The position numbers and the translations under genes were made by a program. Positions 1 to 64,000 of a stretch of DNA of 64,000 nucleotides are shown here, piece by piece; position 1 is the stretch's first letter, and each line of letters starts with the position of its first letter. The notes under the pieces are model-generated. The model ran no database searches. It was not told the DNA's origin and saw only the letters and a program-made list of their open reading frames with translations. The stretch lies in assembly GCA_025361565.1 (NCBI GenBank), contig JANYKN010000089.1:62001-126000 (forward strand), in the 5' to 3' direction. This stretch comes from Bacteroidota bacterium (lineage in GTDB: Bacteria; Bacteroidota; Bacteroidia; Bacteroidales; NBLH01).

Positions 1-399
1 GGTATTTTTTTATAGTAGACATAAGTTCGATTTTAAGGTTAAAGGTGTTTCATACACCTGGTTTATATCTTATTATTTGTATTTTAACAAGCTCTAAAAT
101 TATGAAATTACTCAAATAACTATGCAGGGAACTTGAACTTTTTATGTTTTATTAACGATTTAATTGGCCAGGTTGGATATTTAGGTACTATCAGATGATA
201 ATTTGAAGAAGTATTTTTTATTATTTGGTGATAAATGTCGATAAGTGCTCACAAATAGCATTTATCAAGTGGTTGCTATGCAGGATTGAAGGAAAGGAAC
301 TATCCATTGTTTATAATGTTGCCAGTTTTGCAAAACACAATTACTGACGAAATGCAATGGATAGTAACTCCAAATTCAACTTATTTTGCTTAATAAAGT
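1..399. other. Gene-free left edge
   Basis: I see no convincing reading frame here on either strand. The stretch is AT-rich. It holds a short hairpin (AGGTGT at 43-48 with ACACCT at 54-59) and an 11-bp inverted repeat, ACTATCCATTG at 299-309 and CAATGGATAGT at 355-365, separated by 45 bases. The second repeat could be a processing or termination structure behind the pyrophosphatase gene, which reads leftward and ends at 400, but it has no clean T-run. Confidence 0.5.
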
Positions 400-1059
400 T
401 TATGAGAAAAGTAAATTTTCAACGTATTTTCTGTAATCCTTTGTTGCCCTTAAAATAACATCGTGTGCTTCTTTGGCACTGTAAATATGGGTAATTTCAC
501 AATCTCTTTTTTCACCGGGCATATCTTTATAGGTCAGAAAATAATGGCGTAATCTATCAATTACCGGTGCTGGAATATCATTTATGTCCTTATATCCGCT
601 ATATACTGCATCGTTTTTTAATACTGCTATAATCTTGTCATCTGCTTCGGTGCCGTCAATCATTCTAAAACCTCCAATTGGCACTGCTTGTACTAAAATA
701 TCTCCATGCGTAATTTCTTTTTCGGTTAGTACGCAAATATCAAGTGGGTCGCCATCTCCAACAATTTCGGGGCGTTTTAAAATATCTCCAGCCAATTTTG
801 CTACTTGGGCGCCACAATATGTTTGTGGAATAAAACCATAAAGTGCGGGTAAAATGCTTGAATATTTTTGTGGCCTGTCAATGGTAAGATAACCGCTTGC
901 TTTATCAGCCTCATATTTTACAGTATCTGTTGGTACCATTTCGATATAGCTAGTGACTGTATGTGGACATTCTTCACCAATTTCAATTCCATGCCAGGGA
1001 TGTGAACGAAAACGTAAATCCATTAGTTTTCCAATTGGATCAATTGTTTTTTTACTCAT
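400..1059 (-). CDS. ppa: Inorganic pyrophosphatase (family I, soluble)
   Basis: This cytosolic enzyme hydrolyses pyrophosphate to two phosphates and so pulls biosynthetic reactions forward. The 219-aa protein carries the family I signature D-G-D-P-L-D at residues 102-107, whose aspartates bind the metal ions. A second acidic cluster, D-G-T-E-A-D-D-K, follows at 135-142, and the conserved K-Y-E and R-P-Q-K-Y segments precede them. Length is slightly above the usual 175-aa bacterial form because of an N-terminal extension with W and H residues, seen in Bacteroidota members. The ATG at 1057-1059 is the natural start. It stands alone, divergent from nothing and downstream of the Uup-like gene on the same strand. 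The family assignment is secure. Confidence 0.95.
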   Translation of the reverse strand: MSKKTIDPIGKLMDLRFRSHPWHGIEIGEECPHTVTSYIEMVPTDTVKYEADKASGYLTIDRPQKYSSILPALYGFIPQTYCGAQVAKLAGDILKRPEIVGDGDPLDICVLTEKEITHGDILVQAVPIGGFRMIDGTEADDKIIAVLKNDAVYSGYKDINDIPAPVIDRLRHYFLTYKDMPGEKRDCEITHIYSAKEAHDVILRATKDYRKYVENLLFS

Positions 1060-1170
1060 TTTGATTGATTATATATATTAGGATGCAAAAGTAGTTAAAT
1101 AAGATGAGCTGTCAAAGATTCATCGATGTAAACCAAATTGGGTTAATGAACTATAAAGTTTGCCAGGATG

Positions 1171-3033
1171 TTAATCTTGCAAATCGCTTAATTCAAGCCA
1201 CCTCATTTCTTTTTCATCAATTAATGAAAGCAATTTTGGATATCTGTTTGATTTTTCAACTAATTCATCATTTGATAGATTTCCAGAATTCATGGCTTTT
1301 TCAAGATCTATTTTTTCAAGGTTTAAATTTTCTAATTCTTTTTCGAGCTCTTCAAATTCACGTTTTTCTTTAAACCCATATTTCTTTTTTTCTTTTGGGA
1401 TTTGTTCTACGATCGGTTTTATGACTTTTTCTGATTTTTGAGTTTCTTTTTCCTGGAGCATTACATCATATTGATAATCGGAATAATTTCCTGGAAAACT
1501 GATAATATTTCCATCTTCTTCAAATATAAACAATTGATCAACAACTTTATCCATAAAATACCTATCGTGCGATACAATAATTACATTGCCTGGAAAATTA
1601 TTCAAATAGTCTTCTAAAACATTAAGTGTTTGTATATCAAAATCATTTGTAGGTTCATCAAGGATTAGGAAATTTGGATTTTTCATTAAAACCGTTAAAA
1701 GGTATAACCTTTTTCGTTCTCCTCCGCTTAATCTTGAAATATATGAATAATGTTTTTCCTTGTCAAAGCGAAAATATTCGAGCAATTGCGCTGCCGAAAG
1801 GGTTTTATCTTTACCAACAATCATTATCTCGGCAATATCCTTGATAACATCTATCATTCTTTTATCTTCGGCAAGATTAATGCCTTCCTGCCTGTAATAA
1901 CCAAAATGAACAGTTTCACCTTTCTCTATAATGCCTGTATCAGGTCGAATTTTTCCTGTAATCAAATTCAGAAAAGTAGATTTACCTGTTCCATTTGGCC
2001 CTACAATTCCTATTTTTTCGGTTCTGCCAAACTTGTAGCTAAAATCTTTTATTAATGTTTTATCACCGAAACTTTTGGTTAAATTTTCAATTTCCAGGAT
2101 TTTTGTTCCTAATCTTTTAGCTTGTATATCAATGGTTTGAGTACTATTGTCTATTTTTCGTGATGCTTGTTCTTTAACTTTGTAAAAGTTGTCGATACGA
2201 TATTTTGCCTTTGTTGCCCTTGCCTGTGGCATTCTCCGAATCCAATCCAATTCTTTACGGAAAATATTGCATGCTTTGTCAATGCTTGCCTGTAATTCCT
2301 TTAGTCTGGCTGCCCGTTTTTCTACGTAATACTGGTAGTTGCCTTTATATTGATAAATGGTATTATCCTCCATTTCAATAATTGAGCTACAAATGTTTTC
2401 CATAAAATAGCGGTCATGTGTGACCATGAGAAGGGTTCCGGGCATGGCTTTAAGGAATTTTTCCAGCCATTCAATCATTTGCAAATCAAGATGATTTGTA
2501 GGCTCATCAAGTATTAGAATATCTGCAGGATCGACCAGGGCAGCCGCTAAAGCCACTCTTCTTTTTTCTCCTCCTGATAAAAATTCTACAGATTGATGAA
2601 CATTGGGCAAATTTAGTTTAGTTAATATCTGTATTATCTTTTGATCATAGTCCCAGGCATCGCTTAAATCCATTTGTTCGCTTGCTTTTTGGATCCTTAG
2701 CGAATCGCCTGACTCAATAGCATAATGATACTCATCAATAGTTTTACTGATTGAGCCTGAATTTGATAAAATGTGTGTTAATATCGTATTTTGATCATTA
2801 AATTCCGGATTTTGTGAAAGGTAGGATATTCTCAAATTTTTACGAAGCGAAATTTTACCTTCATCGGGGAGATCTTTTCCTGTGATAATATTTAATAGAC
2901 TTGTTTTGCCAGTACCGTTTTTAGCAATTAAAGCCACTTTTTCATCTTTATGTAAACTAAAGGAAATATTTGAAAATAGAATATTTTCTCCAAATGCCTT
3001 ACTAACACTTTCTATTTGTAAATAACTTATCAT
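1171..3033 (-). CDS. uup: ABC-F family ATPase, Uup-like
   Basis: This is a soluble protein of 620 aa with two ABC ATPase domains and no membrane segment, so it is an ABC-F protein acting on ribosomes (or, for Uup, also linked to DNA-structure tolerance) and not a transporter. The first domain has Walker A-like A-K-N-G-T-G-K-T, the signature L-S-G-G-E-K-R-R and Walker B followed by D-E-P-T-N-H-L-D. The second has G-P-N-G-T-G-K-S, L-S-G-G-E-R-K-R and D-E-P-T-N-D-F-D. The T-N-D (not T-N-H) in domain two and a Lys/Glu-rich C-terminal coiled coil from about residue 540 fit the Uup subgroup. The first Walker A has Ala in place of the first Gly, a mild deviation. Its exact cellular role cannot be read from sequence. 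Confidence 0.88.
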   Translation of the reverse strand: MISYLQIESVSKAFGENILFSNISFSLHKDEKVALIAKNGTGKTSLLNIITGKDLPDEGKISLRKNLRISYLSQNPEFNDQNTILTHILSNSGSISKTIDEYHYAIESGDSLRIQKASEQMDLSDAWDYDQKIIQILTKLNLPNVHQSVEFLSGGEKRRVALAAALVDPADILILDEPTNHLDLQMIEWLEKFLKAMPGTLLMVTHDRYFMENICSSIIEMEDNTIYQYKGNYQYYVEKRAARLKELQASIDKACNIFRKELDWIRRMPQARATKAKYRIDNFYKVKEQASRKIDNSTQTIDIQAKRLGTKILEIENLTKSFGDKTLIKDFSYKFGRTEKIGIVGPNGTGKSTFLNLITGKIRPDTGIIEKGETVHFGYYRQEGINLAEDKRMIDVIKDIAEIMIVGKDKTLSAAQLLEYFRFDKEKHYSYISRLSGGERKRLYLLTVLMKNPNFLILDEPTNDFDIQTLNVLEDYLNNFPGNVIIVSHDRYFMDKVVDQLFIFEEDGNIISFPGNYSDYQYDVMLQEKETQKSEKVIKPIVEQIPKEKKKYGFKEKREFEELEKELENLNLEKIDLEKAMNSGNLSNDELVEKSNRYPKLLSLIDEKEMRWLELSDLQD

Positions 3034-3188
3034 ATTGAAATTAAATTGGCTGTAAAATTACAAAGTCTAATCTAATATTGGATTATAATTATTTGACTTT
3101 GGTGTAAAAATGTTTAAAATAAAGGTAATTGTGGTATTTTAAATTCAAGATTTACATCAAATGCATTAATTCAGTCACAGTATAGAGA

Positions 3189-3219
3189 TTTGTATAAATG
3201 AATTGATTGGTTAAATTTG
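3189..3219 (+). promoter_or_regulatory. Promoter for endonuclease III gene
   Basis: TTTG at 3189-3192 is followed after 19 bases by TAAATTTG at 3212-3219, an exact match to the Bacteroidota housekeeping pattern (-33 TTTG, -7 TAnnTTTG). Transcription would start near 3226, about 28 bases before the ATG. Confidence 0.6.
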
Positions 3220-3253
3220 TAAATATGAATATTTTTTATTTGACTGATTTGAT

Positions 3254-3898
3254 ATGACTACTAAAGAAAGATTTAAAAAAATATTAAACTATTTTATTGA
3301 AAATAAGCCTATTGCAGAAACTGAACTTGAGTATCAATCGCCTTATGAATTGATTGTTGCCGTTATATTATCAGCACAATGCACTGATAAGCGTGTCAAT
3401 ATCATCACAGTTGATTTTTTCAAGCGTTTCCCTAATTTGCAAAAATTGGCTGAAGCAGAGCAGGGCGAAGTTTTCGAATATATTAGATCCTGTTCTTATC
3501 CCAACAATAAAGCCAAACACTTGATAGGAATGGCTAAGATGCTGCTTGAAAAATACAATGGCCAGATGCCATCGGATGTGGATGAATTGCAAAAACTTCC
3601 AGGTGTTGGCCGAAAAACAGCAAACGTGTTGGCTTCCGTATTATTTAATCAACCTGCGATGGCTGTTGATACTCATGTTTTTAGAGTTTCAGCGCGTTTG
3701 GGTTTGACTATTAATTCAAAAACGCCATATGATACTGAAAAACAGTTAGTCAAACATATTCCGGAAGAACTTATTCCTATTGCACATCATTGGTTGATTT
3801 TGCATGGTCGATATACTTGCATGGCCAGAAAGCCAAAATGCAGAGAATGTGGATTGACAGAGTTTTGTAAGTTTTATGAAGTAAATGGTATGGAATAG
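3254..3898 (+). CDS. nth: Endonuclease III (DNA glycosylase/AP lyase)
   Basis: This base-excision repair enzyme removes oxidised pyrimidines and nicks the abasic site. The 214-aa protein has the helix-hairpin-helix L-P-G-V-G-R-K-T-A starting at residue 115, with the catalytic lysine at 121 and the catalytic aspartate at 139 (V-D-T-H-V), matching E. coli K120 and D138. The C-terminus carries the [4Fe-4S] ligand pattern C-x6-C-x2-C-x5-C (C-M-A-R-K-P-K-C-R-E-C-G). Length equals the E. coli protein. It is transcribed alone from the promoter at 3189-3219. Its stop codon lies in the first arm of a REP-like palindrome that separates it from the convergent exonuclease gene. Confidence 0.96.
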   Translation: MTTKERFKKILNYFIENKPIAETELEYQSPYELIVAVILSAQCTDKRVNIITVDFFKRFPNLQKLAEAEQGEVFEYIRSCSYPNNKAKHLIGMAKMLLEKYNGQMPSDVDELQKLPGVGRKTANVLASVLFNQPAMAVDTHVFRVSARLGLTINSKTPYDTEKQLVKHIPEELIPIAHHWLILHGRYTCMARKPKCRECGLTEFCKFYEVNGME

Positions 3899-3929
3899 AC
3901 TTTCCAAGTTTTTAAAATTTGGAAAGTCT
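3897..3929. repeat. REP-like palindrome, copy 1 (also likely terminator)
   Basis: A 33-base inverted repeat with outer arms AGACTTTCCAA and TTGGAAAGTCT around an AT core. It sits between the convergent nth and exonuclease genes, where it may terminate both. The same sequence recurs at 4556-4588 with longer arms, and a decayed copy lies at 5472-5499, so it is an interspersed element and not only a terminator. Confidence 0.8.
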
Positions 3930-3941
3930 TCTTTATCGAAA

Positions 3942-4511
3942 TCAGATTACTCCTAGTTCTTTTAATTTCCAAAAACATCTTGCTGTGGCTGCAATATCTA
4001 CCGAAGCGTTGTGTGCATCGGTAAAATCTTTTCCAAACAATATTTTATGAAGTTCTGATAATTTTGGCCATTTATATCCATAATTGCCCGGAATTTGACA
4101 GTAATCTACAGAAGCTTGCATGGTGCAAATCCGCTTCTTTTTTAGAATTTTACTTTCTATATTTTTACGCACAAATTCGGCACCAACAATTTTTTCGTCA
4201 AAAGCCATATTATGCGCCACAAGAAATTCAGTTTTGCTTATTTTATCATTAAATTGTTCCAATACCAACTGTAATTCATGCCCTTCGCTTATCGCCCGTT
4301 CAGTTGAAATACCATGTAATTTTGATACTTCTTTTGGAATGATATATCCTTCCGGTTTGATGATGTAATCCGACGATTCGATCATTATTCCATCTTTGTT
4401 ATAAATATGCCAAGCGAGTTGTACCATTCTTGGCCAATTATTGGTGTCTGTGACTGGGGCTTTATAGTTTTTAGGTAAACCTGTTGTTTCGGTATCGAAG
4501 AATAAATACAT
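3942..4511 (-). CDS. DnaQ-like 3'-5' exonuclease
   Basis: This is a stand-alone DEDD-superfamily exonuclease of 189 aa. Exo I motif is F-D-T-E-T-T-G at residues 5-11 (metal ligands D6 and E8), Exo II is H-N-M-A-F-D near residue 100, and the C-terminal Exo III motif is D-A-H-N-A-S-V-D with the catalytic His in the DEDDh arrangement. There is no polymerase, GIY-YIG or BRCT domain attached, so it may proofread DNA or process RNA ends. It is too general a fold to name further. REP-like palindromes flank the gene on both sides, only 12 and 44 bases from its ends, giving it the look of an insulated single-gene unit. Confidence 0.85.
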   Translation of the reverse strand: MYLFFDTETTGLPKNYKAPVTDTNNWPRMVQLAWHIYNKDGIMIESSDYIIKPEGYIIPKEVSKLHGISTERAISEGHELQLVLEQFNDKISKTEFLVAHNMAFDEKIVGAEFVRKNIESKILKKKRICTMQASVDYCQIPGNYGYKWPKLSELHKILFGKDFTDAHNASVDIAATARCFWKLKELGVI

Positions 4512-4555
4512 GATAATTGGGTTTTAATTGCCTTCAAAAGTACATATTTATTTTT

Positions 4556-4588
4556 AGACTTTCCAAGTTTTTAAAACTTGGAAAGTCT
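4556..4588. repeat. REP-like palindrome, copy 2
   Basis: Nearly perfect 33-base palindrome with 16-base arms (AGACTTTCCAAGTTTT and AAAACTTGGAAAGTCT) around a single central base. It lies five bases from the stop codon of the RAYT-type transposase remnant at 4594, the position expected for the REP sequence that such a transposase would recognise. Confidence 0.85.
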
Positions 4589-4593
4589 CACTA

Positions 4594-4840
4594 TTATTCA
4601 ATAATATAATTTTGAATGATATTAAAATCGTGCTTTTCGCCATGAAAAACGATGTAATTTTCTATGCCATTAAAACTTTCAATAATCTGATTTTTTGGCA
4701 ATTTGCTGGGTTTGGGTTTCAGTATTTTGCTATAACTACTCCAGGGATAGTCCTTGAAATCGTTGGTATCTATGGTGAACTGGATTGTAATGAATATATT
4801 GGATATAGTTTAGGGTTTCTGAGGTTCTTACATTTTCCAT
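4594..4840 (-). pseudogene. REP-associated tyrosine transposase (Y1/RAYT) remnant, frameshifted
   Basis: Reading leftward from an ATG at 4838-4840, one frame gives N-Y-I-Q-Y-I-H-Y-N-P-V-H-H-R-Y, the block characteristic of IS200-like/RAYT transposases (usually Y-I-H-x-N-P-V-x-H). Near 4770 the homology jumps to another frame and continues D-F-K-D-Y-P-W-S-S-Y, then S-K-L-P-K-N, a G-I-E-N-Y-I-V-F-H segment and the stop at 4594-4596, exactly the conserved C-terminal half of this family. The N-terminal half with the H-U-H motif and catalytic Tyr is absent. So this is a truncated, frameshifted corpse of a transposase, lying next to palindromes of the kind such enzymes mobilise. Assignment is from motif memory, not from a search. 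Confidence 0.75.
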
Positions 4841-5139
4841 TTAATGATCAATTCAACAATGGCTAACTAAGTTTAAGATTGTAAAAAGCTTAATATTATT
4901 AAGTTCAAACTTTAATAATGGTCAATCATTTTGTCTTATTTATTATTTAGGCATAGAACAATCCGAATACTCTACTTTTCCTTCGGCATCAAACTTTACA
5001 GCTGTTTTAAATTGTTCTCTGTTTTTCTTTTTTCTTTTCCTTGATGAAAAGAAACAAAAATCAAGACAAAAATATCCTTTTCGGAGCATTTACTTATGCT
5101 TGGAGCACGACCGACGGATTTTTGTCTCAGAACGCCCAT
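4808..5139. repeat. Dispersed repeat, copy 1, with two conserved hairpins
   Basis: This roughly 330-base stretch is clearly related to 56614-56950. Conserved parts include a tract near TTTAAGATTGTAAAAAG, a C/T-rich run, a first hairpin with 9-bp arms (TTTCTTTTC at 5031-5039, GAAAAGAAA at 5046-5054, six-base loop) and a second with arms at 5064-5077 and 5116-5127 (AGACAAAAAT..CC paired with GGATTTTTGTCT). Open frames through it (for example 5041-5346) have no family resemblance and are not conserved, so I treat it as non-coding. Its left end overlaps the transposase remnant. Confidence 0.75.
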
Positions 5140-5572
5140 AGTTCAACGCAATTTTGGTTAAATGAAATCCTTATTTTATGGATTCAAATGCGCTATAAAA
5201 TAGTAATACTTGAATTATTTCAATTTATCAAAGTAGTATTAAATTCAGCGATAAATGTTCATAATTATCAGAATTGTAGAATATTTTGCTGCCATTATTT
5301 CCGCGGTTCAGGATATGGAAAAAATTGTCGGGGATTAGGGGTTTAAAATAGTGGGTGGACATATGTATCGCCTTGTTCGTTTTTTTAGGTTTTTGTAGTT
5401 TTTTAGTCTACCGTTTTTCAAATATACTAATTTTATTAACGATTTGAGGTACTTGTTGATTTATAAATATGCTTTCCAAGTTGCAAAAACTTTGAAAGTA
5501 ATACATTGTTTCAGATTTACCTAAATTTAGCTAATTTTGAATCACTTACTATTTGATGAAAATTTTAATTAT
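5140..5572. other. Intergenic stretch before the dGTPase gene
   Basis: No supported gene. It is AT-rich and contains a decayed third copy of the REP-like palindrome at 5472-5499 (CTTTCCAAG opposite CTTTGAAAG). The preceding 600 bases hold the transposase remnant and the dispersed repeat, so the whole 4.5-5.5 kb interval is a graveyard of mobile sequence. Confidence 0.55.
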
Positions 5573-6676
5573 ATGAACAATCCGCTAGATGAATCGATAT
5601 ATTTGAAAAGAACCATTGAAAAAGATGTTCCCATTCGAGGAAACTATTTTCGCGATCAAACAGCCATTATTCATTCAATGCCTTTCAGAAGGTTAAAACA
5701 TAAAACCCAGGTTTTCTTTGCGCCTCAGAATGATCATGTTTGTACCCGTATTGAGCATGTTATGCATGTTGCTACCATTGCCAAGTCAATTTGTTTGGGA
5801 TTAAACCATTATGGTTGGAATTTGGATACCGACATGGCCTTTGCCATTGGCCTTGGACATGATTTGGGACATGCACCGTTTGGACACGAAGGCGAACATT
5901 TTTTGAATATCAGATTGGGTGGGGGCAATGCTTTTATCCATGAAATTAATAGTTACCGGATTGTTGAGCATCTAACAAACAACGGAAAAGGCTTGAATTT
6001 GACTTATGGCGTTAAAGATGGGATTATATCGCACAACGGAGAAAGTTTTGAGCAATATTTAAGTCCCGATGGTTTAGAAAAAAATTTGAACCAAGTCGCC
6101 AATCGTAAAATAAAGCCCTCATCCTATGAAGGTTGTATTGTTCGTTTTTCTGATAAAATTGCTTATTTGGGCCGCGACATCGAAGATGCAATTACTGCAA
6201 ATTTTATTGACAGGAACGATATTCCGCTTAAAATTAAAAATGGAATAGGACATAAGAACAGCCAAATTATTGATGCATTGGTTGATGATATCATCAACAA
6301 CTCAAAATCGGAAGAGAAGCTTGGTTTTTCGGATGAAAAATTTGAATTGCTTAAAGATTTGCGTGATTTTAATTACGAACATATTTACCGTAGCACCAAA
6401 AAGGAGCGAAACCGTACAACAGTGGGCAAGATTATTTATGCATTGTTTGATTACTTGCTAATATTATTCGAAAAACTGGAACGTGATTATCCTGCTTATG
6501 AGGCGCAAACTCTTAAAATTGAAAAAGCCTTTGGCCAGTACCTGGAATCACTGCACGATTTTTATCTCAGTGAAAATAATCCTGAAGTAATTGTTACCGA
6601 TTATATTTCGGGAATGACTGATTCTTATGCCTTGGATTGCATGGCTCAGATTAGTTTTCCGGTTTCGTATTTTTAA
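5573..6676 (+). CDS. dgt: dGTPase-like dNTP triphosphohydrolase
   Basis: HD-superfamily enzyme that cleaves dNTPs (classically dGTP) to the nucleoside and tripolyphosphate, adjusting dNTP pools. The N-terminal region has F-R-R-L-K-H-K-T-Q-V-F, then the metal-site pieces R-I-E-H-V-M-H-V and G-H-D-L-G-H-A-P-F-G-H-E-G-E (HD pair at residues 96-97 counted from this start), and a conserved D-K-I-A-Y-L-G-R-D-I-E-D helix. The C-terminal D-Y-I-S-G-M-T-D-S-Y-A segment is also typical. The frame extends upstream to a TTG at 5537, but ATG at 5573 gives the better start. The protein is 367 aa, in the range of the shorter type-2 family. It is monocistronic. Confidence 0.9.
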   Translation: MNNPLDESIYLKRTIEKDVPIRGNYFRDQTAIIHSMPFRRLKHKTQVFFAPQNDHVCTRIEHVMHVATIAKSICLGLNHYGWNLDTDMAFAIGLGHDLGHAPFGHEGEHFLNIRLGGGNAFIHEINSYRIVEHLTNNGKGLNLTYGVKDGIISHNGESFEQYLSPDGLEKNLNQVANRKIKPSSYEGCIVRFSDKIAYLGRDIEDAITANFIDRNDIPLKIKNGIGHKNSQIIDALVDDIINNSKSEEKLGFSDEKFELLKDLRDFNYEHIYRSTKKERNRTTVGKIIYALFDYLLILFEKLERDYPAYEAQTLKIEKAFGQYLESLHDFYLSENNPEVIVTDYISGMTDSYALDCMAQISFPVSYF

Positions 6677-7120
6677 TCATTATTTTCCAACTAAAATTTG
6701 GACACTGATAAAACTGATGATTATGATTTATTAAGATAAGGGTTGAATTGCCCTCGACTGGTGTCTGAACCGGTTGCCGATCGACGCATACTGAGCCGGT
6801 GGCTGAGCGTAGTCGAAGCCTAATTGAAGTAAGTCGAAGCCCTAATTTCTTCCTATATAGTATTTGCCAACTCAAAAATTCTTCGTTACTTTGTTCAAAA
6901 TTAAACAGATGAAACTTCCGGCAATTGGCACAATATCATTCAACCAATTTAACGTGTTGGTGAAATGGAAACACAATGTCCGGGATAGATTTAATTATTA
7001 AAACATACCTAATAATTATAAATGTGAAGCCTAGATAAAAATGTCCGGGCTTTTTCATTTTAACTTAATTGGTTTTACTCAGTAACAAAAGCTTTGTAAT
7101 ACAAAACAAAATTGTAGGCC
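6677..7120. other. Intergenic region with decayed GC-richer repeat
   Basis: There is no convincing gene. Bases about 6750-6850 are richer in G+C than the surroundings and contain repeated GTCGAAGCC words and CCGGT/ACCGG complements, like the interspersed repeats common between Bacteroidota genes. The 10-mer AATGTCCGGG occurs at 6975-6984 and again at 7040-7049. AAGCC near 7027 can pair with GGCTT just before a T-run at about 7050, a weak terminator-like structure. A 30-codon frame starting at 6909 is too short and unlike anything known to call. Confidence 0.45.
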
Positions 7121-8356
7121 ATGCTAAAAAAAACATACAATTTGTACAAAAATTCCTTTTCGGGTTTCTCCCGCGAAGTTTGGATGCTCACTTTAGTGAC
7201 TTTTATCAATAGGGCGGGTACAATGGTAGTTCCTTTTTTGTCGCTTTACCTTACCAATCATCTAAAACTTAGCTTAGGACAAGTAGGGTGGATTATGAGC
7301 TGTTTTGGCTTGGGCTCTTTTGCGGGCTCATGGTTTGGTGGGAAATTGACCGATAAATTTGGCTTCTATAAAGTGATGTTTGTGAGCCAGCTTAGCACTG
7401 GTTTTCTTTTAATAGCACTACAATTTATCAATTCATTTTGGGGATTTGCAGCTGCTATATTTTGCACTATGTTTGTTGCTGATGCTTTTCGTCCTGCTAT
7501 TTTTGTTGCGCTTAAAGCTTATAGCAGACCCCAAAATCAAACAAGATCGATTAGTTTGATAAGAATGGCTATTAATTTGGGATTTGCTTTTGGACCATTT
7601 TTAGGTGGGTTGATCATTGCCTTGGTATCGTATAGTGGATTGTTTTGGGTGGATGGGCTTACCTGCATTTTGGCAATTGTTATTTTCAGGTTTGTTTTAA
7701 AAGAAAAGAAAGTAGATAAAAAAGTCAAAGATGCCAATAGGTTATCTGCAAACAATACCAGATCAGCTTTTAAGGATAAACCTTATCTGATTTTTTTGGG
7801 AATCAGTTTTCTGATGGCCTTTACTTTTTTTCAATTATTTTCTACAATCCCTTTGTTCGACAAAGAAGTACATCATTTAAACGAAGTTTCTATTGGTTTG
7901 TTGATGTCGATTAACGGAGCTTTAATTTTTATGGTAGAAATGCCAATCATCCATTTTCTCGAAAAAAAAGGATTCAACCAAGTAAAACTTATTATATTGA
8001 GCTTATTGCTCATTGGCACCAGTTTCTTTATTTTTAATATCACCAGTTGGTCCGGCATATTGGTAATCAGTATGGTAATAATTACCATTGCCGAAATGTT
8101 TGGCTTTCCTTTTTCAAATGTGTTTGCATTGAACAGGGCACCCGAAGGCAGGGAAGGGCAATACATGTCGCTTTATACCATGTCATTTGCATCTGCAATG
8201 GTTTTTAGTTCAAAAATTGGAATGGAAGTGGTTGCAGCTTATGGATTTTCTGCCAACTGGATTTTAATGGGTGGCCTTGATTTGTTTGCCGTGCTTTTTG
8301 GTGTTTATTTGATTAGGGTTTTGAGGAAGGAGGCTGGCATTCATGTAGGTGGATGA
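7121..8356 (+). CDS. MFS efflux transporter (DHA1-like)
   Basis: This is an inner-membrane secondary transporter of 411 aa with about twelve hydrophobic helices. The loop after helix 2 reads G-S-W-F-G-G-K-L-T-D-K-F-G-F, which is MFS motif A (G-x-L-a-D-r-x-G). The N-terminal half includes R-A-G-T-M-V-V-P-F-L in helix 1, similar to MdtH/YceL-like drug exporters. The central loop around residues 193-220 is basic and Asn-rich, as in other MFS proteins. Substrate cannot be predicted. It stands alone and is followed directly by a strong palindrome at 8369-8407. Confidence 0.85.
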   Translation: MLKKTYNLYKNSFSGFSREVWMLTLVTFINRAGTMVVPFLSLYLTNHLKLSLGQVGWIMSCFGLGSFAGSWFGGKLTDKFGFYKVMFVSQLSTGFLLIALQFINSFWGFAAAIFCTMFVADAFRPAIFVALKAYSRPQNQTRSISLIRMAINLGFAFGPFLGGLIIALVSYSGLFWVDGLTCILAIVIFRFVLKEKKVDKKVKDANRLSANNTRSAFKDKPYLIFLGISFLMAFTFFQLFSTIPLFDKEVHHLNEVSIGLLMSINGALIFMVEMPIIHFLEKKGFNQVKLIILSLLLIGTSFFIFNITSWSGILVISMVIITIAEMFGFPFSNVFALNRAPEGREGQYMSLYTMSFASAMVFSSKIGMEVVAAYGFSANWILMGGLDLFAVLFGVYLIRVLRKEAGIHVGG

Positions 8357-8368
8357 ATAGGAGTTCAT

Positions 8369-8407
8369 ACTAAAGGTGAAACCTTTTTTAAAGGTTTCAC
8401 CTTTAGT
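8369..8407. terminator. Long perfect hairpin after MFS gene
   Basis: Perfect 18-bp arms (ACTAAAGGTGAAACCTTT and AAAGGTTTCACCTTTAGT) with a three-base TTT centre. It starts 13 bases after the MFS stop and would fold into a very stable hairpin. The T-run is inside the loop and not after the stem, so it may be a REP-like element that also stops transcription. Confidence 0.65.
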
Positions 8408-8409
8408 AT

Positions 8410-8753
8410 TAGCCCCAACCAATGCTCCAATATCTCAAAGGTCAAATATTCTCCCATGCCCTAATAATTCATTCCCCATTGATAAGAATCGATTTCCATC
8501 TCATTCAGATTAATACCCATCTATGTTTAACTGCTGTCTTTCTTCCTGAATTTAGTTCCATCTAGTTCAAATTCATGTCTATCTGTGACGATTTCATTTC
8601 CACCTCATTCTAATTAATTTCCCACTTGCTGAATTGTTATCTATGTAGTTAGAACGGATACCCTTTTGTTTCGATTCAGTTTCCATGTAATTTGAACGAT
8701 GATCCTTTTAACTCAAATGAATTATCTTATGTTTTGGATAGATGGGGATATCA
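8410..8753. repeat. Degenerate short repeats in intergenic space
   Basis: This gene-free stretch contains five related units beginning near 8494, 8556, 8598, 8637 and 8681. Each is roughly TTCCATCTxxTTCxAATTxAT followed by a CCCATCT- or CCTTTT-like end, spaced 39 to 62 bases apart. The similarity is loose and judged by eye. I see no coding potential and no strand-specific signal. Confidence 0.4.
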
Positions 8754-8792
8754 CAAAAAAAATTCCCTCTTCGTTGATGAAGCGGGAATTTT
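8754..8792 (-). terminator. Rho-independent terminator
   Basis: On the minus strand AAAATTCCC-GCTTC pairs with GAAGA-GGGAATTTT and is followed by a run of T. It lies 30 bases beyond the stop of the 244-aa hypothetical gene. Confidence 0.8.
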
Positions 8793-8821
8793 GATTTATT
8801 TATAAGGCAAAGTGTCCTGAT

Positions 8822-9556
8822 TTATTTTACAAGCTCCACAACTGGCTTTTCTTCCGGCTTACGCGATTTTCCAATATTACCGATAATTTTACTAAAATTG
8901 AACTGTTCTTTTTTTAAGGGTTCGTTTTTGTAATAGGCGGAAACTTTTTTGCAGATATCAATAATTTCGTCGTAGATGTCATTAAATGAATCGGCCATTT
9001 CTTTGGTAATGCCTTTGGTGGTTTCTTTAAAGTTTTCTTGGGTAATATTGGCAGATTTGAATGAATCGGCATAACTTATTATGGTGGCAATCAAGGAATC
9101 GTTCATGCCTTTTGCCGTAATATCCTTGCGCAAAGTTTCTGTCATATTGGTTTTAAAGGAGTACAGCAATTGCACCATTGCATGGTGTTTGCCAATTTGA
9201 ACTTCTTTGAGGCTTTTTGTAAAACCCAGGGTTTTTAAAATCTCGTCCCTTTTTGCAGGTTCTTTTTTAAAATCACCATCAATCTGGGTTTTAAAAAAAG
9301 CTACATCCCTTTGTGCAGGCAACATAATAGATTCCAATAGGGCAGAGGCTTCTCGCAGGCTTTTTTTAGAATCCACGCCCAATTGGGTATTTAACACATT
9401 GTCAATTTTTGTTTTTAAAGCGGTTGAATAGGTCGATGTCCAATCGGTGCGGACCAAAGAAAGTTCCGGCAACAAGGTATCAAAACTAGTAGCAATGGTT
9501 TGAGCTGTCATTAGCACATCAACATCTTTGAAACTGTATTTTCTACTTTTACCCAT
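8822..9556 (-). CDS. Hypothetical protein, mostly helical, 244 aa
   Basis: I do not recognise this family. The protein is cytosolic by appearance: no signal peptide or membrane segment. It is predicted mostly helical, with a Lys-rich beginning (M-G-K-S-R-K-Y) and a Lys/Pro/Glu-rich tail (residues about 225-244) that looks disordered. There are no cysteine or histidine clusters and no nucleotide-binding motif. The ATG at 9554-9556 is the only reasonable start and a good terminator follows at 8754-8792, so it is a real single-gene transcription unit. Composition is like its neighbours. Confidence 0.7.
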   Translation of the reverse strand: MGKSRKYSFKDVDVLMTAQTIATSFDTLLPELSLVRTDWTSTYSTALKTKIDNVLNTQLGVDSKKSLREASALLESIMLPAQRDVAFFKTQIDGDFKKEPAKRDEILKTLGFTKSLKEVQIGKHHAMVQLLYSFKTNMTETLRKDITAKGMNDSLIATIISYADSFKSANITQENFKETTKGITKEMADSFNDIYDEIIDICKKVSAYYKNEPLKKEQFNFSKIIGNIGKSRKPEEKPVVELVK

Positions 9557-9689
9557 AATAATTTAGAATTAAGTTTAAAAACTATTAGTAAACAATAACT
9601 TATAAACGGCTTTATTTTATTATTATTTAGAAAGCGGTGAAATATATATGTTAAAAAAGTTTAATTTTTTTTGAAGGGTGAGTGTAATG

Positions 9690-9746
9690 TGTCCAGTGGA
9701 GGGGAATTGACCACCTAGGCCTTTGGCCACCCCTCCAAAGGAGGGG
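9690..9746. repeat. GC-rich palindromic element
   Basis: CCCCTCC at 9730-9736 pairs with GGAGGGG at 9740-9746 across AAA, and GGCC-TTT-GGCC (about 9718-9728) makes a second hairpin. The word GGAGGGGAATT occurs twice. It ends two bases from the SDR stop codon and could act as its terminator. G+C is far above the local level, and the pattern resembles intergenic repeats seen in many Bacteroidota. Confidence 0.6.
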
Positions 9747-9748
9747 AA

Positions 9749-10522
9749 TTACAGGGTGGATTTTACATTGCCTCCTTCCACTGCATAAACCTGTCCGGTT
9801 ACAAATTCAGCTAGAGGAGAGAGGAGCCAAGTGGCTAGAGTTCCCAGGTAATCGGGATTTCCCATAAAGCCAGCCGGAATGTTTTTTATCCATGCCTCAT
9901 GCGCCATGTCGTAACTTATTTTTTCCAATTCGCTTTTTTTCTTTATCAACCGCTCAATGGCCGGTGTGGCATGTGAGCCCGGGGCTATGATGTTAAATGT
10001 AATATTTTCGCCACTTACTTCCTGCGATAAAGTTTTTACCATTCCAACAACTGCCAGCCGCAACGAAGTGCTGAGCACCAAATTTTGAATGGGTTGTTTA
10101 ACCGAAGAGCTTTCAATATAAACCAGTCTGCCATAACCTTGAGTTTTGAAAATTGGTAAGAGTTGCTGCGTAATTTCAACCTTCCACCGCAAAAGATTTT
10201 TATAGGCATCATCCCAGTTTTCAAGCTTTGTTTCCTGAAAACTTAAAGCAGGCGGACCTCCAGCATTAATTAGTGCTCCACTTATTTTGTATTTTTTAGC
10301 TAAATCCACTACATTTTCTATTGTTTCTGAAGTTGTTATATCGCCTTGAACGGGTATAAAATGTTTGCCAAAGCGGGCTTCCATGTCGTTAAGTTTGTCT
10401 TCATTACGGGCCACTCCTATAACTGTTGCCCCTTCTTTTATTAAGGCTTCGGCGGTTCCTTTTCCAAAACCACTTGTTGCACCGCAAACCAAAAAGCTTT
10501 GATTCTTTATTTTTATGTCCAT
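9749..10522 (-). CDS. SDR-family oxidoreductase, catalytic Tyr missing
   Basis: Short-chain dehydrogenase/reductase fold of 257 aa. The N-terminal Rossmann motif is G-A-T-S-G-F-G-K-G (T-G-x3-G-x-G type), followed by N-A-G-G-P-P after strand four and I-A-P-G-S-H-A-T-P near residue 190. The serine of the active site is present (E-S-S-S-V-K), but where Y-x-x-x-K should be the sequence is N-L-V-L-S-T-S-L-R-L-A, so both Tyr and Lys are absent. A subgroup of beta-ketoacyl-ACP-reductase-like SDRs shows the same loss. The C-terminal G-Q-V-Y-A-V-E-G-G-N is typical of the fold. It probably binds NAD(P), but whether it catalyses a redox step is open. Confidence 0.8.
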   Translation of the reverse strand: MDIKIKNQSFLVCGATSGFGKGTAEALIKEGATVIGVARNEDKLNDMEARFGKHFIPVQGDITTSETIENVVDLAKKYKISGALINAGGPPALSFQETKLENWDDAYKNLLRWKVEITQQLLPIFKTQGYGRLVYIESSSVKQPIQNLVLSTSLRLAVVGMVKTLSQEVSGENITFNIIAPGSHATPAIERLIKKKSELEKISYDMAHEAWIKNIPAGFMGNPDYLGTLATWLLSPLAEFVTGQVYAVEGGNVKSTL

Positions 10523-10663
10523 TTTCTTTTATTTGAGTAAATAGTAAAGTTTTGCTGAATTTAAGAAACGCATATCCTAAAACTTTAAAGAGACAGTTTG
10601 TTCAATTTGTAAATATAATTAGTTTAGTTCTTTGATTGGTTAGTTCTCATACAAAATTTCCAT

Positions 10664-10695
10664 AAAAAAAGCCCTGATTATAACCAAGGCTTTTT
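10664..10695 (-). terminator. Terminator of the 142-aa secreted protein gene
   Basis: On the minus strand AAAAAGCC and GGCTTTTTTT form a stem around a 12-base loop with a T-run. It lies 40 bases after the stop at 10735. Confidence 0.65.
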
Positions 10696-10734
10696 ACACT
10701 TTGAACTTCCTAAATATTTAAATTACTAAGTCCA

Positions 10735-11163
10735 TTAATTTTCACAGGGATGTCCCAAATTGAGACGGTCATCGTTATAAACTGAAAAAGTATTATCAGC
10801 ATTAAGTACCAGTGTGTGAATGTCTTTGATATTAATTCTTATATAAGCAAAATCTGCTTCACCTCCACTAGTTGTTTTCAACGTGAACATTAGTGGATTT
10901 CCATCCATATCCGTAAATTGAATATCACCCAATTCACTAGACCAATCTGTAACTTTTACCCAAAAAGGTGTGCCTGGTGTAATAGCAGTACCTGGCAATA
11001 AATCCTCAGAAAAAACAGAGGCTGATGTTTCTTTAACTTTTAGCTCATTGAGTGCATCGGATCTGTTGTTGACAATCCACAAACAATATTCTTGTGCATA
11101 AGCATTGCTCACAAATAATGAAAGCAAAATAACGGCAGATAATTTAAAAAGCATTTTTTTCAT
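10735..11163 (-). CDS. Secreted hypothetical protein, 142 aa
   Basis: No family recognised. Residues 1-23 form a classical signal peptide (K-K-M-L-F-K then a hydrophobic run ending N-A-Y-A-Q), so the product is exported to the periplasm or beyond. There is no lipobox. The mature part is about 119 aa, rich in beta-prone segments, with one cysteine near the beginning (E-Y-C-L-W) and one at the end (H-P-C-E-N) that could form a disulfide joining the termini. It is an isolated gene with its own terminator. Confidence 0.7.
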   Translation of the reverse strand: MKKMLFKLSAVILLSLFVSNAYAQEYCLWIVNNRSDALNELKVKETSASVFSEDLLPGTAITPGTPFWVKVTDWSSELGDIQFTDMDGNPLMFTLKTTSGGEADFAYIRINIKDIHTLVLNADNTFSVYNDDRLNLGHPCEN

Positions 11164-11437
11164 AAGTAAGAATATTTTATAAGTAATAAAAAATGTACTA
11201 ATATATAAATCTAATAAAAATAAATGATATTAGTTTATCCTAATTTGACAGATTAAAGATATTTTGGATTTTTTGCTTTTTTTGCCTTGATCTTAAATGT
11301 AAAAAACAGAAAAATCTAATTTTTCATTTCAGAGATTATGACAATAACGAGCCAATTTCTCAATTAAAACACCAAGAAATACTATTGATTTAAATAAGGA
11401 ATTTCAGAATCCTAATTAAAGGATTATTTTTGCTCAC

Positions 11438-12427
11438 ATGGAAAATTTAAAACTTGCAGAGAAAACTATATATCCATGGGGACACAAGCGCCCTTTTAAC
11501 GATTATTCAAGTTACTTTAAAGAAAAATTTACTGAACGAGTTCAAAAAGTAGCCATCGATGCTGGCTTTACCTGTCCAAACCGCGACGGATCAAAGGGGA
11601 GGGGAGGTTGCACTTATTGTAACAACGATACTTTTAACCCTTTTTATTGTCTGCCAAGCAAGTCGGTTACCCAACAGTTGAACGAGGGAATTGCTTTTTT
11701 TGAACCCAAATATAAAACACAACAATATTTGTGTTATTTCCAGGCTTATTCCAATACTTATGGAAGTCTGGATGTATTAAAAAAAATCTGGACAGAAGCA
11801 TTGTCCCACCACAAAGTAATTGGATTGGTAATTGGTACCAGGCCTGATTGTGTGAATGAAGAAATTCTTGATTATTTGGCTGAATTGTCAAAGAAATATT
11901 ATGTTGTACTTGAATATGGTGTTGAGTCAACCCTTAATCGATCACTTGAATTTATCAACCGATGCCATACTTATGAAGAATCGATCCATGCCATCCAAAT
12001 GGCTTCGGATAGAGGAATAGAAACTGGAATTCATATTATAATGGGCCTTCCGGGTGAATCAAGAGCCGAACTCATTCAACATGCTGCTACCATTTCAGAA
12101 TTACCTTTTAAAATGTTGAAAATTCATCATTTACAAATTATTAAGGGCACTATAATGGCAAAACAGTATGCCGAAAATCCTGAATTGTTCAATCTATTTG
12201 AAGCTGATGATTATATTGATTTAATTGTTGAATTTGTTGCGAATCTAAATCCTAAAATTATTATTGAACGATTTATTAGCGAATCACCTTCAGATTTGTT
12301 GATTGCTCCAAAATGGAATGGTTTGAAAAATTTTGAAATCGTTGATAGAATTGAGAAACGTTTAATTGAAACCGGAAACTGGCAAGGAAAAAAATATCAA
12401 AATACATTCGAAGAGTTAGTAAAATAG
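11438..12427 (+). CDS. Radical SAM protein, YhcC/TIGR01212 type
   Basis: 329-aa radical SAM enzyme of the YhcC group. The cluster-binding cysteines are C46, C58 and C61 (T-C-P-N-R-D-G at 45-51, then G-G-C-T-Y-C-N). This widely spaced C-x11-C-x2-C pattern is characteristic of the YhcC group (like the Elp3/HemN branch) and not the usual C-x3-C-x2-C. The barrel segments I-G-T-R-P-D-C, L-E-Y-G-V-E-S and I-M-G-L-P-G-E follow in order. The substrate of this family is not established to my knowledge; an RNA role has been suggested for relatives. TATTTTTG at 11425-11432, just before the ATG, resembles a -7 box and would give a nearly leaderless transcript. It is not near any peptide precursor, so I do not regard it as a peptide maturase. 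Confidence 0.85.
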   Translation: MENLKLAEKTIYPWGHKRPFNDYSSYFKEKFTERVQKVAIDAGFTCPNRDGSKGRGGCTYCNNDTFNPFYCLPSKSVTQQLNEGIAFFEPKYKTQQYLCYFQAYSNTYGSLDVLKKIWTEALSHHKVIGLVIGTRPDCVNEEILDYLAELSKKYYVVLEYGVESTLNRSLEFINRCHTYEESIHAIQMASDRGIETGIHIIMGLPGESRAELIQHAATISELPFKMLKIHHLQIIKGTIMAKQYAENPELFNLFEADDYIDLIVEFVANLNPKIIIERFISESPSDLLIAPKWNGLKNFEIVDRIEKRLIETGNWQGKKYQNTFEELVK

Positions 12428-12458
12428 TTTAGATTCAATAGCAAAGTCGGTATTTAAT

Positions 12459-12602
12459 GAGTCTGTCTAAAAAGTCCTAAAGGGTATGGACATGGAGCTT
12501 GTCGAAATGCGATGTACTGAGTTTATCGAAGTATATAAGATATTGATTATCAACAATCGTTTCGACAGGCTCAACATCCAAAAAGCACTTTTAGACAGCC
12601 TC
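12459..12602. repeat. MITE-like imperfect palindrome
   Basis: Terminal inverted repeats GAGTCTGTCTAAAA (12459-12472) and TTTTAGACAGCCTC (12589-12602) enclose inner complementary arms: GGAGCTTGTCGAA (about 12494-12506) opposite TTCGACAGGCTC (12561-12572). The element is 144 bases, non-coding, and could fold completely on itself. The end sequence resembles terminal repeats of Bacteroidota insertion sequences, so it may be a non-autonomous derivative. I found no clear target-site duplication. Confidence 0.6.
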
Positions 12603-12655
12603 AGCTATTTGTAGAAAAGTTTTTGATCTTCGAATATTTTTAAGCAAAACTGAAA

Positions 12656-15600
12656 CTAATTTAAAAAGTGGTCAATTTTTGATAATAGCGATTGCCGTTT
12701 AATAGGTTTTGAAATATAATCATTACATCCCGATTCAATACTTTTTTGCCTATCTTCTGGCAAAGCATGCGCTGTTTGGGCAATGATTGGTAAGTCCGGT
12801 TTAAATTCCCTAATTTTTTCAGTTGCCTGGTAACCATTTATCCCGGGCAATTGTATGTCCATCAATACCAGTTTAATTTCATCATGTTTATCACAAATGT
12901 CAACCGCTTCATTCCCTGTGAGCGCCCTAATAATTATTAAACCTGTTTTTTCAAGTATTTTGTGAAGGTATTTGTAACTGATTTCATCATCTTCAACAAT
13001 CAATATCGTTTGATTTTTCCATTCGTACAGACTATTTAATTTGGCTTCAATTTTATGGATTCGTTCAATATTGCCAACCTTATAAGGAATTGTAAAATAG
13101 AATGTTGATCCAGCTTTTTCAATAGATTCGTGCCAGATATGGCCTCCCAAAAGTTCAGCAAATCCTTTTGATATAGCCAATCCCAATCCTGTACCTCCAA
13201 ATTTTCTGGTATGCGATTCATCTGATTGCCTAAATCTGTCAAAAATAATTTCGCGCTTGGAATAAGGGATTCCAATGCCTGTATCTTTTACATAAAATTG
13301 GAGGTAGTGGTTGATTTTATTACCAGGTTCATCGGCTGGTACCAATAAATAACCAAATTCAATATATCCTTTTGATGTGAATTTAAGTGCATTGTTAATT
13401 AAATTGGTTAATATCTGCCTTAGTCGCATACCATCTGTTTTAATTATGCTATCAAGATTGCCTAAATCTTTGTGTATTTCGAGCCTTAATTTCTTTTTGT
13501 CAACAATTTCGGGTTTAAATAGTCCCATTAATTCGTCAAGCATATCATTAATGGAGCAATCTTCTTCGTTTATTTGAATTTGTCCAACTTCAATTTTCGA
13601 AATATCCAGTATATCGTTAATAATATTAAGTAATTGTTTTCCACTTTGATGTATGATATCAATATAGCTATTACGTTCTTTCTCAGTGGTTTCTTCACTT
13701 TTGAGCAAATCCGAAAAGCCGAGAATTCCATTCATTGGGGTTCGGATTTCGTGCGACATATTTGCAAGAAATGCTGATTTTAGTGTGTCGGCTTCTTCTG
13801 CTTTTTCCTTTGAAAGTATTAATTGTTCTTCAATTTTTTGTTGTTGAGTAATATCCGAAATTGTACCAATTAAACGGGTAGTAACCCCTTTACTATTCTT
13901 TAAGGCAACACCTTTGTCAATAAACCACCTGATATTTCCATCTTTATCGGTTGCCCTGAATTTGAAATTTAATTCCTTGATTTTGCCTTCTCTAAGTTCC
14001 TGATTTAATTTGGTAATTACCTCCATATCCACCGGATGGATATAGTTTTTCCAAATGCTAAAGCTATCTTCCACATCCGGTATTGGATAGCCCAATATTT
14101 CAAAAAGTACAGGGTCTGCATGTCCCTTATTTGTTTCAAGATTTCTTTCCCAAACCGCTACCATTGTTTCTTCTGTAGCTATGCGGTAGCGCTCTTTTGT
14201 TTTTAACAGATCTGATTCTGCTCTTTTTCGTTGGGTAATATCATCATAAATAACCACAATTTCTTTTGATGGCAAGCGATAAATGAAATTTTCGGTCCAA
14301 CTTAAAATTTTTCCATCGTTATCATAAATAATAATTGGAGTATTGGTTGCTTCGCCTGATTTCCATACTTTTCTAAACGATTCCAGAAGATTGTATTCCC
14401 TTAACGTGGGAAATACCAAATCTGCGCTCTTCCCAATAATTTCGGTACGCTTAATCCGTTCCAGCTTTTCGGCAGCTGAGTTGAAGTTTTTGAAAATAAA
14501 GTCACGCCCATCATCTACTACCTCAAAAATAGCTACATTATTACTCATATTTTCGAATAATGACCGGAACCTGATTTCGTTTTGTTTTAATTGTTCCTCT
14601 GTTCTTTTTCTGTTGGTAATATCGCGAATAACATTTAGAATACATAATTCATCGCCAATACGGGCTTGTTTCAAGTCCATTTCAAGCCAAAATGTTTCAC
14701 CTTTTTTATTACAAGCGAGCCAATCAAATAGCTGGTTTTCAGTTTCGCCTGTATTTTTTAATATTTTTCTAAATTCTTGTCCAGTATAATTTTCAAGCCC
14801 AGAACTTAACAGATCAATATCAATATCAAGTAATTCGTCTTTTGTAAATCCATAAATTTTGATACCGGCAGTATTTATGTCTGAAATCTTTAAGGTTTCA
14901 TTGTTAAAAATAATAATTCCATCATTGCTTGAATTGTAAATATTTCTGTAGCTTTCTTCTGATTTAATCAGCTGTTTTTCTGCTTCTTTACGCTCAGAAA
15001 CATCCCTGAAAATGGCATGATATCTACCGTCTGATAATAGTTTTATGTTAATTTCAACTGGTATTTTTGTGCCATTTTTTCTTAAAATTAATCTTTCAAA
15101 TGTTCCAGCTTTCCCACTTTTTACTTTATCGAGTAAAGAAACTTTTTGGTTTTTATTGGTCCGGTACAATAAATCTGTTAGTTTAAAACCTATCAATTCA
15201 TCAATTGAATAGCCGGTTAACCGGCAACCACTGTTATTAACATTAATCAAATAGCCTTGTTCGTCACCAACAAATATTCCGTCAGCAGCTTGATCGATAA
15301 GCACTTTATATTGATCTTCACTTCGAATAAGTGCCTCATTCTTTTTAATTAATTGCTTATTCGATTTTCTTAAATTTTCGTTTATCTGAAGATATTCTTC
15401 ATTTAAGGATAGGTATTCAATATTCTTTTTTTTAAGTTTGAGTTCTGCTTGTTTTCTAATCGTTATATCACTAATTGTTCCTTCTATTGCAATCGCAATT
15501 CCTTTTTTATCATAAATCAGATTCCAACTATGATAAAGCCAAACTATATCATCAGACTTAGTTAATGCCTGATATTCAAATGACTGACTTATGTTTTTTT

Positions 15601-16012
15601 CAAGCAGGTTTTGTAATCTTTCACTATAAATATCTTTCCAGTTATTCAATATCCTACTTTCTAGCAATTTAGGATTTGAAAAAAATTCTTCTATAGTAAA
15701 TTCTAAAATATTATAGGCAGCCGGGTTTATATATTCTAGTTTTCCGTCCTTTAGGGAGAACCTGAAAATAATATCTTTTGCATTATTAGTGATTAACCTT
15801 AATTGGTTTTCCAGAATATTTACATATTTTTTGAGCTCTTCAAGTTGGTTTGATTTTTCTTCGAATTTCAGCATTAATTTCACCAATTCACCCGAATCAT
15901 CAGATACTTGAACGATTGATTCGTTTGTGTTTTCCGATTTTACATCTTTCAACTTGAATTCCATTTGTTTCAAAAGAATTTCGAGTTCTTCGTATGATGG
16001 TTTTTTGGTCAT
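12656..16012 (-). CDS. Hybrid sensor histidine kinase with five PAS domains
   Basis: Soluble 1118-aa hybrid kinase with no membrane segment, so it senses a cytosolic signal. It begins with a coiled coil (about 5-70), then five PAS/PAC units (about 70-190, 228-347, 350-470, 475-600, 603-735), each ending in D-I-T/D-V-S plus a basic helix. The HisKA domain has the phospho-acceptor H754 in N-M-S-H-E-I-R-T-P-M-N-G. The ATPase has its N-box at 869-878, D-T-G-I-G-I-P from 910 and G-G-T-G-L-G-L. A receiver domain covers 1000-1118 with acidic pocket D1008/D1009, phospho-acceptor D1052 and K1102. No DNA-binding domain is fused and no response regulator is adjacent, so its output partner lies elsewhere. 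PAS4 and PAS5 are the most divergent. Confidence 0.92.
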   Translation of the reverse strand: MTKKPSYEELEILLKQMEFKLKDVKSENTNESIVQVSDDSGELVKLMLKFEEKSNQLEELKKYVNILENQLRLITNNAKDIIFRFSLKDGKLEYINPAAYNILEFTIEEFFSNPKLLESRILNNWKDIYSERLQNLLEKNISQSFEYQALTKSDDIVWLYHSWNLIYDKKGIAIAIEGTISDITIRKQAELKLKKKNIEYLSLNEEYLQINENLRKSNKQLIKKNEALIRSEDQYKVLIDQAADGIFVGDEQGYLINVNNSGCRLTGYSIDELIGFKLTDLLYRTNKNQKVSLLDKVKSGKAGTFERLILRKNGTKIPVEINIKLLSDGRYHAIFRDVSERKEAEKQLIKSEESYRNIYNSSNDGIIIFNNETLKISDINTAGIKIYGFTKDELLDIDIDLLSSGLENYTGQEFRKILKNTGETENQLFDWLACNKKGETFWLEMDLKQARIGDELCILNVIRDITNRKRTEEQLKQNEIRFRSLFENMSNNVAIFEVVDDGRDFIFKNFNSAAEKLERIKRTEIIGKSADLVFPTLREYNLLESFRKVWKSGEATNTPIIIYDNDGKILSWTENFIYRLPSKEIVVIYDDITQRKRAESDLLKTKERYRIATEETMVAVWERNLETNKGHADPVLFEILGYPIPDVEDSFSIWKNYIHPVDMEVITKLNQELREGKIKELNFKFRATDKDGNIRWFIDKGVALKNSKGVTTRLIGTISDITQQQKIEEQLILSKEKAEEADTLKSAFLANMSHEIRTPMNGILGFSDLLKSEETTEKERNSYIDIIHQSGKQLLNIINDILDISKIEVGQIQINEEDCSINDMLDELMGLFKPEIVDKKKLRLEIHKDLGNLDSIIKTDGMRLRQILTNLINNALKFTSKGYIEFGYLLVPADEPGNKINHYLQFYVKDTGIGIPYSKREIIFDRFRQSDESHTRKFGGTGLGLAISKGFAELLGGHIWHESIEKAGSTFYFTIPYKVGNIERIHKIEAKLNSLYEWKNQTILIVEDDEISYKYLHKILEKTGLIIIRALTGNEAVDICDKHDEIKLVLMDIQLPGINGYQATEKIREFKPDLPIIAQTAHALPEDRQKSIESGCNDYISKPIKRQSLLSKIDHFLN

Positions 16013-16254
16013 TCAGTTTTTAGCTTTTTGATATACAAATATAGCTAGAATTTAGGTCTATAAAAATTGTTATTAATATTTTTCAATGGACGAAGTGCTT
16101 TGTTTTGCAAATGTGTTATTCTGTATATCAAAGTAACTCTAATAATTAAGGTGTCTTTTAGAATATCTATGAATTGTTCGAATGAATAAATGTGATGTTC
16201 AAATGCAAAATTCTTATAAATCCACTGATTATTTTAGATTGGATTTTATGGATT

Positions 16255-16284
16255 AAAAAAACCCGGCTATAACCGGGTTTTTTT
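16255..16284. terminator. Strong bidirectional terminator
   Basis: Perfect stem AAAAAAACCCGG / CCGGGTTTTTTT with a six-base loop, T-runs on both strands. It ends two bases before the stop of the thioredoxin-fold gene, which it terminates. Confidence 0.9.
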
Positions 16285-16286
16285 AT

Positions 16287-17930
16287 TTACTTTTTGATTT
16301 CACTCTTATCTATTTCATCGATAATGCTGATCGCCTGGTCGTATGCTATTCTTTTGGCGATTATTTTTTTGTCTTTATCAAGCAAATAAAGAACCGGTGA
16401 ACTTGAAATATCATATTTATCGCGATATTGGGAGTATCCAAATGGTTCCCAAACGTTTAACCATTTGGTCATCTTGTTTTTAAGTACAAAATCAAACCAT
16501 GAATTAATATGTTTTGTGTATTTATCCCATTCATTGATATTGCGATGCAAATAAACCGCAATTACCGTAACTCCGCGGTCTTTTAGCTTGTTGTCATCAA
16601 ATGCTTTTGAAAATTTTGGTGTTTCTTCCTGACAATGACTACAATCTGGCTCCCAGAAATATAATATGGTATATTTTGATTTTTGAGCCATCAAAGAAAT
16701 ATATCCATCAAAACTGGGAATAAACTGATCTTCGAGCATTGTCGCTAATTCACTGATAATTACTTGTGAGCGCAATGCAGAATCGCCAAGGTTTGGAAAA
16801 TTTGCTTTATGCGATTTGATTTTTTCAGCTATTAAAGTTTCATTTTTAAGAAAAGTATTACCATTTTCTTTTAGCGATTCCAGAGATTCTTTCATATTTA
16901 CAATTGCAATTGAATCTGATGGTAAAAGAATCATCTTTAATTCAGGGGCAATATTACCAATCAAAGCCGGCTTTTTCCGTGCTACTTTCTCTTTTAATTC
17001 ATCCAGGAATTTTTTATCACTCCATTCAGCTTCAGGAATATAATATTTTTCGGCAATGTGAACATATACATTTTCCATGCCCATTAGCTGGCTGGTTGCG
17101 TATTTATTAAACAAATGAACAAGCATATATCTGAATAATTCTTTGTTGTGTCGTGAGTTTTGTATTAAAACATCAACTTCAGGAATGATAGAATCTGGTG
17201 CCTGTGGTAAAACTTTATCCAGATAATTGTCGAGCCTGCCTTCATAAATTGGAGTACGCAGCAATCGCTCATCTTTATAATCGAAATTTTTAAAATAATT
17301 ATTTCGATAGTAATAATATTTGTCTTTCTGATCAGTTATTGTTTCTGGAATTACTACTTCCTCTGTTGCTTTTAAAAATTTTGAAAAGAAAAAAGTAGGA
17401 TTTGCAGCTATTAATGATTCATTGTAAATAAGAACTTTACTATTGAGTTCTCTAAATTCATTTTCCAATTCTTTTTTTCTTTTTTCATCTGCTGAAGCCT
17501 TGTATTCATCAGTAAGAGCCTTGGATTTTTCGTGCTGAACCGCTAAAAATTTTTGGTAATCTATAAAAATCTGATTTTCCTTGTCGCCAGTAATTTTAAT
17601 ATTTTTAAGAAAATCAGCAGGAGTAGTATCATTTTCAACGGTAAACTTTTGATTATCTGATACTAAAATATCAAAGTAATTTCGCGAAGGAAGAAAAATG
17701 AAATACATTCCGCCAGGTAATTTGGTTTTACCTTTAAATGCTCCTTCGCCTTGGCTATTTAGTATAGTTGTGTCATCAGGAATTAATTGTTCAGTAAAAT
17801 GATGACCTAATATAACCTTCTGATTTTTGAGTTTTGAAATTTTTATTTTTATTTCATAACCCTGCGATTTGACTAAAACAGAAGCAAAGCAGAATGCGAC
17901 TATCAAGCTTAATGAAAACAGTTTTCTCAT
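16287..17930 (-). CDS. Secreted thioredoxin-fold protein (TlpA-like, with N-terminal DUF4369/DUF5106-type parts)
   Basis: Exported protein of 547 aa from the ATG at 17928-17930. This start is preferred over 17969 because it begins directly with a signal peptide (M-R-K-L-F-S-L-S-L then hydrophobic, ending V-K-S-Q-G). The N-terminal third resembles the beta-rich DUF4369-like domain, the middle is helical and charged, and the C-terminal 150 residues are a thioredoxin/TlpA fold with active site C430-S-H-C433 in F-W-E-P-D-C-S-H-C-Q. The later cis-proline loop reads S-S-S-P-V-L-Y. Such proteins act as thiol reductants or disulfide handlers in the Bacteroidota envelope. It is a monocistronic gene; its client is unknown. 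Confidence 0.85.
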   Translation of the reverse strand: MRKLFSLSLIVAFCFASVLVKSQGYEIKIKISKLKNQKVILGHHFTEQLIPDDTTILNSQGEGAFKGKTKLPGGMYFIFLPSRNYFDILVSDNQKFTVENDTTPADFLKNIKITGDKENQIFIDYQKFLAVQHEKSKALTDEYKASADEKRKKELENEFRELNSKVLIYNESLIAANPTFFFSKFLKATEEVVIPETITDQKDKYYYYRNNYFKNFDYKDERLLRTPIYEGRLDNYLDKVLPQAPDSIIPEVDVLIQNSRHNKELFRYMLVHLFNKYATSQLMGMENVYVHIAEKYYIPEAEWSDKKFLDELKEKVARKKPALIGNIAPELKMILLPSDSIAIVNMKESLESLKENGNTFLKNETLIAEKIKSHKANFPNLGDSALRSQVIISELATMLEDQFIPSFDGYISLMAQKSKYTILYFWEPDCSHCQEETPKFSKAFDDNKLKDRGVTVIAVYLHRNINEWDKYTKHINSWFDFVLKNKMTKWLNVWEPFGYSQYRDKYDISSSPVLYLLDKDKKIIAKRIAYDQAISIIDEIDKSEIKK

Positions 17931-18162
17931 ATCATCTGAATTTATTGTTTGTGTTTTATTTAGTTGCAAATATATTAAATAAGTAAAATTATTTACAGTT
18001 TATTTAACGAAACAGTTGGTCCAATTTATATACTTGTAAAGTTAAAAAAGTAAAACAGTGATTTATTTGGAGACTTCTTTATTCGATAAGGTTGTATTAT
18101 TTAAAAAATCTATTGTCAATTATATATGCGTTCTTTTGTTTAATTGCAGCCTAAAAAAAATC

Positions 18163-18205
18163 AAAGACACCAAAATACAAATCCCATCTGCATCTTGGTG
18201 TCTTT
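18163..18205 (-). terminator. Terminator of ssb-like gene
   Basis: AAAGACACCAA and TTGGTGTCTTT form an 11-bp stem around a 21-base loop. On the minus strand it is followed by a T-rich run, 34 bases after the ssb stop. Confidence 0.75.
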
Positions 18206-18238
18206 AAATCAAAGATTCAAAAATTGGATCGATGAATT

Positions 18239-18586
18239 TTATTGAGTTACTTCCACTTTAACCGGTTCCAACTTTTGTGCAACCACTTCGGTGATATATT
18301 TTTCCAAACCATTTTTATCGGTATATTTTCGGGTATTCAATTTTCCAACAACCAATATCATTTCTCCTTTTTTCAAGAAATCGGTTGATTCTTCTTTTTT
18401 ATTTTTCCAGTATACTATATTGTGCCAGGTGGTGGTAGTAACCAATTCGCCTTTGTTGTTATTGAATTTTTCGTTAGTAGCTATGCTCATGCTTACGAGT
18501 GTACGACCGCTTTCGAAAGTTTTAACTTCTGCATCGCGACCAAGATATCCTTGTAATTCTACTTTGTTCATTGTTGTTGCTTCCAT
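18239..18586 (-). CDS. ssb: Short single-stranded DNA-binding protein
   Basis: OB-fold SSB of 115 aa. It has the typical opening M-N-K-V-E-L-Q-G-Y-L-G-R-D-A-E (residues 6-20), the T-T-T-W-H-N-I-V-Y-W strand and K-K-G-E-M-I-L-V-V-G-K-L. The usual disordered linker and acidic tip (D-D-x-I-P-F), which recruits repair partners in replication SSBs, are missing; the protein ends K-V-E-V-T-Q. It is therefore probably an accessory SSB, with the main replication gene elsewhere. The start could be M1 (18586) or the ATG at 18571, which matches the usual N-terminus better. It is divergent from the zinc-ribbon gene, sharing a 170-base promoter region. Confidence 0.88.
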   Translation of the reverse strand: MEATTMNKVELQGYLGRDAEVKTFESGRTLVSMSIATNEKFNNNKGELVTTTTWHNIVYWKNKKEESTDFLKKGEMILVVGKLNTRKYTDKNGLEKYITEVVAQKLEPVKVEVTQ

Positions 18587-18697
18587 GTTTTGAATTTTAA
18601 AAGGTTTAAGAAATAATTATAGTACAAAGAAATGGAGTTATTGAAAGCCGATTCGGTTATTAAGTGGGTATAGTCGATTAATATTCGTTTGTTGTCG

Positions 18698-18729
18698 TTT
18701 GTAATTGATTGAAAATATTTATATATTTG
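18698..18729 (+). promoter_or_regulatory. Promoter for zinc-ribbon gene
   Basis: TTTG at 18698-18701, 20 bases, then TATATTTG at 18722-18729, matching the Bacteroidota -33/-7 pattern. The ATG follows 29 bases after the -7 box. Confidence 0.6.
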
Positions 18730-18757
18730 ATTTTCAAAGCGTACAAATCAATACAAA

Positions 18758-19135
18758 ATGGTAGAAAATAAAGCTAAAACTTGTCCTGAATGTGGTGAGA
18801 AATTAATTGGGAGGGTTGATAAGAAATTCTGTTCAGACCAATGCCGCAATACTTACAACAACCGCTTGAACAGCGATGCAAGCAATACAGTGCGTAATAT
18901 CAACAATATACTTAGGAAAAACAGGCGAATATTGCAGGATTTGAACAAACAATCCGGAAAGACTATGGTTTCGAAAGATACGCTTCTTTCAAACGGATTT
19001 AATTTTACTTACTTCACACACACTTATACCACACAGAAGGGTTTTAATTATCATTTTTGTTACGAACAAGGATATTTGTTTCTTGATGATAAAAAACTAT
19101 ATTTGTTAGTGGCGAGTAAGGATAAGGAGAGGTAA
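18758..19135 (+). CDS. Small zinc-ribbon protein, 125 aa
   Basis: Short basic cytosolic protein. The N-terminus has two cysteine pairs, C9-P-E-C12 and C25-S-D-Q-C29-R-N-T-Y-N-N-R, which look like a treble-clef/zinc-ribbon of the type found in DUF2116-like proteins. The middle is Lys/Arg/Asn-rich and helical (residues 40-65), and the C-terminal half is beta-rich and aromatic. I know of similar uncharacterised Bacteroidota proteins but no function. It is divergently transcribed from the ssb-like gene, which might hint at nucleic-acid contact, but that is only inference. Confidence 0.7.
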   Translation: MVENKAKTCPECGEKLIGRVDKKFCSDQCRNTYNNRLNSDASNTVRNINNILRKNRRILQDLNKQSGKTMVSKDTLLSNGFNFTYFTHTYTTQKGFNYHFCYEQGYLFLDDKKLYLLVASKDKER

Positions 19136-19330
19136 ATTATGTTTAATAATGGGTCGAAGCCTTATCTGGATTTCTAATTAAAAGAATTTTTGTGCGAAAT
19201 TTCTTTCAATTTTTATGTGAACCTTATTTTAGCATTGATTTAATCAACAATTGTCTTTAGTATTAGATTTTCTGCTATTGAACTACATTTAATAAAAGTC
19301 TATTATCTCTTTAAATTTATTGATTTTTAC

Positions 19331-19361
19331 TTGACTTCTTCTTAGAATAGTTGTACATTTG
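19331..19361 (+). promoter_or_regulatory. Promoter of GntR-slipin operon
   Basis: TTG at 19331-19333, a 20-base spacer, then TACATTTG at 19354-19361, an exact -7 match. The predicted transcription start (about 19368) falls inside the operator at 19359-19380. Confidence 0.65.
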
Positions 19362-19380
19362 TACTAAACATATAGTACAA
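19359..19380. promoter_or_regulatory. Operator for the YtrA-type GntR regulator
   Basis: Perfect inverted repeat with 8-bp arms TTGTACTA and TAGTACAA and a six-base spacer, 15 bases upstream of the regulator's ATG. TTGTAC also occurs alone at 19351-19356. Position over the start site predicts autorepression. Confidence 0.65.
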
Positions 19381-19395
19381 TAAACAACTATAACA

Positions 19396-19776
19396 ATGAT
19401 AAATTTTTTATTAGATCCAAAAGATGGTTCTCCGTTTTACCGGCAAATAATTGACCAAATCAAATTTGGAATTGCTTCTGGAAAATTAAAAGTTGGAGAG
19501 CAGCTACCGACTGTTCGGGCTTTGGCTGTAGAACTTAAGGTTAACCTCAATACGGTTGCCAAAGCCTATAAAGAACTTGAAATTCAGCGTATCCTTGAAA
19601 CACAGCAAGGAACGGGTACTTTTATTAATTCGAACGATATCCTGTTATCAGAAAAAGAAAAGCAAAAAAAGATACAGGATTTATGCAAAGAATTTTCGAC
19701 CATAGCTTTCGCTTATGGTTTTTCAATAGATAATATGATTAACGAACTTCAAAAAATGAATCAAAATGAGAACTAA
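19396..19776 (+). CDS. GntR-family regulator, YtrA subfamily
   Basis: Transcription repressor of 126 aa. Residues about 10-75 form the GntR winged helix-turn-helix (P-F-Y-R-Q-I-I-D-Q-I, then L-P-T-V-R-A-L-A-V-E-L, N-L-N-T-V-A-K-A-Y-K-E-L-E, and a G-T-G-T-F wing). The effector region is only about 45 residues, mostly helical, which is the hallmark of the YtrA subfamily; these usually dimerise and regulate ABC exporters with which they are cotranscribed. Here the downstream partner is a slipin, whose ATG overlaps this gene by 11 bases, so translation is probably coupled. A matching operator lies over the promoter. No ABC transporter is adjacent. Confidence 0.9.
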   Translation: MINFLLDPKDGSPFYRQIIDQIKFGIASGKLKVGEQLPTVRALAVELKVNLNTVAKAYKELEIQRILETQQGTGTFINSNDILLSEKEKQKKIQDLCKEFSTIAFAYGFSIDNMINELQKMNQNEN

Positions 19777-20677
19777 TCTTTACACAAAAAATTTATTTAA
19801 TCCCATTTCAATAACTATTTTATTGATTTTATTGGGATTATTTTCGCTGTTTTTTTATCTTACTATTCTTGATATCAGAGTGTTGACTGCTCTTGTATTT
19901 TTGTCAATTCTATTAGCCAGTTCCATTCAAATTGCGGATCAATGGGAAAAAGCAGTTTTGCTTAGAATGGGTAGATACATTGGCTTAAAAGGGCCAGGCA
20001 TCTTTTTTATTATTCCAATTGTTGACCGCGTAATAAATTATATCGATCAACGAATTAGGGTAACCGATTTTAGGGCAGATCAAACCTTAACCAAAGACAC
20101 AGTTCCAGTAAACGTGGTAGCTGTTTTATACTGGACAGTTTGGGATGTTGAAAAAGCAGCCTTGGAAGTGCAGGATTACACAACAGCTATTGAATACATT
20201 GCCCACACTGGTTTGAGGGATATCATAGGTAAACATGAATTGGCTGATTTATTGCAGGATAGAGAAAAAATTGCAAGCGATCTTCAAAAAGTATTGGATG
20301 AAAACACAACTCCATGGGGAATTACCTGTCAAACTGTTGGGATAAAAGATATTACTATCCCACAAGGGTTGGCCGATTCGATGAGTAAACAAGCTCAGGC
20401 AGAAAGAGAAAGGTTGGCTCGTGTAATTTTAGGAACCGCTGAAACCGAAATTGCTGAGAAATTTGCCAAAGCAAGCCTACAGTATATCAATAATCCGGTA
20501 GCAATGCAATTAAGGGCTATGAATTATATAGGAGAAGGATTGAAAGAAAAAGGGTCTATGATTATTGTCCCCAGTTCTGCACTTGACTCCATGAATCTTG
20601 GAACATATGGTGGACTTGCAGCGCTTGCCAATCAGGCAAAAATGAATTTAGAAAAAAATGATGAATTGATTAAATAA
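19766..20677 (+). CDS. Slipin/stomatin-like SPFH protein
   Basis: Membrane-anchored SPFH (band 7) protein of 303 aa. Two hydrophobic stretches at about 13-32 and 37-53 form a hairpin or two-pass anchor. The SPFH domain follows, with E-K-A-V-L-L-R-M-G-R-Y and the G-P-G-I-F-F-I-I-P-I-V-D signature, then the helical C-terminus (Q-A-Q-A-E-R-E-R-L-A-R-V-I) and the I-I-V-P-S-S end region. Slipins assemble into large oligomers in the inner membrane and are thought to organise or protect membrane proteins. No NfeD partner is adjacent, unlike many slipins. It is in a two-gene operon with the YtrA-type repressor, suggesting induction by an envelope signal. Confidence 0.88.
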   Translation: MRTNLYTKNLFNPISITILLILLGLFSLFFYLTILDIRVLTALVFLSILLASSIQIADQWEKAVLLRMGRYIGLKGPGIFFIIPIVDRVINYIDQRIRVTDFRADQTLTKDTVPVNVVAVLYWTVWDVEKAALEVQDYTTAIEYIAHTGLRDIIGKHELADLLQDREKIASDLQKVLDENTTPWGITCQTVGIKDITIPQGLADSMSKQAQAERERLARVILGTAETEIAEKFAKASLQYINNPVAMQLRAMNYIGEGLKEKGSMIIVPSSALDSMNLGTYGGLAALANQAKMNLEKNDELIK

Positions 20678-20777
20678 AACAGATTATTACGAAAAATCAA
20701 TCCCGAAATTTAAATGTAAACGAACTTGTGATATTTATCAATTAATTTTTAACTTTTTTAAATCTAAAAAATATACC

Positions 20778-22145
20778 ATGAATTTAAAAACTTCAAATGT
20801 TATTAAATCAAGTTTTGTGATTTTATTACTTATCATTCCGATTACATCTTTTTGTCAAATAAGAAATCATGATGGTTTAATTACCAATGTTAATATTGTT
20901 GATTTAAATACAGGAAAAATATTAAAAAATAAAACAATAGCTATTGACAGTGATCGAATCAGTGACATTTATGATAAGGAAATTACCGGTTCAACCGCAA
21001 CAACAGTAATTGACGGAAAAGGTAAATATCTTATCCCTGGACTTTGGGATATGCATGCTCACTATAAATGGAGCCATGTTGATCTGGATCCGTTACTTAT
21101 TGCCAATGGTATTACAGGAGTACGAGAAATGTGGGGTGATATGCCGGCCTTTGTAGATGTACCAAAAAGATCGCAACAGGAAGGGCTCTTATCACCCGAT
21201 GTTTACCTATCTGGTGATCTTATTGATGGAAATCCGCCTTCTTTTCCAACAGGAAGTTTAGTAGTTACAACACCAGATGAAGCTGTTGATGCTGTGAAAA
21301 AGCAAATAGATAAAAAATTTGATTTTATCAAAGTTTATAGTTCGTTATCTGAAGAATGTTTTTTGGCTATTGCTAAGGAAGCCAGGAAAATGAATATCCC
21401 ATTTGCCGGTCATATACCCAATAGAGTTTCAATCTACACTGCAATTGAAGCAGGAATGGCCAGCTCGGAACATTTATATGGATTTCTAAATGCCTGCTCA
21501 TCTGTTGACACATCAAATGAAGCACTTATTAAAACATTTTCTGAAAAGAAGTTTGATTCTATATGTTCTGTGCTGGCTAAGAGCAGCATGTGGTTATGCC
21601 CGACATTAACAGTTAATAGGGCAATGAGTTATTTAAACGATTCAATATTTATAAATGATAATAGAATGGCAAATCTTCCAGAATATGTAATTGACATATG
21701 GAAGATGAAAATGAGTCCATATACAAAAAGCGAAATAGATAATTTTGCTAATGGTTCAAGAATAAGGTATCTTTTTGAACTAAGCTTAATAGGCAAAATG
21801 AATGAGAAAGGAGTAAAATTTATTGCGGGAACCGATTTTCCAAATCCTTATGTTTTCCCTGGATTTTCGTTGCACGACGAATTGTCTCTTATGGTTAAAG
21901 GAGGCATGCCAATACTTGACGCATTAAGGTCTGCAACAATCAATCCTGCAATATTTATGAACAAAAGATCTGATTTTGGTACTGTTGAGGTAGGTAAACT
22001 GGCTAGCCTGGTTCTATTGAATAAGAATCCATTAAAAAATATTGAAAATACAAAAACTATTGAAACTGTTATCGTACGAGGGAAAGTTTATAATAGGAAA
22101 GCACTGGATTTAATGTTGGAACAAGCAAAATCCAATGCCAGATAA
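20778..22145 (+). CDS. Secreted amidohydrolase-family protein
   Basis: Metal-dependent hydrolase (imidazolonepropionase/prolidase-like branch) of 455 aa, exported by a signal peptide at residues 1-27 (hydrophobic core ending T-S-F-C-Q; the residue before Cys is Phe, so a lipobox is unlikely). Metal motifs appear in order: D-M-H-A-H after strand one, a Lys in F-I-K-V-Y, H in F-A-G-H-I-P, H in S-S-E-H-L-Y-G and the Asp in A-G-T-D-F-P-N-P. The beta-sandwich pieces flank the barrel (N-V-N-I-V-D-L-N at the start, L-V-L-L-N-K-N-P-L at the end). The substrate is unknown; secreted relatives hydrolyse peptides or xenobiotics. It is monocistronic. Confidence 0.88.
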   Translation: MNLKTSNVIKSSFVILLLIIPITSFCQIRNHDGLITNVNIVDLNTGKILKNKTIAIDSDRISDIYDKEITGSTATTVIDGKGKYLIPGLWDMHAHYKWSHVDLDPLLIANGITGVREMWGDMPAFVDVPKRSQQEGLLSPDVYLSGDLIDGNPPSFPTGSLVVTTPDEAVDAVKKQIDKKFDFIKVYSSLSEECFLAIAKEARKMNIPFAGHIPNRVSIYTAIEAGMASSEHLYGFLNACSSVDTSNEALIKTFSEKKFDSICSVLAKSSMWLCPTLTVNRAMSYLNDSIFINDNRMANLPEYVIDIWKMKMSPYTKSEIDNFANGSRIRYLFELSLIGKMNEKGVKFIAGTDFPNPYVFPGFSLHDELSLMVKGGMPILDALRSATINPAIFMNKRSDFGTVEVGKLASLVLLNKNPLKNIENTKTIETVIVRGKVYNRKALDLMLEQAKSNAR

Positions 22146-22171
22146 ATTGTGCTTGTGATCAGAAACAAAGT

Positions 22172-22197
22172 ATTACCGCTAACATGTTAGCGGTAAT
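22172..22197. terminator. Perfect 26-base palindrome after amidohydrolase
   Basis: Arms ATTACCGCTAACA and TGTTAGCGGTAAT without any spacer, 27 bases after the stop. It may act as a terminator, though no T-run follows on the plus strand, or it could be a protein-binding palindrome for the next gene. Confidence 0.5.
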
Positions 22198-22316
22198 GCA
22201 ATTTAAAAGTGGTATTATTCAAATCCTTAATTTTCTTGCTCATAGAATCCTGATTGTTTATATTTATTTTAATTATATTTGTTTGATAAGTAAATAAATC
22301 AATAAAATATTGCAAA

Positions 22317-23279
22317 ATGGACGATTTCGAAGATAAATTAAGCAAACATATTGATAAAGTACTTGAATTACAGCGAAATAAAGAAATTAAACCATTAACA
22401 CTCGATGAATTAAAAGAGGTTGATTTAAGCCTTGGAATGACCGAGGAAGAATGGACAGCACTCATGCAAAAAGTGGAGGAAAATGTTCAGGTAGCCCAGT
22501 CGCACATGCAATACAACAATTTTATTGAAGCATATAAGGCAGCCGAAACAGCAATTTCGATTAATCCATATCACGAAGGTGCTTTATTGGTATTGGCCAA
22601 TGCTGCTTTGGGAAAATATGAAGCTGACCAGAAAGATGAATTTTTGGAAAAAGCACAAACACACGCCAATGAACTTTTGAAAATTAACCCCAGGCAACAA
22701 ACTGCCATTCAAATTCTTGCTAAAGTTCGTAGCCATTTAAATACCGAAAATACCCAGAAGAAAAACATCCTTAAATATGGTATTATGGGCTTGGCAGTGG
22801 TAATTTTAATTATTGCATTTGCGGTTTTGAAGCCAAAGTCGGAGCCAAAAGAAAACACAGAATTAAAATTTGAACTTATCGATGCACAAGAAAATGCAAA
22901 TGCAGCCTGGGCTCAAGTTGAAAATATGATTGCACGAAGAGATCAGATGTTGCCACAGTTGCTGGAATTGGCTCCTTTGGCAAAATCGGAAGTTGAAGAT
23001 TTAAGAAAAAGAATTGATCTGTCGAAAGATTCGAATGAAAAAATTGAATTGAACGGCCAATTGCAAGAGAAACTAAAATTATTGATTACCTCCATAAACT
23101 CAGGTTCAAAGGACAAAAATGCCGAGTTGATTTTGGTACAGATCGAAGGTTCGTATAACAGGGTTGCCGTTGAAGCCATGCGGTATAATAAAGTTGTGAA
23201 AGATTATAATATTTTGGTTAAAAAGTATGGTTCGAACTTTCCGGAATTCAAAGAAAAACCTTATTTTTTGGGACAATAA
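22317..23279 (+). CDS. TPR-like / LemA-like fusion membrane protein
   Basis: Protein of 320 aa in three parts. Residues about 50-145 form TPR-like helices (A-Y-K-A-A-E-T-A-I-S-I-N-P-Y-H-E-G-A). One membrane segment lies at about 156-173 (a G-I-M-G-L-A-V-V-I-L-I-I run). The C-terminal part resembles LemA: A-W-A-Q-V-E-N-M-I-A-R-R-D-Q-M-L-P-Q-L-L at the start and Y-N-K-V-V-K-D-Y-N-I-L-V near the end, then K-P-Y-F. LemA usually has its single helix at the N-terminus; here a cytosolic TPR module has been added. The next gene is a TPM-domain protein, a common LemA neighbour, which supports the call. Function of LemA/TPM pairs is unsettled, with links to envelope stress and photosystem repair in plants. 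Confidence 0.7.
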   Translation: MDDFEDKLSKHIDKVLELQRNKEIKPLTLDELKEVDLSLGMTEEEWTALMQKVEENVQVAQSHMQYNNFIEAYKAAETAISINPYHEGALLVLANAALGKYEADQKDEFLEKAQTHANELLKINPRQQTAIQILAKVRSHLNTENTQKKNILKYGIMGLAVVILIIAFAVLKPKSEPKENTELKFELIDAQENANAAWAQVENMIARRDQMLPQLLELAPLAKSEVEDLRKRIDLSKDSNEKIELNGQLQEKLKLLITSINSGSKDKNAELILVQIEGSYNRVAVEAMRYNKVVKDYNILVKKYGSNFPEFKEKPYFLGQ

Positions 23280-23403
23280 AATCAAGATAAAAGACAAAAG
23301 GAAAAAGTCAAAAGTTTGACTTCAAATATCAAAACCCTTGCAATCATGTATTTCTATTCAAAAAATTTAAGGTTAGTTCAAAAATTTATCAATATATAAG
23401 ACG

Positions 23404-24666
23404 ATGAAAAAATTTCTACTTTTCCAAGCCTTTACAATCGCCTTAGCAATTCAGTTGCAAGCACAATGGAATGTTGAAACAGTTCCTAATCCTCATGAAA
23501 AGAACAATAAATTTGTTTCAAATCCAGATAATATTTTGACCAATAATGAAGTCTCCAATCTGAATAATTTAATTCAAGAAAGTGAGGATTCAACAAAAGT
23601 GCAGGTAGCCGTTGTCATGCTCAAATCAATTGGTACAGCTGTTCCAAAAGAATTTGCAACAGCTTTATTCAATAAGTGGGGAGTTGGGGTTAAAGGAATG
23701 GATAATGGATTGCTTATTCTTTTTGTGATGGATCAGCGGCGGGTTGAATTTGAAACTGGCTATGGATTAGAAGCCATCCTTACCGATGCTAAATGCTACG
23801 AAATACAGCAAAATTATATGATTCCAAGATTTAAGGAAGGTTATTACTCCCAAGGCATGATTGACGGCGTTTTAAAATCGCTTGAAATAACAGGTGGATT
23901 GAGTGCTAATTCCGACAGTTTAATCACTTCTTCTGAAAATTATTCAAGCAAAACCGACAACAATAATAATCCCGATCCCAACTATAACTCTTCATATCAT
24001 AGTTTTTTAGGATATTACATCAGATTTACAGTACTTGCAATTTTTCTTTATATCATTTTATTTAGTATTACTTTATTCCAAAGTGATTGCTTTATCAAAT
24101 ACAAAACCTTAAGAATTTTCACACTATACATATGGTTCCTCATCTTCCCAATTCCATTTGTTTTGTTTTATTATTTCACCAAAAATCTGATGGAAACGTG
24201 GAGAAATACACCTCGTATCAGTCCAAAAACAGGAAGAATAATGCATAAGCTTTCTGAAAAAGAGGATAATCAATATCTGCAAGCAGGACAAATAACTGAA
24301 GAAAACATTAAATCAATAGACTATGATGTATGGCTTTCAGATGAACCTGGAGATATTCTGGTTATTTCTTATAAAAGATGGTTCTCAGAATACAGCTCAT
24401 GCCCCAAATGTAAGTTTAAAACCTATTTCAAGGAATATGACAGAGTAATTACTTCGCCTACTTATTCAAGTTCGGGAACTGGAGAACGCAAACATGTTTG
24501 TAAAAATTGTAACCACTCCGCTATTGTTAGATATACCATTCCAAGAAAAACCCAATCATCGAACAGTAGTTCAAGTTCTGGATCATTTGGTGGTAGAAGT
24601 TCGTTTGGAGGTAGTTCATTTGGTGGTGGAAGCTCAGGAGGTGGAGGTGCGGGGAGTAGCTGGTAA
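23404..24666 (+). CDS. TPM-domain (YgcG-like) membrane protein
   Basis: 420-aa envelope protein. A signal peptide (residues 1-21, ending L-Q-A-Q) precedes the TPM domain (about 35-165, with V-P-N-P, D-N-G-L-L-I-L-F and G-Y-G-L-E-A-I-L-T-D). Two membrane helices follow at about 202-222 and 237-259. The cytosolic tail contains a four-cysteine zinc ribbon (C-P-K-C-K-F and C-K-N-C-N) and ends in a Ser/Gly tail (G-G-R-S-S-F-G-G-S-S-F-G-G), which is typical of the YgcG group. It follows the LemA-like gene by 124 bases, on the same strand. TPM domains in plants help turn over photosystem II; the bacterial role is unknown. Confidence 0.85.
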   Translation: MKKFLLFQAFTIALAIQLQAQWNVETVPNPHEKNNKFVSNPDNILTNNEVSNLNNLIQESEDSTKVQVAVVMLKSIGTAVPKEFATALFNKWGVGVKGMDNGLLILFVMDQRRVEFETGYGLEAILTDAKCYEIQQNYMIPRFKEGYYSQGMIDGVLKSLEITGGLSANSDSLITSSENYSSKTDNNNNPDPNYNSSYHSFLGYYIRFTVLAIFLYIILFSITLFQSDCFIKYKTLRIFTLYIWFLIFPIPFVLFYYFTKNLMETWRNTPRISPKTGRIMHKLSEKEDNQYLQAGQITEENIKSIDYDVWLSDEPGDILVISYKRWFSEYSSCPKCKFKTYFKEYDRVITSPTYSSSGTGERKHVCKNCNHSAIVRYTIPRKTQSSNSSSSSGSFGGRSSFGGSSFGGGSSGGGGAGSSW

Positions 24667-24703
24667 AAGAATCATCTTTCTTTTGACGATTTTGTTAACA
24701 AAA

Positions 24704-24725
24704 CAGGGCTTATTTAAATGCCCTG
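24704..24725 (+). terminator. Hairpin between TPM gene and convergent M16 gene
   Basis: CAGGGC and GCCCTG form a 6-bp stem around a 10-base AT loop, followed by an AT-rich tail. It is a modest terminator candidate located in the convergent gap. Confidence 0.55.
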
Positions 24726-24786
24726 CATATTTATTTGAAATTGAAATTTTCTGCTAATTGCCATTTATCGATATCGAAAAGAATAA

Positions 24787-26025
24787 TTATTTATTGGCAA
24801 AATATTCCAAAACTGAACTATTCTCTGGCCTAAACAAGTTCTTAGCCACCTTAATAATATCATCGACAGTTACTTTTCGATATTTTTCAATTTCATGGTT
24901 AATTTCATCAGCGCCATCCGTAAGTTCATACATAGCAATTAAATAGGCCCTTGAAGTTGCATTTATTTCAGAAAAAACTTTGGTCGATTCCAGTTTATTT
25001 TTGACTTTTTGCAATTCGTATTCGGAAATCCCATCGTTGATCAATTTATTTATTTCGTCCCAAATCATATGCTCTGCCACTTCCATTGACTCCCCTTCAA
25101 CCAAAACTGCATTGATCATAAACAAACCTTCATAAATTTCGCCGGTGATGTAAGCATCAAGTTCAGTAAAAACCTCACCTTTTGTTAAAATATTCTGATA
25201 AAAACGCGAAGATCTTCCATTTGATAAAATATCTGATAATAAGTCAGTTGCATAAAAATCGGGATCGGATTTCTTGCACATACCAAAAGCCATGTAAAGC
25301 GCATCGTATGGCACATCTTTCTTTAGTACCATTCTATTTTGTTTTGTTTGTGCAGGAATTGGTGGCATCGGCTTAATTTTTACATCTCTTTTTTCTATTC
25401 CGCCAAACCATTTTTTAACCATATCAAAAACATATTGGCTTTCTAGATTGCCCGAAACCACAATAATTGCATTATTTGGGGCATAAAAATGGTAAAAAAA
25501 CGATTTTACATCCTCAAGGCTTGCTCCTTCAATATGCGAAATATCTTTTCCAATGGTTGGCCAAGAGTATGGATGATCCCGATAAGCCATTTTTCTTAAA
25601 TGCATCCAAACATCGCCATAAGGCTGGTTCAGATATCTTTCCTTAAATTCTTCGATAACTACATTTCGCTGAATATCCAGGTTTTTTTGCGAAAAATCAA
25701 GCTCAAGCATCCTATCGGATTCCAGCCAAAAAGCGGTTTCGATATTTTGCGAAGGAATGGTAATATAAAAATTGGTAATATCGTTGCTGGTAAAAGCATT
25801 GTTTTCGCCACCTGTAAACTGAAGAGCAGTATCAAAATCGGGAATACTCACGGATCCACCAAACATCAAATGCTCAAATAAATGAGCAAATCCGGTACGT
25901 TCAGGATCCTCATCTTTTGAACCCACATTGTACAATGTATTGACCACTGCAATTGGTGTTGATTCATCTTTATGGAAAATCAGCCGCAGCCCATTCTCCA
26001 ATTCAAATTTTTCGATATTTATCAT
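24787..26025 (-). CDS. M16-family zinc peptidase, single-chain 412 aa
   Basis: Pitrilysin-type metallopeptidase with the inverted zinc motif H48-L-F-E-H52 (H-x-x-E-H), E51 as general base, and the distal glutamate in N-V-V-I-E-E-F-K-E about 75 residues later. There is no signal peptide, so it is cytosolic, and at 412 aa it has the size of a processing-peptidase-like subunit (PqqF/MPP-beta type). M16 half-size proteins normally need a partner to form the closed chamber; no inactive partner is adjacent, so it may homodimerise. It is convergent with the TPM gene. Substrates are probably peptides; not predictable. Confidence 0.9.
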   Translation of the reverse strand: MINIEKFELENGLRLIFHKDESTPIAVVNTLYNVGSKDEDPERTGFAHLFEHLMFGGSVSIPDFDTALQFTGGENNAFTSNDITNFYITIPSQNIETAFWLESDRMLELDFSQKNLDIQRNVVIEEFKERYLNQPYGDVWMHLRKMAYRDHPYSWPTIGKDISHIEGASLEDVKSFFYHFYAPNNAIIVVSGNLESQYVFDMVKKWFGGIEKRDVKIKPMPPIPAQTKQNRMVLKKDVPYDALYMAFGMCKKSDPDFYATDLLSDILSNGRSSRFYQNILTKGEVFTELDAYITGEIYEGLFMINAVLVEGESMEVAEHMIWDEINKLINDGISEYELQKVKNKLESTKVFSEINATSRAYLIAMYELTDGADEINHEIEKYRKVTVDDIIKVAKNLFRPENSSVLEYFANK

Positions 26026-26119
26026 ATAATTAGGTCTTAGAACTTAGAAATTTGAAATCTGAAATTTGTGCTTTGCCTTTGTTCAGCAACTAAAAATTTA
26101 AACTTAAATATATGAACCA

Positions 26120-27073
26120 TCAAAACTGATATTCTTGTTTTAAAAATTCGTTTCTGGCAAAAAGGTATTCTTCAATTATCTCATCTACAATTTCCTTTGC
26201 CGATTTTATTTCATTAATTATGGACGCTACCTGACCAATTTCCAACTCACCTTCGAGCAAATCGCCCTCAAACATGCCAAGTTTTGCCCTTCGGTGGCCG
26301 AGCAATTCTTTAAGATATTGGGCAGATTTTCCTACAGATTCTGCTGCATCCAAATCTTCGGCAAATTTATTTTTTATCAATCGAACTGGAACCAGTTTTC
26401 TCATGCTTAAACGGGTACCGCCCTCCCCAGTTCTAATCACTTCATTTTTAAAATTCTGGTGTGCCGATGATTCCAAAGAAGCCACAAAACGGCTTCCAAT
26501 TTGAACGCCATCTGCACCCAAGGCCATGCCAGCGAGCATTCCACGACCAGTTGCGATTCCACCTGCTGCAATAATTGGAAGAGTGGTAATTGCTTTTATC
26601 AATGGAATTAAACTGAGTGTTGTAGTTTCCTCGCGACCATTATGCCCACCCGCTTCAAAACCTTCGGCAACTATGGCATCTACGCCAGCTTCTTCTGCTT
26701 TTTTGGCAAATTTGGTATTTGCCACCACATGTACTACTTTAATTCCTGCACTTTTTAATATGCCAGTCCAAGTACTTGGATTGCCCGCCGAAGTAAAAAT
26801 AATTTTAACTTGTTCATTGATAATGATATCCATCAATTTGTCAACTTCGGGATAAAGCAAGGGCACATTAATCCCAAATGGAAATTTGGTGGCTTGTTTG
26901 GCTTTTTGGATATGAATCTGTAATGTTTCAGGATGCATGGAACCCGCTCCAATTAGTCCCAAACCACCAGCATTGCTCACCGCACTAGCAAGTTCCCAAC
27001 CGCTGCACCAAACCATTCCAGCTTGGATAATTGGGTATTTAATTTGAAATAATTCGGTTATTTTATTTTTCAC
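26120..27073 (-). CDS. NMO/FabK-like FMN enzyme
   Basis: FMN-dependent TIM-barrel protein of 317 aa in the nitronate monooxygenase / enoyl-ACP reductase II family. Marks are I-I-Q-A-G-M at the N-terminus, G-F-E-A-G-G-H-N-G with the active-site histidine, and the phosphate-binding A-A-G-G-I-A-T-G-R-G-M then G-A-D-G-V-Q-I-G-S-R-F. Nitronate monooxygenases detoxify alkyl nitronates, while FabK reduces enoyl-ACP; the two cannot be separated by eye here. The start codon is GTG at 27071-27073. It lies 94 bases beyond the M16 gene start on the same strand, and its upstream region faces ffh. Confidence 0.85.
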   Translation of the reverse strand: MKNKITELFQIKYPIIQAGMVWCSGWELASAVSNAGGLGLIGAGSMHPETLQIHIQKAKQATKFPFGINVPLLYPEVDKLMDIIINEQVKIIFTSAGNPSTWTGILKSAGIKVVHVVANTKFAKKAEEAGVDAIVAEGFEAGGHNGREETTTLSLIPLIKAITTLPIIAAGGIATGRGMLAGMALGADGVQIGSRFVASLESSAHQNFKNEVIRTGEGGTRLSMRKLVPVRLIKNKFAEDLDAAESVGKSAQYLKELLGHRRAKLGMFEGDLLEGELEIGQVASIINEIKSAKEIVDEIIEEYLFARNEFLKQEYQF

Positions 27074-27197
27074 TTGATTTATTCTTCTTGTTAATCAAAC
27101 AAAGGTGTAGTTTTTCCTGAATAAACAAAAATCTTTGATAATTTTATATAATTTTGCAAACCAAAAAATATTACGTTTTTAACAAATTTACAATAAG

Positions 27198-28529
27198 ATG
27201 TTTGATAATTTATCGGAAAGACTGGAACGGTCGTTTAAGTTGCTTAAAGGACAAGGAAAAATTACAGAAATTAACGTTGCAGAAACATTAAAAGATGTTA
27301 GGCGTGCATTACTCGATGCCGACGTAAACTATAAAATAGCCAAAAGTTTTACAGACGATGTAAAAGAAAAAGCACTGGGAGCCAATGTATTAACAGCTCT
27401 TAAACCGAACGAGGTAATGGTTAAAATCGTCCACGACGAATTAACTGTTTTGATGGGAGGCGAAAAAACCGACATCAATTTAAAAGGAAACCCTTGTGTG
27501 ATTTTGATTGCCGGCCTTCAAGGTTCAGGTAAAACCACATTCTCTGGAAAACTAGCCAATTTATTAAAAACAAAAAAAGGCAAAAATCCACTTTTGGTTG
27601 CAGGTGACGTTTACCGTCCTGCTGCGATTGAGCAATTAAAAGTATTGGGCGGACAAATCAATGTAAATGTTTATTCAGACGATGCCAGCAAAGACCCAAT
27701 AAGTATTGCCAAAGCCGCTGTTAAGCAGGCAAAATTGATGGGAAATGATGTGGTAATCATAGATACCGCAGGTCGTTTGGCCATTGATGCAGACATGATG
27801 AACGAGATCGAAAATGTTAAAAAAGCAGTTTCGCCTCACGAAATCCTATTTGTTGTCGACTCCATGACCGGTCAGGACGCTGTAAATACAGCCAAGGAAT
27901 TTAACGATCGTCTTGATTTTGATGGAGTTGTATTGACCAAATTAGATGGTGATACCCGAGGTGGTGCCGCTTTATCTATCCGTTCAGTTGTTAACAAGCC
28001 CATCAAATACGTTGGAACTGGTGAAAAAATGGAAGCCATCGATGTTTTCCACCCCGAAAGGATGGCAGACCGAATTTTGGGAATGGGTGATATTGTCAGT
28101 TTGGTTGAAAGAGCCCAGGAGCAGTATGATTCAGAAGAAGCAAGGAAACTTCAAAAGAAAATTGCCAAAAATCAATTCAATTTCAATGATTTTATGTCGC
28201 AAATACAGCAAATCAAGAAAATGGGTAATTTGAAGGATTTGGCAGGCATGATTCCTGGAGTTGGCAAGGCTATTAAAAACCTGGATATTGACGATAATGC
28301 ATTTAAAGAAATTGAAGCCATTATTCAATCCATGACCCACGAAGAAAGAGAAAAACCTGAAGTTTTAAACGGAAGCCGTAGAAAAAGAATTGCAAGTGGC
28401 TGTGGTAAAAGTATTCAGGATGTAAACCGTTTGGTTAAACAATTTGACGAAACCCGTAAAATGATGAAAATGTTATCGGGTGGCAAAAACCTTTCAAGGT
28501 TGATGGGCGGAATGAATATGGGAAAATAA
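27198..28529 (+). CDS. ffh: Signal recognition particle protein Ffh
   Basis: GTPase that binds signal sequences of nascent membrane and secreted proteins and hands the ribosome to FtsY. The 443-aa protein has the helical N domain, the G domain with P-loop G-L-Q-G-S-G-K-T at residues 106-113, D-T-A-G-R-L, T-K-L-D-G-D-T-R-G-G-A, and the C-terminal Met-rich M domain with M-I-P-G-V-G-K-A-I and a second Met run (M-M-K-M-L-S-G, M-G-G-M-N-M-G-K). All expected elements are present and length is normal. TAATTTTG at 27149-27156 is a probable -7 element. The SRP RNA gene is not visible in the window. Confidence 0.97.
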   Translation: MFDNLSERLERSFKLLKGQGKITEINVAETLKDVRRALLDADVNYKIAKSFTDDVKEKALGANVLTALKPNEVMVKIVHDELTVLMGGEKTDINLKGNPCVILIAGLQGSGKTTFSGKLANLLKTKKGKNPLLVAGDVYRPAAIEQLKVLGGQINVNVYSDDASKDPISIAKAAVKQAKLMGNDVVIIDTAGRLAIDADMMNEIENVKKAVSPHEILFVVDSMTGQDAVNTAKEFNDRLDFDGVVLTKLDGDTRGGAALSIRSVVNKPIKYVGTGEKMEAIDVFHPERMADRILGMGDIVSLVERAQEQYDSEEARKLQKKIAKNQFNFNDFMSQIQQIKKMGNLKDLAGMIPGVGKAIKNLDIDDNAFKEIEAIIQSMTHEEREKPEVLNGSRRKRIASGCGKSIQDVNRLVKQFDETRKMMKMLSGGKNLSRLMGGMNMGK

Positions 28530-28539
28530 AATTTAGTAA

Positions 28540-28559
28540 AGACGCACGGCCGTGCGTCT
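28540..28559. repeat. GC-rich perfect palindrome between ffh and folD
   Basis: The 20-base sequence AGACGCACGGCCGTGCGTCT is its own reverse complement. It starts ten bases after the ffh stop, is much richer in G+C than the surroundings, and is of the type found scattered between Bacteroidota genes. It could terminate or attenuate transcription toward folD. Confidence 0.6.
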
Positions 28560-28583
28560 CTGCAAACTCAAAACTTAAATAAA

Positions 28584-29465
28584 ATGGAACTCATCGACGG
28601 AAAAAAAATTTCAGCTGAAATGAAAGATGAAATTGCGCTAAAGGTGCAAGAACATATCAAATCCGGTGGAAAACAACCGCATCTTGCTGCAGTATTAGTT
28701 GGAAACGATGGAGGAAGCGAAACGTATGTGGCCCATAAAGTAAAAGCGTGCGAATATGTTGGTTATAAATCGACCCTTATAAAAAGAGAAGATACGATTA
28801 CTGAAGCTGAATTACTGCAAATTGTTCACGATTTAAATCAAAATGAAGATATTGATGGATTTATTGTTCAACTTCCATTGCCCAAGCACATTTCGGAACA
28901 AAAAGTAATCGAAGCCATTGATTTCCGCAAAGATGTTGATGGTTTCCATCCTGTAAATGTAGGAAGGATGATAATTGGACTCCCTTCTTATGTATCGGCT
29001 ACTCCATTTGGAATTTTAGAATTAATCCGCCGTTATAAAATCGAAACTTCCGGTAAAAATTGTGTTGTTATTGGTCGCAGCAATATTGTTGGTAAGCCAA
29101 TGGCCAATTTACTTTCTCAAAAAGGATATCCAGGCGATTGCACGGTAACCGTTTGCCACAGCCGTACAAAAAATATAAAAGAAATTTGCGTCAATGCGGA
29201 TATAATCATTGCCGCCATGGGAAGCCCTGATTTTGTGACTGCCGAAATGGTAAAAGAAGGTGCAGTTGTCATCGATGTTGGAACAACCCGTGTACCATCA
29301 ACCGAAACGAAATCTGGTTTTAAATTAAAAGGCGATGTAAAATTCGATGAAGTGGCTTCAAAATGCAGTTTTATAACCCCTGTTCCGGGTGGAGTTGGGC
29401 CAATGACGATTGTTTCGTTATTGCACAATACTTTTTTGGCCACTCTGGGGGAGATTTATGGATAA
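28584..29465 (+). CDS. folD: Bifunctional methylene-THF dehydrogenase/cyclohydrolase
   Basis: FolD interconverts 5,10-methylene-, methenyl- and 10-formyl-tetrahydrofolate for purine and formyl-Met synthesis. The 293-aa cytosolic protein has Y48-V-A-H-K52 with the catalytic lysine, [18 protein letters not shown], the NAD(P) site [11 protein letters not shown], and the C-terminal [11 protein letters not shown] signature. Length is normal. It may be cotranscribed with ffh (54-base gap), though a palindrome separates them. Confidence 0.97.
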
Positions 29466-29571
29466 CTCTGGTTGAATTATCAGATAAAAACAGAGTTTTA
29501 TATTGTTGGCAATAGGTTTTATGGCAATAATCTACTTTCCTGTAATCCTTCAATTTTGTTAATTTTACAGG

Positions 29572-30858
29572 ATGAAGATAAATGTTTTTTGGTTTCGGCG
29601 TGATTTGAGAATGGAGGATAATACTGCCTTTTGGCAAGCATTAAATTTTGGTTTGCCTGTTTTGCCTATCTTTATTTTCGATACCAACATTGTTAACGAG
29701 CTTTCTGTTGACGATGCCCGAATATCTTTTATATTCAAACAGTTAACAACGATAGATGGAAAATTGAAGCAATCGGGCAGTTCCTTAAAAATTTATAAAT
29801 CCAAACCCTCTGAAGCTTTTTCCATTTTGTTAAATGATTTTGAAGTAAATGCGGTATATTCAAATCGTGATTATGAGCCATATGCAAATGAGCGTGATAT
29901 AAATATTGAGCGGTTGCTCAAAGAAAAAGGCGTTCAATTTTTTCAATATAAAGACCAAGTTATTTTTGAAAAGGATGAAATCTTAAAAAGCAATCGGGAA
30001 CCATATACCGTTTTTACTCCTTATAAAAATCAATGGCTTAAGCAATTTACCAATAAATTGATTGAAGTAAAACCGATTGCCTCTTTAATTAAAAATCTAC
30101 ATAAATATAACGATGTGTTTCCAACGATTGAACAATTGGGATTTCGAATTTCAAATATAAAAGTTCGGGATTTTACTTTGGATGGATTGGAAACATATAA
30201 GCAGAACAGGGACATTCCATCGGTTGACGGAACTACTTTTCTTGGTCCGCACTTAAGATTTGGAACGGTTGGTATCAGGCATTTAATCAGTAAATTAGCT
30301 GAACCTGATTCGGTTTTTTTAAGCGAACTGATTTGGCGCGAATTTTTTATGCAAATATTGGCTCACTTTCCAAGAGTTGTAAATGAAAATTTCAAAATCA
30401 AATACAACAAAATCGAATGGAGGAATAATAAATCCGAATTTGAATGTTGGTGTACTGGTGAAACCGGTTATCCATTGGTTGATGCAGGAATGCGACAGTT
30501 AAATGAAACCGGAAATATGCATATTCGGGTTCGCATGGTAGTTGCAAGTTTTTTATGCAAGCATTTACTTATTGATTGGCGTTGGGGTGAAGCTTATTTT
30601 GCATCAAAACTATTGGATTACGAATTATCCTCAAATAACGGTAATTGGCAATGGTCTTCTGGAACAGGTTGCGATGCTGCACCCTATTTTAGGGTTTTTA
30701 ATCCCATCATCCAACAAAAAAAGTTTGATCCTGAAATGATTTATATCCAGAAATGGGTAAAAAATATCAACGAATTGGATTATCCAAAGCCAATAGTTGA
30801 TCACGCCATGGCACGCAAAAGGGCAATTCTTGTTTATAAAGTCGGTTTGAATAGCTAA
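29572..30858 (+). CDS. phrB: Deoxyribodipyrimidine photolyase (class I)
   Basis: Light-driven flavoprotein that splits pyrimidine dimers in DNA. The 428-aa protein begins F-W-F-R-R-D-L-R in the antenna (photolyase N-terminal) domain. The FAD domain holds W-R-E-F-F-M-Q-I, C-W-C-T-G-E-T-G-Y-P-L-V-D-A-G-M-R-Q-L, G-N-M-H-I-R-V-R-M and S-S-N-N-G-N-W-Q-W-S-S-G-T-G-C-D-A-A-P-Y-F-R-V-F-N-P, all close to CPD photolyases of the E. coli type. Cryptochrome function cannot be excluded, but the conserved Trp-rich block favours repair. It suggests the host sees sunlight. The ATG at 29572 follows the folD stop by 106 bases. Confidence 0.93.
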   Translation: MKINVFWFRRDLRMEDNTAFWQALNFGLPVLPIFIFDTNIVNELSVDDARISFIFKQLTTIDGKLKQSGSSLKIYKSKPSEAFSILLNDFEVNAVYSNRDYEPYANERDINIERLLKEKGVQFFQYKDQVIFEKDEILKSNREPYTVFTPYKNQWLKQFTNKLIEVKPIASLIKNLHKYNDVFPTIEQLGFRISNIKVRDFTLDGLETYKQNRDIPSVDGTTFLGPHLRFGTVGIRHLISKLAEPDSVFLSELIWREFFMQILAHFPRVVNENFKIKYNKIEWRNNKSEFECWCTGETGYPLVDAGMRQLNETGNMHIRVRMVVASFLCKHLLIDWRWGEAYFASKLLDYELSSNNGNWQWSSGTGCDAAPYFRVFNPIIQQKKFDPEMIYIQKWVKNINELDYPKPIVDHAMARKRAILVYKVGLNS

Positions 30859-31161
30859 AATTTTTGTTTGAGTTCAACAATCTTCAATTGAGTGTTTTTG
30901 TACTTCTGTAAATTTGTAATTAGATTCATTCATAATTTGCAGAAAAAAAATCTGTTCTGCAGTTGTTGCAGAACAGACTATCATCTCGTTGTTTTATAAT
31001 ATCCTAATTTAAGTTTTGGTATAAATCCTTGTTATTTAGCAATTTTTTTAAATAAAGTTACGCCTTAGAAAAAGCTATATTGCAAAATAGACTGCTTGTT
31101 TTTAGTTCGGATAATCCAATGCTTAAACTTTAAGCCAAAAAACGACTTGTCCAGATATTAA
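30859..31161. other. Gene-free interval between photolyase and RRM genes
   Basis: Convergent gap without a supportable reading frame. It holds one clear terminator hairpin at 30943-30977 and AT-rich sequence. Confidence 0.5.
30943..30977 (-). terminator. Terminator hairpin
   Basis: TCTGTTCTGCA (30951-30961) pairs with TGCAGAACAGA (30967-30977) over a five-base loop. On the minus strand eight T follow, a classical terminator for the RRM gene 185 bases upstream. Confidence 0.75.
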
Positions 31162-31452
31162 TTAGCGATTGTAACTCTTTTTCCGGGGAGGTCTTTTTTC
31201 GTCCGATTCACTTTTTTCCCTGGCTAGGTTTACTTTTAGGTTACGGCCTTTTACTTCTGAGCCGTTAAGTCCATCAACTGCTTCTTGAGCTTCGTTGTCA
31301 TTTGGCATTTCGATAAAACCAAATCCTTTACTTTTGCCTGAGTATTTATCCATGATGATTTTCGCAGAATCAACCACGCCATACTCTCCAAAAATGGTTT
31401 TCAAATAATCTTCGGTTACATCGTAATGAAGATTTCCTACATAAATGTTCAT
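31162..31452 (-). CDS. RRM-type RNA-binding protein
   Basis: Small cytosolic RNA-binding protein of 96 aa from the ATG at 31450-31452. The longer frame to 31491 only adds unconserved residues. It is a single RRM: RNP2 is I-Y-V-G-N-L at residues 3-8 and RNP1 is K-S-K-G-F-G-F-I-E-M, followed by a basic tail (K-R-P-P-R-K-K-S-Y-N-R). Bacteroidota carry several such single-RRM proteins (RbpA/RbpB-like), some acting as global post-transcriptional regulators of polysaccharide loci; others are cold-induced. Nothing nearby tells which role applies. TACCTTTG on the minus strand (31489-31496) is a possible -7 element. Confidence 0.92.
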   Translation of the reverse strand: MNIYVGNLHYDVTEDYLKTIFGEYGVVDSAKIIMDKYSGKSKGFGFIEMPNDNEAQEAVDGLNGSEVKGRNLKVNLAREKSESDEKRPPRKKSYNR

Positions 31453-31824
31453 AATAAAAAAAAAATTAGAAAAATTGTTTAACTCTAACAAAGGTAGGTT
31501 AATTTTTATTTCTAACGATCATATTTTGGATATTTCTTTGTTTCAGACATTTGTTTCGATTGTGTGGACAATTATAGAGATACAACCGGCTTCTTTTATT
31601 TTCAAAATGTTTGATCATTTTTAAAAGTGGGAATAAATACTTTTTCAAAAGCATTTATTTTCAGAGATTTATGATGATTTTTTTTAATACCTTAAATATT
31701 GTATTTTTAAATGCTGATTTTTAAAGAATTTATTGATTTGAAATACTTCTATTTATGAGCAAAATTAGCCCTTTCTACTGTAAATTATATGTTGAATTAT
31801 GTTTATTAATCTAAATATTGCTTT
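31453..31824. other. Divergent intergenic region, RRM / M16 genes
   Basis: Divergent promoter space of 372 bases. Apart from TACCTTTG on the minus strand at 31489-31496, I see no distinct motif, no open frame and no stable hairpin. Confidence 0.45.
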
Positions 31825-34650
31825 ATGAAAAAACCATTTAAAAATTATTTATTTAAAGGAATAATGGCTTTGATTCTAATTCATAGTCTTTCGAGTGTTT
31901 TAGCTCAAAAACCAATTGATAAGATATCAGTCAAATTCGAACAATTCAAACTTGCAAACGGCCTTGATGTAATTCTTCATGTCGATAAATCTGATCCAAT
32001 TGTGGCTGTTGCAATTCAATACCATGTTGGTTCAAACAGGGAAGTTAAGGGGCACACCGGTTTTGCCCATCTCTTTGAGCATATGATGTTTCAAAGGTCT
32101 GAAAACGTTGGCGAAGATCAGTTTTTTAAATTGGTTCAGAATGCCGGTGGTGATTTGAATGGAGGCACTAGTAACGATGGAACGGTATATTATGAAACGG
32201 TTCCTAAAAATTCCCTGGAATTGGCCTTATGGTTAGAATCCGACAGGATGGGATATATGATAAATACCGTTACAAAAAACGCTTTTGCCAATCAGCAAAA
32301 TGTGGTTCAGAATGAGAAAAGACAAAGGGTTGATAATGCTCCATATGGACATACCAGCTACGTTATTGGCAAAAATTTGTATCCTGAAGGACATCCATAC
32401 AATTGGCAGGTAATTGGTGAAATGGAAGATTTATTTAATGCTACTGTTGATGATGTGAAAGAATTTCACGAGAAGTATTATGTTCCAAATAATGCAACAT
32501 TGGTTCTGGCCGGCGATTTCGATATCAATGTTGCGAAAGCAATGATTGAAAAATATTTTGGCGAAATTCCAAAGGGTAATGAGGTGCTTGATATGAAACC
32601 CATTCCTGTTAATCTTTCAGAAACCAAGAAAGTATATCATGAAGATAATTTTGCCAAAACAGCCCAATTAAATATGGTATGGCCTACAATAGAGCAATTT
32701 ACGGACGATTCCTATGCTTTGGATATACTTGCACAGTTATTGTGGTCGGGAAAAAAAGCTCCATTATACAGAATTATTGAAAAAGAAAAGAAATATGCCT
32801 CAAAACCTGTCGCGTTTAATAATTCTCTTGAATTGGCAGGTTCATTCGCTTTACGAATTACTGCAAATAGCGGAATCAGCCTTAATGATATCGAAAAAGG
32901 AGTTTTTGAGTCATTTGCACTTTTCGAGAAGGAGGGATTTACCAATCAAGATTTGGAAAGAATAAAAGCTGGCCTTGAAACCGGATATTATCAAGGAATA
33001 AACAGTGTAATGAATAAAGCATTCCAACTCGCTGCTTATAATGAATATAAAGGCGATGCTTCGTTTATTGAAAAAGAAATTGAAAAAACACGCGCTGTTA
33101 CTATTGAAGATGTAAAAAGGGTTTATAATAAATACATCAAGGATAAGCCGTTTGTCGAAACTAGTTTTGTGCCAAAAGGACAGCTAAACTTAATGGTTGA
33201 AAATTCAGTAAAAGCCAATGTTGCCGAAGAAAATATAAACAATGCAACTGAGGTTAAAAATGAAGTTGCAGATAATGAAGTAATTATAAAAACAAAAACC
33301 AAACTCGATCGTTCAAAAATGCCTGTTTCTGGGCCTGATCCTGAGATTAAGTTACCCAAAATATGGAATAGTACACTTGCAAATGGTCTAAGAATTTATG
33401 GAATTGAACAAACCGAATTGCCTTTGGTTCAATTTAACATTGTGGTTGAAGGCGGCCAGTTGCTCGAAGGAATTAATAAGTTGGGAGTGTCAAATTTAAT
33501 AGCTGAAATTCTTAAACAAGGTACTAAAAACAAAACTCCACAGCAGCTCGAAGAAGAAATTGAAATGTTGGGCGCCAGTATTTCTGTGAGATCGACTAAG
33601 GAAAATATCAATATCGCTGTTACTACCCTGGCGCGTAATTATCAAAAAACGCTTGATTTGGTTCAAGAGATAATATTGGAGCCCAGATGGGATGCCGAGG
33701 AATTTGAACTCGCAAAATCTAAAACAATCAATATCCTAAAGCGCAATCAGGCTAACCCTAATTACTTATCGACGCTTGCATTTAACAAAATTTTGTATGG
33801 CGAAAATAGTATACTTGCCTTTGATAAAACCGGAACAGTAAGTTCTGTAGAAAGTATTAGCCTCGACGATTTGAAAACGTATTATGCTAATTATTTTTCT
33901 CCAACAGTAACATCCATTGAGGTTGCTGGAAATATTAAAAAAGATATGGTTATAAAATCACTACAAAATCTTGCTAAAAACTGGAAAAAGAAAGATGTTA
34001 AAATACCTGATTTTAAAGATTTTCCTGTGATTGATAAATCCAAAATTTACTTTGTTGATGTGCCTGGTGCAAAGCAATCTGTGATTAGAATTGGCTATTT
34101 GGCCTTTTCCCGGTTAAATCCTGATTTTTATGCTGCAACAGTGATGAACGAAAAATTAGGAGGTTCTTTTAGCGGTGTTGTCAATCTTATTTTGCGCGAA
34201 GAAAAAGGATTTACTTACGGGGCATATAGCGGCTTTACAGAATCAAAAGTGATTGGGCCTTTTTGGGCTTCATCTAGTGTTAGATCCAATTCAACTTTTG
34301 AATCAGTTCAGATTTTTAAAGACGCTATGGAAAAATACAGGCTAGGCCTTTCTGCAGCAGATTTAAAGTTTACTAAAAATACACTGTTAAGATCAAATGC
34401 TTTGAGGTTTGAAACTTTAGGCGGTTTAATTGGAATGTTAGATGATATAAGTTCATACAATTTACCATTCGATTATATCAAAAAAGAAGAAAATATTGTA
34501 AAAACAATGACACTTGAAAGCCACAAAAAATTGGCAGAGAAATACATTGTGCCTGATAAAATGATTTATGTGATTGTTGGAGATGCTGCAACTCAACTAG
34601 AACCATTGAAAGCAATAGGTTTTGGTGATCCTGTTTTGATTAAAAATTAG
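31825..34650 (+). CDS. Secreted two-domain M16 zinc protease
   Basis: Exported 941-aa protease formed by two fused M16 modules. A signal peptide covers residues 1-27 (ends S-V-L-A-Q). The first module has the zinc site H82-L-F-E-H86 with the distal E in N-V-V-Q-N-E-K-R-Q and the N-A-P-Y-G loop. The second module, from about residue 515, has the fold (E-G-G-Q-L-L-E-G, N-L-I-A-E-I-L-K-Q-G-T) but no H-x-x-E-H, so it is the inactive half that closes the chamber. A linker rich in Asn/Val/Glu at about 455-500 joins them. It is the full-length counterpart of the single M16 protein at 24.8-26.0 kb. It probably degrades peptides in the periplasm; it is monocistronic with a strong terminator. Confidence 0.92.
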   Translation: MKKPFKNYLFKGIMALILIHSLSSVLAQKPIDKISVKFEQFKLANGLDVILHVDKSDPIVAVAIQYHVGSNREVKGHTGFAHLFEHMMFQRSENVGEDQFFKLVQNAGGDLNGGTSNDGTVYYETVPKNSLELALWLESDRMGYMINTVTKNAFANQQNVVQNEKRQRVDNAPYGHTSYVIGKNLYPEGHPYNWQVIGEMEDLFNATVDDVKEFHEKYYVPNNATLVLAGDFDINVAKAMIEKYFGEIPKGNEVLDMKPIPVNLSETKKVYHEDNFAKTAQLNMVWPTIEQFTDDSYALDILAQLLWSGKKAPLYRIIEKEKKYASKPVAFNNSLELAGSFALRITANSGISLNDIEKGVFESFALFEKEGFTNQDLERIKAGLETGYYQGINSVMNKAFQLAAYNEYKGDASFIEKEIEKTRAVTIEDVKRVYNKYIKDKPFVETSFVPKGQLNLMVENSVKANVAEENINNATEVKNEVADNEVIIKTKTKLDRSKMPVSGPDPEIKLPKIWNSTLANGLRIYGIEQTELPLVQFNIVVEGGQLLEGINKLGVSNLIAEILKQGTKNKTPQQLEEEIEMLGASISVRSTKENINIAVTTLARNYQKTLDLVQEIILEPRWDAEEFELAKSKTINILKRNQANPNYLSTLAFNKILYGENSILAFDKTGTVSSVESISLDDLKTYYANYFSPTVTSIEVAGNIKKDMVIKSLQNLAKNWKKKDVKIPDFKDFPVIDKSKIYFVDVPGAKQSVIRIGYLAFSRLNPDFYAATVMNEKLGGSFSGVVNLILREEKGFTYGAYSGFTESKVIGPFWASSSVRSNSTFESVQIFKDAMEKYRLGLSAADLKFTKNTLLRSNALRFETLGGLIGMLDDISSYNLPFDYIKKEENIVKTMTLESHKKLAEKYIVPDKMIYVIVGDAATQLEPLKAIGFGDPVLIKN

Positions 34651-34665
34651 TAGATTATATCAATG

Positions 34666-34696
34666 AAAAACCCCGGCATTTAAAGTCGGGGTTTTT
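34666..34696. terminator. Bidirectional terminator
   Basis: AAAAACCCCG pairs with CGGGGTTTTT around an 11-base loop, T-runs on both strands. It separates the convergent M16 protease and thiol peroxidase genes. Confidence 0.88.
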
Positions 34697-34732
34697 TAGT
34701 AATTATTTGTTCAATAATTTTTCGACATTAAA

Positions 34733-35233
34733 TTATGCCAAAGCACCAATTGCAGCCTTGTAATTTGGCTCGTCCACAATTTCCGGAACTTGTTCGGTAT
34801 AAAGTACTTTTCCAGTTTCATCGGCAACAATTACCACCCTTGAGCATAATCCTGCCAATGGGCCATCGGCTATTTCAAGGCCAAAATCTTTGGCAAATTT
34901 ACCTGTGTTGAAATCTGAAAGGGTTACAACGTTTTCAATGCCTTCAGCACCACAAAAACGGCTTTGGGCAAAAGGTAAATCTCTTGAAATACAAAGAACT
35001 TTGGTGTTTTTTAAATTAGCAGCTTCTTTGTTGAAATTCCTTACCGAAGCAGCACATGTTCCGGTGTCAAGACTAGGAAAAATGTTTAAAACCAAGCGTG
35101 AACCTGCAAAATCTTTCAGACTTGCTTTCGAAAGATCGCTCTTTACCAGTTCAAAGTTGTGTAAATTGCTACCAACTTTTGGTAGTTCTCCAACAGTGTG
35201 GATTTGGTTTCCTTTTAATGTAATTTTTGCCAT
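34733..35233 (-). CDS. tpx: Thiol peroxidase
   Basis: Atypical two-Cys peroxiredoxin that reduces hydroperoxides with thioredoxin. The 166-aa protein has the peroxidatic C60 in D-T-G-T-C-A-A-S-V-R and the resolving C94 in S-R-F-C-G-A, both spaced as in E. coli Tpx. G-N-x-I near the N-terminus and D-L-P-F-A-Q are also family marks. Length is standard. Monocistronic by strand, though the hemoglobin-like gene lies 86 bases upstream on the same strand and could be cotranscribed, which would pair two oxidative or nitrosative-stress proteins. Confidence 0.95.
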   Translation of the reverse strand: MAKITLKGNQIHTVGELPKVGSNLHNFELVKSDLSKASLKDFAGSRLVLNIFPSLDTGTCAASVRNFNKEAANLKNTKVLCISRDLPFAQSRFCGAEGIENVVTLSDFNTGKFAKDFGLEIADGPLAGLCSRVVIVADETGKVLYTEQVPEIVDEPNYKAAIGALA

Positions 35234-35319
35234 AATTTTAATTTTTAGTTATGTGAGATGAGATGTTAAAAATTAGATGATTAGAACTCTGAATTTTGTT
35301 ATTTTAAATTTGAAATTTG

Positions 35320-35781
35320 TTATTTGAAATTAAAAGTAAATTCCTGTTGAATCTCAGGTGTATTGACCATTCGCATTGAAAGCATATTTAAGTATTTCCA
35401 GAATGAGGACATAATTTCTTCTTCCAAATCAATTTTTTTAAGGACTTCACTATAACATTCAAGCCAGGTTAACCGTGCTTTTGGAGTTATCTTGAATGGA
35501 GCGTGCCTTTGTGCCAGCATTGGTTTCCCTCGGTTTTCGTTAAAATAGGGGCGACCACCCATAATCTGTATCAAAAAATCAGACGATCTGAGTTTTGCTT
35601 TTTCAAATTCAATATCATCTTCCGGGAAAAGGTTATTTATTTCACTTTTTCTAAGTAAATTGTAATGATCATTACTCAATTTGCGGATACCACTTTCACC
35701 CAGCTGATTAAGAAATTCTTTATCAGGTAGTTGAACCTCAGGTAAATTTGTATTTTGATATGGTATTATTTCGAATGTCAT
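35320..35781 (-). CDS. Truncated-hemoglobin-like protein
   Basis: 153-aa globin of the truncated (2-on-2) class. The central block M-G-G-R-P-Y-F-N-E-N-R-G-K-P-M-L followed by R-H-A-P-F (residues 92-96) is typical of group II trHbs, with H93 as the proximal heme ligand; Y40 lies at the expected B10 position and L-F-P-E-D precedes helix C. The N-terminus is extended by about 20 residues compared with the family. Such proteins bind O2 or NO and are often linked to NO detoxification. It is followed by tpx on the same strand. The match is from recognition of the helix E-F block, not a search. Confidence 0.8.
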   Translation of the reverse strand: MTFEIIPYQNTNLPEVQLPDKEFLNQLGESGIRKLSNDHYNLLRKSEINNLFPEDDIEFEKAKLRSSDFLIQIMGGRPYFNENRGKPMLAQRHAPFKITPKARLTWLECYSEVLKKIDLEEEIMSSFWKYLNMLSMRMVNTPEIQQEFTFNFK

Positions 35782-36048
35782 AAATCTGTTGAAGATTTGA
35801 AAATCTTATTTCATTTCCAATGCAAAAATAAACTCAAATTTTTAAACTTGCAATTTTTATTTAGATTAATTCTAAATAAAAATTAAATTCTACAAAGTTT
35901 AATATGATATCAATTAAAAATCAACTAGTTATAGGAAAAGCGATGATATCAAAACTTCAAGTAATTGCCAAATATTAATTATCTAATTGTAAATTTATAT
36001 TTTATAAGATTATTTTTTTATTGAATTAAACCCATAAAAATGTGAATA

Positions 36049-38193
36049 ATGAAAACTAAAAAAACATTAGTAATCATCCTTTTTCTTTCATGGTCTTTTA
36101 TGAATGTGATGGCGCAGGAAAAGCGTTTTTTTATGCCTTCGGAAATTGCAAAAGCATACGAAAAAGGAAGTAGATCATACGACGGAAAACCCGGGAAAAA
36201 TTATTGGCAGAATTTTGTCGATTATAAAATCAAAGTCGGCATCAAACCATCAGAAAGATTAATAGATGGATATGAAAAAGCCGTATTTAAAAATTCCAGT
36301 CCAAATTCTATTAATTCTTTGGTTGTTAGACTTTATGCTGATGTTTTTAAAAAAGGAAATAGCCGTGGGTCAAGTGTTGACGAACGTGATATTGATAATG
36401 GGGTTGAGTTATCTGATTTAAAGATTGATGGACAAATAATTGATCTAAAAAATACTCAGTTAATAAGAAGAAGTGGTACTAATCTTAATATCACATTGGC
36501 AAAACCATTGGGGTCCGGAAAAGAGCTGATTTTTGAAACTGCATGGAAGCAAAAAATACCATATTCTAATATTAGGAATGGTTTTATTGATAGTACCACA
36601 TTTTTTATCGGAGACTGGTATCCGCAAATTGCAGTTTATGATGATGTTTTTGGATGGGATCGTTTAGATTATACGTTGCAGACTGAGTTTTATAATAATC
36701 TTGGAAAATTTGATGTTGAAATTACTGTCCCTAATGATTTTTTAATATGGGCCACCGGAACTCTAGTAAATTCAGAACAGGTTTTACCTAAAGAAATTAA
36801 TGATAAATATATTAAAGCAAAATCATCAATAGATGTTATTCATGTTTTTACAAAAGAAGATTATGATAAAGGTTTTAAAACATTGAGTAATACCTGGCAT
36901 TATTCCGCAAATGAAGTATCGGATTTTGCTTTTGGTTTAAGCAATCATTATTTGTGGGATGCTGGCATGCAGCTTGTCGAAGACAGGCAAGTTCTTATTC
37001 AATCAGCATATCCAATAAATTTAGCTAAAGATTGTGACAGCCTTATACAAATACAACAGAAAACGATGAAACATTTTTCAGAGGATGTTCCTGGAATTCC
37101 TTATCCCTATGAAAGCTTTACAACTTTTATTGGCACAGAACAAGGTGGGATGGAATATCCCATGATGGCGAATAATGGATATGCCGACCGAGGCGTCACC
37201 GTGCATGAAATGATGCATACTTATTTTCCAATGTATGTACGCACCAATGAGCGCCGTTGGGCTTGGATGGATGAAGGTTGGGCCGATTTTAATACTTCTG
37301 TAGTCGAAAAACGTTTTTTCAATAACGACAAAGACTTTGAGAAACTATTTTCAGGTTCCAGCTCAGGTATGCTTGGAATGGTTGGTACTAATGGAGATTT
37401 GCCATTAATTGTTTCTTCAGAATATATGGAAGATAATTATTTTTATGCCAGTTATGCGCTTCCTTCTTTTGTTTATACAATTATTCATCATCATTTGGGC
37501 GATGAATTGTTTTTTAAATGCTATAAGGAATATATTAAAAGATGGGCTAAAAAATCACCTACGCCGTATGATTTCTTTTATACATTTGAAAATGTTTCGG
37601 GCCAGGATTTAAGCTGGATATGGAAACCCTGGTTTTTTGAATTTGGCTATCCTGATTTGGCTATTCAAAGTTTTATTAAAGATAAGCTTATTGTCAATAA
37701 AATTGGAAATAAACCGGTGCCAATTTTCCTTGATATTGAATATGAAAATGGAGATTCAAAAAAAATGAACAAAAGTGCAGGTGTTTGGGCCGATGGTAAA
37801 AAAAGTTTTGAATTTAAAATCGCCGATTATCAAAAAATCAAGCGCATTTCGTTGAATAAAAAAATCGTTGATTTTAATTTGTCAGATAATTTTTATCCAT
37901 CCATCAAAGACCTGATTGGTAAAGCCAATATATCCGATAAAATTATAGGTAACTACCAGCCTGATCAATTTCCTTCAGTTATTAATATTGTAAAAGAAGA
38001 TGGACTTATCTATTTGATTGTAAACGATTTTAATTTAAAAATGCTAATATATCCAATTGATAAATTCAAATTCAACTCTCTGGATGATAGTAAAAAACTG
38101 GAGTTTATTATAGATGAAAAAGGGGAAGCTACAAGCATAAATATAGATTGGAACGGATATAAATTTAAAGCAGACAGAGTAATTGATATATAA
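36049..38193 (+). CDS. Secreted M1-family metallopeptidase
   Basis: Exported zinc aminopeptidase-type protein of 714 aa. The signal peptide ends at M-A-Q (residues 1-23). The substrate-anchoring motif reads G-G-M-E-Y-P (variant of G-A-M-E-N), and the zinc site is H386-E-M-M-H390 with E409 18 residues later (W-M-D-E-G-W-A). The C-terminal 150 residues are beta-rich. The altered G-x-M-E-N motif is common in Bacteroidota M1 members. It should trim peptides in the periplasm or at the surface, in keeping with the M16 protease upstream. It is followed by a terminator shared with the convergent transporter gene. Confidence 0.92.
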   Translation: MKTKKTLVIILFLSWSFMNVMAQEKRFFMPSEIAKAYEKGSRSYDGKPGKNYWQNFVDYKIKVGIKPSERLIDGYEKAVFKNSSPNSINSLVVRLYADVFKKGNSRGSSVDERDIDNGVELSDLKIDGQIIDLKNTQLIRRSGTNLNITLAKPLGSGKELIFETAWKQKIPYSNIRNGFIDSTTFFIGDWYPQIAVYDDVFGWDRLDYTLQTEFYNNLGKFDVEITVPNDFLIWATGTLVNSEQVLPKEINDKYIKAKSSIDVIHVFTKEDYDKGFKTLSNTWHYSANEVSDFAFGLSNHYLWDAGMQLVEDRQVLIQSAYPINLAKDCDSLIQIQQKTMKHFSEDVPGIPYPYESFTTFIGTEQGGMEYPMMANNGYADRGVTVHEMMHTYFPMYVRTNERRWAWMDEGWADFNTSVVEKRFFNNDKDFEKLFSGSSSGMLGMVGTNGDLPLIVSSEYMEDNYFYASYALPSFVYTIIHHHLGDELFFKCYKEYIKRWAKKSPTPYDFFYTFENVSGQDLSWIWKPWFFEFGYPDLAIQSFIKDKLIVNKIGNKPVPIFLDIEYENGDSKKMNKSAGVWADGKKSFEFKIADYQKIKRISLNKKIVDFNLSDNFYPSIKDLIGKANISDKIIGNYQPDQFPSVINIVKEDGLIYLIVNDFNLKMLIYPIDKFKFNSLDDSKKLEFIIDEKGEATSINIDWNGYKFKADRVIDI

Positions 38194-38210
38194 TTGACAT
38201 ATAATAAAAT

Positions 38211-38237
38211 AGCACCGAAATATTTTGGTGCTTTTTT
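38211..38237. terminator. Terminator between M1 gene and peptide-export locus
   Basis: AGCACC and GGTGCT form the stem, with complementary AAATATTT in the loop and six T afterwards on the plus strand. Confidence 0.8.
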
Positions 38238-38312
38238 AATTATTCTATGTCATTCCAAAATAAGTTGAAAAACATTGACTTATTTATGGATATAAATAGG
38301 TTTACTATTCTT

Positions 38313-40469
38313 TCATAAAGTGAAAGGCATTTGCTTTTGCCACATATCAAAATATTTTTCTCTATTTGCATAAAGGTCCTTATGTGTGCCTAACTCAATT
38401 ACTTTGCCTTTTTCCATAACCACAATCGTGTCGGCGTTAAGGACTGTACTTAACCTATGAGCAATCATTATTATTGTTTTTCCTTCAGATTTTAACTTTT
38501 GTACAACAAACATCAATTGTTCTTCAGATTCCGAATCGAGGGCAGAAGTGGCCTCATCAAGAATAACTATTTCAGGTTCTCGATAAAGTACACGTGCAAA
38601 AGCTATTTTTTGGCGCTGACCACCAGATAGGGATGTTCCATTTTCGCCAATGTCTGTAAAAAAGCCTTCTGGCAATTCTTCTATGAATTTGATTAAGCCG
38701 ATTTCCTGACTAATCTTTAGTATTTTATTCATGTCGGGCTCAAATTCACCAATGCCAATATTTTCGGAAATAGATCCTTTAAATAGTTCTACTTTCTGAG
38801 GTATTACACCAACAATCATTCTCAAGCTATGGTTCTCGAACTGGGTAATATCAATATTGTTGATATATATTTTACCAGAAGCAATTGGATAAATATTCTG
38901 CAAAAGGTGGATAAGTGTCGATTTACCGGAACCGCTTTCACCAACAATTGCCGTTATTGCTCCTTTTTTTATTTGTAAGTTAAAATCTTTGAAAACATCA
39001 ATTCGGGAACCATACCTGAAACTCACATTTTGAAAGGAAATATCGCCTAAATGGTCTTTTGATAGTTTGATACAGCTTTGCTTTTCCTGCTCCAAATCCA
39101 TAATTTCAAAAAGCCTGTCAGATGCAATAAAAGCATGTTGTAACGAAATATTGACACCAATAATACTATTCAATGGGCCAGAAAAGTACCCAAGTATTGC
39201 ATAAAAGGATAAGAGTTCACCTACAGTCAAATCATTAGCCATTACAAAGTAGGAGCCTATCCAAAGTACAATAATGGTAAATAATCTTGACATAAACGTT
39301 GTCGAAAATGATGTAAAAACTGTGTTCAACCCGGAAATGTAGCCTGTATTTAGCAATTTTATGAACCTGAATTCCGTTTTTGAATTTGTGTATCCTTCAA
39401 TTCCAAATCGTTTTATGGTGCTGACGGTATTTATTGACTCAACCAATTGGCTTTCGAGGCTGGCAGCATGCTCCATAATTTGTCTTTCTGTTTTTTTATT
39501 TATATGATTGGTGACGAAATATAAAACAATATAAATTGGAATAACAGTCATCACTAACAAGGCCATTTGCCATGAGTAAATGAACATTAGGATAAACGAA
39601 AATGCGACAATTAGAGCATTAACAATCAAGTTTATAAGTGTACTATTGATAAAGTTCCTGATTTTGACCGCATCATTTATCCTAGAAATAATTTCACCTG
39701 TTTGCATAGTATCAAAAAAGCGTTGTGGCAGTTTTAACAGGTGTTTGTAGTAGCCCAGAATTAAACGTGCATCAATGAGTTGGCCTGTTTTAATGGTAAA
39801 TACCGTTTGGTAAATACCCAAAAGTATTTGAACAAATAGCAAAACTAACATGATCAGGCTCATCATGTTGAGCAGGTTTTTATTTCCATTTATAAAAACA
39901 AAATCGGTTAGTTTTTGAATGTAAATGGATGTGGAAAGGCCTATTATTGAGAAGAAAACAGCTCCAACCAATGCTTGGGTCATTACTAATTTGTGTGGTT
40001 TTAAAAGGAAAAACAGCCTTGAAATATTGGAAATTTTTTCATTTCTAATCTCAAAATCATCATTGGGAACAAGTATAACCAGAATTCCAGTCCAAACTGT
40101 TAAAAATTCCTCTTTTTTTCGTTTCTCAAGTTTTCCGGTTGCAGGATCCATTACCAACAGCCCTTTATTGTCAACTTTTATGATGACCACATAGTGCAAC
40201 AGGTTACTTGAGAGTTTAAGGTGTGCAATGGCAGGCTTTGGTATTTTTAATAAGGAATCGTAACTACCCTTAACACCTTTGGCTGTAAAACCTAGTTTTT
40301 CCGCTGCTTCAATAAGACCAAGCACATTCGTTCCCTTTTTATCAGTATTTGCAAATTGGCGAACCCTTGAAACTGGGATATGCAGATTGTAAAAGGCCGA
40401 AACTGAGGACAAACAAGCTGCCCCGCAATCCATGATATCGCGCTGTTTAAATTGTACTTTTCTGTTCAT
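38313..40469 (-). CDS. Peptidase-containing ABC transporter (C39-PCAT) for double-glycine peptides
   Basis: Inner-membrane exporter of 718 aa that cleaves double-glycine leaders and pumps out the mature peptide. The N-terminal C39 peptidase has Q9 (oxyanion hole), catalytic C15 in D-C-G-A-A-C-L, H92 in L-H-Y-V-V-I and D108 in M-D-P-A-T-G. About six membrane helices follow between 160 and 430. The nucleotide-binding domain has Walker A G-E-S-G-S-G-K-S at 510-517, signature L-S-G-G-Q at 614-618, catalytic E639 and the switch H671. All residues needed for function are present. Its start overlaps the HlyD stop by four bases, so the two are translationally coupled. Three double-glycine precursors lie upstream in the same direction. 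Confidence 0.95.
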   Translation of the reverse strand: MNRKVQFKQRDIMDCGAACLSSVSAFYNLHIPVSRVRQFANTDKKGTNVLGLIEAAEKLGFTAKGVKGSYDSLLKIPKPAIAHLKLSSNLLHYVVIIKVDNKGLLVMDPATGKLEKRKKEEFLTVWTGILVILVPNDDFEIRNEKISNISRLFFLLKPHKLVMTQALVGAVFFSIIGLSTSIYIQKLTDFVFINGNKNLLNMMSLIMLVLLFVQILLGIYQTVFTIKTGQLIDARLILGYYKHLLKLPQRFFDTMQTGEIISRINDAVKIRNFINSTLINLIVNALIVAFSFILMFIYSWQMALLVMTVIPIYIVLYFVTNHINKKTERQIMEHAASLESQLVESINTVSTIKRFGIEGYTNSKTEFRFIKLLNTGYISGLNTVFTSFSTTFMSRLFTIIVLWIGSYFVMANDLTVGELLSFYAILGYFSGPLNSIIGVNISLQHAFIASDRLFEIMDLEQEKQSCIKLSKDHLGDISFQNVSFRYGSRIDVFKDFNLQIKKGAITAIVGESGSGKSTLIHLLQNIYPIASGKIYINNIDITQFENHSLRMIVGVIPQKVELFKGSISENIGIGEFEPDMNKILKISQEIGLIKFIEELPEGFFTDIGENGTSLSGGQRQKIAFARVLYREPEIVILDEATSALDSESEEQLMFVVQKLKSEGKTIIMIAHRLSTVLNADTIVVMEKGKVIELGTHKDLYANREKYFDMWQKQMPFTL

Positions 40470-41644
40470 TTTTTGGATGAGCCTGAATTGGTAATATTAG
40501 GGTTGAGCCATTGCGATGATTCATCGAACAGCAATTCTGCAAGTGTTCTTTGCATAAGGAAAAGGTTTGCCGTTAGGGTCATACCTTTTTTTAACCGTGC
40601 AGTTTTACCATTATAGCTTAAGCTTTGTTTAGGTAAGCTGCAAACAACTCGGAATCCCTGCAATTGGTTTTGTTCAATAGATATGTCATTTGCAATATCT
40701 ATAACCGATCCTGAAAGCATACCCCAACTATTATAATTGAAAGCATCAATTCGAAATTTTGACTTTTGAGATAGGTAAACCATTCCAATATCAGAAGGCG
40801 ATAAGTACATTTCAACTACCAATTCAGAATTTGGCGAAAGCTGACAAATATCCTGGTTTGGAAAAAGTAAAGTGCCCACAGTTACCGCAATAAGATTTTG
40901 AACATAACCACTCGAAGATGCTATAATAAAACATTTTGATCGTTCTTTTTCTAAATTGACGAGGGATTCCTTTAGAGTAAGGAGTTGATTTAATAGATTT
41001 TGATTTTCATTTTGCCAAATGGAAATTTGGTTTTTGAATAATTTGGTGTATTTAAGTTGTTCATTTTCGAACCGATAGCTTATCTGATCATATTCTGATT
41101 GAGGAATTACTTTGTTTTGGTAAAGTTGTTTTTGTCGATCAAATTCTTTGCTGATAATGGCTATTTCAGATTTTTGGTAACGCAAATCGGAAATAAACCT
41201 TTGAAAATCCTGTTGGTATTTTAAGGTATGGATAGCCAAGCTCACAAATACAATTGTATTTGTGAGCTTGGTAAGGGTTTCAAGATCGCTTCCTTCTTGT
41301 AGGGCAATGTTTATTTTACTTTTTAATAACAGAAGGCTTTGACAAATTTCGGAAGTATCAACTTCTATCAAAGTATCGCCTTTATTTACCTTGGCGTTTT
41401 CGCTTATTTTTATGGACAGTATTTTTCCGTAAACTGAATTTTTTATCACACCTTGTTTCTCCATAGTGGTTATTATACCCCTACACTGCACGTTCACATC
41501 TACCGATATAAAAAACAGTGATATGGCAAACACGCAAAAAGTAACAAGTAAAATTAAATAAATGATTTTGCTTTTGTTACTGTGTTTTTTTATTAACGTT
41601 TCGGTTGAAAAGTTTATAATTTCGGAAGGGAATATGGGAACCAT
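40466..41644 (-). CDS. HlyD-family periplasmic adaptor
   Basis: Membrane-fusion protein linking the PCAT exporter to an outer-membrane channel. From the ATG at 41642-41644 it has 392 aa; the frame runs upstream to 41680, but that would overlap the CPBP gene, and this start lies four bases behind that gene's stop. One membrane helix is at about 26-47. The lipoyl half-motif V-Y-G-K-I-L-S-I-K-I-S-E-N-A-K-V-N-K-G-D-T-L-I-E-V-D follows, then a long coiled-coil hairpin (about 110-230) and the returning lipoyl half. No TolC-like gene is in the window, so the outer-membrane channel must be encoded elsewhere. Confidence 0.9.
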   Translation of the reverse strand: MVPIFPSEIINFSTETLIKKHSNKSKIIYLILLVTFCVFAISLFFISVDVNVQCRGIITTMEKQGVIKNSVYGKILSIKISENAKVNKGDTLIEVDTSEICQSLLLLKSKINIALQEGSDLETLTKLTNTIVFVSLAIHTLKYQQDFQRFISDLRYQKSEIAIISKEFDRQKQLYQNKVIPQSEYDQISYRFENEQLKYTKLFKNQISIWQNENQNLLNQLLTLKESLVNLEKERSKCFIIASSSGYVQNLIAVTVGTLLFPNQDICQLSPNSELVVEMYLSPSDIGMVYLSQKSKFRIDAFNYNSWGMLSGSVIDIANDISIEQNQLQGFRVVCSLPKQSLSYNGKTARLKKGMTLTANLFLMQRTLAELLFDESSQWLNPNITNSGSSKK

Positions 41645-41648
41645 TAAA

Positions 41649-42131
41649 TTATAAGATAATGTCTTGACAAAAAGGAACAAGATTGATCATGGCATGTATC
41701 GCAAAAACTAAAATTATTGCATTCTCACGTCTTTTCAATGAAATAACAAATGCTGATGCAAAAATTAATCCTATGAAAAATGCTAAAATCATGTAATTCA
41801 GGTTGTAGCAATGTGATAACCCAAAGAAGATTGCCGATAAAAATATTGGAATTACCATAGAATTAGCTTTTAATTTAACTAAGAGTTTATGAGATATTTT
41901 GATAATTAGAAATTGGAAAATAGTTGTTTCAAATAGCGGTCCCACAATTATTACTAGAATAAAGAAGGAAATTTTTTCGTTTTGTAAGTTCTTTATTTCA
42001 TCAGGTAAAGCTAAGTTTACGGAAAATGGCATTAAAACGATTAATTTTTGAATTATTAATATTGCGAGAACATACAATGCAATAAATATAAAAACGTTGA
42101 CCCGGGTTAAAAAAGCGTTTATTCTATCCAT
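41649..42131 (-). CDS. CPBP-like intramembrane protein, degenerate active site
   Basis: 160-aa membrane protein with about five helices. It aligns with the CPBP (Abi/CAAX protease-like) family by G-P-L-F-E-T-T-I-F-Q (normally E-E-x-x-x-R), F-G-L-S-H (motif two histidine) and F-A-I-H-A-M-I-N (motif three H-x-x-x-N). The second Glu is Thr and the Arg is Gln in motif one, so full protease activity is uncertain. Members within bacteriocin loci serve as immunity or maturation proteins, which its place between peptide genes and the exporter suggests here. Stop and start spacing to its neighbours is nine and four bases, so it is in the same operon. Confidence 0.75.
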   Translation of the reverse strand: MDRINAFLTRVNVFIFIALYVLAILIIQKLIVLMPFSVNLALPDEIKNLQNEKISFFILVIIVGPLFETTIFQFLIIKISHKLLVKLKANSMVIPIFLSAIFFGLSHCYNLNYMILAFFIGLIFASAFVISLKRRENAIILVFAIHAMINLVPFCQDIIL

Positions 42132-42140
42132 TTGTCTTTA

Positions 42141-42308
42141 TTAATCAATAAAATTTAAAACGATTGTTGTTGCATACCCAAAAAAGTAACATATATAATA
42201 AAAAGTGTTGTTATAACCTAGTCCAATTAGCACTCTATCAATAATTATTATAAGAAAAAAAATTGTAAGTAAAATATAACCATTGCTTTGATACCTTTTT
42301 GTATTCAT
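42141..42308 (-). CDS. Small membrane protein, 55 aa; candidate immunity protein
   Basis: Reading leftward from ATG at 42306-42308 to TAA at 42141-42143 gives 55 residues: M-N-T-K-R-Y-Q-S-N-G, then a hydrophobic helix (Y-I-L-L-T-I-F-F-L-I-I-I-I), a short D-R-V-L-I-G-L-G turn, and a second aromatic hydrophobic stretch (F-Y-Y-I-C-Y-F-F-G-Y-A-T-T-I-V-L). It has the basic N-terminus and the two-helix layout of many bacteriocin immunity proteins. It ends nine bases before the CPBP ATG, so it belongs to the operon. Homology is not recognised; the role is inferred from size, topology and place. Confidence 0.65.
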   Translation of the reverse strand: MNTKRYQSNGYILLTIFFLIIIIDRVLIGLGYNNTFYYICYFFGYATTIVLNFID

Positions 42309-42339
42309 TTTTTCGTTAATTTATTAATTCAAAATTGAT

Positions 42340-42369
42340 AAGAGTCATCAATTATATTTGATGACTCTT
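42340..42369 (-). terminator. Hairpin separating peptide genes from export genes
   Basis: AAGAGTCATCAA (42340-42351) and TTGATGACTCTT (42358-42369) pair perfectly over six bases, ten bases after the stop of the 69-aa precursor. On the minus strand only a weak T-rich tail follows, so partial read-through is expected: many copies of peptide mRNA, fewer of the exporter. Confidence 0.7.
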
Positions 42370-42379
42370 AAGTTCCTTT

Positions 42380-42589
42380 CTAATTCCAAATTCCTACAGG
42401 ATTATTATTACCAGCTTCTACTAGTGTAGCATTTGCATATGTTGCTGCATTGCGACATGTAGATACTATATAACTAAGTCCAAACATAAAATAGTATAAT
42501 GTATCACCAGGTTCTGATACTCCGCCGTTACATATAGAACATTCTGCTTTTGAAAGCTCTATCAAACCAATTTCTTGTAAATTTTTCAT
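42380..42589 (-). CDS. Double-glycine leader peptide precursor C (class II bacteriocin-like)
   Basis: 69-aa precursor from the ATG at 42587-42589; the longer frame to 42646 overlaps the previous gene. The leader M-K-N-L-Q-E-I-G-L-I-E-L-S-K-A-E ends at G22-G23 (C-N-G-G), matching the class IIb (lactobin/cerein-like) leader with hydrophobic positions at -4, -7 and -12 from the cut. The mature peptide would be 46 aa: an acidic/aromatic start (V-S-E-P-G-D), a hydrophobic helix (L-Y-Y-F-M-F-G-L-S-Y-I-V), one Cys and an Ala/Asn-rich tail ending G-I-W-N. Two cysteines in the leader itself (C17, C20) are odd. It lies 28 bases after precursor A and would be cleaved by the PCAT protease. Confidence 0.8.
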   Translation of the reverse strand: MKNLQEIGLIELSKAECSICNGGVSEPGDTLYYFMFGLSYIVSTCRNAATYANATLVEAGNNNPVGIWN

Positions 42590-42617
42590 AGTAAAAGATT
42601 TAATTTTGTATATTAAT

Positions 42618-42809
42618 TTATTTGTTTGCAGCAGCAGCACCATCATTCCAACCTTGAATTCCTTTATCTAGATTGTCAACCACATAAATTGTAAGGCAAA
42701 TTCCACCAATTATTGTTCCAATAATGGTCCACCAACCCCCATCAGTTTTTTTCATCTCAATAGCATCCATTTCCTGAACGCCCATTGCATTTAAATCAAA
42801 GTTTTTCAT
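42618..42809 (-). CDS. Double-glycine leader peptide precursor A
   Basis: 63-aa precursor. Leader M-K-N-F-D-L-N-A-M-G-V-Q-E-M-D-A-I-E-M then a D-G-G cleavage site at residues 23-25. The mature part is 38 aa, begins W-W-T, and carries a helix-packing G-x-x-x-G (G31, G35 in G-T-I-I-G-G), a hydrophobic segment and a polar Ala-rich tail (G-W-N-D-G-A-A-A-A-N-K). This layout is that of class IIb two-peptide bacteriocins. The leader coding sequence and 5' region are identical over 77 bases to precursor B's, though the mature regions are unrelated. No modification enzyme is nearby, so it is probably secreted unmodified. Confidence 0.88.
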   Translation of the reverse strand: MKNFDLNAMGVQEMDAIEMKKTDGGWWTIIGTIIGGICLTIYVVDNLDKGIQGWNDGAAAANK

Positions 42810-42839
42810 GTTTGTAAAAATTTAAAGTTAAAAAATTAT
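42763..42839 (-). repeat. 77-bp exact duplicate, copy A (leader + 5' UTR)
   Basis: Identical base for base to 44514-44590. It covers the 5' untranslated region (about 30 bases), the ATG and codons for about the first 15 residues of the leader. Identity stops inside the leader just before the divergent mature part. Confidence 0.97.
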
Positions 42840-42930
42840 CCAAATAGGTTTAATTTTTTGCAAGTGATTTGTATATGTGGTGTTTAAGCTTATCATAAAG
42901 ATAATGTTAAATAGCTGTTTTCAAAGTGGA

Positions 42931-44064
42931 TTATTCTTTTTCATTGATTTTTAAGTTATTGTTAATAAACTGATCGATATAATTTACATTTCGTGGATCA
43001 GCTTTCGATTCTTTTATTTTTATAACTTTTAAAGGTTCATTAATGACCTTTTCAACATTAAAAGAGATACATCTTAAGTCGATATGATTTATTTTTGGAA
43101 GAAATCGAAGGGTATTATTCGATACATGATTTAAAAAATATTGATTTCCAACTAGTTTGTATGATGTTTCATAGGAAGTTATACTTATTGGAATTGAATT
43201 TATTGTACTAATTGTGAAATGGCCTGTCTTTTCAATTGAATTTGTATTAAGGTTGATTAAAAGATATTTAAATATATTTGAAATATCCTCATTTTCTTTC
43301 GATACATTAATAGTGACTTTAGGATTTTTTCTTTTTTGATCAATCATTGAATAAGTTCGAGAGCTTACTAAAATTAAATAATTCGAACTATCCTTCTTAT
43401 AAGCTTTGAAATATTTAAAATCATCAGGGACATGGAGTTCAGATTTCTCATCACGTTTACTCCAAATTCGTCGATCGACCCCCAATTCTTTAGAATAAGG
43501 ACAATTATACATTCGTAAAAAATCCAAATCAAGAGAATAATAGAGATTGCTATATTCCCCTCCCAAGGATTTAGTCCATGTGTCGTAAACGGTAGGTGAA
43601 ATATTTGGGGATTTATGAACAAAGTCACAATTTTCGGTATGCGTTAGAATAGGTTGATTACTATTAAAACCATGATCATAAACCAATACTTTTGTTTTAA
43701 TTTGTTCAGTTGAAATTGTGTCGTTCCGCATTTCATTTTCACTATAAGATCCAACTAGATTGAAAGCTTGTTTTGAATAATAAATGGATTGTTTTATATT
43801 TAAGACCAGTTTTGCAAGATCATTAGCAGATTTTCCTTGCAATTTTATTATACTATCAATGTCTAATTGAGGATATATACTCCAGTAGAGTGTATCTAAC
43901 TGAACAAATTTAGAATATCTATAAAGTAGATTTATACTTAAGCTATCTATAGGTAAACTGGATACAACATTATTATTTTGAACCTTAATATTAACAATAT
44001 GTTCATTTTGTCCTGTTATAGACAATGCCGATAAATAGATTATTAAAAGAAATATTATCTTCAT
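42931..44064 (-). CDS. Exported protein of unknown function, 377 aa, within peptide locus
   Basis: Not recognised. Residues 1-18 form a signal peptide (M-K-I-I-F-L-L-I-I-Y then L-S-I-T-G-Q), so the mature protein is in the periplasm or outside. The remainder is a soluble, beta-rich, Asn/Ser/Tyr-rich protein with two cysteine pairs too sparse to be diagnostic (near E-N-C-D-F, Y-N-C-P-Y, R-C-I-S). No catalytic motif stands out. It lies between precursor B and precursor A in the same direction, 292 and 122 bases from them. It could be an accessory for export or a carrier, or an immunity factor, but this is inference only. Confidence 0.6.
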   Translation of the reverse strand: MKIIFLLIIYLSALSITGQNEHIVNIKVQNNNVVSSLPIDSLSINLLYRYSKFVQLDTLYWSIYPQLDIDSIIKLQGKSANDLAKLVLNIKQSIYYSKQAFNLVGSYSENEMRNDTISTEQIKTKVLVYDHGFNSNQPILTHTENCDFVHKSPNISPTVYDTWTKSLGGEYSNLYYSLDLDFLRMYNCPYSKELGVDRRIWSKRDEKSELHVPDDFKYFKAYKKDSSNYLILVSSRTYSMIDQKRKNPKVTINVSKENEDISNIFKYLLINLNTNSIEKTGHFTISTINSIPISITSYETSYKLVGNQYFLNHVSNNTLRFLPKINHIDLRCISFNVEKVINEPLKVIKIKESKADPRNVNYIDQFINNNLKINEKE

Positions 44065-44300
44065 CTTAAAATTTTATAACTAGTATAATTAAAATAGGAA
44101 TTTTCTATTTTCCAAAAATTATATTTGAAAAGTAGCTAAATATATCTTACTGGGTATCTCTTTTACTCATCTAAATAAATGAGGAAATATTATGTATTGA
44201 ATCCCACTAAATCAAGATTGATTTAACGAATAATTGTTTTTTAATTATACAATTATTTGCTTAATAGGTTTCATAATTTGTTATGTTTCCTTTAAAATAT

Positions 44301-44322
44301 AAAAAGCTTAGATGAGCTAAGA
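44301..44322 (-). terminator. Weak terminator behind precursor B
   Basis: CTTAG and CTAAG pair around a five-base loop with five T next on the minus strand, 35 bases beyond the precursor B stop. Confidence 0.45.
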
Positions 44323-44356
44323 GGATACCTAGTTTAATCTTTTATTAGTTTAGGTT

Positions 44357-44560
44357 CTAATAACAACCGCCCATCCAACTGCCTGACACATCTTGGAAGT
44401 CTCCTCCAACATTAACGAATGACCAATTACAACAAGACGCAGAAAGACAAACATTAGCCCAATCTAGTACTTCGGCCCAAGTAAGTCCACCATCAACGAT
44501 TTTCACTTCCAATGCATCCATTTCCTGAACGCCCATTGCATTTAAATCAAAGTTTTTCAT
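44357..44560 (-). CDS. Double-glycine leader peptide precursor B (Cys-rich core)
   Basis: 67-aa precursor. Its leader begins with the same M-K-N-F-D-L-N-A-M-G-V-Q-E-M-D-A as precursor A, then L-E-V-K-I-V-D-G-G ending at residue 25. The 42-aa core is entirely different: L-T-W-A-E-V-L-D-W-A-N-V with four cysteines (C38, C43, C44, C66) and a Gly/Ser/Trp-rich C-terminus (V-S-G-S-W-M-G-G-C-Y). Two disulfides are possible, or a modification not encoded nearby. The core has no resemblance to known bacteriocins that I can name. It is upstream of the exported 377-aa gene and downstream of the LytTR gene. Confidence 0.85.
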   Translation of the reverse strand: MKNFDLNAMGVQEMDALEVKIVDGGLTWAEVLDWANVCLSASCCNWSFVNVGGDFQDVSGSWMGGCY

Positions 44561-44590
44561 GTTTGTAAAAATTTAAAGTTAAAAAATTAT
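44514..44590 (-). repeat. 77-bp exact duplicate, copy B (leader + 5' UTR)
   Basis: Exact copy of 42763-42839. Together they show two precursor genes built on one leader/5' UTR cassette with different cores. Confidence 0.97.
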
Positions 44591-44696
44591 TTTACTGTTT
44601 TGAATAATTTGTTCGAACGCTTATTCGCAGATAAAAATAATTTAATATTCTTTTTAATCAAGCTTTGATATTGACTACTTTGTGGCAGACTATGTT

Positions 44697-45062
44697 TCAA
44701 TTTGTGAGAAGTATGGGTTTTGCCTTTGAGCCAAATGCAATTGATTCAATTTCTTTTGCAATTTTCTTATCAGGATATATTATTTCGTTGTTTGCTAATA
44801 ATATTTCTGGTGAATTACCAATTTTTATTTCGATACAATGATGGATATTAATACTTATGCTTCGGTTAACACGGTAAAAAGTCGATTTACAAAGCATTTG
44901 CTCAATTTCTTTTAATGGTTTTGAAATAATGAAGGTTTGGCCATCGGCTAGTTTTAATGTCGTGTACGAATTATCAGCTTTTAAATAAATGATCTGATCT
45001 GTGCAAAACTTTCTTTTCCTATTTCTGGCTATCGTCAATACTATAAATTCATTGGTTTTCAT
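44697..45062 (-). CDS. LytTR-domain DNA-binding regulator
   Basis: Stand-alone LytTR-type transcription factor of 121 aa from the ATG at 45060-45062. The frame continues upstream to a GTG at 45182, but those 40 codons come from the large palindrome and look unrelated. The LytTR domain (residues about 15-112) has Q-I-I-Y-L-K-A-D-N-S-Y-T-T-L-K-L, F-I-I-S-K-P-L-K-E-I-E-Q-M-L and F-Y-R-V-N-R-S-I-S-I-N-I-H-H-C. There is no receiver domain or membrane segment. LytTR regulators often control bacteriocin and quorum operons; it is transcribed toward the peptide genes and is their probable regulator. Confidence 0.88.
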   Translation of the reverse strand: MKTNEFIVLTIARNRKRKFCTDQIIYLKADNSYTTLKLADGQTFIISKPLKEIEQMLCKSTFYRVNRSISINIHHCIEIKIGNSPEILLANNEIIYPDKKIAKEIESIAFGSKAKPILLTN

Positions 45063-45156
45063 TGGTTTGCTTGTTTTGGTTTTTATAAAAGAAATTCTTA
45101 GTCCATCATATATCCCAAAGCCAATAAAATAATCAGCGTGGGACATATACCAATCA

Positions 45157-45266
45157 GTAGCCGAGGGACGACCAAGCCCCACACAACAGAAAAGATAAAG
45201 CCCACGCCTTGCGTGAGCGTTTATCCAATCATTGTTGTGCTTATTGTTTTGGTCGTTTTCGGCTAC
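45157..45266. repeat. Large nested imperfect palindrome upstream of LytTR gene
   Basis: Successive complementary pairs nest around one centre: GTAGCCGAGGGACGACCAA (45157-45175) with TTGGTCGTTTTCGGCTAC (45249-45266); ACACAACA (45181) with TTGTTGTG (about 45232); GATAAA with TTTATC; and CACGC-CTT-GCGTG in the middle (about 45203-45215). Weaker complementarity extends outward to about 45125 and 45295. Open frames through it on both strands are by-products. It could be an interspersed element or a structured RNA. Confidence 0.75.
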
Positions 45267-45623
45267 AAGATTGCTAAACGCAATATTTTATATGTTTTTA
45301 TTTTAATGTATCCATTCAGTTTTATTTAGTGATGTACAAAAATACGATTTTTTTTAGGTATTAACGGTATTAGGTAAATATTTAAACTATTTTGGACACC
45401 TGCAATTTTGACTATTTCCTTTTTTCAGAATTTGAAAGGCGAATTGAAAAATTAATTGAATACCTTATTTGTTACGATCGTTTTTAGTGGTATCCTTTAT
45501 TTTTATTACTTTAATTTAGTAGAACAGTAGTTAGAAAGTCGGATGATAAAGCAGAATATTTGGATACTTTTGCAAACATTAAATAAAAAAATAATACATA
45601 ATATATTAAAAACAAACACATAC
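45267..45623. other. AT-rich region before thiamine pyrophosphokinase
   Basis: No gene supported. TACTTTTG at 45565-45572 is a -7-type element placing a transcription start near 45579, which lies inside the longest frame of the next gene and so supports the internal ATG at 45624. No convincing -33 box is seen. Confidence 0.45.
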
Positions 45624-46256
45624 ATGAACAACAGACAATTTTCGAAAACTGTAATTTTAGGAAATGGAATTTTTCCGGACCACCCAATAACACTTCAAAT
45701 TTTGAATAACGCCCAAACAATCATTTGTTGCGATGGTGCTGCCAATGAGTTAATTGCAAATGGAATGATTCCTTCGGTGATTGTTGGCGATATGGACTCA
45801 ATTTCTGAAGAGAACAGTGTTAAATTTAAAAGTATTATGGTACGGATTCCGGAACAAGATACCAATGATCAGACAAAAGCAATTGGATGGGCATTGAAAA
45901 AAGGATTTACAGATGTTGTTATTTTAGGTAATACGGGTAAGCGTGAAGATCATACCATAGCAAATATTTCTTTGCTTGGCGATTATTCAAAAAAACTGAA
46001 AATTTGTGCTGTCACCAACAATGGCATTTTTACACCTATTTCCGGCAATACTGATTTTGCTTCTTTTCCCGGAGAACAAGTATCAATATTTAGTTTTGTA
46101 AATGGTACAAAAATTTCATCTAAGAATTTAAAATATGAATTGGACAATTTAACACTTGATTCTCTGTGGATGGGAACACTAAATGAATCCTTGGGTGATA
46201 ATTTTTCACTAAATTTTGAATGCGGAAATTTGATAGTTTTTCAATCATTTAGTTAG
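45624..46256 (+). CDS. thiN: Thiamine pyrophosphokinase
   Basis: Transfers pyrophosphate from ATP to thiamine, making the cofactor TPP. The 210-aa protein from the ATG at 45624 has C-C-D-G-A-A-N, I-V-G-D-M-D-S-I-S with the acidic metal cluster, D-Q-T-K-A-I and G-K-R-E-D-H-T-I-A-N, which are the key motifs of the TPK family. The frame runs upstream to 45543, but those codons overlap a promoter-like -7 box. It converges on the TonB receptor gene (68-base gap). No TPP riboswitch is visible in its leader. Confidence 0.92.
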   Translation: MNNRQFSKTVILGNGIFPDHPITLQILNNAQTIICCDGAANELIANGMIPSVIVGDMDSISEENSVKFKSIMVRIPEQDTNDQTKAIGWALKKGFTDVVILGNTGKREDHTIANISLLGDYSKKLKICAVTNNGIFTPISGNTDFASFPGEQVSIFSFVNGTKISSKNLKYELDNLTLDSLWMGTLNESLGDNFSLNFECGNLIVFQSFS

Positions 46257-46324
46257 GTATAAGGTTATCAACTTTTATATTCTATTGGCCTATTTTTACT
46301 AGCTCAAGGTAATTGTACAATTTT

Positions 46325-48619
46325 TCATTTTGATAAATGATATCCAATCTCCAAAATAACAAAACGACCGGGCGATAATCCATTTTTCTTGTCTACGTAT
46401 TGATTATCAAGTATATTTTGAACATCAAGTGTCAGGTTGAATTGTTTAAATTGTTTTTGTAACCGGATATCAATAGTTGTATATGCATCCAGTTTTTCAG
46501 TGTTGTATTCATCTGCCCACATAGCTCCTATGTAATTGGAAACCAAATTAACATTAATAATTTTATTGCTGAAGAAAATTCCGCAATAAGCTTGGTGGGG
46601 AGGGGTTTCAGCAATAAATTTATTGGTCAGGTCGTCTTGTGGATTATTATTTGTTGAAGTAAATTCGACAATCCTGGAATTATTGTAAGTATAATTGGCT
46701 TTTAGCGATAAATTCTCAACAATTTTCCAATCCACAGAAGTTTCAACACCATAAATTCCTGCCGTACCAAGGTTTTCCCTTTTTAATACTGGCTTATCAA
46801 CATCCACCGTATCGCCGGTATGTGCAAAATATTGGAAATCTTTACCCAATGAATAATAGGTTGATAATTGAAATTTAAGATTATCCGTTGGCATAAAATC
46901 AAATCCAATTTCATAATTTATCAGGGTTTCAGGTTTCAGGTATGGATTTGCAATTTTAAAACCTTTACTCACTTTTCGCGAACTTACCATATCGTCTAAT
47001 GTTGGAGGCATAAAACCGGTTGAAAAAGAAAGATATGTTCTCAGTTTTGTATTAAACTTGTAGGCCAAAGCAATTTTAGGGCTTAAATTTGACCAACTTG
47101 TTTCTTCGAAATTTTCCGACAATTGTGAGTCAAATGCAGTTACTGGGGTTGGATCTTCCACATTCAGAAATCCATTTTTGAATTCTGCCAAATCAACCCT
47201 TAATCCCAGGGTAAGTATCATTTTATCATCTAAAAATTTTGATTCGTTCTGCAAAAACAAAGCATAATAATTGATATCACCGCCGCGCTCGAAATAATCT
47301 GTTGATGTAAAATAGATATCTTCGGCCAACATGCTGCCATGTTTATAATCAGAACCAAACGACAGTTCATTATTTTTAGTTAATTTTTTAACCATATTAA
47401 GCCAAAAGCCAAAATCTTCTGAAAACTGCACCCTGTCATATAATTTATAGCTATCACCGGTTTCATTTAGTCGCTCAGAATGTTGGTAATAGTCTTGTCT
47501 ATGATAAAATGATTTTAGATAAATATATGTTTTGCCAACTTTTCCTGTATATGCTCCCTGGTATTGTTGTGTTGTATATTTCTCATACGAACCGTCTTTT
47601 TCGTATATTTTTATACCCTCGTCGCGCTTGTCATCGTAATATTGAAATCGCAAATCAATTTTATTATTTTTATTGATTTGATAACCAGTAGTTAAATTCA
47701 AACTGTATTCATTGAGTCCCAATTTGGCATCAGTGCTATCTCTTTCATTGTCAGGTACAATAATATAACCATCACCTTGCCTGTAAAATGCATTTGTTGA
47801 CCAATAAAAGCCTTTTTGGTCTTTGATATAGTTACCTCCGATATTTATTTTACCTCCAATTGTATTATAGGTTCCACCAAATAAGGATGCTTCAGCATCA
47901 AATAGATTTTGCTCCTTTTTTGTTAAGATATTGATAACACCCCCCATTGAGTTATTTCCATAAAGAGCTGATGCCGGCCCTTTAAGTACTTCTATTCTTT
48001 CTATTTGGCCCGATTCAATTAAATGCCAGTTAATTCCTCCTCCTGCCGATAAATTGAGAGGAACTCCATCTAAAAGCACCAGTACGCGTGCTGTGCCATC
48101 CAAACCGCGCATGGTAACACTCGAATTTTTAGAAAATATACCCCAACTGCGGTTTACATATACATTTGGAATGGAATGTAAATAATTATCAATATTGGTG
48201 TTAGGGTAATTGTTGAGATCATCTTCTGTAAGGTTATCAATTCTTCCAGAAACATCTTCTGTCAACTTTTTCTGCCTCATGGCTGTAACATTTATTTGAC
48301 CAAATTGATTTAACCTTTCAACCAATTTTATTTGGATTGGCGGATTAATTTGCGAGGAAATGCTAATTGTCAAAATCGTATCATTAAAAGCAATATGGGA
48401 AATCTTCACCAGATATTCACCTGGAAGCAAATTTGCCATTTTAAAATACCCATTTTCGTCACTTGAACAACCTTGTTTGGTTTGGCTAAAATAAATATTT
48501 GCATTAGCGATGGGCTGATCATTTATTTGATTGAGAATCCGGCCTTCAAAATTTTGTTGTGCAATTATAATATTGACACTCAACAATATAATTATAATTG
48601 TCGAAATTATTTTCATCAT
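46325..48619 (-). CDS. TonB-dependent outer-membrane receptor
   Basis: Outer-membrane gated channel of 764 aa. A signal peptide (1-20, ending I-I-A-Q) is followed by a CarboxypepD-regulatory-like domain (about 22-105: F-E-G-R-I-L-N-Q ... G-C-S-S-D-E-N-G-Y-F), a plug domain (about 115-230: V-T-M-R-G-L-D-G-T-A-R-V-L-V-L-L-D-G-V-P-L and V-L-K-G-P-A-S-A-L-Y-G-N-N-S-M-G-G-V-I-N-I-L-T) and a C-terminal beta-barrel ending in aromatic F-V-I-L-E-I-G-Y. There is no SusD partner. Upstream on the same strand are three lipoproteins related to each other, probably its surface or periplasmic partners. The substrate is not evident; siderophore, heme and vitamin receptors look alike at this level. Confidence 0.92.
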   Translation of the reverse strand: MMKIISTIIIILLSVNIIIAQQNFEGRILNQINDQPIANANIYFSQTKQGCSSDENGYFKMANLLPGEYLVKISHIAFNDTILTISISSQINPPIQIKLVERLNQFGQINVTAMRQKKLTEDVSGRIDNLTEDDLNNYPNTNIDNYLHSIPNVYVNRSWGIFSKNSSVTMRGLDGTARVLVLLDGVPLNLSAGGGINWHLIESGQIERIEVLKGPASALYGNNSMGGVINILTKKEQNLFDAEASLFGGTYNTIGGKINIGGNYIKDQKGFYWSTNAFYRQGDGYIIVPDNERDSTDAKLGLNEYSLNLTTGYQINKNNKIDLRFQYYDDKRDEGIKIYEKDGSYEKYTTQQYQGAYTGKVGKTYIYLKSFYHRQDYYQHSERLNETGDSYKLYDRVQFSEDFGFWLNMVKKLTKNNELSFGSDYKHGSMLAEDIYFTSTDYFERGGDINYYALFLQNESKFLDDKMILTLGLRVDLAEFKNGFLNVEDPTPVTAFDSQLSENFEETSWSNLSPKIALAYKFNTKLRTYLSFSTGFMPPTLDDMVSSRKVSKGFKIANPYLKPETLINYEIGFDFMPTDNLKFQLSTYYSLGKDFQYFAHTGDTVDVDKPVLKRENLGTAGIYGVETSVDWKIVENLSLKANYTYNNSRIVEFTSTNNNPQDDLTNKFIAETPPHQAYCGIFFSNKIINVNLVSNYIGAMWADEYNTEKLDAYTTIDIRLQKQFKQFNLTLDVQNILDNQYVDKKNGLSPGRFVILEIGYHLSK

Positions 48620-48630
48620 AAATTTTGGAT

Positions 48631-49500
48631 TTATTGTTGAATGATCAAGCTAAATTGAATGGTGCCATCTGTCTGGCCTGTAACATTTTCTATTTTTATT
48701 ATCCCAAATTTGTTTTCGTTGCTTTGGAAAGCATAATATTGGGCATTTTGAAGTTGTTTCGCTTTTCGGCCTCCGCCAGTAAAAAGGTTGGAAACAATCA
48801 GACTGTCATTGGTGGCTGAATTAAATTCCAAATCATTAATATTGATGCTTGCCCTTGTATAAAAAGTTGTCCTTTTTATTGGCCAGAATTCAGGAGCATC
48901 TGCTCCGACAAAGAGCCCGATTAAGTTTGCTCCAGGTGAGGCAATTGTATTTGCATCGCCAATAGCATCGTAATAATAAACAATATCGATAAGTGATTGA
49001 TTAATAAATGCCTGTGATTGAGTATATAACATGCCATTTGAAAAAGAGAAAAAGCCTCCATAACCGGTATTGTTCTGTGCGCCTAGGATTATGGAACTGT
49101 AGCGTGTAATTTCCGAAAAAGAAGAATCCTGTTTTGTTATTGTAATTGAGATTGTATCTGCTTTGCGTGATTTGTTGCGGATAATAAAGTTAATAATTTC
49201 TATACTATCAAGTGACTTGGTTATTAGAATATTTTCATCGATTTCAGGGATATTAAAGCCTTTGTCTAAAAACCTATCGCCATTGATTTCAACAATGAGA
49301 TTGGTCAAATTTTCACCGTTTGCAGATGTGGCAATAATTCCCACGGTAAATTGCTTTCCTGCACTAATGCTGGTATCGGAATGAACAAATCCTTCAGCTT
49401 CTTTTAATTGTATTATAGGAGCATTTTCTGATAATTCCATTTTATTGCATGAAGCAATAAGTACAATGGCAAAGCACGCAATAAAAATAAGTTTTTTCAA
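48631..49500 (-). CDS. Lipoprotein paralog 1 with GAQ-type C-terminal domain
   Basis: 289-aa lipoprotein: signal peptide with lipobox L-I-A-S-C (lipidated C18). It is related to the next two genes: all have an N-terminal Ig-like beta domain (here one decayed copy, residues about 28-125) and a shared C-terminal domain marked by I-L-G-A-Q-N-N-T, a S-P-G motif and a final K-F-G-I-I-K-I. Its stop lies 12 bases from the TonB receptor start, so these genes form one operon. It probably helps capture the receptor's ligand at the surface, by analogy with receptor/lipoprotein pairs, but no binding motif is known to me. Confidence 0.75.
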   Translation of the reverse strand: MKKLIFIACFAIVLIASCNKMELSENAPIIQLKEAEGFVHSDTSISAGKQFTVGIIATSANGENLTNLIVEINGDRFLDKGFNIPEIDENILITKSLDSIEIINFIIRNKSRKADTISITITKQDSSFSEITRYSSIILGAQNNTGYGGFFSFSNGMLYTQSQAFINQSLIDIVYYYDAIGDANTIASPGANLIGLFVGADAPEFWPIKRTTFYTRASININDLEFNSATNDSLIVSNLFTGGGRKAKQLQNAQYYAFQSNENKFGIIKIENVTGQTDGTIQFSLIIQQ

Positions 49501-49559
49501 TGTTTCAATTATTTTCTTACCAAATATGTTATTGCGGACTGTGTATATACTTTGACTGT

Positions 49560-50432
49560 TTATTGCTGCATTTTCAAGTCAAATGTAATAATGTCCGTTT
49601 CGCTTAATGCTCCGTAAAGAATGAGCATTAGCCCAAACTTTCCATTTTGTGTTTTGAAAGAATATACATTATTGGATTTCAATTCTTTGATATGATTTTT
49701 AGCTTGATCTGCATGGAATGACGAAATCAGCAAATTATCTCTATTCGTTAATTCGAATTGTGCTTTACTAATTGTGGTGGTACAAAATTGAGTAAGATTT
49801 GTTGTTTCCCAAAGATTAAAATCATAAACCCCAAATAAGCTATCTGAGCCCGGTGATGATATAAAACTTTTAGTAAAAAAATCATAGCCACCCAGCAAAT
49901 CGATAAATTTTTGACTTGTATCTGCCTGAGCTTTAAAAAAACTAATATTGTTTGCCAGATTATAATAACTCCCAATTCCAGAATTATTCTGAGCACCAAT
50001 GATGGCATTGATTGTTTTTATATTTCCACCGGAATAATCATTAGAAATCGTTAATTTTAATCTGCTTGTGTTTCCACCGGCATCAATTACTTCAAACTCC
50101 CAGATTTCTTTGGGATTAAGCGATTTTGTTATTTTTTTATTAAATGTCAGGTTTTGACCCATTGCAGCTTCGACAAGGTATGGCTCTCCATTCAAATTGT
50201 CATTGAGATAAGTATTTACAGTTTTAATCAGGTCAGATCCATTCCATACACAATTCAGTCCAATCATTGATGTGTCACCAACCGCAATTGCTGTGTCTAA
50301 TGATAAATATCCAGAATCGATTACAAAGGCCAGAGTCGGGCCACCAACTCCATTTCCATTTTTTTTACATCCAACTGCTAATAGAGCAATTAAAATTGAA
50401 GTCAGAATAGTTTTGAAAATTGCTTTTTTCAT
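49560..50432 (-). CDS. Lipoprotein paralog 2 with GAQ-type C-terminal domain
   Basis: 290-aa lipoprotein with lipobox L-A-V-G-C (C22). One Ig-like unit (about 30-130: V-W-N-G-S-D-L-I-K-T-V-N, W-E-F-E-V-I-D-A-G-G-N) is followed by the shared C-terminal domain (I-I-G-A-Q-N-N-S-G-I-G-S-Y-Y, S-S-P-G-S, K-F-G-L-M-L-I). The Ig unit matches the repeats of the next lipoprotein (W-N-G-T-D-A-M-K-T-L-T and E-I-A-D-A-Q-G). It sits 59 bases upstream of paralog 1, same direction. Confidence 0.75.
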   Translation of the reverse strand: MKKAIFKTILTSILIALLAVGCKKNGNGVGGPTLAFVIDSGYLSLDTAIAVGDTSMIGLNCVWNGSDLIKTVNTYLNDNLNGEPYLVEAAMGQNLTFNKKITKSLNPKEIWEFEVIDAGGNTSRLKLTISNDYSGGNIKTINAIIGAQNNSGIGSYYNLANNISFFKAQADTSQKFIDLLGGYDFFTKSFISSPGSDSLFGVYDFNLWETTNLTQFCTTTISKAQFELTNRDNLLISSFHADQAKNHIKELKSNNVYSFKTQNGKFGLMLILYGALSETDIITFDLKMQQ

Positions 50433-50777
50433 TTTCGAAATTTTAAATTGGTAAAAATATCACTTTATGAAACTTCCATTTTATTAATATCTTTCAAAAT
50501 AAATTAGGAAATACAAAATGGATGTTTATAGAGATCAATTAATTAACTAAAAAAATATGTTTGTTAGATTTACAATATAACGAATATATTTGAATATTGC
50601 TTTTATCTCATTTTCATATTTTTACTTTAGTTGCCAATTATTTTCTTTATATAGCATTGATTCAATTATTTTTGACTTAAAAATATAACTGCGAATCATT
50701 TATGATTAAGCTTAAATATAAAAAATAAGCTATAGTGAAAGTTTTTGCACTACAGCTTATTTTTATTATTAATTATT

Positions 50778-51971
50778 TTACATTTTAATTTTAATGGTCA
50801 TTTTACCAGTAACTCCTGGAGTTATGGAAATGACTTTAAAGATTCCGTATTTCCCACCATTGGTTAAAAAAGTGTAACTGTAATCAACTGTTATATCCTT
50901 AGCTTTCTTTTTAGGATCTAGATACTGACTTTTAATCTGATCAACGGTAGTAATAGCTTCAAACTGTGAAGCACTTAATAATGTTGTAGAAAACATAGTA
51001 TTATTGAATATTGTCCAATTAGCCATATCTGTTGGATAAGGAATTGGAAGTGTAGCTATTGTAGCGCCAGGAGAGGTTATGTGTGTGAAATTAGTGGCAT
51101 CGTAAGCCCCAATAAAATCGATTAATCCCTGGTTGTTCGATGCATCTGCAGCATTGTAGGTAAGGTTAGTACTTAGGCTGTAATAACTATTATCAGTTGT
51201 ACATTCTTGTGCTCCAATTGTAACGGTTTGATTGAAAGTTACAGGAACTATTAGTGCTAAATTAATGCTCACTGAGCTTTTTTGTCCTTTTGCATCAGTA
51301 ACTTCAAATTTCCAAACCTCAGTTGGATGGGTGCCTTTGATAATGTGATAATCCATACTATAATCGTTATATGAGTTTTGTGGAATATCGATTGGTCCAT
51401 CGGCCACAATATCATTTTTGTATACAGTTATGTTTTTAATTGCGTCTATATCATTCCATAGGCTGTGAATACCTACTAAAACATCGGTACTTTCTAAAAC
51501 TGATTTATCAGCTGAAGTATAGTCTACTCCAGTTATAAATTCAATAGTTGGTTTAGGTCGAACTCCGGCATCAGTTGTTAATGTTAGGCTGACCGAACTT
51601 TTTTCGCCTTGTGCATCTGCAATTTCAAATACCCATTTCTCACTAATTAGATCTGATTTTGTAAGTTTGACAAGATATTTGAAAGTTTGAGCATAATTTT
51701 CAGGTATAATTTCCGGTGAACCAGACACAACATCATTGACATAAATGGTCAAGGTTTTCATTGCATCTGTTCCATTCCAATCGCATTGCAAACCAACTAA
51801 TACAGTGTCACCACTAAATACTGTTGCATCACCAGTAATATAACTTGCATCAGTAATAAAAGAAATGGTGGGAGCAGGGCGTAATGGAGTTACTTCATCT
51901 TTTTTACAGCCCATTATTATTAAGCTAATAAACAAGCTAACTAGAATTGATTTTACAAATGTTTTTTTCAT
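50778..51971 (-). CDS. Lipoprotein paralog 3 with tandem Ig-like repeats
   Basis: 397-aa lipoprotein starting at the ATG 51969-51971 (a second ATG lies at 51980; the frame to 52118 adds a non-signal sequence). Lipobox I-I-M-G-C (C22). Two tandem Ig-like repeats of about 97 aa follow: both read P-T-I-x-F-I-T-x-x-x-Y then V-G ... W-N, T-D-A-M-K or I-D-A-I-K, W-x-F-E-x-x-D-A and Q-G-x-K-S-S-V-S. The C-terminal domain is the same as in paralogs 1 and 2 (T-I-G-A-Q-E-C, T-S-P-G-A, K-Y-G-I-F-K-V). Its 345-base spacing from paralog 2 suggests its own promoter or an attenuator. Confidence 0.75.
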   Translation of the reverse strand: MKKTFVKSILVSLFISLIIMGCKKDEVTPLRPAPTISFITDASYITGDATVFSGDTVLVGLQCDWNGTDAMKTLTIYVNDVVSGSPEIIPENYAQTFKYLVKLTKSDLISEKWVFEIADAQGEKSSVSLTLTTDAGVRPKPTIEFITGVDYTSADKSVLESTDVLVGIHSLWNDIDAIKNITVYKNDIVADGPIDIPQNSYNDYSMDYHIIKGTHPTEVWKFEVTDAKGQKSSVSINLALIVPVTFNQTVTIGAQECTTDNSYYSLSTNLTYNAADASNNQGLIDFIGAYDATNFTHITSPGATIATLPIPYPTDMANWTIFNNTMFSTTLLSASQFEAITTVDQIKSQYLDPKKKAKDITVDYSYTFLTNGGKYGIFKVISITPGVTGKMTIKIKM

Positions 51972-52128
51972 TTTTCTCATTTTAAGTGATAATATTTTCA
52001 TTGAATTAATTATTATAAAAATAGCAATTCTGTTTTTATAATTCGTATAAATATTTAATTTTCGTATGGTTAAAATTTGCAACTCGGTTGATATAAAAAT
52101 ATAAGTGAAAACATACATTCATTTATGT

Positions 52129-52701
52129 TTATTTAAAAAATTTCTTTATTAAATAATAAGAACCCATGCCAATTAATGAGCCTATTAGTCCGAAAATAAA
52201 GAAAGAAAGTAAAGGTAACCCAACACCCATAGCTATTGATTTGTGCCAGATTCCAGTAATAATTCCAAGTAAAAATCTGCTTATTGGAATGGTGGAATAG
52301 GCTAAACCTCCAATAGTTGCAAGAAACCACAATTTGGTTTGATTTGTTGAATTAGGTAGATAGAACAAATCGAAAAGGATTCCGGGCCACAAATAAACAA
52401 AAACTACAAAAGGATCGTTGAAACCCATAAATGGCAAATACAGCATAGAACCAACTCCTGCTGAGAAAACGAAGGACGACCATTTTATCTTGCTTGTTTT
52501 TCGGGCAATTAGCATCAGTGCCATAAAAACCAAGCCCTGATGACCTGGAATTCCTAAATGCATTTTGAATCTGGCATGCGCAATTATCGCAGTCATCCCC
52601 AAAACAAAAGGGATTAACATTTCAATTACGATTGCTCTGTCAATCTGAAATGCTTTTGATATATTCTTTTGATGCAATTCTCCATTCATATTCTGGTTCA
52701 T
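52129..52701 (-). CDS. Multi-pass membrane protein of unknown function
   Basis: 190 aa with about five hydrophobic helices and a short Lys-rich C-terminus (Y-L-I-K-K-F-F-K). The segment L-G-I-P-G-H-Q-G-L-V-F-M-A is reminiscent of ECF-transporter substrate components and related proteins, but this is only an impression. The start is unclear: the longest frame overlaps the TiaS-like gene by 62 bases; ATG at 52689 or an internal ATG at 52620 (M-L-I-P-F-V-L-G), 20 bases beyond that gene's stop, are alternatives. Close coupling with the TiaS-like gene shows they form an operon. Confidence 0.6.
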   Translation of the reverse strand: MNQNMNGELHQKNISKAFQIDRAIVIEMLIPFVLGMTAIIAHARFKMHLGIPGHQGLVFMALMLIARKTSKIKWSSFVFSAGVGSMLYLPFMGFNDPFVVFVYLWPGILFDLFYLPNSTNQTKLWFLATIGGLAYSTIPISRFLLGIITGIWHKSIAMGVGLPLLSFFIFGLIGSLIGMGSYYLIKKFFK

Positions 52702-53380
52702 TTAAACTTGGTTCTACAATAACACTTATTTTGTAATTTCTCATCACAGGGCGTAACCACTCATTAACAAAAATACGATCTTTGGGATTGATAATTTGTC
52801 CGTCAGATGAAATTATTTGGTCAAAATGGCTGGTTTCAAATAGTTCCGAACTTGTATAAATTCCGTTAAATTCGCGCAATTCTTTGCCTGATAACCAAAA
52901 GAAGCGACCGTCGTTTCCGAATTTCCTAAGTCCAACTCCGGCAAGAGCACCTATAATTCCGCCTTTGGTGCCGAGAAATCCTTCAAGGTAAACATTTTCT
53001 TCTTTTGCTATTAAATAGGCCTCTTCCTGATATAAAATTTCTTTTTTAGCCCGATGTCCCCAATTCATAATCCGTTCTGTAACTGCCTGGTATAGGGCAA
53101 TGCAAAGGCCAACATCAGAACCATCGGCAGATTCCCTTTGCAGGTAATCGACACTAAATGCTTTCACTTTATCTATATCGTCAGTTTCAATATCCAAACA
53201 TGCTGAACTGTTGTGAGATGTATATGGAATTTCGGGGTGAACAAATAATTGGTGGCGGCTAATTGCATATACACTACCCAATTTGTTTTGGTGGATCAGG
53301 CTTGTTAAATCGCGTGTCCTGAAACCCGTTCCGCGTGTAAATTCATTGTCCGTATCATCAATTCCAATTAAATAGCGCAT
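52640..53380 (-). CDS. TiaS-like (IDDT-motif) protein
   Basis: 246-aa cytosolic protein from ATG 53378-53380 (an upstream TTG at 53398 is less likely). The N-terminus reads Y-L-I-G-I-D-D-T-D-N-E-F-T-R-G-T-G, the I-D-D-T-D-x-x-x-x-x-G-T-G signature of TiaS, the archaeal enzyme that attaches agmatine to C34 of tRNA-Ile2. Later segments include H-N-S-S-A-C-L-D-I-E, G-S-D-V-G-L-C-I-A-L and L-G-T-K-G-G-I-I-G-A-L-A-G-V-G-L. The C-terminal OB and zinc domains of TiaS are absent, so tRNA modification is not assured, and bacteria normally use TilS. Function unknown; probably an ATP-using ligase-like or kinase-like enzyme. Confidence 0.55.
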   Translation of the reverse strand: MRYLIGIDDTDNEFTRGTGFRTRDLTSLIHQNKLGSVYAISRHQLFVHPEIPYTSHNSSACLDIETDDIDKVKAFSVDYLQRESADGSDVGLCIALYQAVTERIMNWGHRAKKEILYQEEAYLIAKEENVYLEGFLGTKGGIIGALAGVGLRKFGNDGRFFWLSGKELREFNGIYTSSELFETSHFDQIISSDGQIINPKDRIFVNEWLRPVMRNYKISVIVEPSLNEPEYEWRIASKEYIKSISD

Positions 53381-53754
53381 AATTGATACATTTTTCAAAC
53401 GTTATGCAATACATTACATAACGCAAAGTAAATAATAAAAAAGAGCTTTAGAAATGTTTTTTCTCATAATTAGTATTCTAATTTTCCATTTTATCCTATT
53501 TTCCAGCTATTACTTCAACCTGTAACTATCAATTGTTTTAAATGAAAGTTACTTAATTAACCATTTTGATTATCAATTATAATTAATTAAATAATTTAAG
53601 TATTTGAATACCAGAATTAAAGTGCATAAATAGGGCATTACAGAATAATTATCAGAAATAGAAGCTCAAAAAAATTTTATGGTTTCAGATAAATCTTTAA
53701 TTTTGTACAGTTTGTAATTAGTCTAAATTAAAATAATAAAGAATAAAAATACAA
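53381..53754. other. Divergent AT-rich intergenic region
   Basis: No gene is supported. TAATTTTG at 53698-53705 is a possible -7 box for the DUF2249 gene, but no -33 match lies at the right distance. I see no palindrome strong enough to propose an FNR-like site. Confidence 0.4.
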
Positions 53755-54576
53755 ATGGAAATTACATCAAGAACCAAAATATCAAAACTTATTGAATTTA
53801 ATGCAGATGTGATTGATGTGATTGCATCGATTAATTCAAATTTTAAAAAGTTGAAGAATCCGGTATTACGAAAACTGCTTGCAGCAAGAGTAACTATTGA
53901 AAATGCTTCAAAAATTGGCGGTGTGAGTATTGAAGAATTCTTGAAGAAGCTTGAACCACTTGGATTTACCTATCAAATAGACAAAGAAGAAAATAGTCAA
54001 TTAATAAACGAAGATATGAATGAGAATTTTGAAATTAAAAATGAAACTATTGTTGACCTTGATGTTAGGCCGGATTTAGCACAGGGAAACGATCCATTTG
54101 GTAAAATAATGGCTGCAGTTGCAATATTAAAAGAAGGCCAAATACTTAAAATTACAAATACCTTTGAACCTTTTCCTATCATTAATGTGTTGAAGCAGAA
54201 AGGATTTATTTCCAGAGTTGAGAATCCTTCAAATAGTTTATACTATATTTATTTTAAAAAAGTTTCGATTGATACCAGTTCTCAAAAAGATGAAATGGCT
54301 TATTCCGAGTCTTTAAAAGGTAATTTTGATGAAGTTTATGAATCATTTGGCAATCATACAGTTGAAATGGATGTAAGGGATTTGGAAATGCCACAACCAA
54401 TGGTCCAAATTCTTGAAAAGTTAAAAGATATTCCAGAAGGAAATTGTTTGTTTGTGCATCACAAAAAAGTTCCGCAATTTTTGTTGCCCCAACTTAAAGA
54501 AAGAGGATATGTTTATCTGACCAAAGAAATTGATGAGGATAACGTTAAAATGCTTATTTATAAGGACAAAAGATAA
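53755..54576 (+). CDS. DUF1858 plus twin DUF2249 protein
   Basis: 273-aa cytosolic protein. The N-terminal 75 residues (T-K-I-S-K-L-I-E-F-N-A-D-V-I-D-V, L-R-K-L-L-A-A-R-V-T-I-E-N-A) fit the DUF1858/ScdA-N-like domain of Fe-S repair proteins. Two TusA/SirA-like DUF2249 domains follow, at about 100-170 (D-L-D-V-R-P-D-L-A-Q-G-N-D-P-F) and 205-270 (M-D-V-R-D-L-E-M-P-Q-P-M). The TusA cysteine is absent from both, consistent with DUF2249. Such proteins sit beside NO-related or heme-copper proteins in many bacteria. It starts a three-gene run with the next two genes. Confidence 0.8.
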   Translation: MEITSRTKISKLIEFNADVIDVIASINSNFKKLKNPVLRKLLAARVTIENASKIGGVSIEEFLKKLEPLGFTYQIDKEENSQLINEDMNENFEIKNETIVDLDVRPDLAQGNDPFGKIMAAVAILKEGQILKITNTFEPFPIINVLKQKGFISRVENPSNSLYYIYFKKVSIDTSSQKDEMAYSESLKGNFDEVYESFGNHTVEMDVRDLEMPQPMVQILEKLKDIPEGNCLFVHHKKVPQFLLPQLKERGYVYLTKEIDEDNVKMLIYKDKR

Positions 54577-54686
54577 GCAGTAAAGATAAAAGACAAAAGT
54601 TGATAGATAAATGTAAAGTTTCGTTTTGTTTGACATCTGATTTAATATATTTATTAGTTTAGTATCATTAATTTAAAATTTTTTAA

Positions 54687-55976
54687 ATGCAAGGTATAAG
54701 TACACAAAGAGCGCCGCATCCATCAGTAGTTTTGCCTCATTTTGCTTTTGCAGCAATTTCATTTTTGGTTTTATCCATCGTTCTAATTTTTTCGACCAAT
54801 GAGCTTGCAGGGCATTTTTTTCAGCCAAGAATTCTGGCTTTAACGCACATTGCAACTCTGGGTTGGATTACAATGATCATTTTTGGGGCACTTTATCAGC
54901 TAATTCCAGTTGTTTTAGAGGTTCCGTTGTATAGCGAAAAATTGGCAAAAATATGTTTTTGGCTTCTGGTAACCGGAACCATTTTATTGGTGCATGCCTT
55001 TTGGTTTGCAAAATTTGATGTTTGGCTTTTAATACCTGCCCATATTCTGCTTATTGTATTTATTATGTTTTCGATCAATATTTTATTGACAGCAAAAAAG
55101 ACCATTAAATGGAATATTGAGTCCTCATTAATTATGGCTTCGGTCTTTTGGATTTTAGTTACCGTTTTTGTTGGTTTTTTGATTTCTATGAATTTTCATC
55201 GTGTTTTCTTTAAAAATAATCATCTGGTTTGGCTTAAAATCCACGCCAATGTTGGAATTATTGGTTGGCTATTCTTCCTTATTATGGGGGTTGGTTCCAA
55301 ACTTATACCTATGTTCTTATTATCGCACAAACTGAATAGAAAAAAGCTACAATTTGCATTTTATGCGGTGAATGCAGGATTATTGTTCTTTTTTATTGAT
55401 AATGCATACCTCTATCTTAATTTAGATATCGTTTCGTTTATTTTAATTGCTTCAGGTCTGGCTGGATTTATAAGTTATATTTATGAATCATATAAAAAAA
55501 GGGCAAGAAAAAATTTGGATATCGGACTCAAACACACAGCTGTCTCAATTTTAATGTTGTTGGTTCCTATTGTTTTGGCTTTGGTTATGAGTTTGAATCC
55601 TGAAATGGAAATGAAATATATTTTAAGATTGAATATAGTATATGTTTTTTCTATTTTACTTGGTTTTATAACATCTCTTATTTTAGGTCAAACATTTAAA
55701 ACATTGCCTTTTATTGTTTGGCTTTCAAAATATCAGAGTTTGGTTGGAAAAGTTAAGACACCGCTTCCAAAAGACTTATATTCCGAAAAATTATTAAATA
55801 TACAGTTTTGGTCATACAATATTTCCATTGCTCTTTTATTTGTAGGCTTAATTGGAGGAATTCATTATTTGGCAGTTGCAGGCAGTTATGTGCTGTCGTT
55901 TGTAGCAATTTTATACAATATTAATATATTTAAAATTTTAATGCATAAAGTTAAAAAAGAAGAGATTAAAAATTAG
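54687..55976 (+). CDS. Heme-copper-oxidase subunit I-like membrane protein
   Basis: 429-aa inner-membrane protein with about 12 helices. Two histidine-bearing helices stand out: H-I-A-T-L-G-W-I-T-M-I-I-F-G-A-L-Y-Q-L (about residues 53-71) and H-A-N-V-G-I-I-G-W-L-F-F-L-I-M-G (about 188-203), the pattern of CcoN/NorB-like relatives and of the NnrS-type family. It lacks the full set of HCO ligands I could identify with confidence, so heme/copper chemistry is uncertain. It lies 110 bases after the DUF2249 gene, on the same strand. Relatives in this context are linked to NO or nitrogen-oxide handling. Confidence 0.65.
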   Translation: MQGISTQRAPHPSVVLPHFAFAAISFLVLSIVLIFSTNELAGHFFQPRILALTHIATLGWITMIIFGALYQLIPVVLEVPLYSEKLAKICFWLLVTGTILLVHAFWFAKFDVWLLIPAHILLIVFIMFSINILLTAKKTIKWNIESSLIMASVFWILVTVFVGFLISMNFHRVFFKNNHLVWLKIHANVGIIGWLFFLIMGVGSKLIPMFLLSHKLNRKKLQFAFYAVNAGLLFFFIDNAYLYLNLDIVSFILIASGLAGFISYIYESYKKRARKNLDIGLKHTAVSILMLLVPIVLALVMSLNPEMEMKYILRLNIVYVFSILLGFITSLILGQTFKTLPFIVWLSKYQSLVGKVKTPLPKDLYSEKLLNIQFWSYNISIALLFVGLIGGIHYLAVAGSYVLSFVAILYNINIFKILMHKVKKEEIKN

Positions 55977-56051
55977 ATATTCATTTACTCTAATTTGACT
56001 ATTTGGATAACTTTATTGATTATTTTAGTTCAAACTTAAAGAAAGAATAAA

Positions 56052-56375
56052 ATGGCAAAAATATACGAATCAAATACAGAAGAATATAAAATCAATGAAA
56101 TGCTCAAAGGTGTAATTGATCCTGAAATTGGGATTAATATTGTGGATCTTGGATTGGTGTATAAGATAGATTACATTGAAAACAAAAGCATAGGAATAGA
56201 AATGACGCTTTCAACCCCTGCATGTCCGCTTGGCGATGTTATTATTTCAAATGTAGAACATATTCTAAAACGTTCATACCAGGATTATTCAATATCGGTG
56301 AATTTGGTTTGGGAACCTGAATGGAATCCTGAAATGGTAAGTCCAGAAGGTAAAGAAGCATTAAATTTCTTTTAG
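56052..56375 (+). CDS. DUF59 / MIP18-family Fe-S assembly protein
   Basis: 107-aa protein of the MIP18 (DUF59, PaaD-like) family, which delivers Fe-S clusters to target enzymes. Marks are V-I-D-P-E-I-G-I-N-I-V-D-L-G-L-V-Y, then T-L-S-T-P-A-C-P-L-G-D with the conserved Cys, and a final W-x-P-E-W. It comes 75 bases after the oxidase-like gene, so it is likely the third gene of the operon; an Fe-S targeting factor is consistent with the DUF1858 head gene. Confidence 0.88.
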   Translation: MAKIYESNTEEYKINEMLKGVIDPEIGINIVDLGLVYKIDYIENKSIGIEMTLSTPACPLGDVIISNVEHILKRSYQDYSISVNLVWEPEWNPEMVSPEGKEALNFF

Positions 56376-56475
56376 TATTAAATATTATTTTGTTGATTAA
56401 AAATTCAAAGTTTTAATAATCAGTTGATAATTTTGCTTTAAGATTTTTGATCTTTTTATTTCATTTGAACTGATG

Positions 56476-56500
56476 AAAAGGTCTTTTTTTAGGCCTTTTT
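56476..56500 (+). terminator. Terminator of DUF2249-DUF59 operon
   Basis: AAAAGG pairs with CCTTTTT over a T-rich loop, 100 bases after the DUF59 stop. Confidence 0.55.
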
Positions 56501-56613
56501 CTATTAATATTATTTATCGGATTAAATAAAATTATCATTCCCCTGTTCCTTCCTTATTAAAAAATTTATATTAATAATAAGTAAATCAGATATTTATATT
56601 CAAACATGGCTAT

Positions 56614-56950
56614 GTTTTAGGGTTTCTGTGATTCTAACATTTTTTATATAATGGTCAATTCTACAATGGTAAATCGAGTTTAAGATTGTAAAAAGTTGAA
56701 TTCCATTGAGTCCATACTTTAACAATTATTATTCATTTTAGCCCTGATTATTTATTTTCCATGCGTAAAACAATCCTACTCACCTTATTTTCCTTCGGCA
56801 TGAAGTTTTACAGCTATTTTCATCAGTTCTGTATTTTCTTTTTTCTTTTCCATGATGAAAAGAAACAAAAATCTAGACAAAAATATCCTTTTCCATTCAT
56901 CTACTTTAGCCAGGGGCACGGCCGACGGATTTTTGTCAAAGTACGCCCAA
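56614..56950. repeat. Dispersed repeat, copy 2, with the same two hairpins
   Basis: Related to 4808-5139. The first hairpin (TTTCTTTTC 56842-56850, GAAAAGAAA 56857-56865, loop CATGAT versus CTTGAT in copy 1) and the second (AGACAAAAATATCC 56875-56888, GGATTTTTGTC 56927-56937) are conserved, including GGCACGGCCGACGG at the second stem's right side (GCACGACCGACGG in copy 1). The left end retains a short piece like the transposase remnant (N-V-R-I-T-E-T-L in the minus frame). The 78-codon frame through it is treated as spurious. Confidence 0.75.
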
Positions 56951-57449
56951 TGCTCTCTGCCATTTTATCCATTAAGAACTGTTTCTTTCCCTTATGAGTA
57001 ATAAGATATAAATATTCAATATCAAATGTATTAAATCACTTATTCAAAGTAGTTTAGTCTAATAGAATTTGATAATTGCAAATCAAATTGAAATATTTAA
57101 TTATCAAATTGTTACAAAAACACAGAATTCCTAAAATATAGCCTCAAACATTAAACTGCTTATATAAGATTATTAACATTGATATTAAACTACCGACAAT
57201 TTTTTTACTGATTGAATTCATTACAATAGTTGGAATATTCAATTTACCTGAAAAGAAAAAAATAGAACGAATTATAAAGATACAAAGACTTGTAGTGTAT
57301 CATTTTAATTCACTTTGCTAATTTGATCAATTGATAATAAAATGATTTAAACCAAGCCAAGATTTTTTATCCAAAATAATTTTCAAAGTTCATTTATCAC
57401 GACTTTACTTCTGAATAATCTAAAATTATTTTTTAAATATAATGATATA

Positions 57450-57464
57450 GTGTCTTTAAAACAC
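57450..57464. promoter_or_regulatory. Operator candidate 1 (cellobiose cluster)
   Basis: GTGTCTTTAAAACAC, arms GTGT/ACAC. It shares length and ends with sites 2 and 3. It lies about 320 bases before the regulator gene. Confidence 0.45.
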
Positions 57465-57658
57465 ATTATTTTATTTTCTTCATTTATAATTTTTTAAAGT
57501 GCATTTGTAATTTATAGTATAAATGTAATAAATACGCTAATTTTAAAGAATACAATATGGATTATGATAATTTAATATCAAAGAATATTATTATAATATA
57601 TTAATAATGAGATATATAAAATTTTTTAAATTGAACCGTTATGATCATTAAGAGAAAA

Positions 57659-57673
57659 GTGTTTTATAAACAC
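57659..57673. promoter_or_regulatory. Operator candidate 2 (cellobiose cluster)
   Basis: GTGTTTTATAAACAC, a perfect palindrome (GTGTTT, TAT, AAACAC) just upstream of the -33 box. This position would suit activation or looping. Confidence 0.6.
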
Positions 57674-57692
57674 CATAATTAATGGTTTATTT

Positions 57693-57723
57693 TTTGAAAA
57701 CAATAAAAATATTCATAAATTTG
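57693..57723 (+). promoter_or_regulatory. Promoter of Nudix-regulator/cellobiose operon
   Basis: TTTG at 57693-57696, 19-base spacer and TAAATTTG at 57716-57723. Predicted start near 57730, between operator candidates 2 and 3. Confidence 0.7.
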
Positions 57724-57741
57724 CACAAAATATCTGATAAG

Positions 57742-57756
57742 GTGTCATAATAACAC
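57742..57756. promoter_or_regulatory. Operator candidate 3 (cellobiose cluster)
   Basis: GTGTCATAATAACAC in the 5' leader, 14 bases before the ATG and just after the predicted transcription start, a position typical for repression. Confidence 0.6.
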
Positions 57757-57769
57757 TAATATTTTAAAT

Positions 57770-58507
57770 ATGAATGAAGATACCAATCCACATATTTCTA
57801 TCGACTGCGTTATATTTGGTTTTGATTTTGAAAAACTAAATGTACTGTTATTAGAACGAAGACTGGAACATGAAGATCCGAGTATTGCTTTTTGCGATCA
57901 GTCACTTGTTGGCCAGCATATTAAATTAAAGGAATCGCTGGATGATGCAGCAGCAAGGATTTTATTCGAAACTACAGGACTAACCAATATTTACCTTGAA
58001 CAGTTCTATGCTTTTGGAGCACCGGATAGATTAAATAAGGAAAGGGCTAAAATCTGGTTAAAATCAATTGGCCGAGATCCTGCTGTACAAGTTATTACAA
58101 TTGGTTATTTTTCTCTGGTCAACACAAATACAGTTCAAGTATCTTATAACCCTAGACATGCCAGTTGGTGTGATGTTAAAAAAGTTGAAAACCTAGCTTT
58201 TGATCATGATCAAATCTTAAAAAAAGGCCTTGAAGCTTTGCGCCTCAAAATCAAATCAGAGCCTATTGCTTTTGAATTGCTGCCTCAAAAATTTACGCTT
58301 TCGCAATTGCAAAAGTTATACGAAGTAGTATTGGATATCAATATCGACAAACGAAATTTCAGGAAAAAAGCGCTTCAGTCTGATTATATTGTTGCTCTAA
58401 GCGAAAAGCAAAAAGATGTTTTACATAAGCCAGCCCAACTATTCATGTTTAGCCGCGAAATATATAAAGCAACTAAAAAGGAGGATTTTAGTTTTAATTT
58501 TAAATAG
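57770..58507 (+). CDS. Nudix-fold transcriptional regulator (AraR/NrtR-like)
   Basis: 245-aa regulator. Residues about 8-150 form a Nudix fold in which the catalytic box is broken: G-Q-H-I-K-L-K-E-S ... A-A-R-I-L-F-E-T-T-G-L replaces G-x5-E-x7-R-E-x-x-E-E-x-G, so it should bind rather than hydrolyse a ligand. The C-terminal 80 residues form a winged helix (F-T-L-S-Q-L-Q-K-L-Y-E ... K-R-N-F-R-K-K). Bacteroidota use this type (for example AraR of Bacteroides thetaiotaomicron) for sugar control. Position at the head of a symporter/phosphorylase cluster suggests it responds to cellobiose or a glucose phosphate. Three 15-bp palindromes upstream are its likely sites. Confidence 0.85.
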   Translation: MNEDTNPHISIDCVIFGFDFEKLNVLLLERRLEHEDPSIAFCDQSLVGQHIKLKESLDDAAARILFETTGLTNIYLEQFYAFGAPDRLNKERAKIWLKSIGRDPAVQVITIGYFSLVNTNTVQVSYNPRHASWCDVKKVENLAFDHDQILKKGLEALRLKIKSEPIAFELLPQKFTLSQLQKLYEVVLDINIDKRNFRKKALQSDYIVALSEKQKDVLHKPAQLFMFSREIYKATKKEDFSFNFK

Positions 58508-58639
58508 CACTCTGAATTGTTTTTACTTTTTCAGTCCTCACTGGAATAGGATCTCAAACATAATAATCTGATTTTCAATTTAAAATAATTCCTTTAAAAA
58601 GTTATTTAATGCATTATAATAATAAAAAATTTTGAAATT

Positions 58640-60466
58640 ATGATTTTACACGGTATCGATATTGCAATTATAGTTACCTTTTTAGTTTCTATATCTGTTA
58701 TAGGTTTAATCCTAAAAAAGCGGGCAGAAAAAAGCAAAAAGGATTACTTGCTCGGGGGTAATCAACTTCCCTGGTATTTGCTTGGTCTTTCCAATGCTTC
58801 TGGAATGTTTGATATTTCAGGAACCATGTGGTTGGTAACCATTCTTTTTGTTTACGGTTTAAAAAGTGTATGGTTACCTTGGTTGTGGCCTGTGTTCAAT
58901 CAAATTTTTCTAATGGTATTTCTTTCCATATGGTTAAGGAGATCAAATGTAACAACTGGGGCTGAATGGATAGGCACACGCTTTGGCATTGGTCGCGATG
59001 CAAAGTTATCTCATGGAATAGTTGTGATATTTGCACTTATATTGGGATTAGGATATATGGCGTATGGTTTTATTGGTATAGGTAAATTTGTAGAAATTTT
59101 TGTTCCGTGGGAATCAGTTTCTCCATATATTCCTTTTGAAATATCACCACAATATGTTCCTCATTTTTATGGTCTTATATTCACTTGTTTTGCCATATTT
59201 TACTCTTTACTTGGCGGAATGTTGAGCATTGTATGGGTAGATGTAATTCACTATGTTATAATGGCCATATCATGCATCGTAATTGGGATAATAGCAATGA
59301 GTGCTCTGGCTGCACACGGAATGATTACACCTGATGGCTGGTTAACTCCATTTTTTGGCATGCGTCTTAATCTGGATTGGAGCACCATTATTCCGGAGGT
59401 CAATCAAAAAATTCAGGAAGATGGTTTTAGCTTGTTTAGCGTTTTGTTTATGATGATGGTATTTAAAGGTTTACTTGTTAGTATGGCAGGGCCTGCACCA
59501 AACTATGATATGCAAAAAATACTATCTTCAAAATCACCTCGCGAAGCTGCTCTGATGAGTGGTTCAGTGAGCATAATATTAATGCCATTTCGCTATTTTA
59601 TGATTGCCGGTTTTGCTGTTTTGGGCATGGTTTATTATAAAGAACTGGATTTAACAGTGGCAGGTAAAATTGATTTTGAACAAATACTTCCAGCCGCCAT
59701 CGCTAAGTTTGTGCCTGTTGGAATGGTTGGACTTTTACTTGCTGGTTTGTTATCGGCTTTTATGTCAACTTTCGCAGGTACATTGAATGCAACTCAGGCA
59801 TACATTGTTAACGACATTTATCTCAAATATATCAAACCCGATGCTCCAAATTCGAGGATTAAGATGATTAATTATGCAGCTGGACTTATTATGGTTGCCA
59901 TCAGCATCATTTTGGGCCTTTTTGCAAAAAATGTAAACGATGTTTTACAGTGGATTGTTTCTGGTTTATATGGAAGTTATGTTGCAGCCAATGTACTTAA
60001 ATGGTATTGGTGGCGCTTTAATGGTCGCGGCTTTTTCTGGGGAATGTTAGGTGGATTAATCCCAGCACTTTCATTTCGATTTATCTTTAACGGCGTACTT
60101 GATTTATATACTTTTCCTTTAATGCTTTTAATAGCTGTAATTGGTTGTATTGCAGGTACATATTCTGCTCCACCAGTTGATGAAGAAGTATTAAAAAAAT
60201 TCTATAAAAATGTGCGTCCATGGGGATTCTGGAAGCCAATTCATGATAAAGTAATTGCCGAAGATCCTACATTTATTAAAAATTCAAATTTCAAGCGGGA
60301 TATGTTTAATGTTTTTATTGGAGTAATTTGGCAAACTGCTTTGGTTATCTTCCCAATTTACATGGTATTGCTGGAAGGTTTGCCTACAGTTGTTGCGCTT
60401 TCAATAGCAATTGTTTGTACTTTAATATTAAAGAAAACCTGGTGGGATAAATTACCTGCTGATTAA
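58640..60466 (+). CDS. Sodium:solute symporter (SSS family)
   Basis: Inner-membrane Na+-coupled importer of 608 aa with about 13-14 helices. Typical SSS landmarks are D-Y-L-L-G-G-N-Q-L-P-W in the first loop, N-A-S-G-M-F-D-I-S-G-T-M-W, R-F-G-I-G and L-L-A-G-L-L-S-A-F-M-S-T-F-A-G-T-L-N. The C-terminal 80 residues form an additional cytoplasmic and membrane segment (W-G-F-W-K-P-I-H-D-K), seen in sugar-type members. It lies 132 bases after the regulator and 69 before the phosphorylase, same strand, so it probably imports cellobiose or a related disaccharide. Substrate is an inference from context. Confidence 0.9.
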   Translation: MILHGIDIAIIVTFLVSISVIGLILKKRAEKSKKDYLLGGNQLPWYLLGLSNASGMFDISGTMWLVTILFVYGLKSVWLPWLWPVFNQIFLMVFLSIWLRRSNVTTGAEWIGTRFGIGRDAKLSHGIVVIFALILGLGYMAYGFIGIGKFVEIFVPWESVSPYIPFEISPQYVPHFYGLIFTCFAIFYSLLGGMLSIVWVDVIHYVIMAISCIVIGIIAMSALAAHGMITPDGWLTPFFGMRLNLDWSTIIPEVNQKIQEDGFSLFSVLFMMMVFKGLLVSMAGPAPNYDMQKILSSKSPREAALMSGSVSIILMPFRYFMIAGFAVLGMVYYKELDLTVAGKIDFEQILPAAIAKFVPVGMVGLLLAGLLSAFMSTFAGTLNATQAYIVNDIYLKYIKPDAPNSRIKMINYAAGLIMVAISIILGLFAKNVNDVLQWIVSGLYGSYVAANVLKWYWWRFNGRGFFWGMLGGLIPALSFRFIFNGVLDLYTFPLMLLIAVIGCIAGTYSAPPVDEEVLKKFYKNVRPWGFWKPIHDKVIAEDPTFIKNSNFKRDMFNVFIGVIWQTALVIFPIYMVLLEGLPTVVALSIAIVCTLILKKTWWDKLPAD

Positions 60467-60535
60467 TACATCTTAAAAACAATATCTTTCCTTATAAGAG
60501 AAAGAGATCTAATTAACAATTTTAACAAATAGAAT

Positions 60536-62968
60536 ATGAAATTTGGATATTTCGACGATCAGCAAAGACAATACGTAATTACAAATCCTAAAACTCCTTA
60601 TCCATGGATTAATTATCTTGGGAATCATGATTTTTTCTCCTTGATATCTAATACAGCAGGCGGATATGCTTTTTATAAAGATGCAAAATACCGACGTTTA
60701 ACCCGCTACAGATACAACAATGTTCCAGCTGATAATGGAGGAAGATATTTTTATATTAAAGATGGTGAAACTACTTGGTCGCCCGGTTGGAAACCAGTAA
60801 AAACAGATTTGGAATCCTATGAATGCCGCCATGGGCTTAGTTATACTAAAATTAAAGGTACAAAGAACGGTATCGAAGCTGAAGTGCTTTATTTTATTCC
60901 ACTTCATTTTTGGGGAGAAATTCAAAGAGTTAAAATAAAAAATACTGGCACAGAACTTAAAAGGATAAAGCTATTTTCGTTGGCCGAATGGTGTTTATGG
61001 AACGCTGAAGATGATATGACCAATTTCCAGCGAAATTTCTCAACCGGTGAAGTTGAAATCGAAGATTCTGTAATTTATCATAAAACAGAATATAAAGAAA
61101 GAAGAAATCATTACGCATTTTATTCTGTAAACCAACCTATTAATGGTTTTGATACAGATAGAGAAACTTTTACAGGTCTATACAATGGATTTGATAACCC
61201 GGATGCAGTAGCCAATGGAAAAGCTTTTAATACTGTTGCCCACGGCTGGTCTCCAATTGCATCGCATTATATTGAAATTGAGCTTAAACCAGGCGAAGAA
61301 AAGTCGTTTATTTTCATGTTGGGATATGTTGAAAACGAGCCGGAGCAAAAATGGGAATCAAAAGGAATAATCAATAAAATGCCCGCAAAGGCTATGATTC
61401 AGAAATTTGATACTGATAAAAAAGTGGACTCTGCACTTCAGGAGCTAAACGATTATTGGGAAGATTTACTTACAAAATTTACATTGACAAGTCATGATGA
61501 AAAACTTGACAGAATGGTTAATATCTGGAACCAATATCAATGTATGGTTACATTTAATATGTCTAGGAGTGCTTCTTTCTTTGAATCAGGAATTGGCCGT
61601 GGAATGGGTTTTAGGGATTCAAACCAGGATTTAATCGGTTTTGTACATCAAATTCCTGAAAGGGCAAAGGAACGGATATTGGACATCGCAGCTACTCAAT
61701 TTGAGGATGGTTCTGCTTATCATCAGTATCAACCTCTTACTAAAAGAGGAAACAATGCCATTGGAGGAAATTTCAACGATGATCCATTGTGGCTTATTCT
61801 TTCAACAGTAAATTATATTAAGGAAACAGGCGATTTCAGTATCCTGGATGAGAAAGTTGCTTTTGATAATGACGAAAGTAAAGCTAAGAGCCATTTTGAG
61901 CATTTAAAATTATCTTTTTATCATGTTGTAAATAACCTGGGGCCTCATAAACTTCCCTTAATTGGCCGTGCAGATTGGAACGATTGCTTAAACCTGAACT
62001 GTTTTTCCAACGACCCCAATGAATCGTTTCAAACCACAGGAAACAAAAAGGGAAATGCCGAATCGGTTATGATTGCCGGATTATTTGTTTTATATGGACA
62101 GGACTTTGTGGATTTATGCAAACAAATTGGCAAAACTGACGAAGCTGCCACAGCACAAATTCATGTAAATGAAATGATTGAAACTGTTAAAAAGCACGGT
62201 TGGGATGGTGAATGGTTTGTGAGGGCTTATGATTATTATGGCAAGAAAGTAGGAAGCAATGAAAACGAAGAAGGCAAAATCTTTATCGAATCGCAAGGAT
62301 TCTGCACCATGGCCGGAATTGGTGTAGATGATGGAAAAGCAAAAAAAGCGCTTGATTCAGTAAAAGAAAGACTTGATTGTGAATATGGTATTGTACTTAA
62401 TAATCCCGCTTTTACAAAATATTACATTGAATATGGCGAAATTTCAACTTATCCTGCCGGATATAAGGAAAATGCTGGAATATTCTGTCACAATAACCCT
62501 TGGATTATGATTGGTGAAACCATTATTGGACGCGGTAAAATGGCATTTGACTATTATAAGAAAATTGCACCTTCATATCTTGAAGAAATCAGCGATTTGC
62601 ATAAAACAGAACCTTATGTATATGCCCAAATGGTTGCCGGTAAAGATGCTTACAAGCCTGGTGAAGCAAAAAACTCTTGGCTGACAGGGACTGCTGCCTG
62701 GAATTACTATGCAATTACTCAATACATTTTAGGTGTTAAACCCGAATATAATGGATTGTCAATAAATCCTTGTATACCCGAAGACTGGAATGGATTTCAA
62801 GTTACGCGTAAGTTTAGAAAGGCAGTTTATCATATCACCATTCAAAATCCAAATCATTTATCAAAAGGAATTAAGAAATTAACTGTTGACAATAAAGAAA
62901 TTTCGGGTTCTATTGTCCCAATTTTTGATGATAATTTAATTCATGAGGTCATTGTTGTAATGGGCTGA
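60536..62968 (+). CDS. cbp: Cellobiose phosphorylase (GH94)
   Basis: Cytosolic enzyme that splits cellobiose with phosphate into glucose 1-phosphate and glucose, saving one ATP. The 810-aa protein matches clostridial and Cellvibrio/Cellulomonas cellobiose phosphorylases along its length as I recall them: Y-P-W-I-N-Y-L-G at the start, [41 protein letters not shown] and the catalytic loop [13 protein letters not shown] with the general acid at about D483. Y-A-Q-M-V-A-G-K and [11 protein letters not shown] near the end fit too. There is no signal peptide. Chitobiose phosphorylase is related but less similar in these blocks. Confidence 0.92.
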
Positions 62969-63330
62969 TTTAGTATAGATTATATGCTTTGTTAATTAAT
63001 AAACTTAACAATGAAAAATCTATTTACAAATATTGTTCAGATAAATAAAAGCAATCGCTTAAGATATTTCCGGAAGCGGTTTCTTTTCGCTTAATTTGAG
63101 CTTATTTAATATATTTTAACATATAGCTAATATATTACAAAATTCAATTTTAAATATTTGATTCTATACTTTTAACAAATAATAAGTAGGTTGTTTAATT
63201 GAAATTTTTCAATCTTTGAAATAAGTCAAATAGTAATATGTAAGTTTTTATATGCAAAAACTGATTTTCGATTTTCCTTTAAAATAAGCTAATTGTGTCT
63301 ATAAAAAAAATAGTTGAGGGCAAAAGTAAT
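62969..63330. other. Intergenic region before ECF sigma gene
   Basis: 362 bases, AT-rich, without a supportable gene apart from the hairpin at 63051-63087. No typical promoter of the housekeeping type is seen for the sigma gene. Confidence 0.45.
63051..63087 (+). terminator. Terminator candidate of cellobiose operon
   Basis: AATCGCTT (63053-63060) and AAGCGGTT (63074-63081) pair with one G-T wobble around 13 bases, followed by TCTTTT. Confidence 0.5.
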
Positions 63331-63882
63331 ATGGAAAAGGATACGGAGAGTTTCGAATTAATTTTCAAGAAATATCATCAGCGACTGTGTTTCTATGCCA
63401 AAAAATTTGTTGAAGATGATGTAATAGCCCAAGATATTGTTCAAGATGTTTTTATGAATTTGTGGGATAGCCAGGAAATCATCGAAATGGAAGTTGTTTT
63501 GCGCGCCTACTTATTTAAATCTGTATATAACAGGTGTTTGAATCACTTGGATCATAAAAAAATGGCTGATAAGCATCATGAAAAAATCAACCAGAATTTA
63601 AAATACCTTGAAGTAGAATATTACAATTCATCTGACAACCAAGAACATAGCCTTTTTGAATTAGAAATAAAAATTGATTCTTCCATTGAATCATTACCTC
63701 CACAATGTCGTAATGTATTTGAAATGAGCAGATTGAGAGGCCTTAAAAACCGTGAAATTGCCGATGCCTTAAATATCTCAATTAAAGTTGTCGAAAAACA
63801 TATTTCAAAAGCATTAATTATTCTTCGCGAAAATTTAGTCGAGTATCTATCTCTTATTCTGCTATTTATTAAAATTCGTTAA
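63331..63882 (+). CDS. ECF sigma factor (FecI-like)
   Basis: RNA polymerase sigma factor of 183 aa from the ATG at 63331 (a GTG at 63295 would add 12 unconserved residues). Region 2 is at about 10-75 (F-E-L-I-F-K-K-Y-H-Q-R-L, D-I-V-Q-D-V-F-M-N-L-W) and region 4 at about 115-165 (L-P-P-Q-C-R-N-V-F-E-M-S-R-L-R-G-L-K-N-R-E-I-A-D-A-L-N-I-S). There is no anti-sigma fused. In Bacteroidota such factors pair with a FecR anti-sigma and a TonB receptor; a small frame starts 68 bases later. Confidence 0.92.
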   Translation: MEKDTESFELIFKKYHQRLCFYAKKFVEDDVIAQDIVQDVFMNLWDSQEIIEMEVVLRAYLFKSVYNRCLNHLDHKKMADKHHEKINQNLKYLEVEYYNSSDNQEHSLFELEIKIDSSIESLPPQCRNVFEMSRLRGLKNREIADALNISIKVVEKHISKALIILRENLVEYLSLILLFIKIR

Positions 63883-63950
63883 AATTTGTGAAAAAAATAA
63901 AAAAATAGAGGGTGGGTAAAATTGTCCTGCTTTGTCTTTATAGTACAATT

Positions 63951-64000
63951 ATGAAAATGAGAACAACAAGCGAAAATATTGATTTAATAGTCAAACTTTT
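63951..64000 (+). CDS. Start of next gene, probable FecR-type anti-sigma (cut by window edge)
   Basis: An ATG at 63951 opens a frame M-K-M-R-T-T-S-E-N-I-D-L-I-V-K-L that runs off the end. Only 16 codons are visible; the call rests on the usual order sigma then FecR anti-sigma and is not supported by any motif yet. Confidence 0.4.
   Translation, partial: MKMRTTSENIDLIVKL

Follow-up and report, generated by a model that had tools for sequence, protein, structure and literature searches.

Gene content of the locus

The window, i.e. the whole stretch of 64,000 nucleotides from a Bacteroidota genome that was analysed, contains a run of nine reading frames between positions 38313 and 45062. All are on the minus strand and three encode precursors with a double-glycine (G-G) leader, which confirmed the positions and the layout given in an earlier sequence-only reading. 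The run opens with a LytTR gene. The features are, in the direction of the run:

44697..45062, minus strand: stand-alone LytTR DNA-binding regulator, 121 aa (PF04397, E 1.5e-12)
44487..44611, no strand: repeat copy 2 (125 nt), leader of B and upstream DNA, 84% identity to copy 1
44357..44560, minus strand: precursor B, 67 aa, 25-aa G-G leader and 42-aa polar core with 4 Cys
42931..44064, minus strand: p377, 377 aa, probably Sec-exported; candidate cognate partner of peptide B
42736..42860, no strand: repeat copy 1 (125 nt), leader of A and upstream DNA, 84% identity to copy 2
42618..42809, minus strand: precursor A, 63 aa, 25-aa leader and 38-aa hydrophobic core (TIGR03949, 22.7 bits)
42380..42589, minus strand: precursor C, 69 aa, 23-aa leader and 46-aa core; adjacent-pair layout as in relatives
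42339..42370, no strand: hairpin of 13 pairs, terminator-like on both strands, separating precursor C from the genes downstream
42141..42308, minus strand: 55-aa membrane protein (hydrophobic ORF), possible A/C immunity peptide
41649..42131, minus strand: CPBP (Rce1-like) membrane protein, possible A/C immunity protein (PF02517)
40466..41647, minus strand: HlyD-type periplasmic adaptor (PF13437 over cut-off; TIGR01843, 1.1e-33)
38313..40469, minus strand: C39 peptidase/ABC exporter, 718 aa (PF03412, PF00664, PF00005; TIGR01193, 6.2e-150)

LytTR was the sole domain found by Pfam in the regulator; a receiver domain was not detected. The 55-aa membrane protein matched no family over cut-off in Pfam or NCBIfam. 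Profiles of both collections identified no lanthipeptide or radical-SAM RiPP modifying enzyme among the nine genes, which upholds the absence reported earlier, and export of the G-G peptides in unmodified form is a well-supported prediction. Six terminator-like sites were found in the region with 3.2 expected, thus the hairpin is weak evidence of termination. Comparison of the flanks with congeners yielded partial, diverged matches only, so that an empty site could not be shown.

The export machinery

The catalytic residues Q9, C15, H92 and D108 of the C39 peptidase are all present in the exporter, as are Walker A (510), LSGGQ (614) and Walker B (636) of the ATPase. This residue check bore out the claim that both active sites are intact. 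The C39 domain (PF03412, 1.9e-31) and HlyD_3 in the adaptor (PF13437, 4.1e-05) were over the Pfam cut-offs; TIGR01843 (HlyD) and TIGR01193 (bacteriocin ABC transporter) scored strongly, yet below their curated cut-offs. With a catalytic C39-ABC fusion and neighbouring G-G precursors the locus is a C39/ABC (PCAT) double-glycine export system.

An outer-membrane channel gene had been reported missing nearby. Indeed, the 31 TolC-type (PF02321) matches of the genome are all on other contigs, none on that of the window. In L022, the locus of the closest transporter relative, the gene order is CPBP-HlyD-C39-TolC with TolC directly downstream. Taken as a whole, the sequence-only reading was partly supported, namely as to unmodified G-G peptide export, and had overlooked this TolC neighbour. 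HlyD adjoins the transporter or is at most 1.2 kb away in 14 of 16 other genomes with close transporter relatives. Tripartite type I export of microcins is by ABC-HlyD-TolC, e.g. of the CvaAB-TolC type. The locus shares C39-ABC plus HlyD with it, and L022 the adjacent TolC as well; it differs in that TolC is outside the locus, and peptides and partners seem unrelated.

The sequence-only reading was to be given up if homologous transporters never sat near G-G precursors. This did not turn out to be so: clear precursors were found near the relatives in 7 of the 16 other genomes, and adjacent precursor pairs in 5 (L048 is a probable sixth). A scan for G-G frames gave 17 matches in 160 kb around 16 transporter relatives, some of which, e.g. 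in L047, resemble chance. Control loci had three matches in 140 kb, one of them precursor B itself, and the window flanks two in 56 kb. Therefore, G-G frames are commoner around transporter relatives than expected by chance. A strict leader pattern occurred solely in the own genome (1 of 395) and carries little information on the spread of such leaders.

Precursors A and C

The earlier statement that the cores match no bacteriocin which can be named was wrong for precursor A. With TIGR03949, the class IIb profile for lactobin A/cerein 7B, it reached 22.7 bits, above the cut-off of 21.5 and in part due to its leader. In L039 both peptides passed this profile as well, in L041 one did. Precursors B and C remained without any match, at E up to 1 for Pfam and up to 10 for NCBIfam.

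The start of C is the inner ATG (42589) rather than the beginning of the 88-aa frame, which leaves 28 bases between A and C. GTIIG in A and AATYA in C are possible GxxxG-like motifs. The predicted mature masses are about 4061.6 Da for A and about 5005.5 Da for C. All core charges are negative (A -1.2, B -4.3, C -2.3), which is unusual for bacteriocins. The CPBP protein matched PF02517 over the Pfam cut-off (5.7e-09). It retains FGLSH and HAMIN; its first motif is FETTIFQ, the canonical one being EExxxR. A 46% relative is located beside the peptide pair in L039, and in L022 a CPBP fragment precedes HlyD.

The recurrent HlyD and G-G neighbours together with the TIGR03949 match of A argue that a two-peptide-type bacteriocin locus, of a kind seen repeatedly, forms the core of the run. 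All three precursors had been named before; that A and C resemble the peptide pairs of other loci had escaped notice. The G-G leader, the hydrophobic A core, the C39 exporter, the adjacency of A and C and, next to these, the small membrane and CPBP proteins are as in class IIb two-peptide bacteriocins. Differences are the Gram-negative-type HlyD, the three precursors, B plus p377, the acidic cores and the receiver-less LytTR protein.

Precursor B and the exported protein p377

The unusual part of the locus is precursor B with the 377-aa exported protein. Around their start codons A and B are identical over 60 bases, whereas the cores that follow are unrelated; over 125 nt of leader and upstream DNA the identity is 84%. 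The G-G leaders of both had been noted correctly, their duplication had not. One leader on unrelated cores shows a route by which an exporter can gain new cargo. The B frame is intact, its leader keeps G-G, and the mature peptide is predicted at about 4579.1 Da, less 4 for two disulfides. Its core had no detectable relative in Pfam, NCBIfam or by sequence comparison.

p377 begins 292 bases after B. The frame is intact and has a hydrophobic N-terminal stretch (by eye). The exported protein was rightly named earlier; overlooked was its 52% paralogue on contig C110 of this genome (locus L013), directly after another precursor, P2. By gene content L013 is a bacteroidetocin-like locus. The paralogue is the one convincing relative in the genomes searched, which leaves p377 with just two known occurrences. 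It was absent from 98 relatives and, except for a weak 65-aa match with two stops, from 394 other genomes of the phylum. There was no match in plasmids, no Pfam family and no credible NCBIfam family; no solved structure was matched (the lowest E was 0.44), and a single-sequence fold prediction had a mean pLDDT of 31.6. By hhalign, a weak remote link (P 0.0033, with a probability of 9.7%) connects p377 to the part of the partner protein p420 that follows its CarboxypepD_reg domain; none of 150 column shuffles did as well. p420 has matches in 44 of 60 related genomes, many to the CarboxypepD_reg domain alone.

The cores of B and P2 look alike by eye, as do those of C and P2. Homology is not claimed in either case because, with 28 pairs tested, 229 of 2000 shuffles reached the score in the first and 33 of 2000 in the second.

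A proposed mechanism and its alternatives

In our leading explanation, still a tentative one, the locus serves to produce antagonistic peptides and to export them unmodified, in two units, A plus C and, separately, B plus p377. The LytTR protein would probably switch the locus on. A and C would form a two-peptide, class IIb-like unit with presumed antibacterial activity, the 55-aa and CPBP proteins being the likely protection against it at the inner membrane. B, a polar four-cysteine peptide, would be a unit of its own under a copy of the leader of A, possibly gained by recombination; because of this copy the resident transporter should accept it. The C39 domain would cut A, B and C after G-G, the ABC domain would drive export, and HlyD may connect the transporter with a TolC whose gene lies outside the locus. 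The cognate partner of B is probably p377, exported to work outside the inner membrane and most likely protecting the producer. Antagonism and protection are both deduced from gene content and sequence. Points against this explanation are the negative charge of all three cores, the lack of significant similarity between the B and P2 cores, the rarity of p377, the 292 bases between B and p377 and the missing thiol oxidoreductase near B.

It is unlikely, in our estimate, that the peptides are signals of a cell-density system which feed back on the LytTR regulator, with p377 as a periplasmic receptor or binding protein. LytTR domains are a usual feature of peptide-pheromone regulons, and here a LytTR gene leads the run and the cores are acidic. 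Against this, the regulator has only the LytTR domain, no histidine-kinase-like frame was seen by eye among those listed for 34-50 kb, and in the related loci L038-L041 and L044 that place is taken by a different, HTH-like protein (by eye). Moreover, where peptides come in pairs with membrane or ABC partners, they resemble bacteriocins with immunity. We give a similarly small chance to p377 as part of the action of B and not protective, i.e. a carrier secreted together with it, a factor for its maturation or a protein on which it docks at the surface. The remote link to p420 would fit, since the distribution of p420 matches suggests general roles of such proteins outside these loci. However, several non-matching exported families accompany polar peptides, and immunity to different peptides fits this better than one shared maturation step. 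Least probable is that only A and C matter and that B and p377 are neutral leftovers of a leader duplication: the lack of relatives of the B core and the rarity of p377 are compatible with it, but both frames and the G-G of B are intact and the order precursor-then-p377 recurs in L013.

The plain locus would be no surprise because class II-type precursors have already been reported from Bacteroidota at large scale (PMC12648078). In the literature searched, with subscription papers mostly outside its scope, we met no publication that describes exported partners of Bacteroidota G-G peptides.

Relation to bacteroidetocins and partner type

The bacteroidetocin regions (Coyne et al., 2019; PMC6671954) likewise come from Bacteroidota and have a G-G peptide and a C39 exporter. 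As described there, bacteroidetocins A and B have a 42-aa core with 4 Cys, as has precursor B, at least two Cys in the core being characteristic; the leader is 15-16 aa, versus 25 aa in B. This likeness is one of described features and gene content. The window transporter is only 31% identical to that of L013. Searches for relatives of the L013 proteins detected no five-TM protein near the window locus, unlike in bacteroidetocin regions, and the thiol oxidoreductase, part of most such regions according to the same paper, was limited to a 26-aa match about 26 kb from B. L013 has both the TM protein and the thiol oxidoreductase.

Two reports describe the bacteroidetocin A and B regions as lacking an obvious immunity gene and the producers as inhibiting themselves (PMC6671954; PMC8546649); how such producers keep their fitness is raised as an open question in the latter. 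Exported proteins fixed after polar peptides are concrete candidates for the missing self-protection. More speculatively, and with a rather low probability, the polar Cys peptides of Bacteroidota may be two-gene modules with an exported immunity protein (p377, a CarboxypepD_reg-like protein of about 300 aa as in L179 and L185, or a 220-aa protein), the very safeguard that the bacteroidetocin A and B regions, as described, lack. Such a module could move to another exporter by a leader swap alone, as B plus p377 may have done. The three exported families have no mutual match at E 1e-3. The name GLPGLI, considered for the 220-aa partners, found no confirmation in NCBIfam and was dropped.

Partner type goes with core type in bacteroidetocin-like loci: exported proteins come after 8 polar cores, membrane or ABC proteins after 14 hydrophobic ones, and the two groups of cores do not overlap in peak hydropathy. 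Counted per locus this is 3 versus 8 (p 0.012, labels by eye), a rule measured on the data from which it was derived. The regex scan admits leaders of about 14-17 residues only, so short leaders were found partly by construction. HlyD-type loci blur the rule; several polar cores there, including C of the window, have membrane partners. A later test was only partly supportive. Under automatic labels, the prediction, written beforehand, agreed with 7 of 7 multi-membrane cases and with 0 of 1 exported case. After relabelling by eye, which was not blind, it was 9 of 10 and 3 of 4, respectively (Fisher p 0.041). Mutual exclusion of exported partners (3 of 12 loci) and ABC-2 exporters (7 of 12 loci) was considered and discarded; the hypergeometric p of 0.045 depends on soft labels set by eye, and in L040 a p420-like protein occurs together with an ABC-2 exporter.

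The export core of the locus is of a recurrent type

Locus 38313-45062, minus strand, genes in order of transcription
Gene 1: LytTR protein
Gene 2: precursor B
Gene 3: p377, an exported protein of 377 aa
Gene 4: precursor A (NCBIfam class IIb match)
Gene 5: precursor C (starts at 42589)
Gene 6: membrane protein, 55 aa
Gene 7: CPBP protein
Gene 8: HlyD
Gene 9: C39-ABC exporter

The domains and catalytic residues assigned by the sequence-only reading agreed with domain searches and a residue check. Precursor A was placed in class IIb, lactobin A/cerein 7B family (NCBIfam; 22.7 bits, cut-off 21.5). The match spans residues 12-42, thus leader and core both contribute. None of the 31 TolC-type matches in the window's genome was located on the window's contig.

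The transporter was searched in 295 genomes of the order (E 1e-150 or better), which yielded 17 genomes, own included. In 14 of the 16 others HlyD adjoins the transporter or is at most 1.2 kb away (L041; L numbers denote fetched genome regions); L050 and L051 are the two exceptions. Clear G-G precursors were close to the transporter in seven of the 16 (L038, L039, L040, L041, L044, L048, L049). Five of these seven have neighbouring precursor pairs and L048 is a probable sixth; the Mucilaginibacter locus L012 likewise carries a pair. The L043 precursor was doubtful. No acceptable precursor was present in L042, L045 (a short contig), L046, L047 (its single frame looks like chance), L050 and L051, i.e. 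6 of 16, and the contigs of L011 and L022 stop too early for scoring. L022 is the closest relative (77%), with the gene order CPBP fragment, HlyD, C39-ABC, TolC. A scan for G-G frames gave 17 hits in 160 kb around the 16 relatives' transporters. Control loci (140 kb) gave 3, among them precursor B, and 56 kb of flanking sequence in this window gave 2. Ten peptides from relatives were scored against NCBIfam: both L039 peptides and the L041 one passed TIGR03949; one L012 peptide, both L038 peptides and one L049 peptide stayed below cut-off. The export core of the window locus is of a recurrent type. By eye, an HTH-like protein of about 110 aa was seen near precursors or transporter in L038-L041 and L044, at the place of the window's LytTR gene.

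B and p377 are the odd unit of the locus

A and B do not differ in the 20 bases ahead of the start codon or in the 40 that open the gene. The likeness continues to about codon 25 (125-nt repeat, 84%); beyond, they are unrelated. The shared leader copy suggests that B was fitted to this exporter by recombination. Pfam and NCBIfam searches returned no family for p377. In a search of relatives (99 genomes) only its own genome matched; in the phylum, 2 of 395 did, the second by 65 aa with two stops (E 5e-4). A paralogue (52%) follows precursor P2 on contig C110 of the same genome:

L013:1018-16410, contig C110: bacteroidetocin-like locus with repeated membrane-protein, redoxin and exported-partner genes

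L013 has five precursors with similar 15-aa leaders; the cores of P4 and P5 are alike, the others differ. It also encodes a C39-ABC exporter, thioredoxin-like proteins of the AhpC/TSA type and membrane proteins that belong to a single family. Thus, the same partner protein occurs with two exporters and two leader types. Likened by gene content alone, L013 matches the bacteroidetocin regions, which are described as comprising a five-TM protein, a G-G peptide, a thiol oxidoreductase and a C39 exporter (Coyne et al., PMC6671954). B plus p377 is the odd unit of the window locus.

Partner type likely tracks core hydropathy

A profile of the L013 membrane protein matched 13 of 295 genomes of the order, own included. 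Regions from ten of the 12 others were fetched (G003 and G663 were left out) and nine had precursors, L086 none. Eight polar cores (L013, L080, L087) had an exported protein next, directly or past a twin precursor, whereas 14 hydrophobic cores (L081-L085, L087, L088, L089) were followed by multi-membrane or ABC proteins. With partners labelled by eye, peak hydropathy did not overlap (exported at most 1.32, membrane/ABC at least 1.40). L087 holds one polar and one hydrophobic unit. The contrast in the window is alike: membrane proteins accompany the hydrophobic A, and p377 the polar B. The rule is blurred in HlyD-type loci because several polar cores there, window C included, precede membrane proteins.

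The prediction was written down before a phylum search, which gave matches in 28 of 395 genomes (the window's own among them); for each of the 32 matches in other genomes the region was fetched. Precursor frames, 23 in total, were present in 14 of the 32 regions. By automatic labels 7 of 7 frames with a multi-membrane partner were as predicted and 0 of 1 with an exported partner (L154, 1.49); the remaining 15 had no usable label. Labelling faults came to light on reading some loci. ABC ATPases come after the L159 and L161 precursors, and peptides starting KFWG or KFFG in L179 and L185 directly precede exported proteins:

L185:7601-8020 and L179:8749-8931: four-Cys KFWG/KFFG peptides before ~300-aa CarboxypepD_reg-like exported proteins

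The domain is over the Pfam cut-off in L179 and below it in L185. After relabelling, which was not blind and takes in one peptide found only by reading, agreement was 3 of 4 for exported partners and 9 of 10 for membrane/ABC partners (Fisher p 0.041). Partner type likely tracks core hydropathy. Matches with E from 1e-22 to 2e-4 connect the ~300-aa partners of L013, L087, L179 and L185, in part by way of the domain they share; those of L185 and L087 gave no direct match. Compared as profiles (2 versus 15 rows), p377 aligned over residues 67-197 with p420, an exported partner family with a CarboxypepD_reg domain (P 0.0033, hhalign probability 9.7%). The score of 30.2 exceeded all 150 column shuffles (best 25.4), a weak sign that p377 should be grouped with the exported partners.

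Two kinds of peptide may share the exporter

A and C are consistent with a two-peptide bacteriocin against which the producer is protected at the membrane. The features of B suit a polar, disulfide-containing peptide which would work from outside, by analogy to bacteroidetocins, reported to act on BamA (PMC8546649); p377 would be its partner and protect the producer. The bacteroidetocin A and B regions are described as being without an obvious immunity gene, and their producers as self-inhibited (PMC6671954, PMC8546649); this would agree with a view in which the exported partners may be protective. Alternatively, the peptides of the window locus may be signals, a role with which their acidic cores are consistent.

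Other C39 exporters

A second HlyD plus C39-ABC pair of the window's genome is cut by the end of contig C173 (L014:2-2178); its transporter is 60% identical to that of the window. On contig C62, roughly 7 kb separate a C39-ABC gene (L015:518-724 and 8097-10277 for the two genes) from a precursor that has, by eye, a lanthipeptide-like leader and a Cys-rich core. On the 3-kb contig C184 (L016), two genes resembling, by eye, ATP-grasp and SPASM peptide maturases precede a C39-ABC gene truncated at the contig end.
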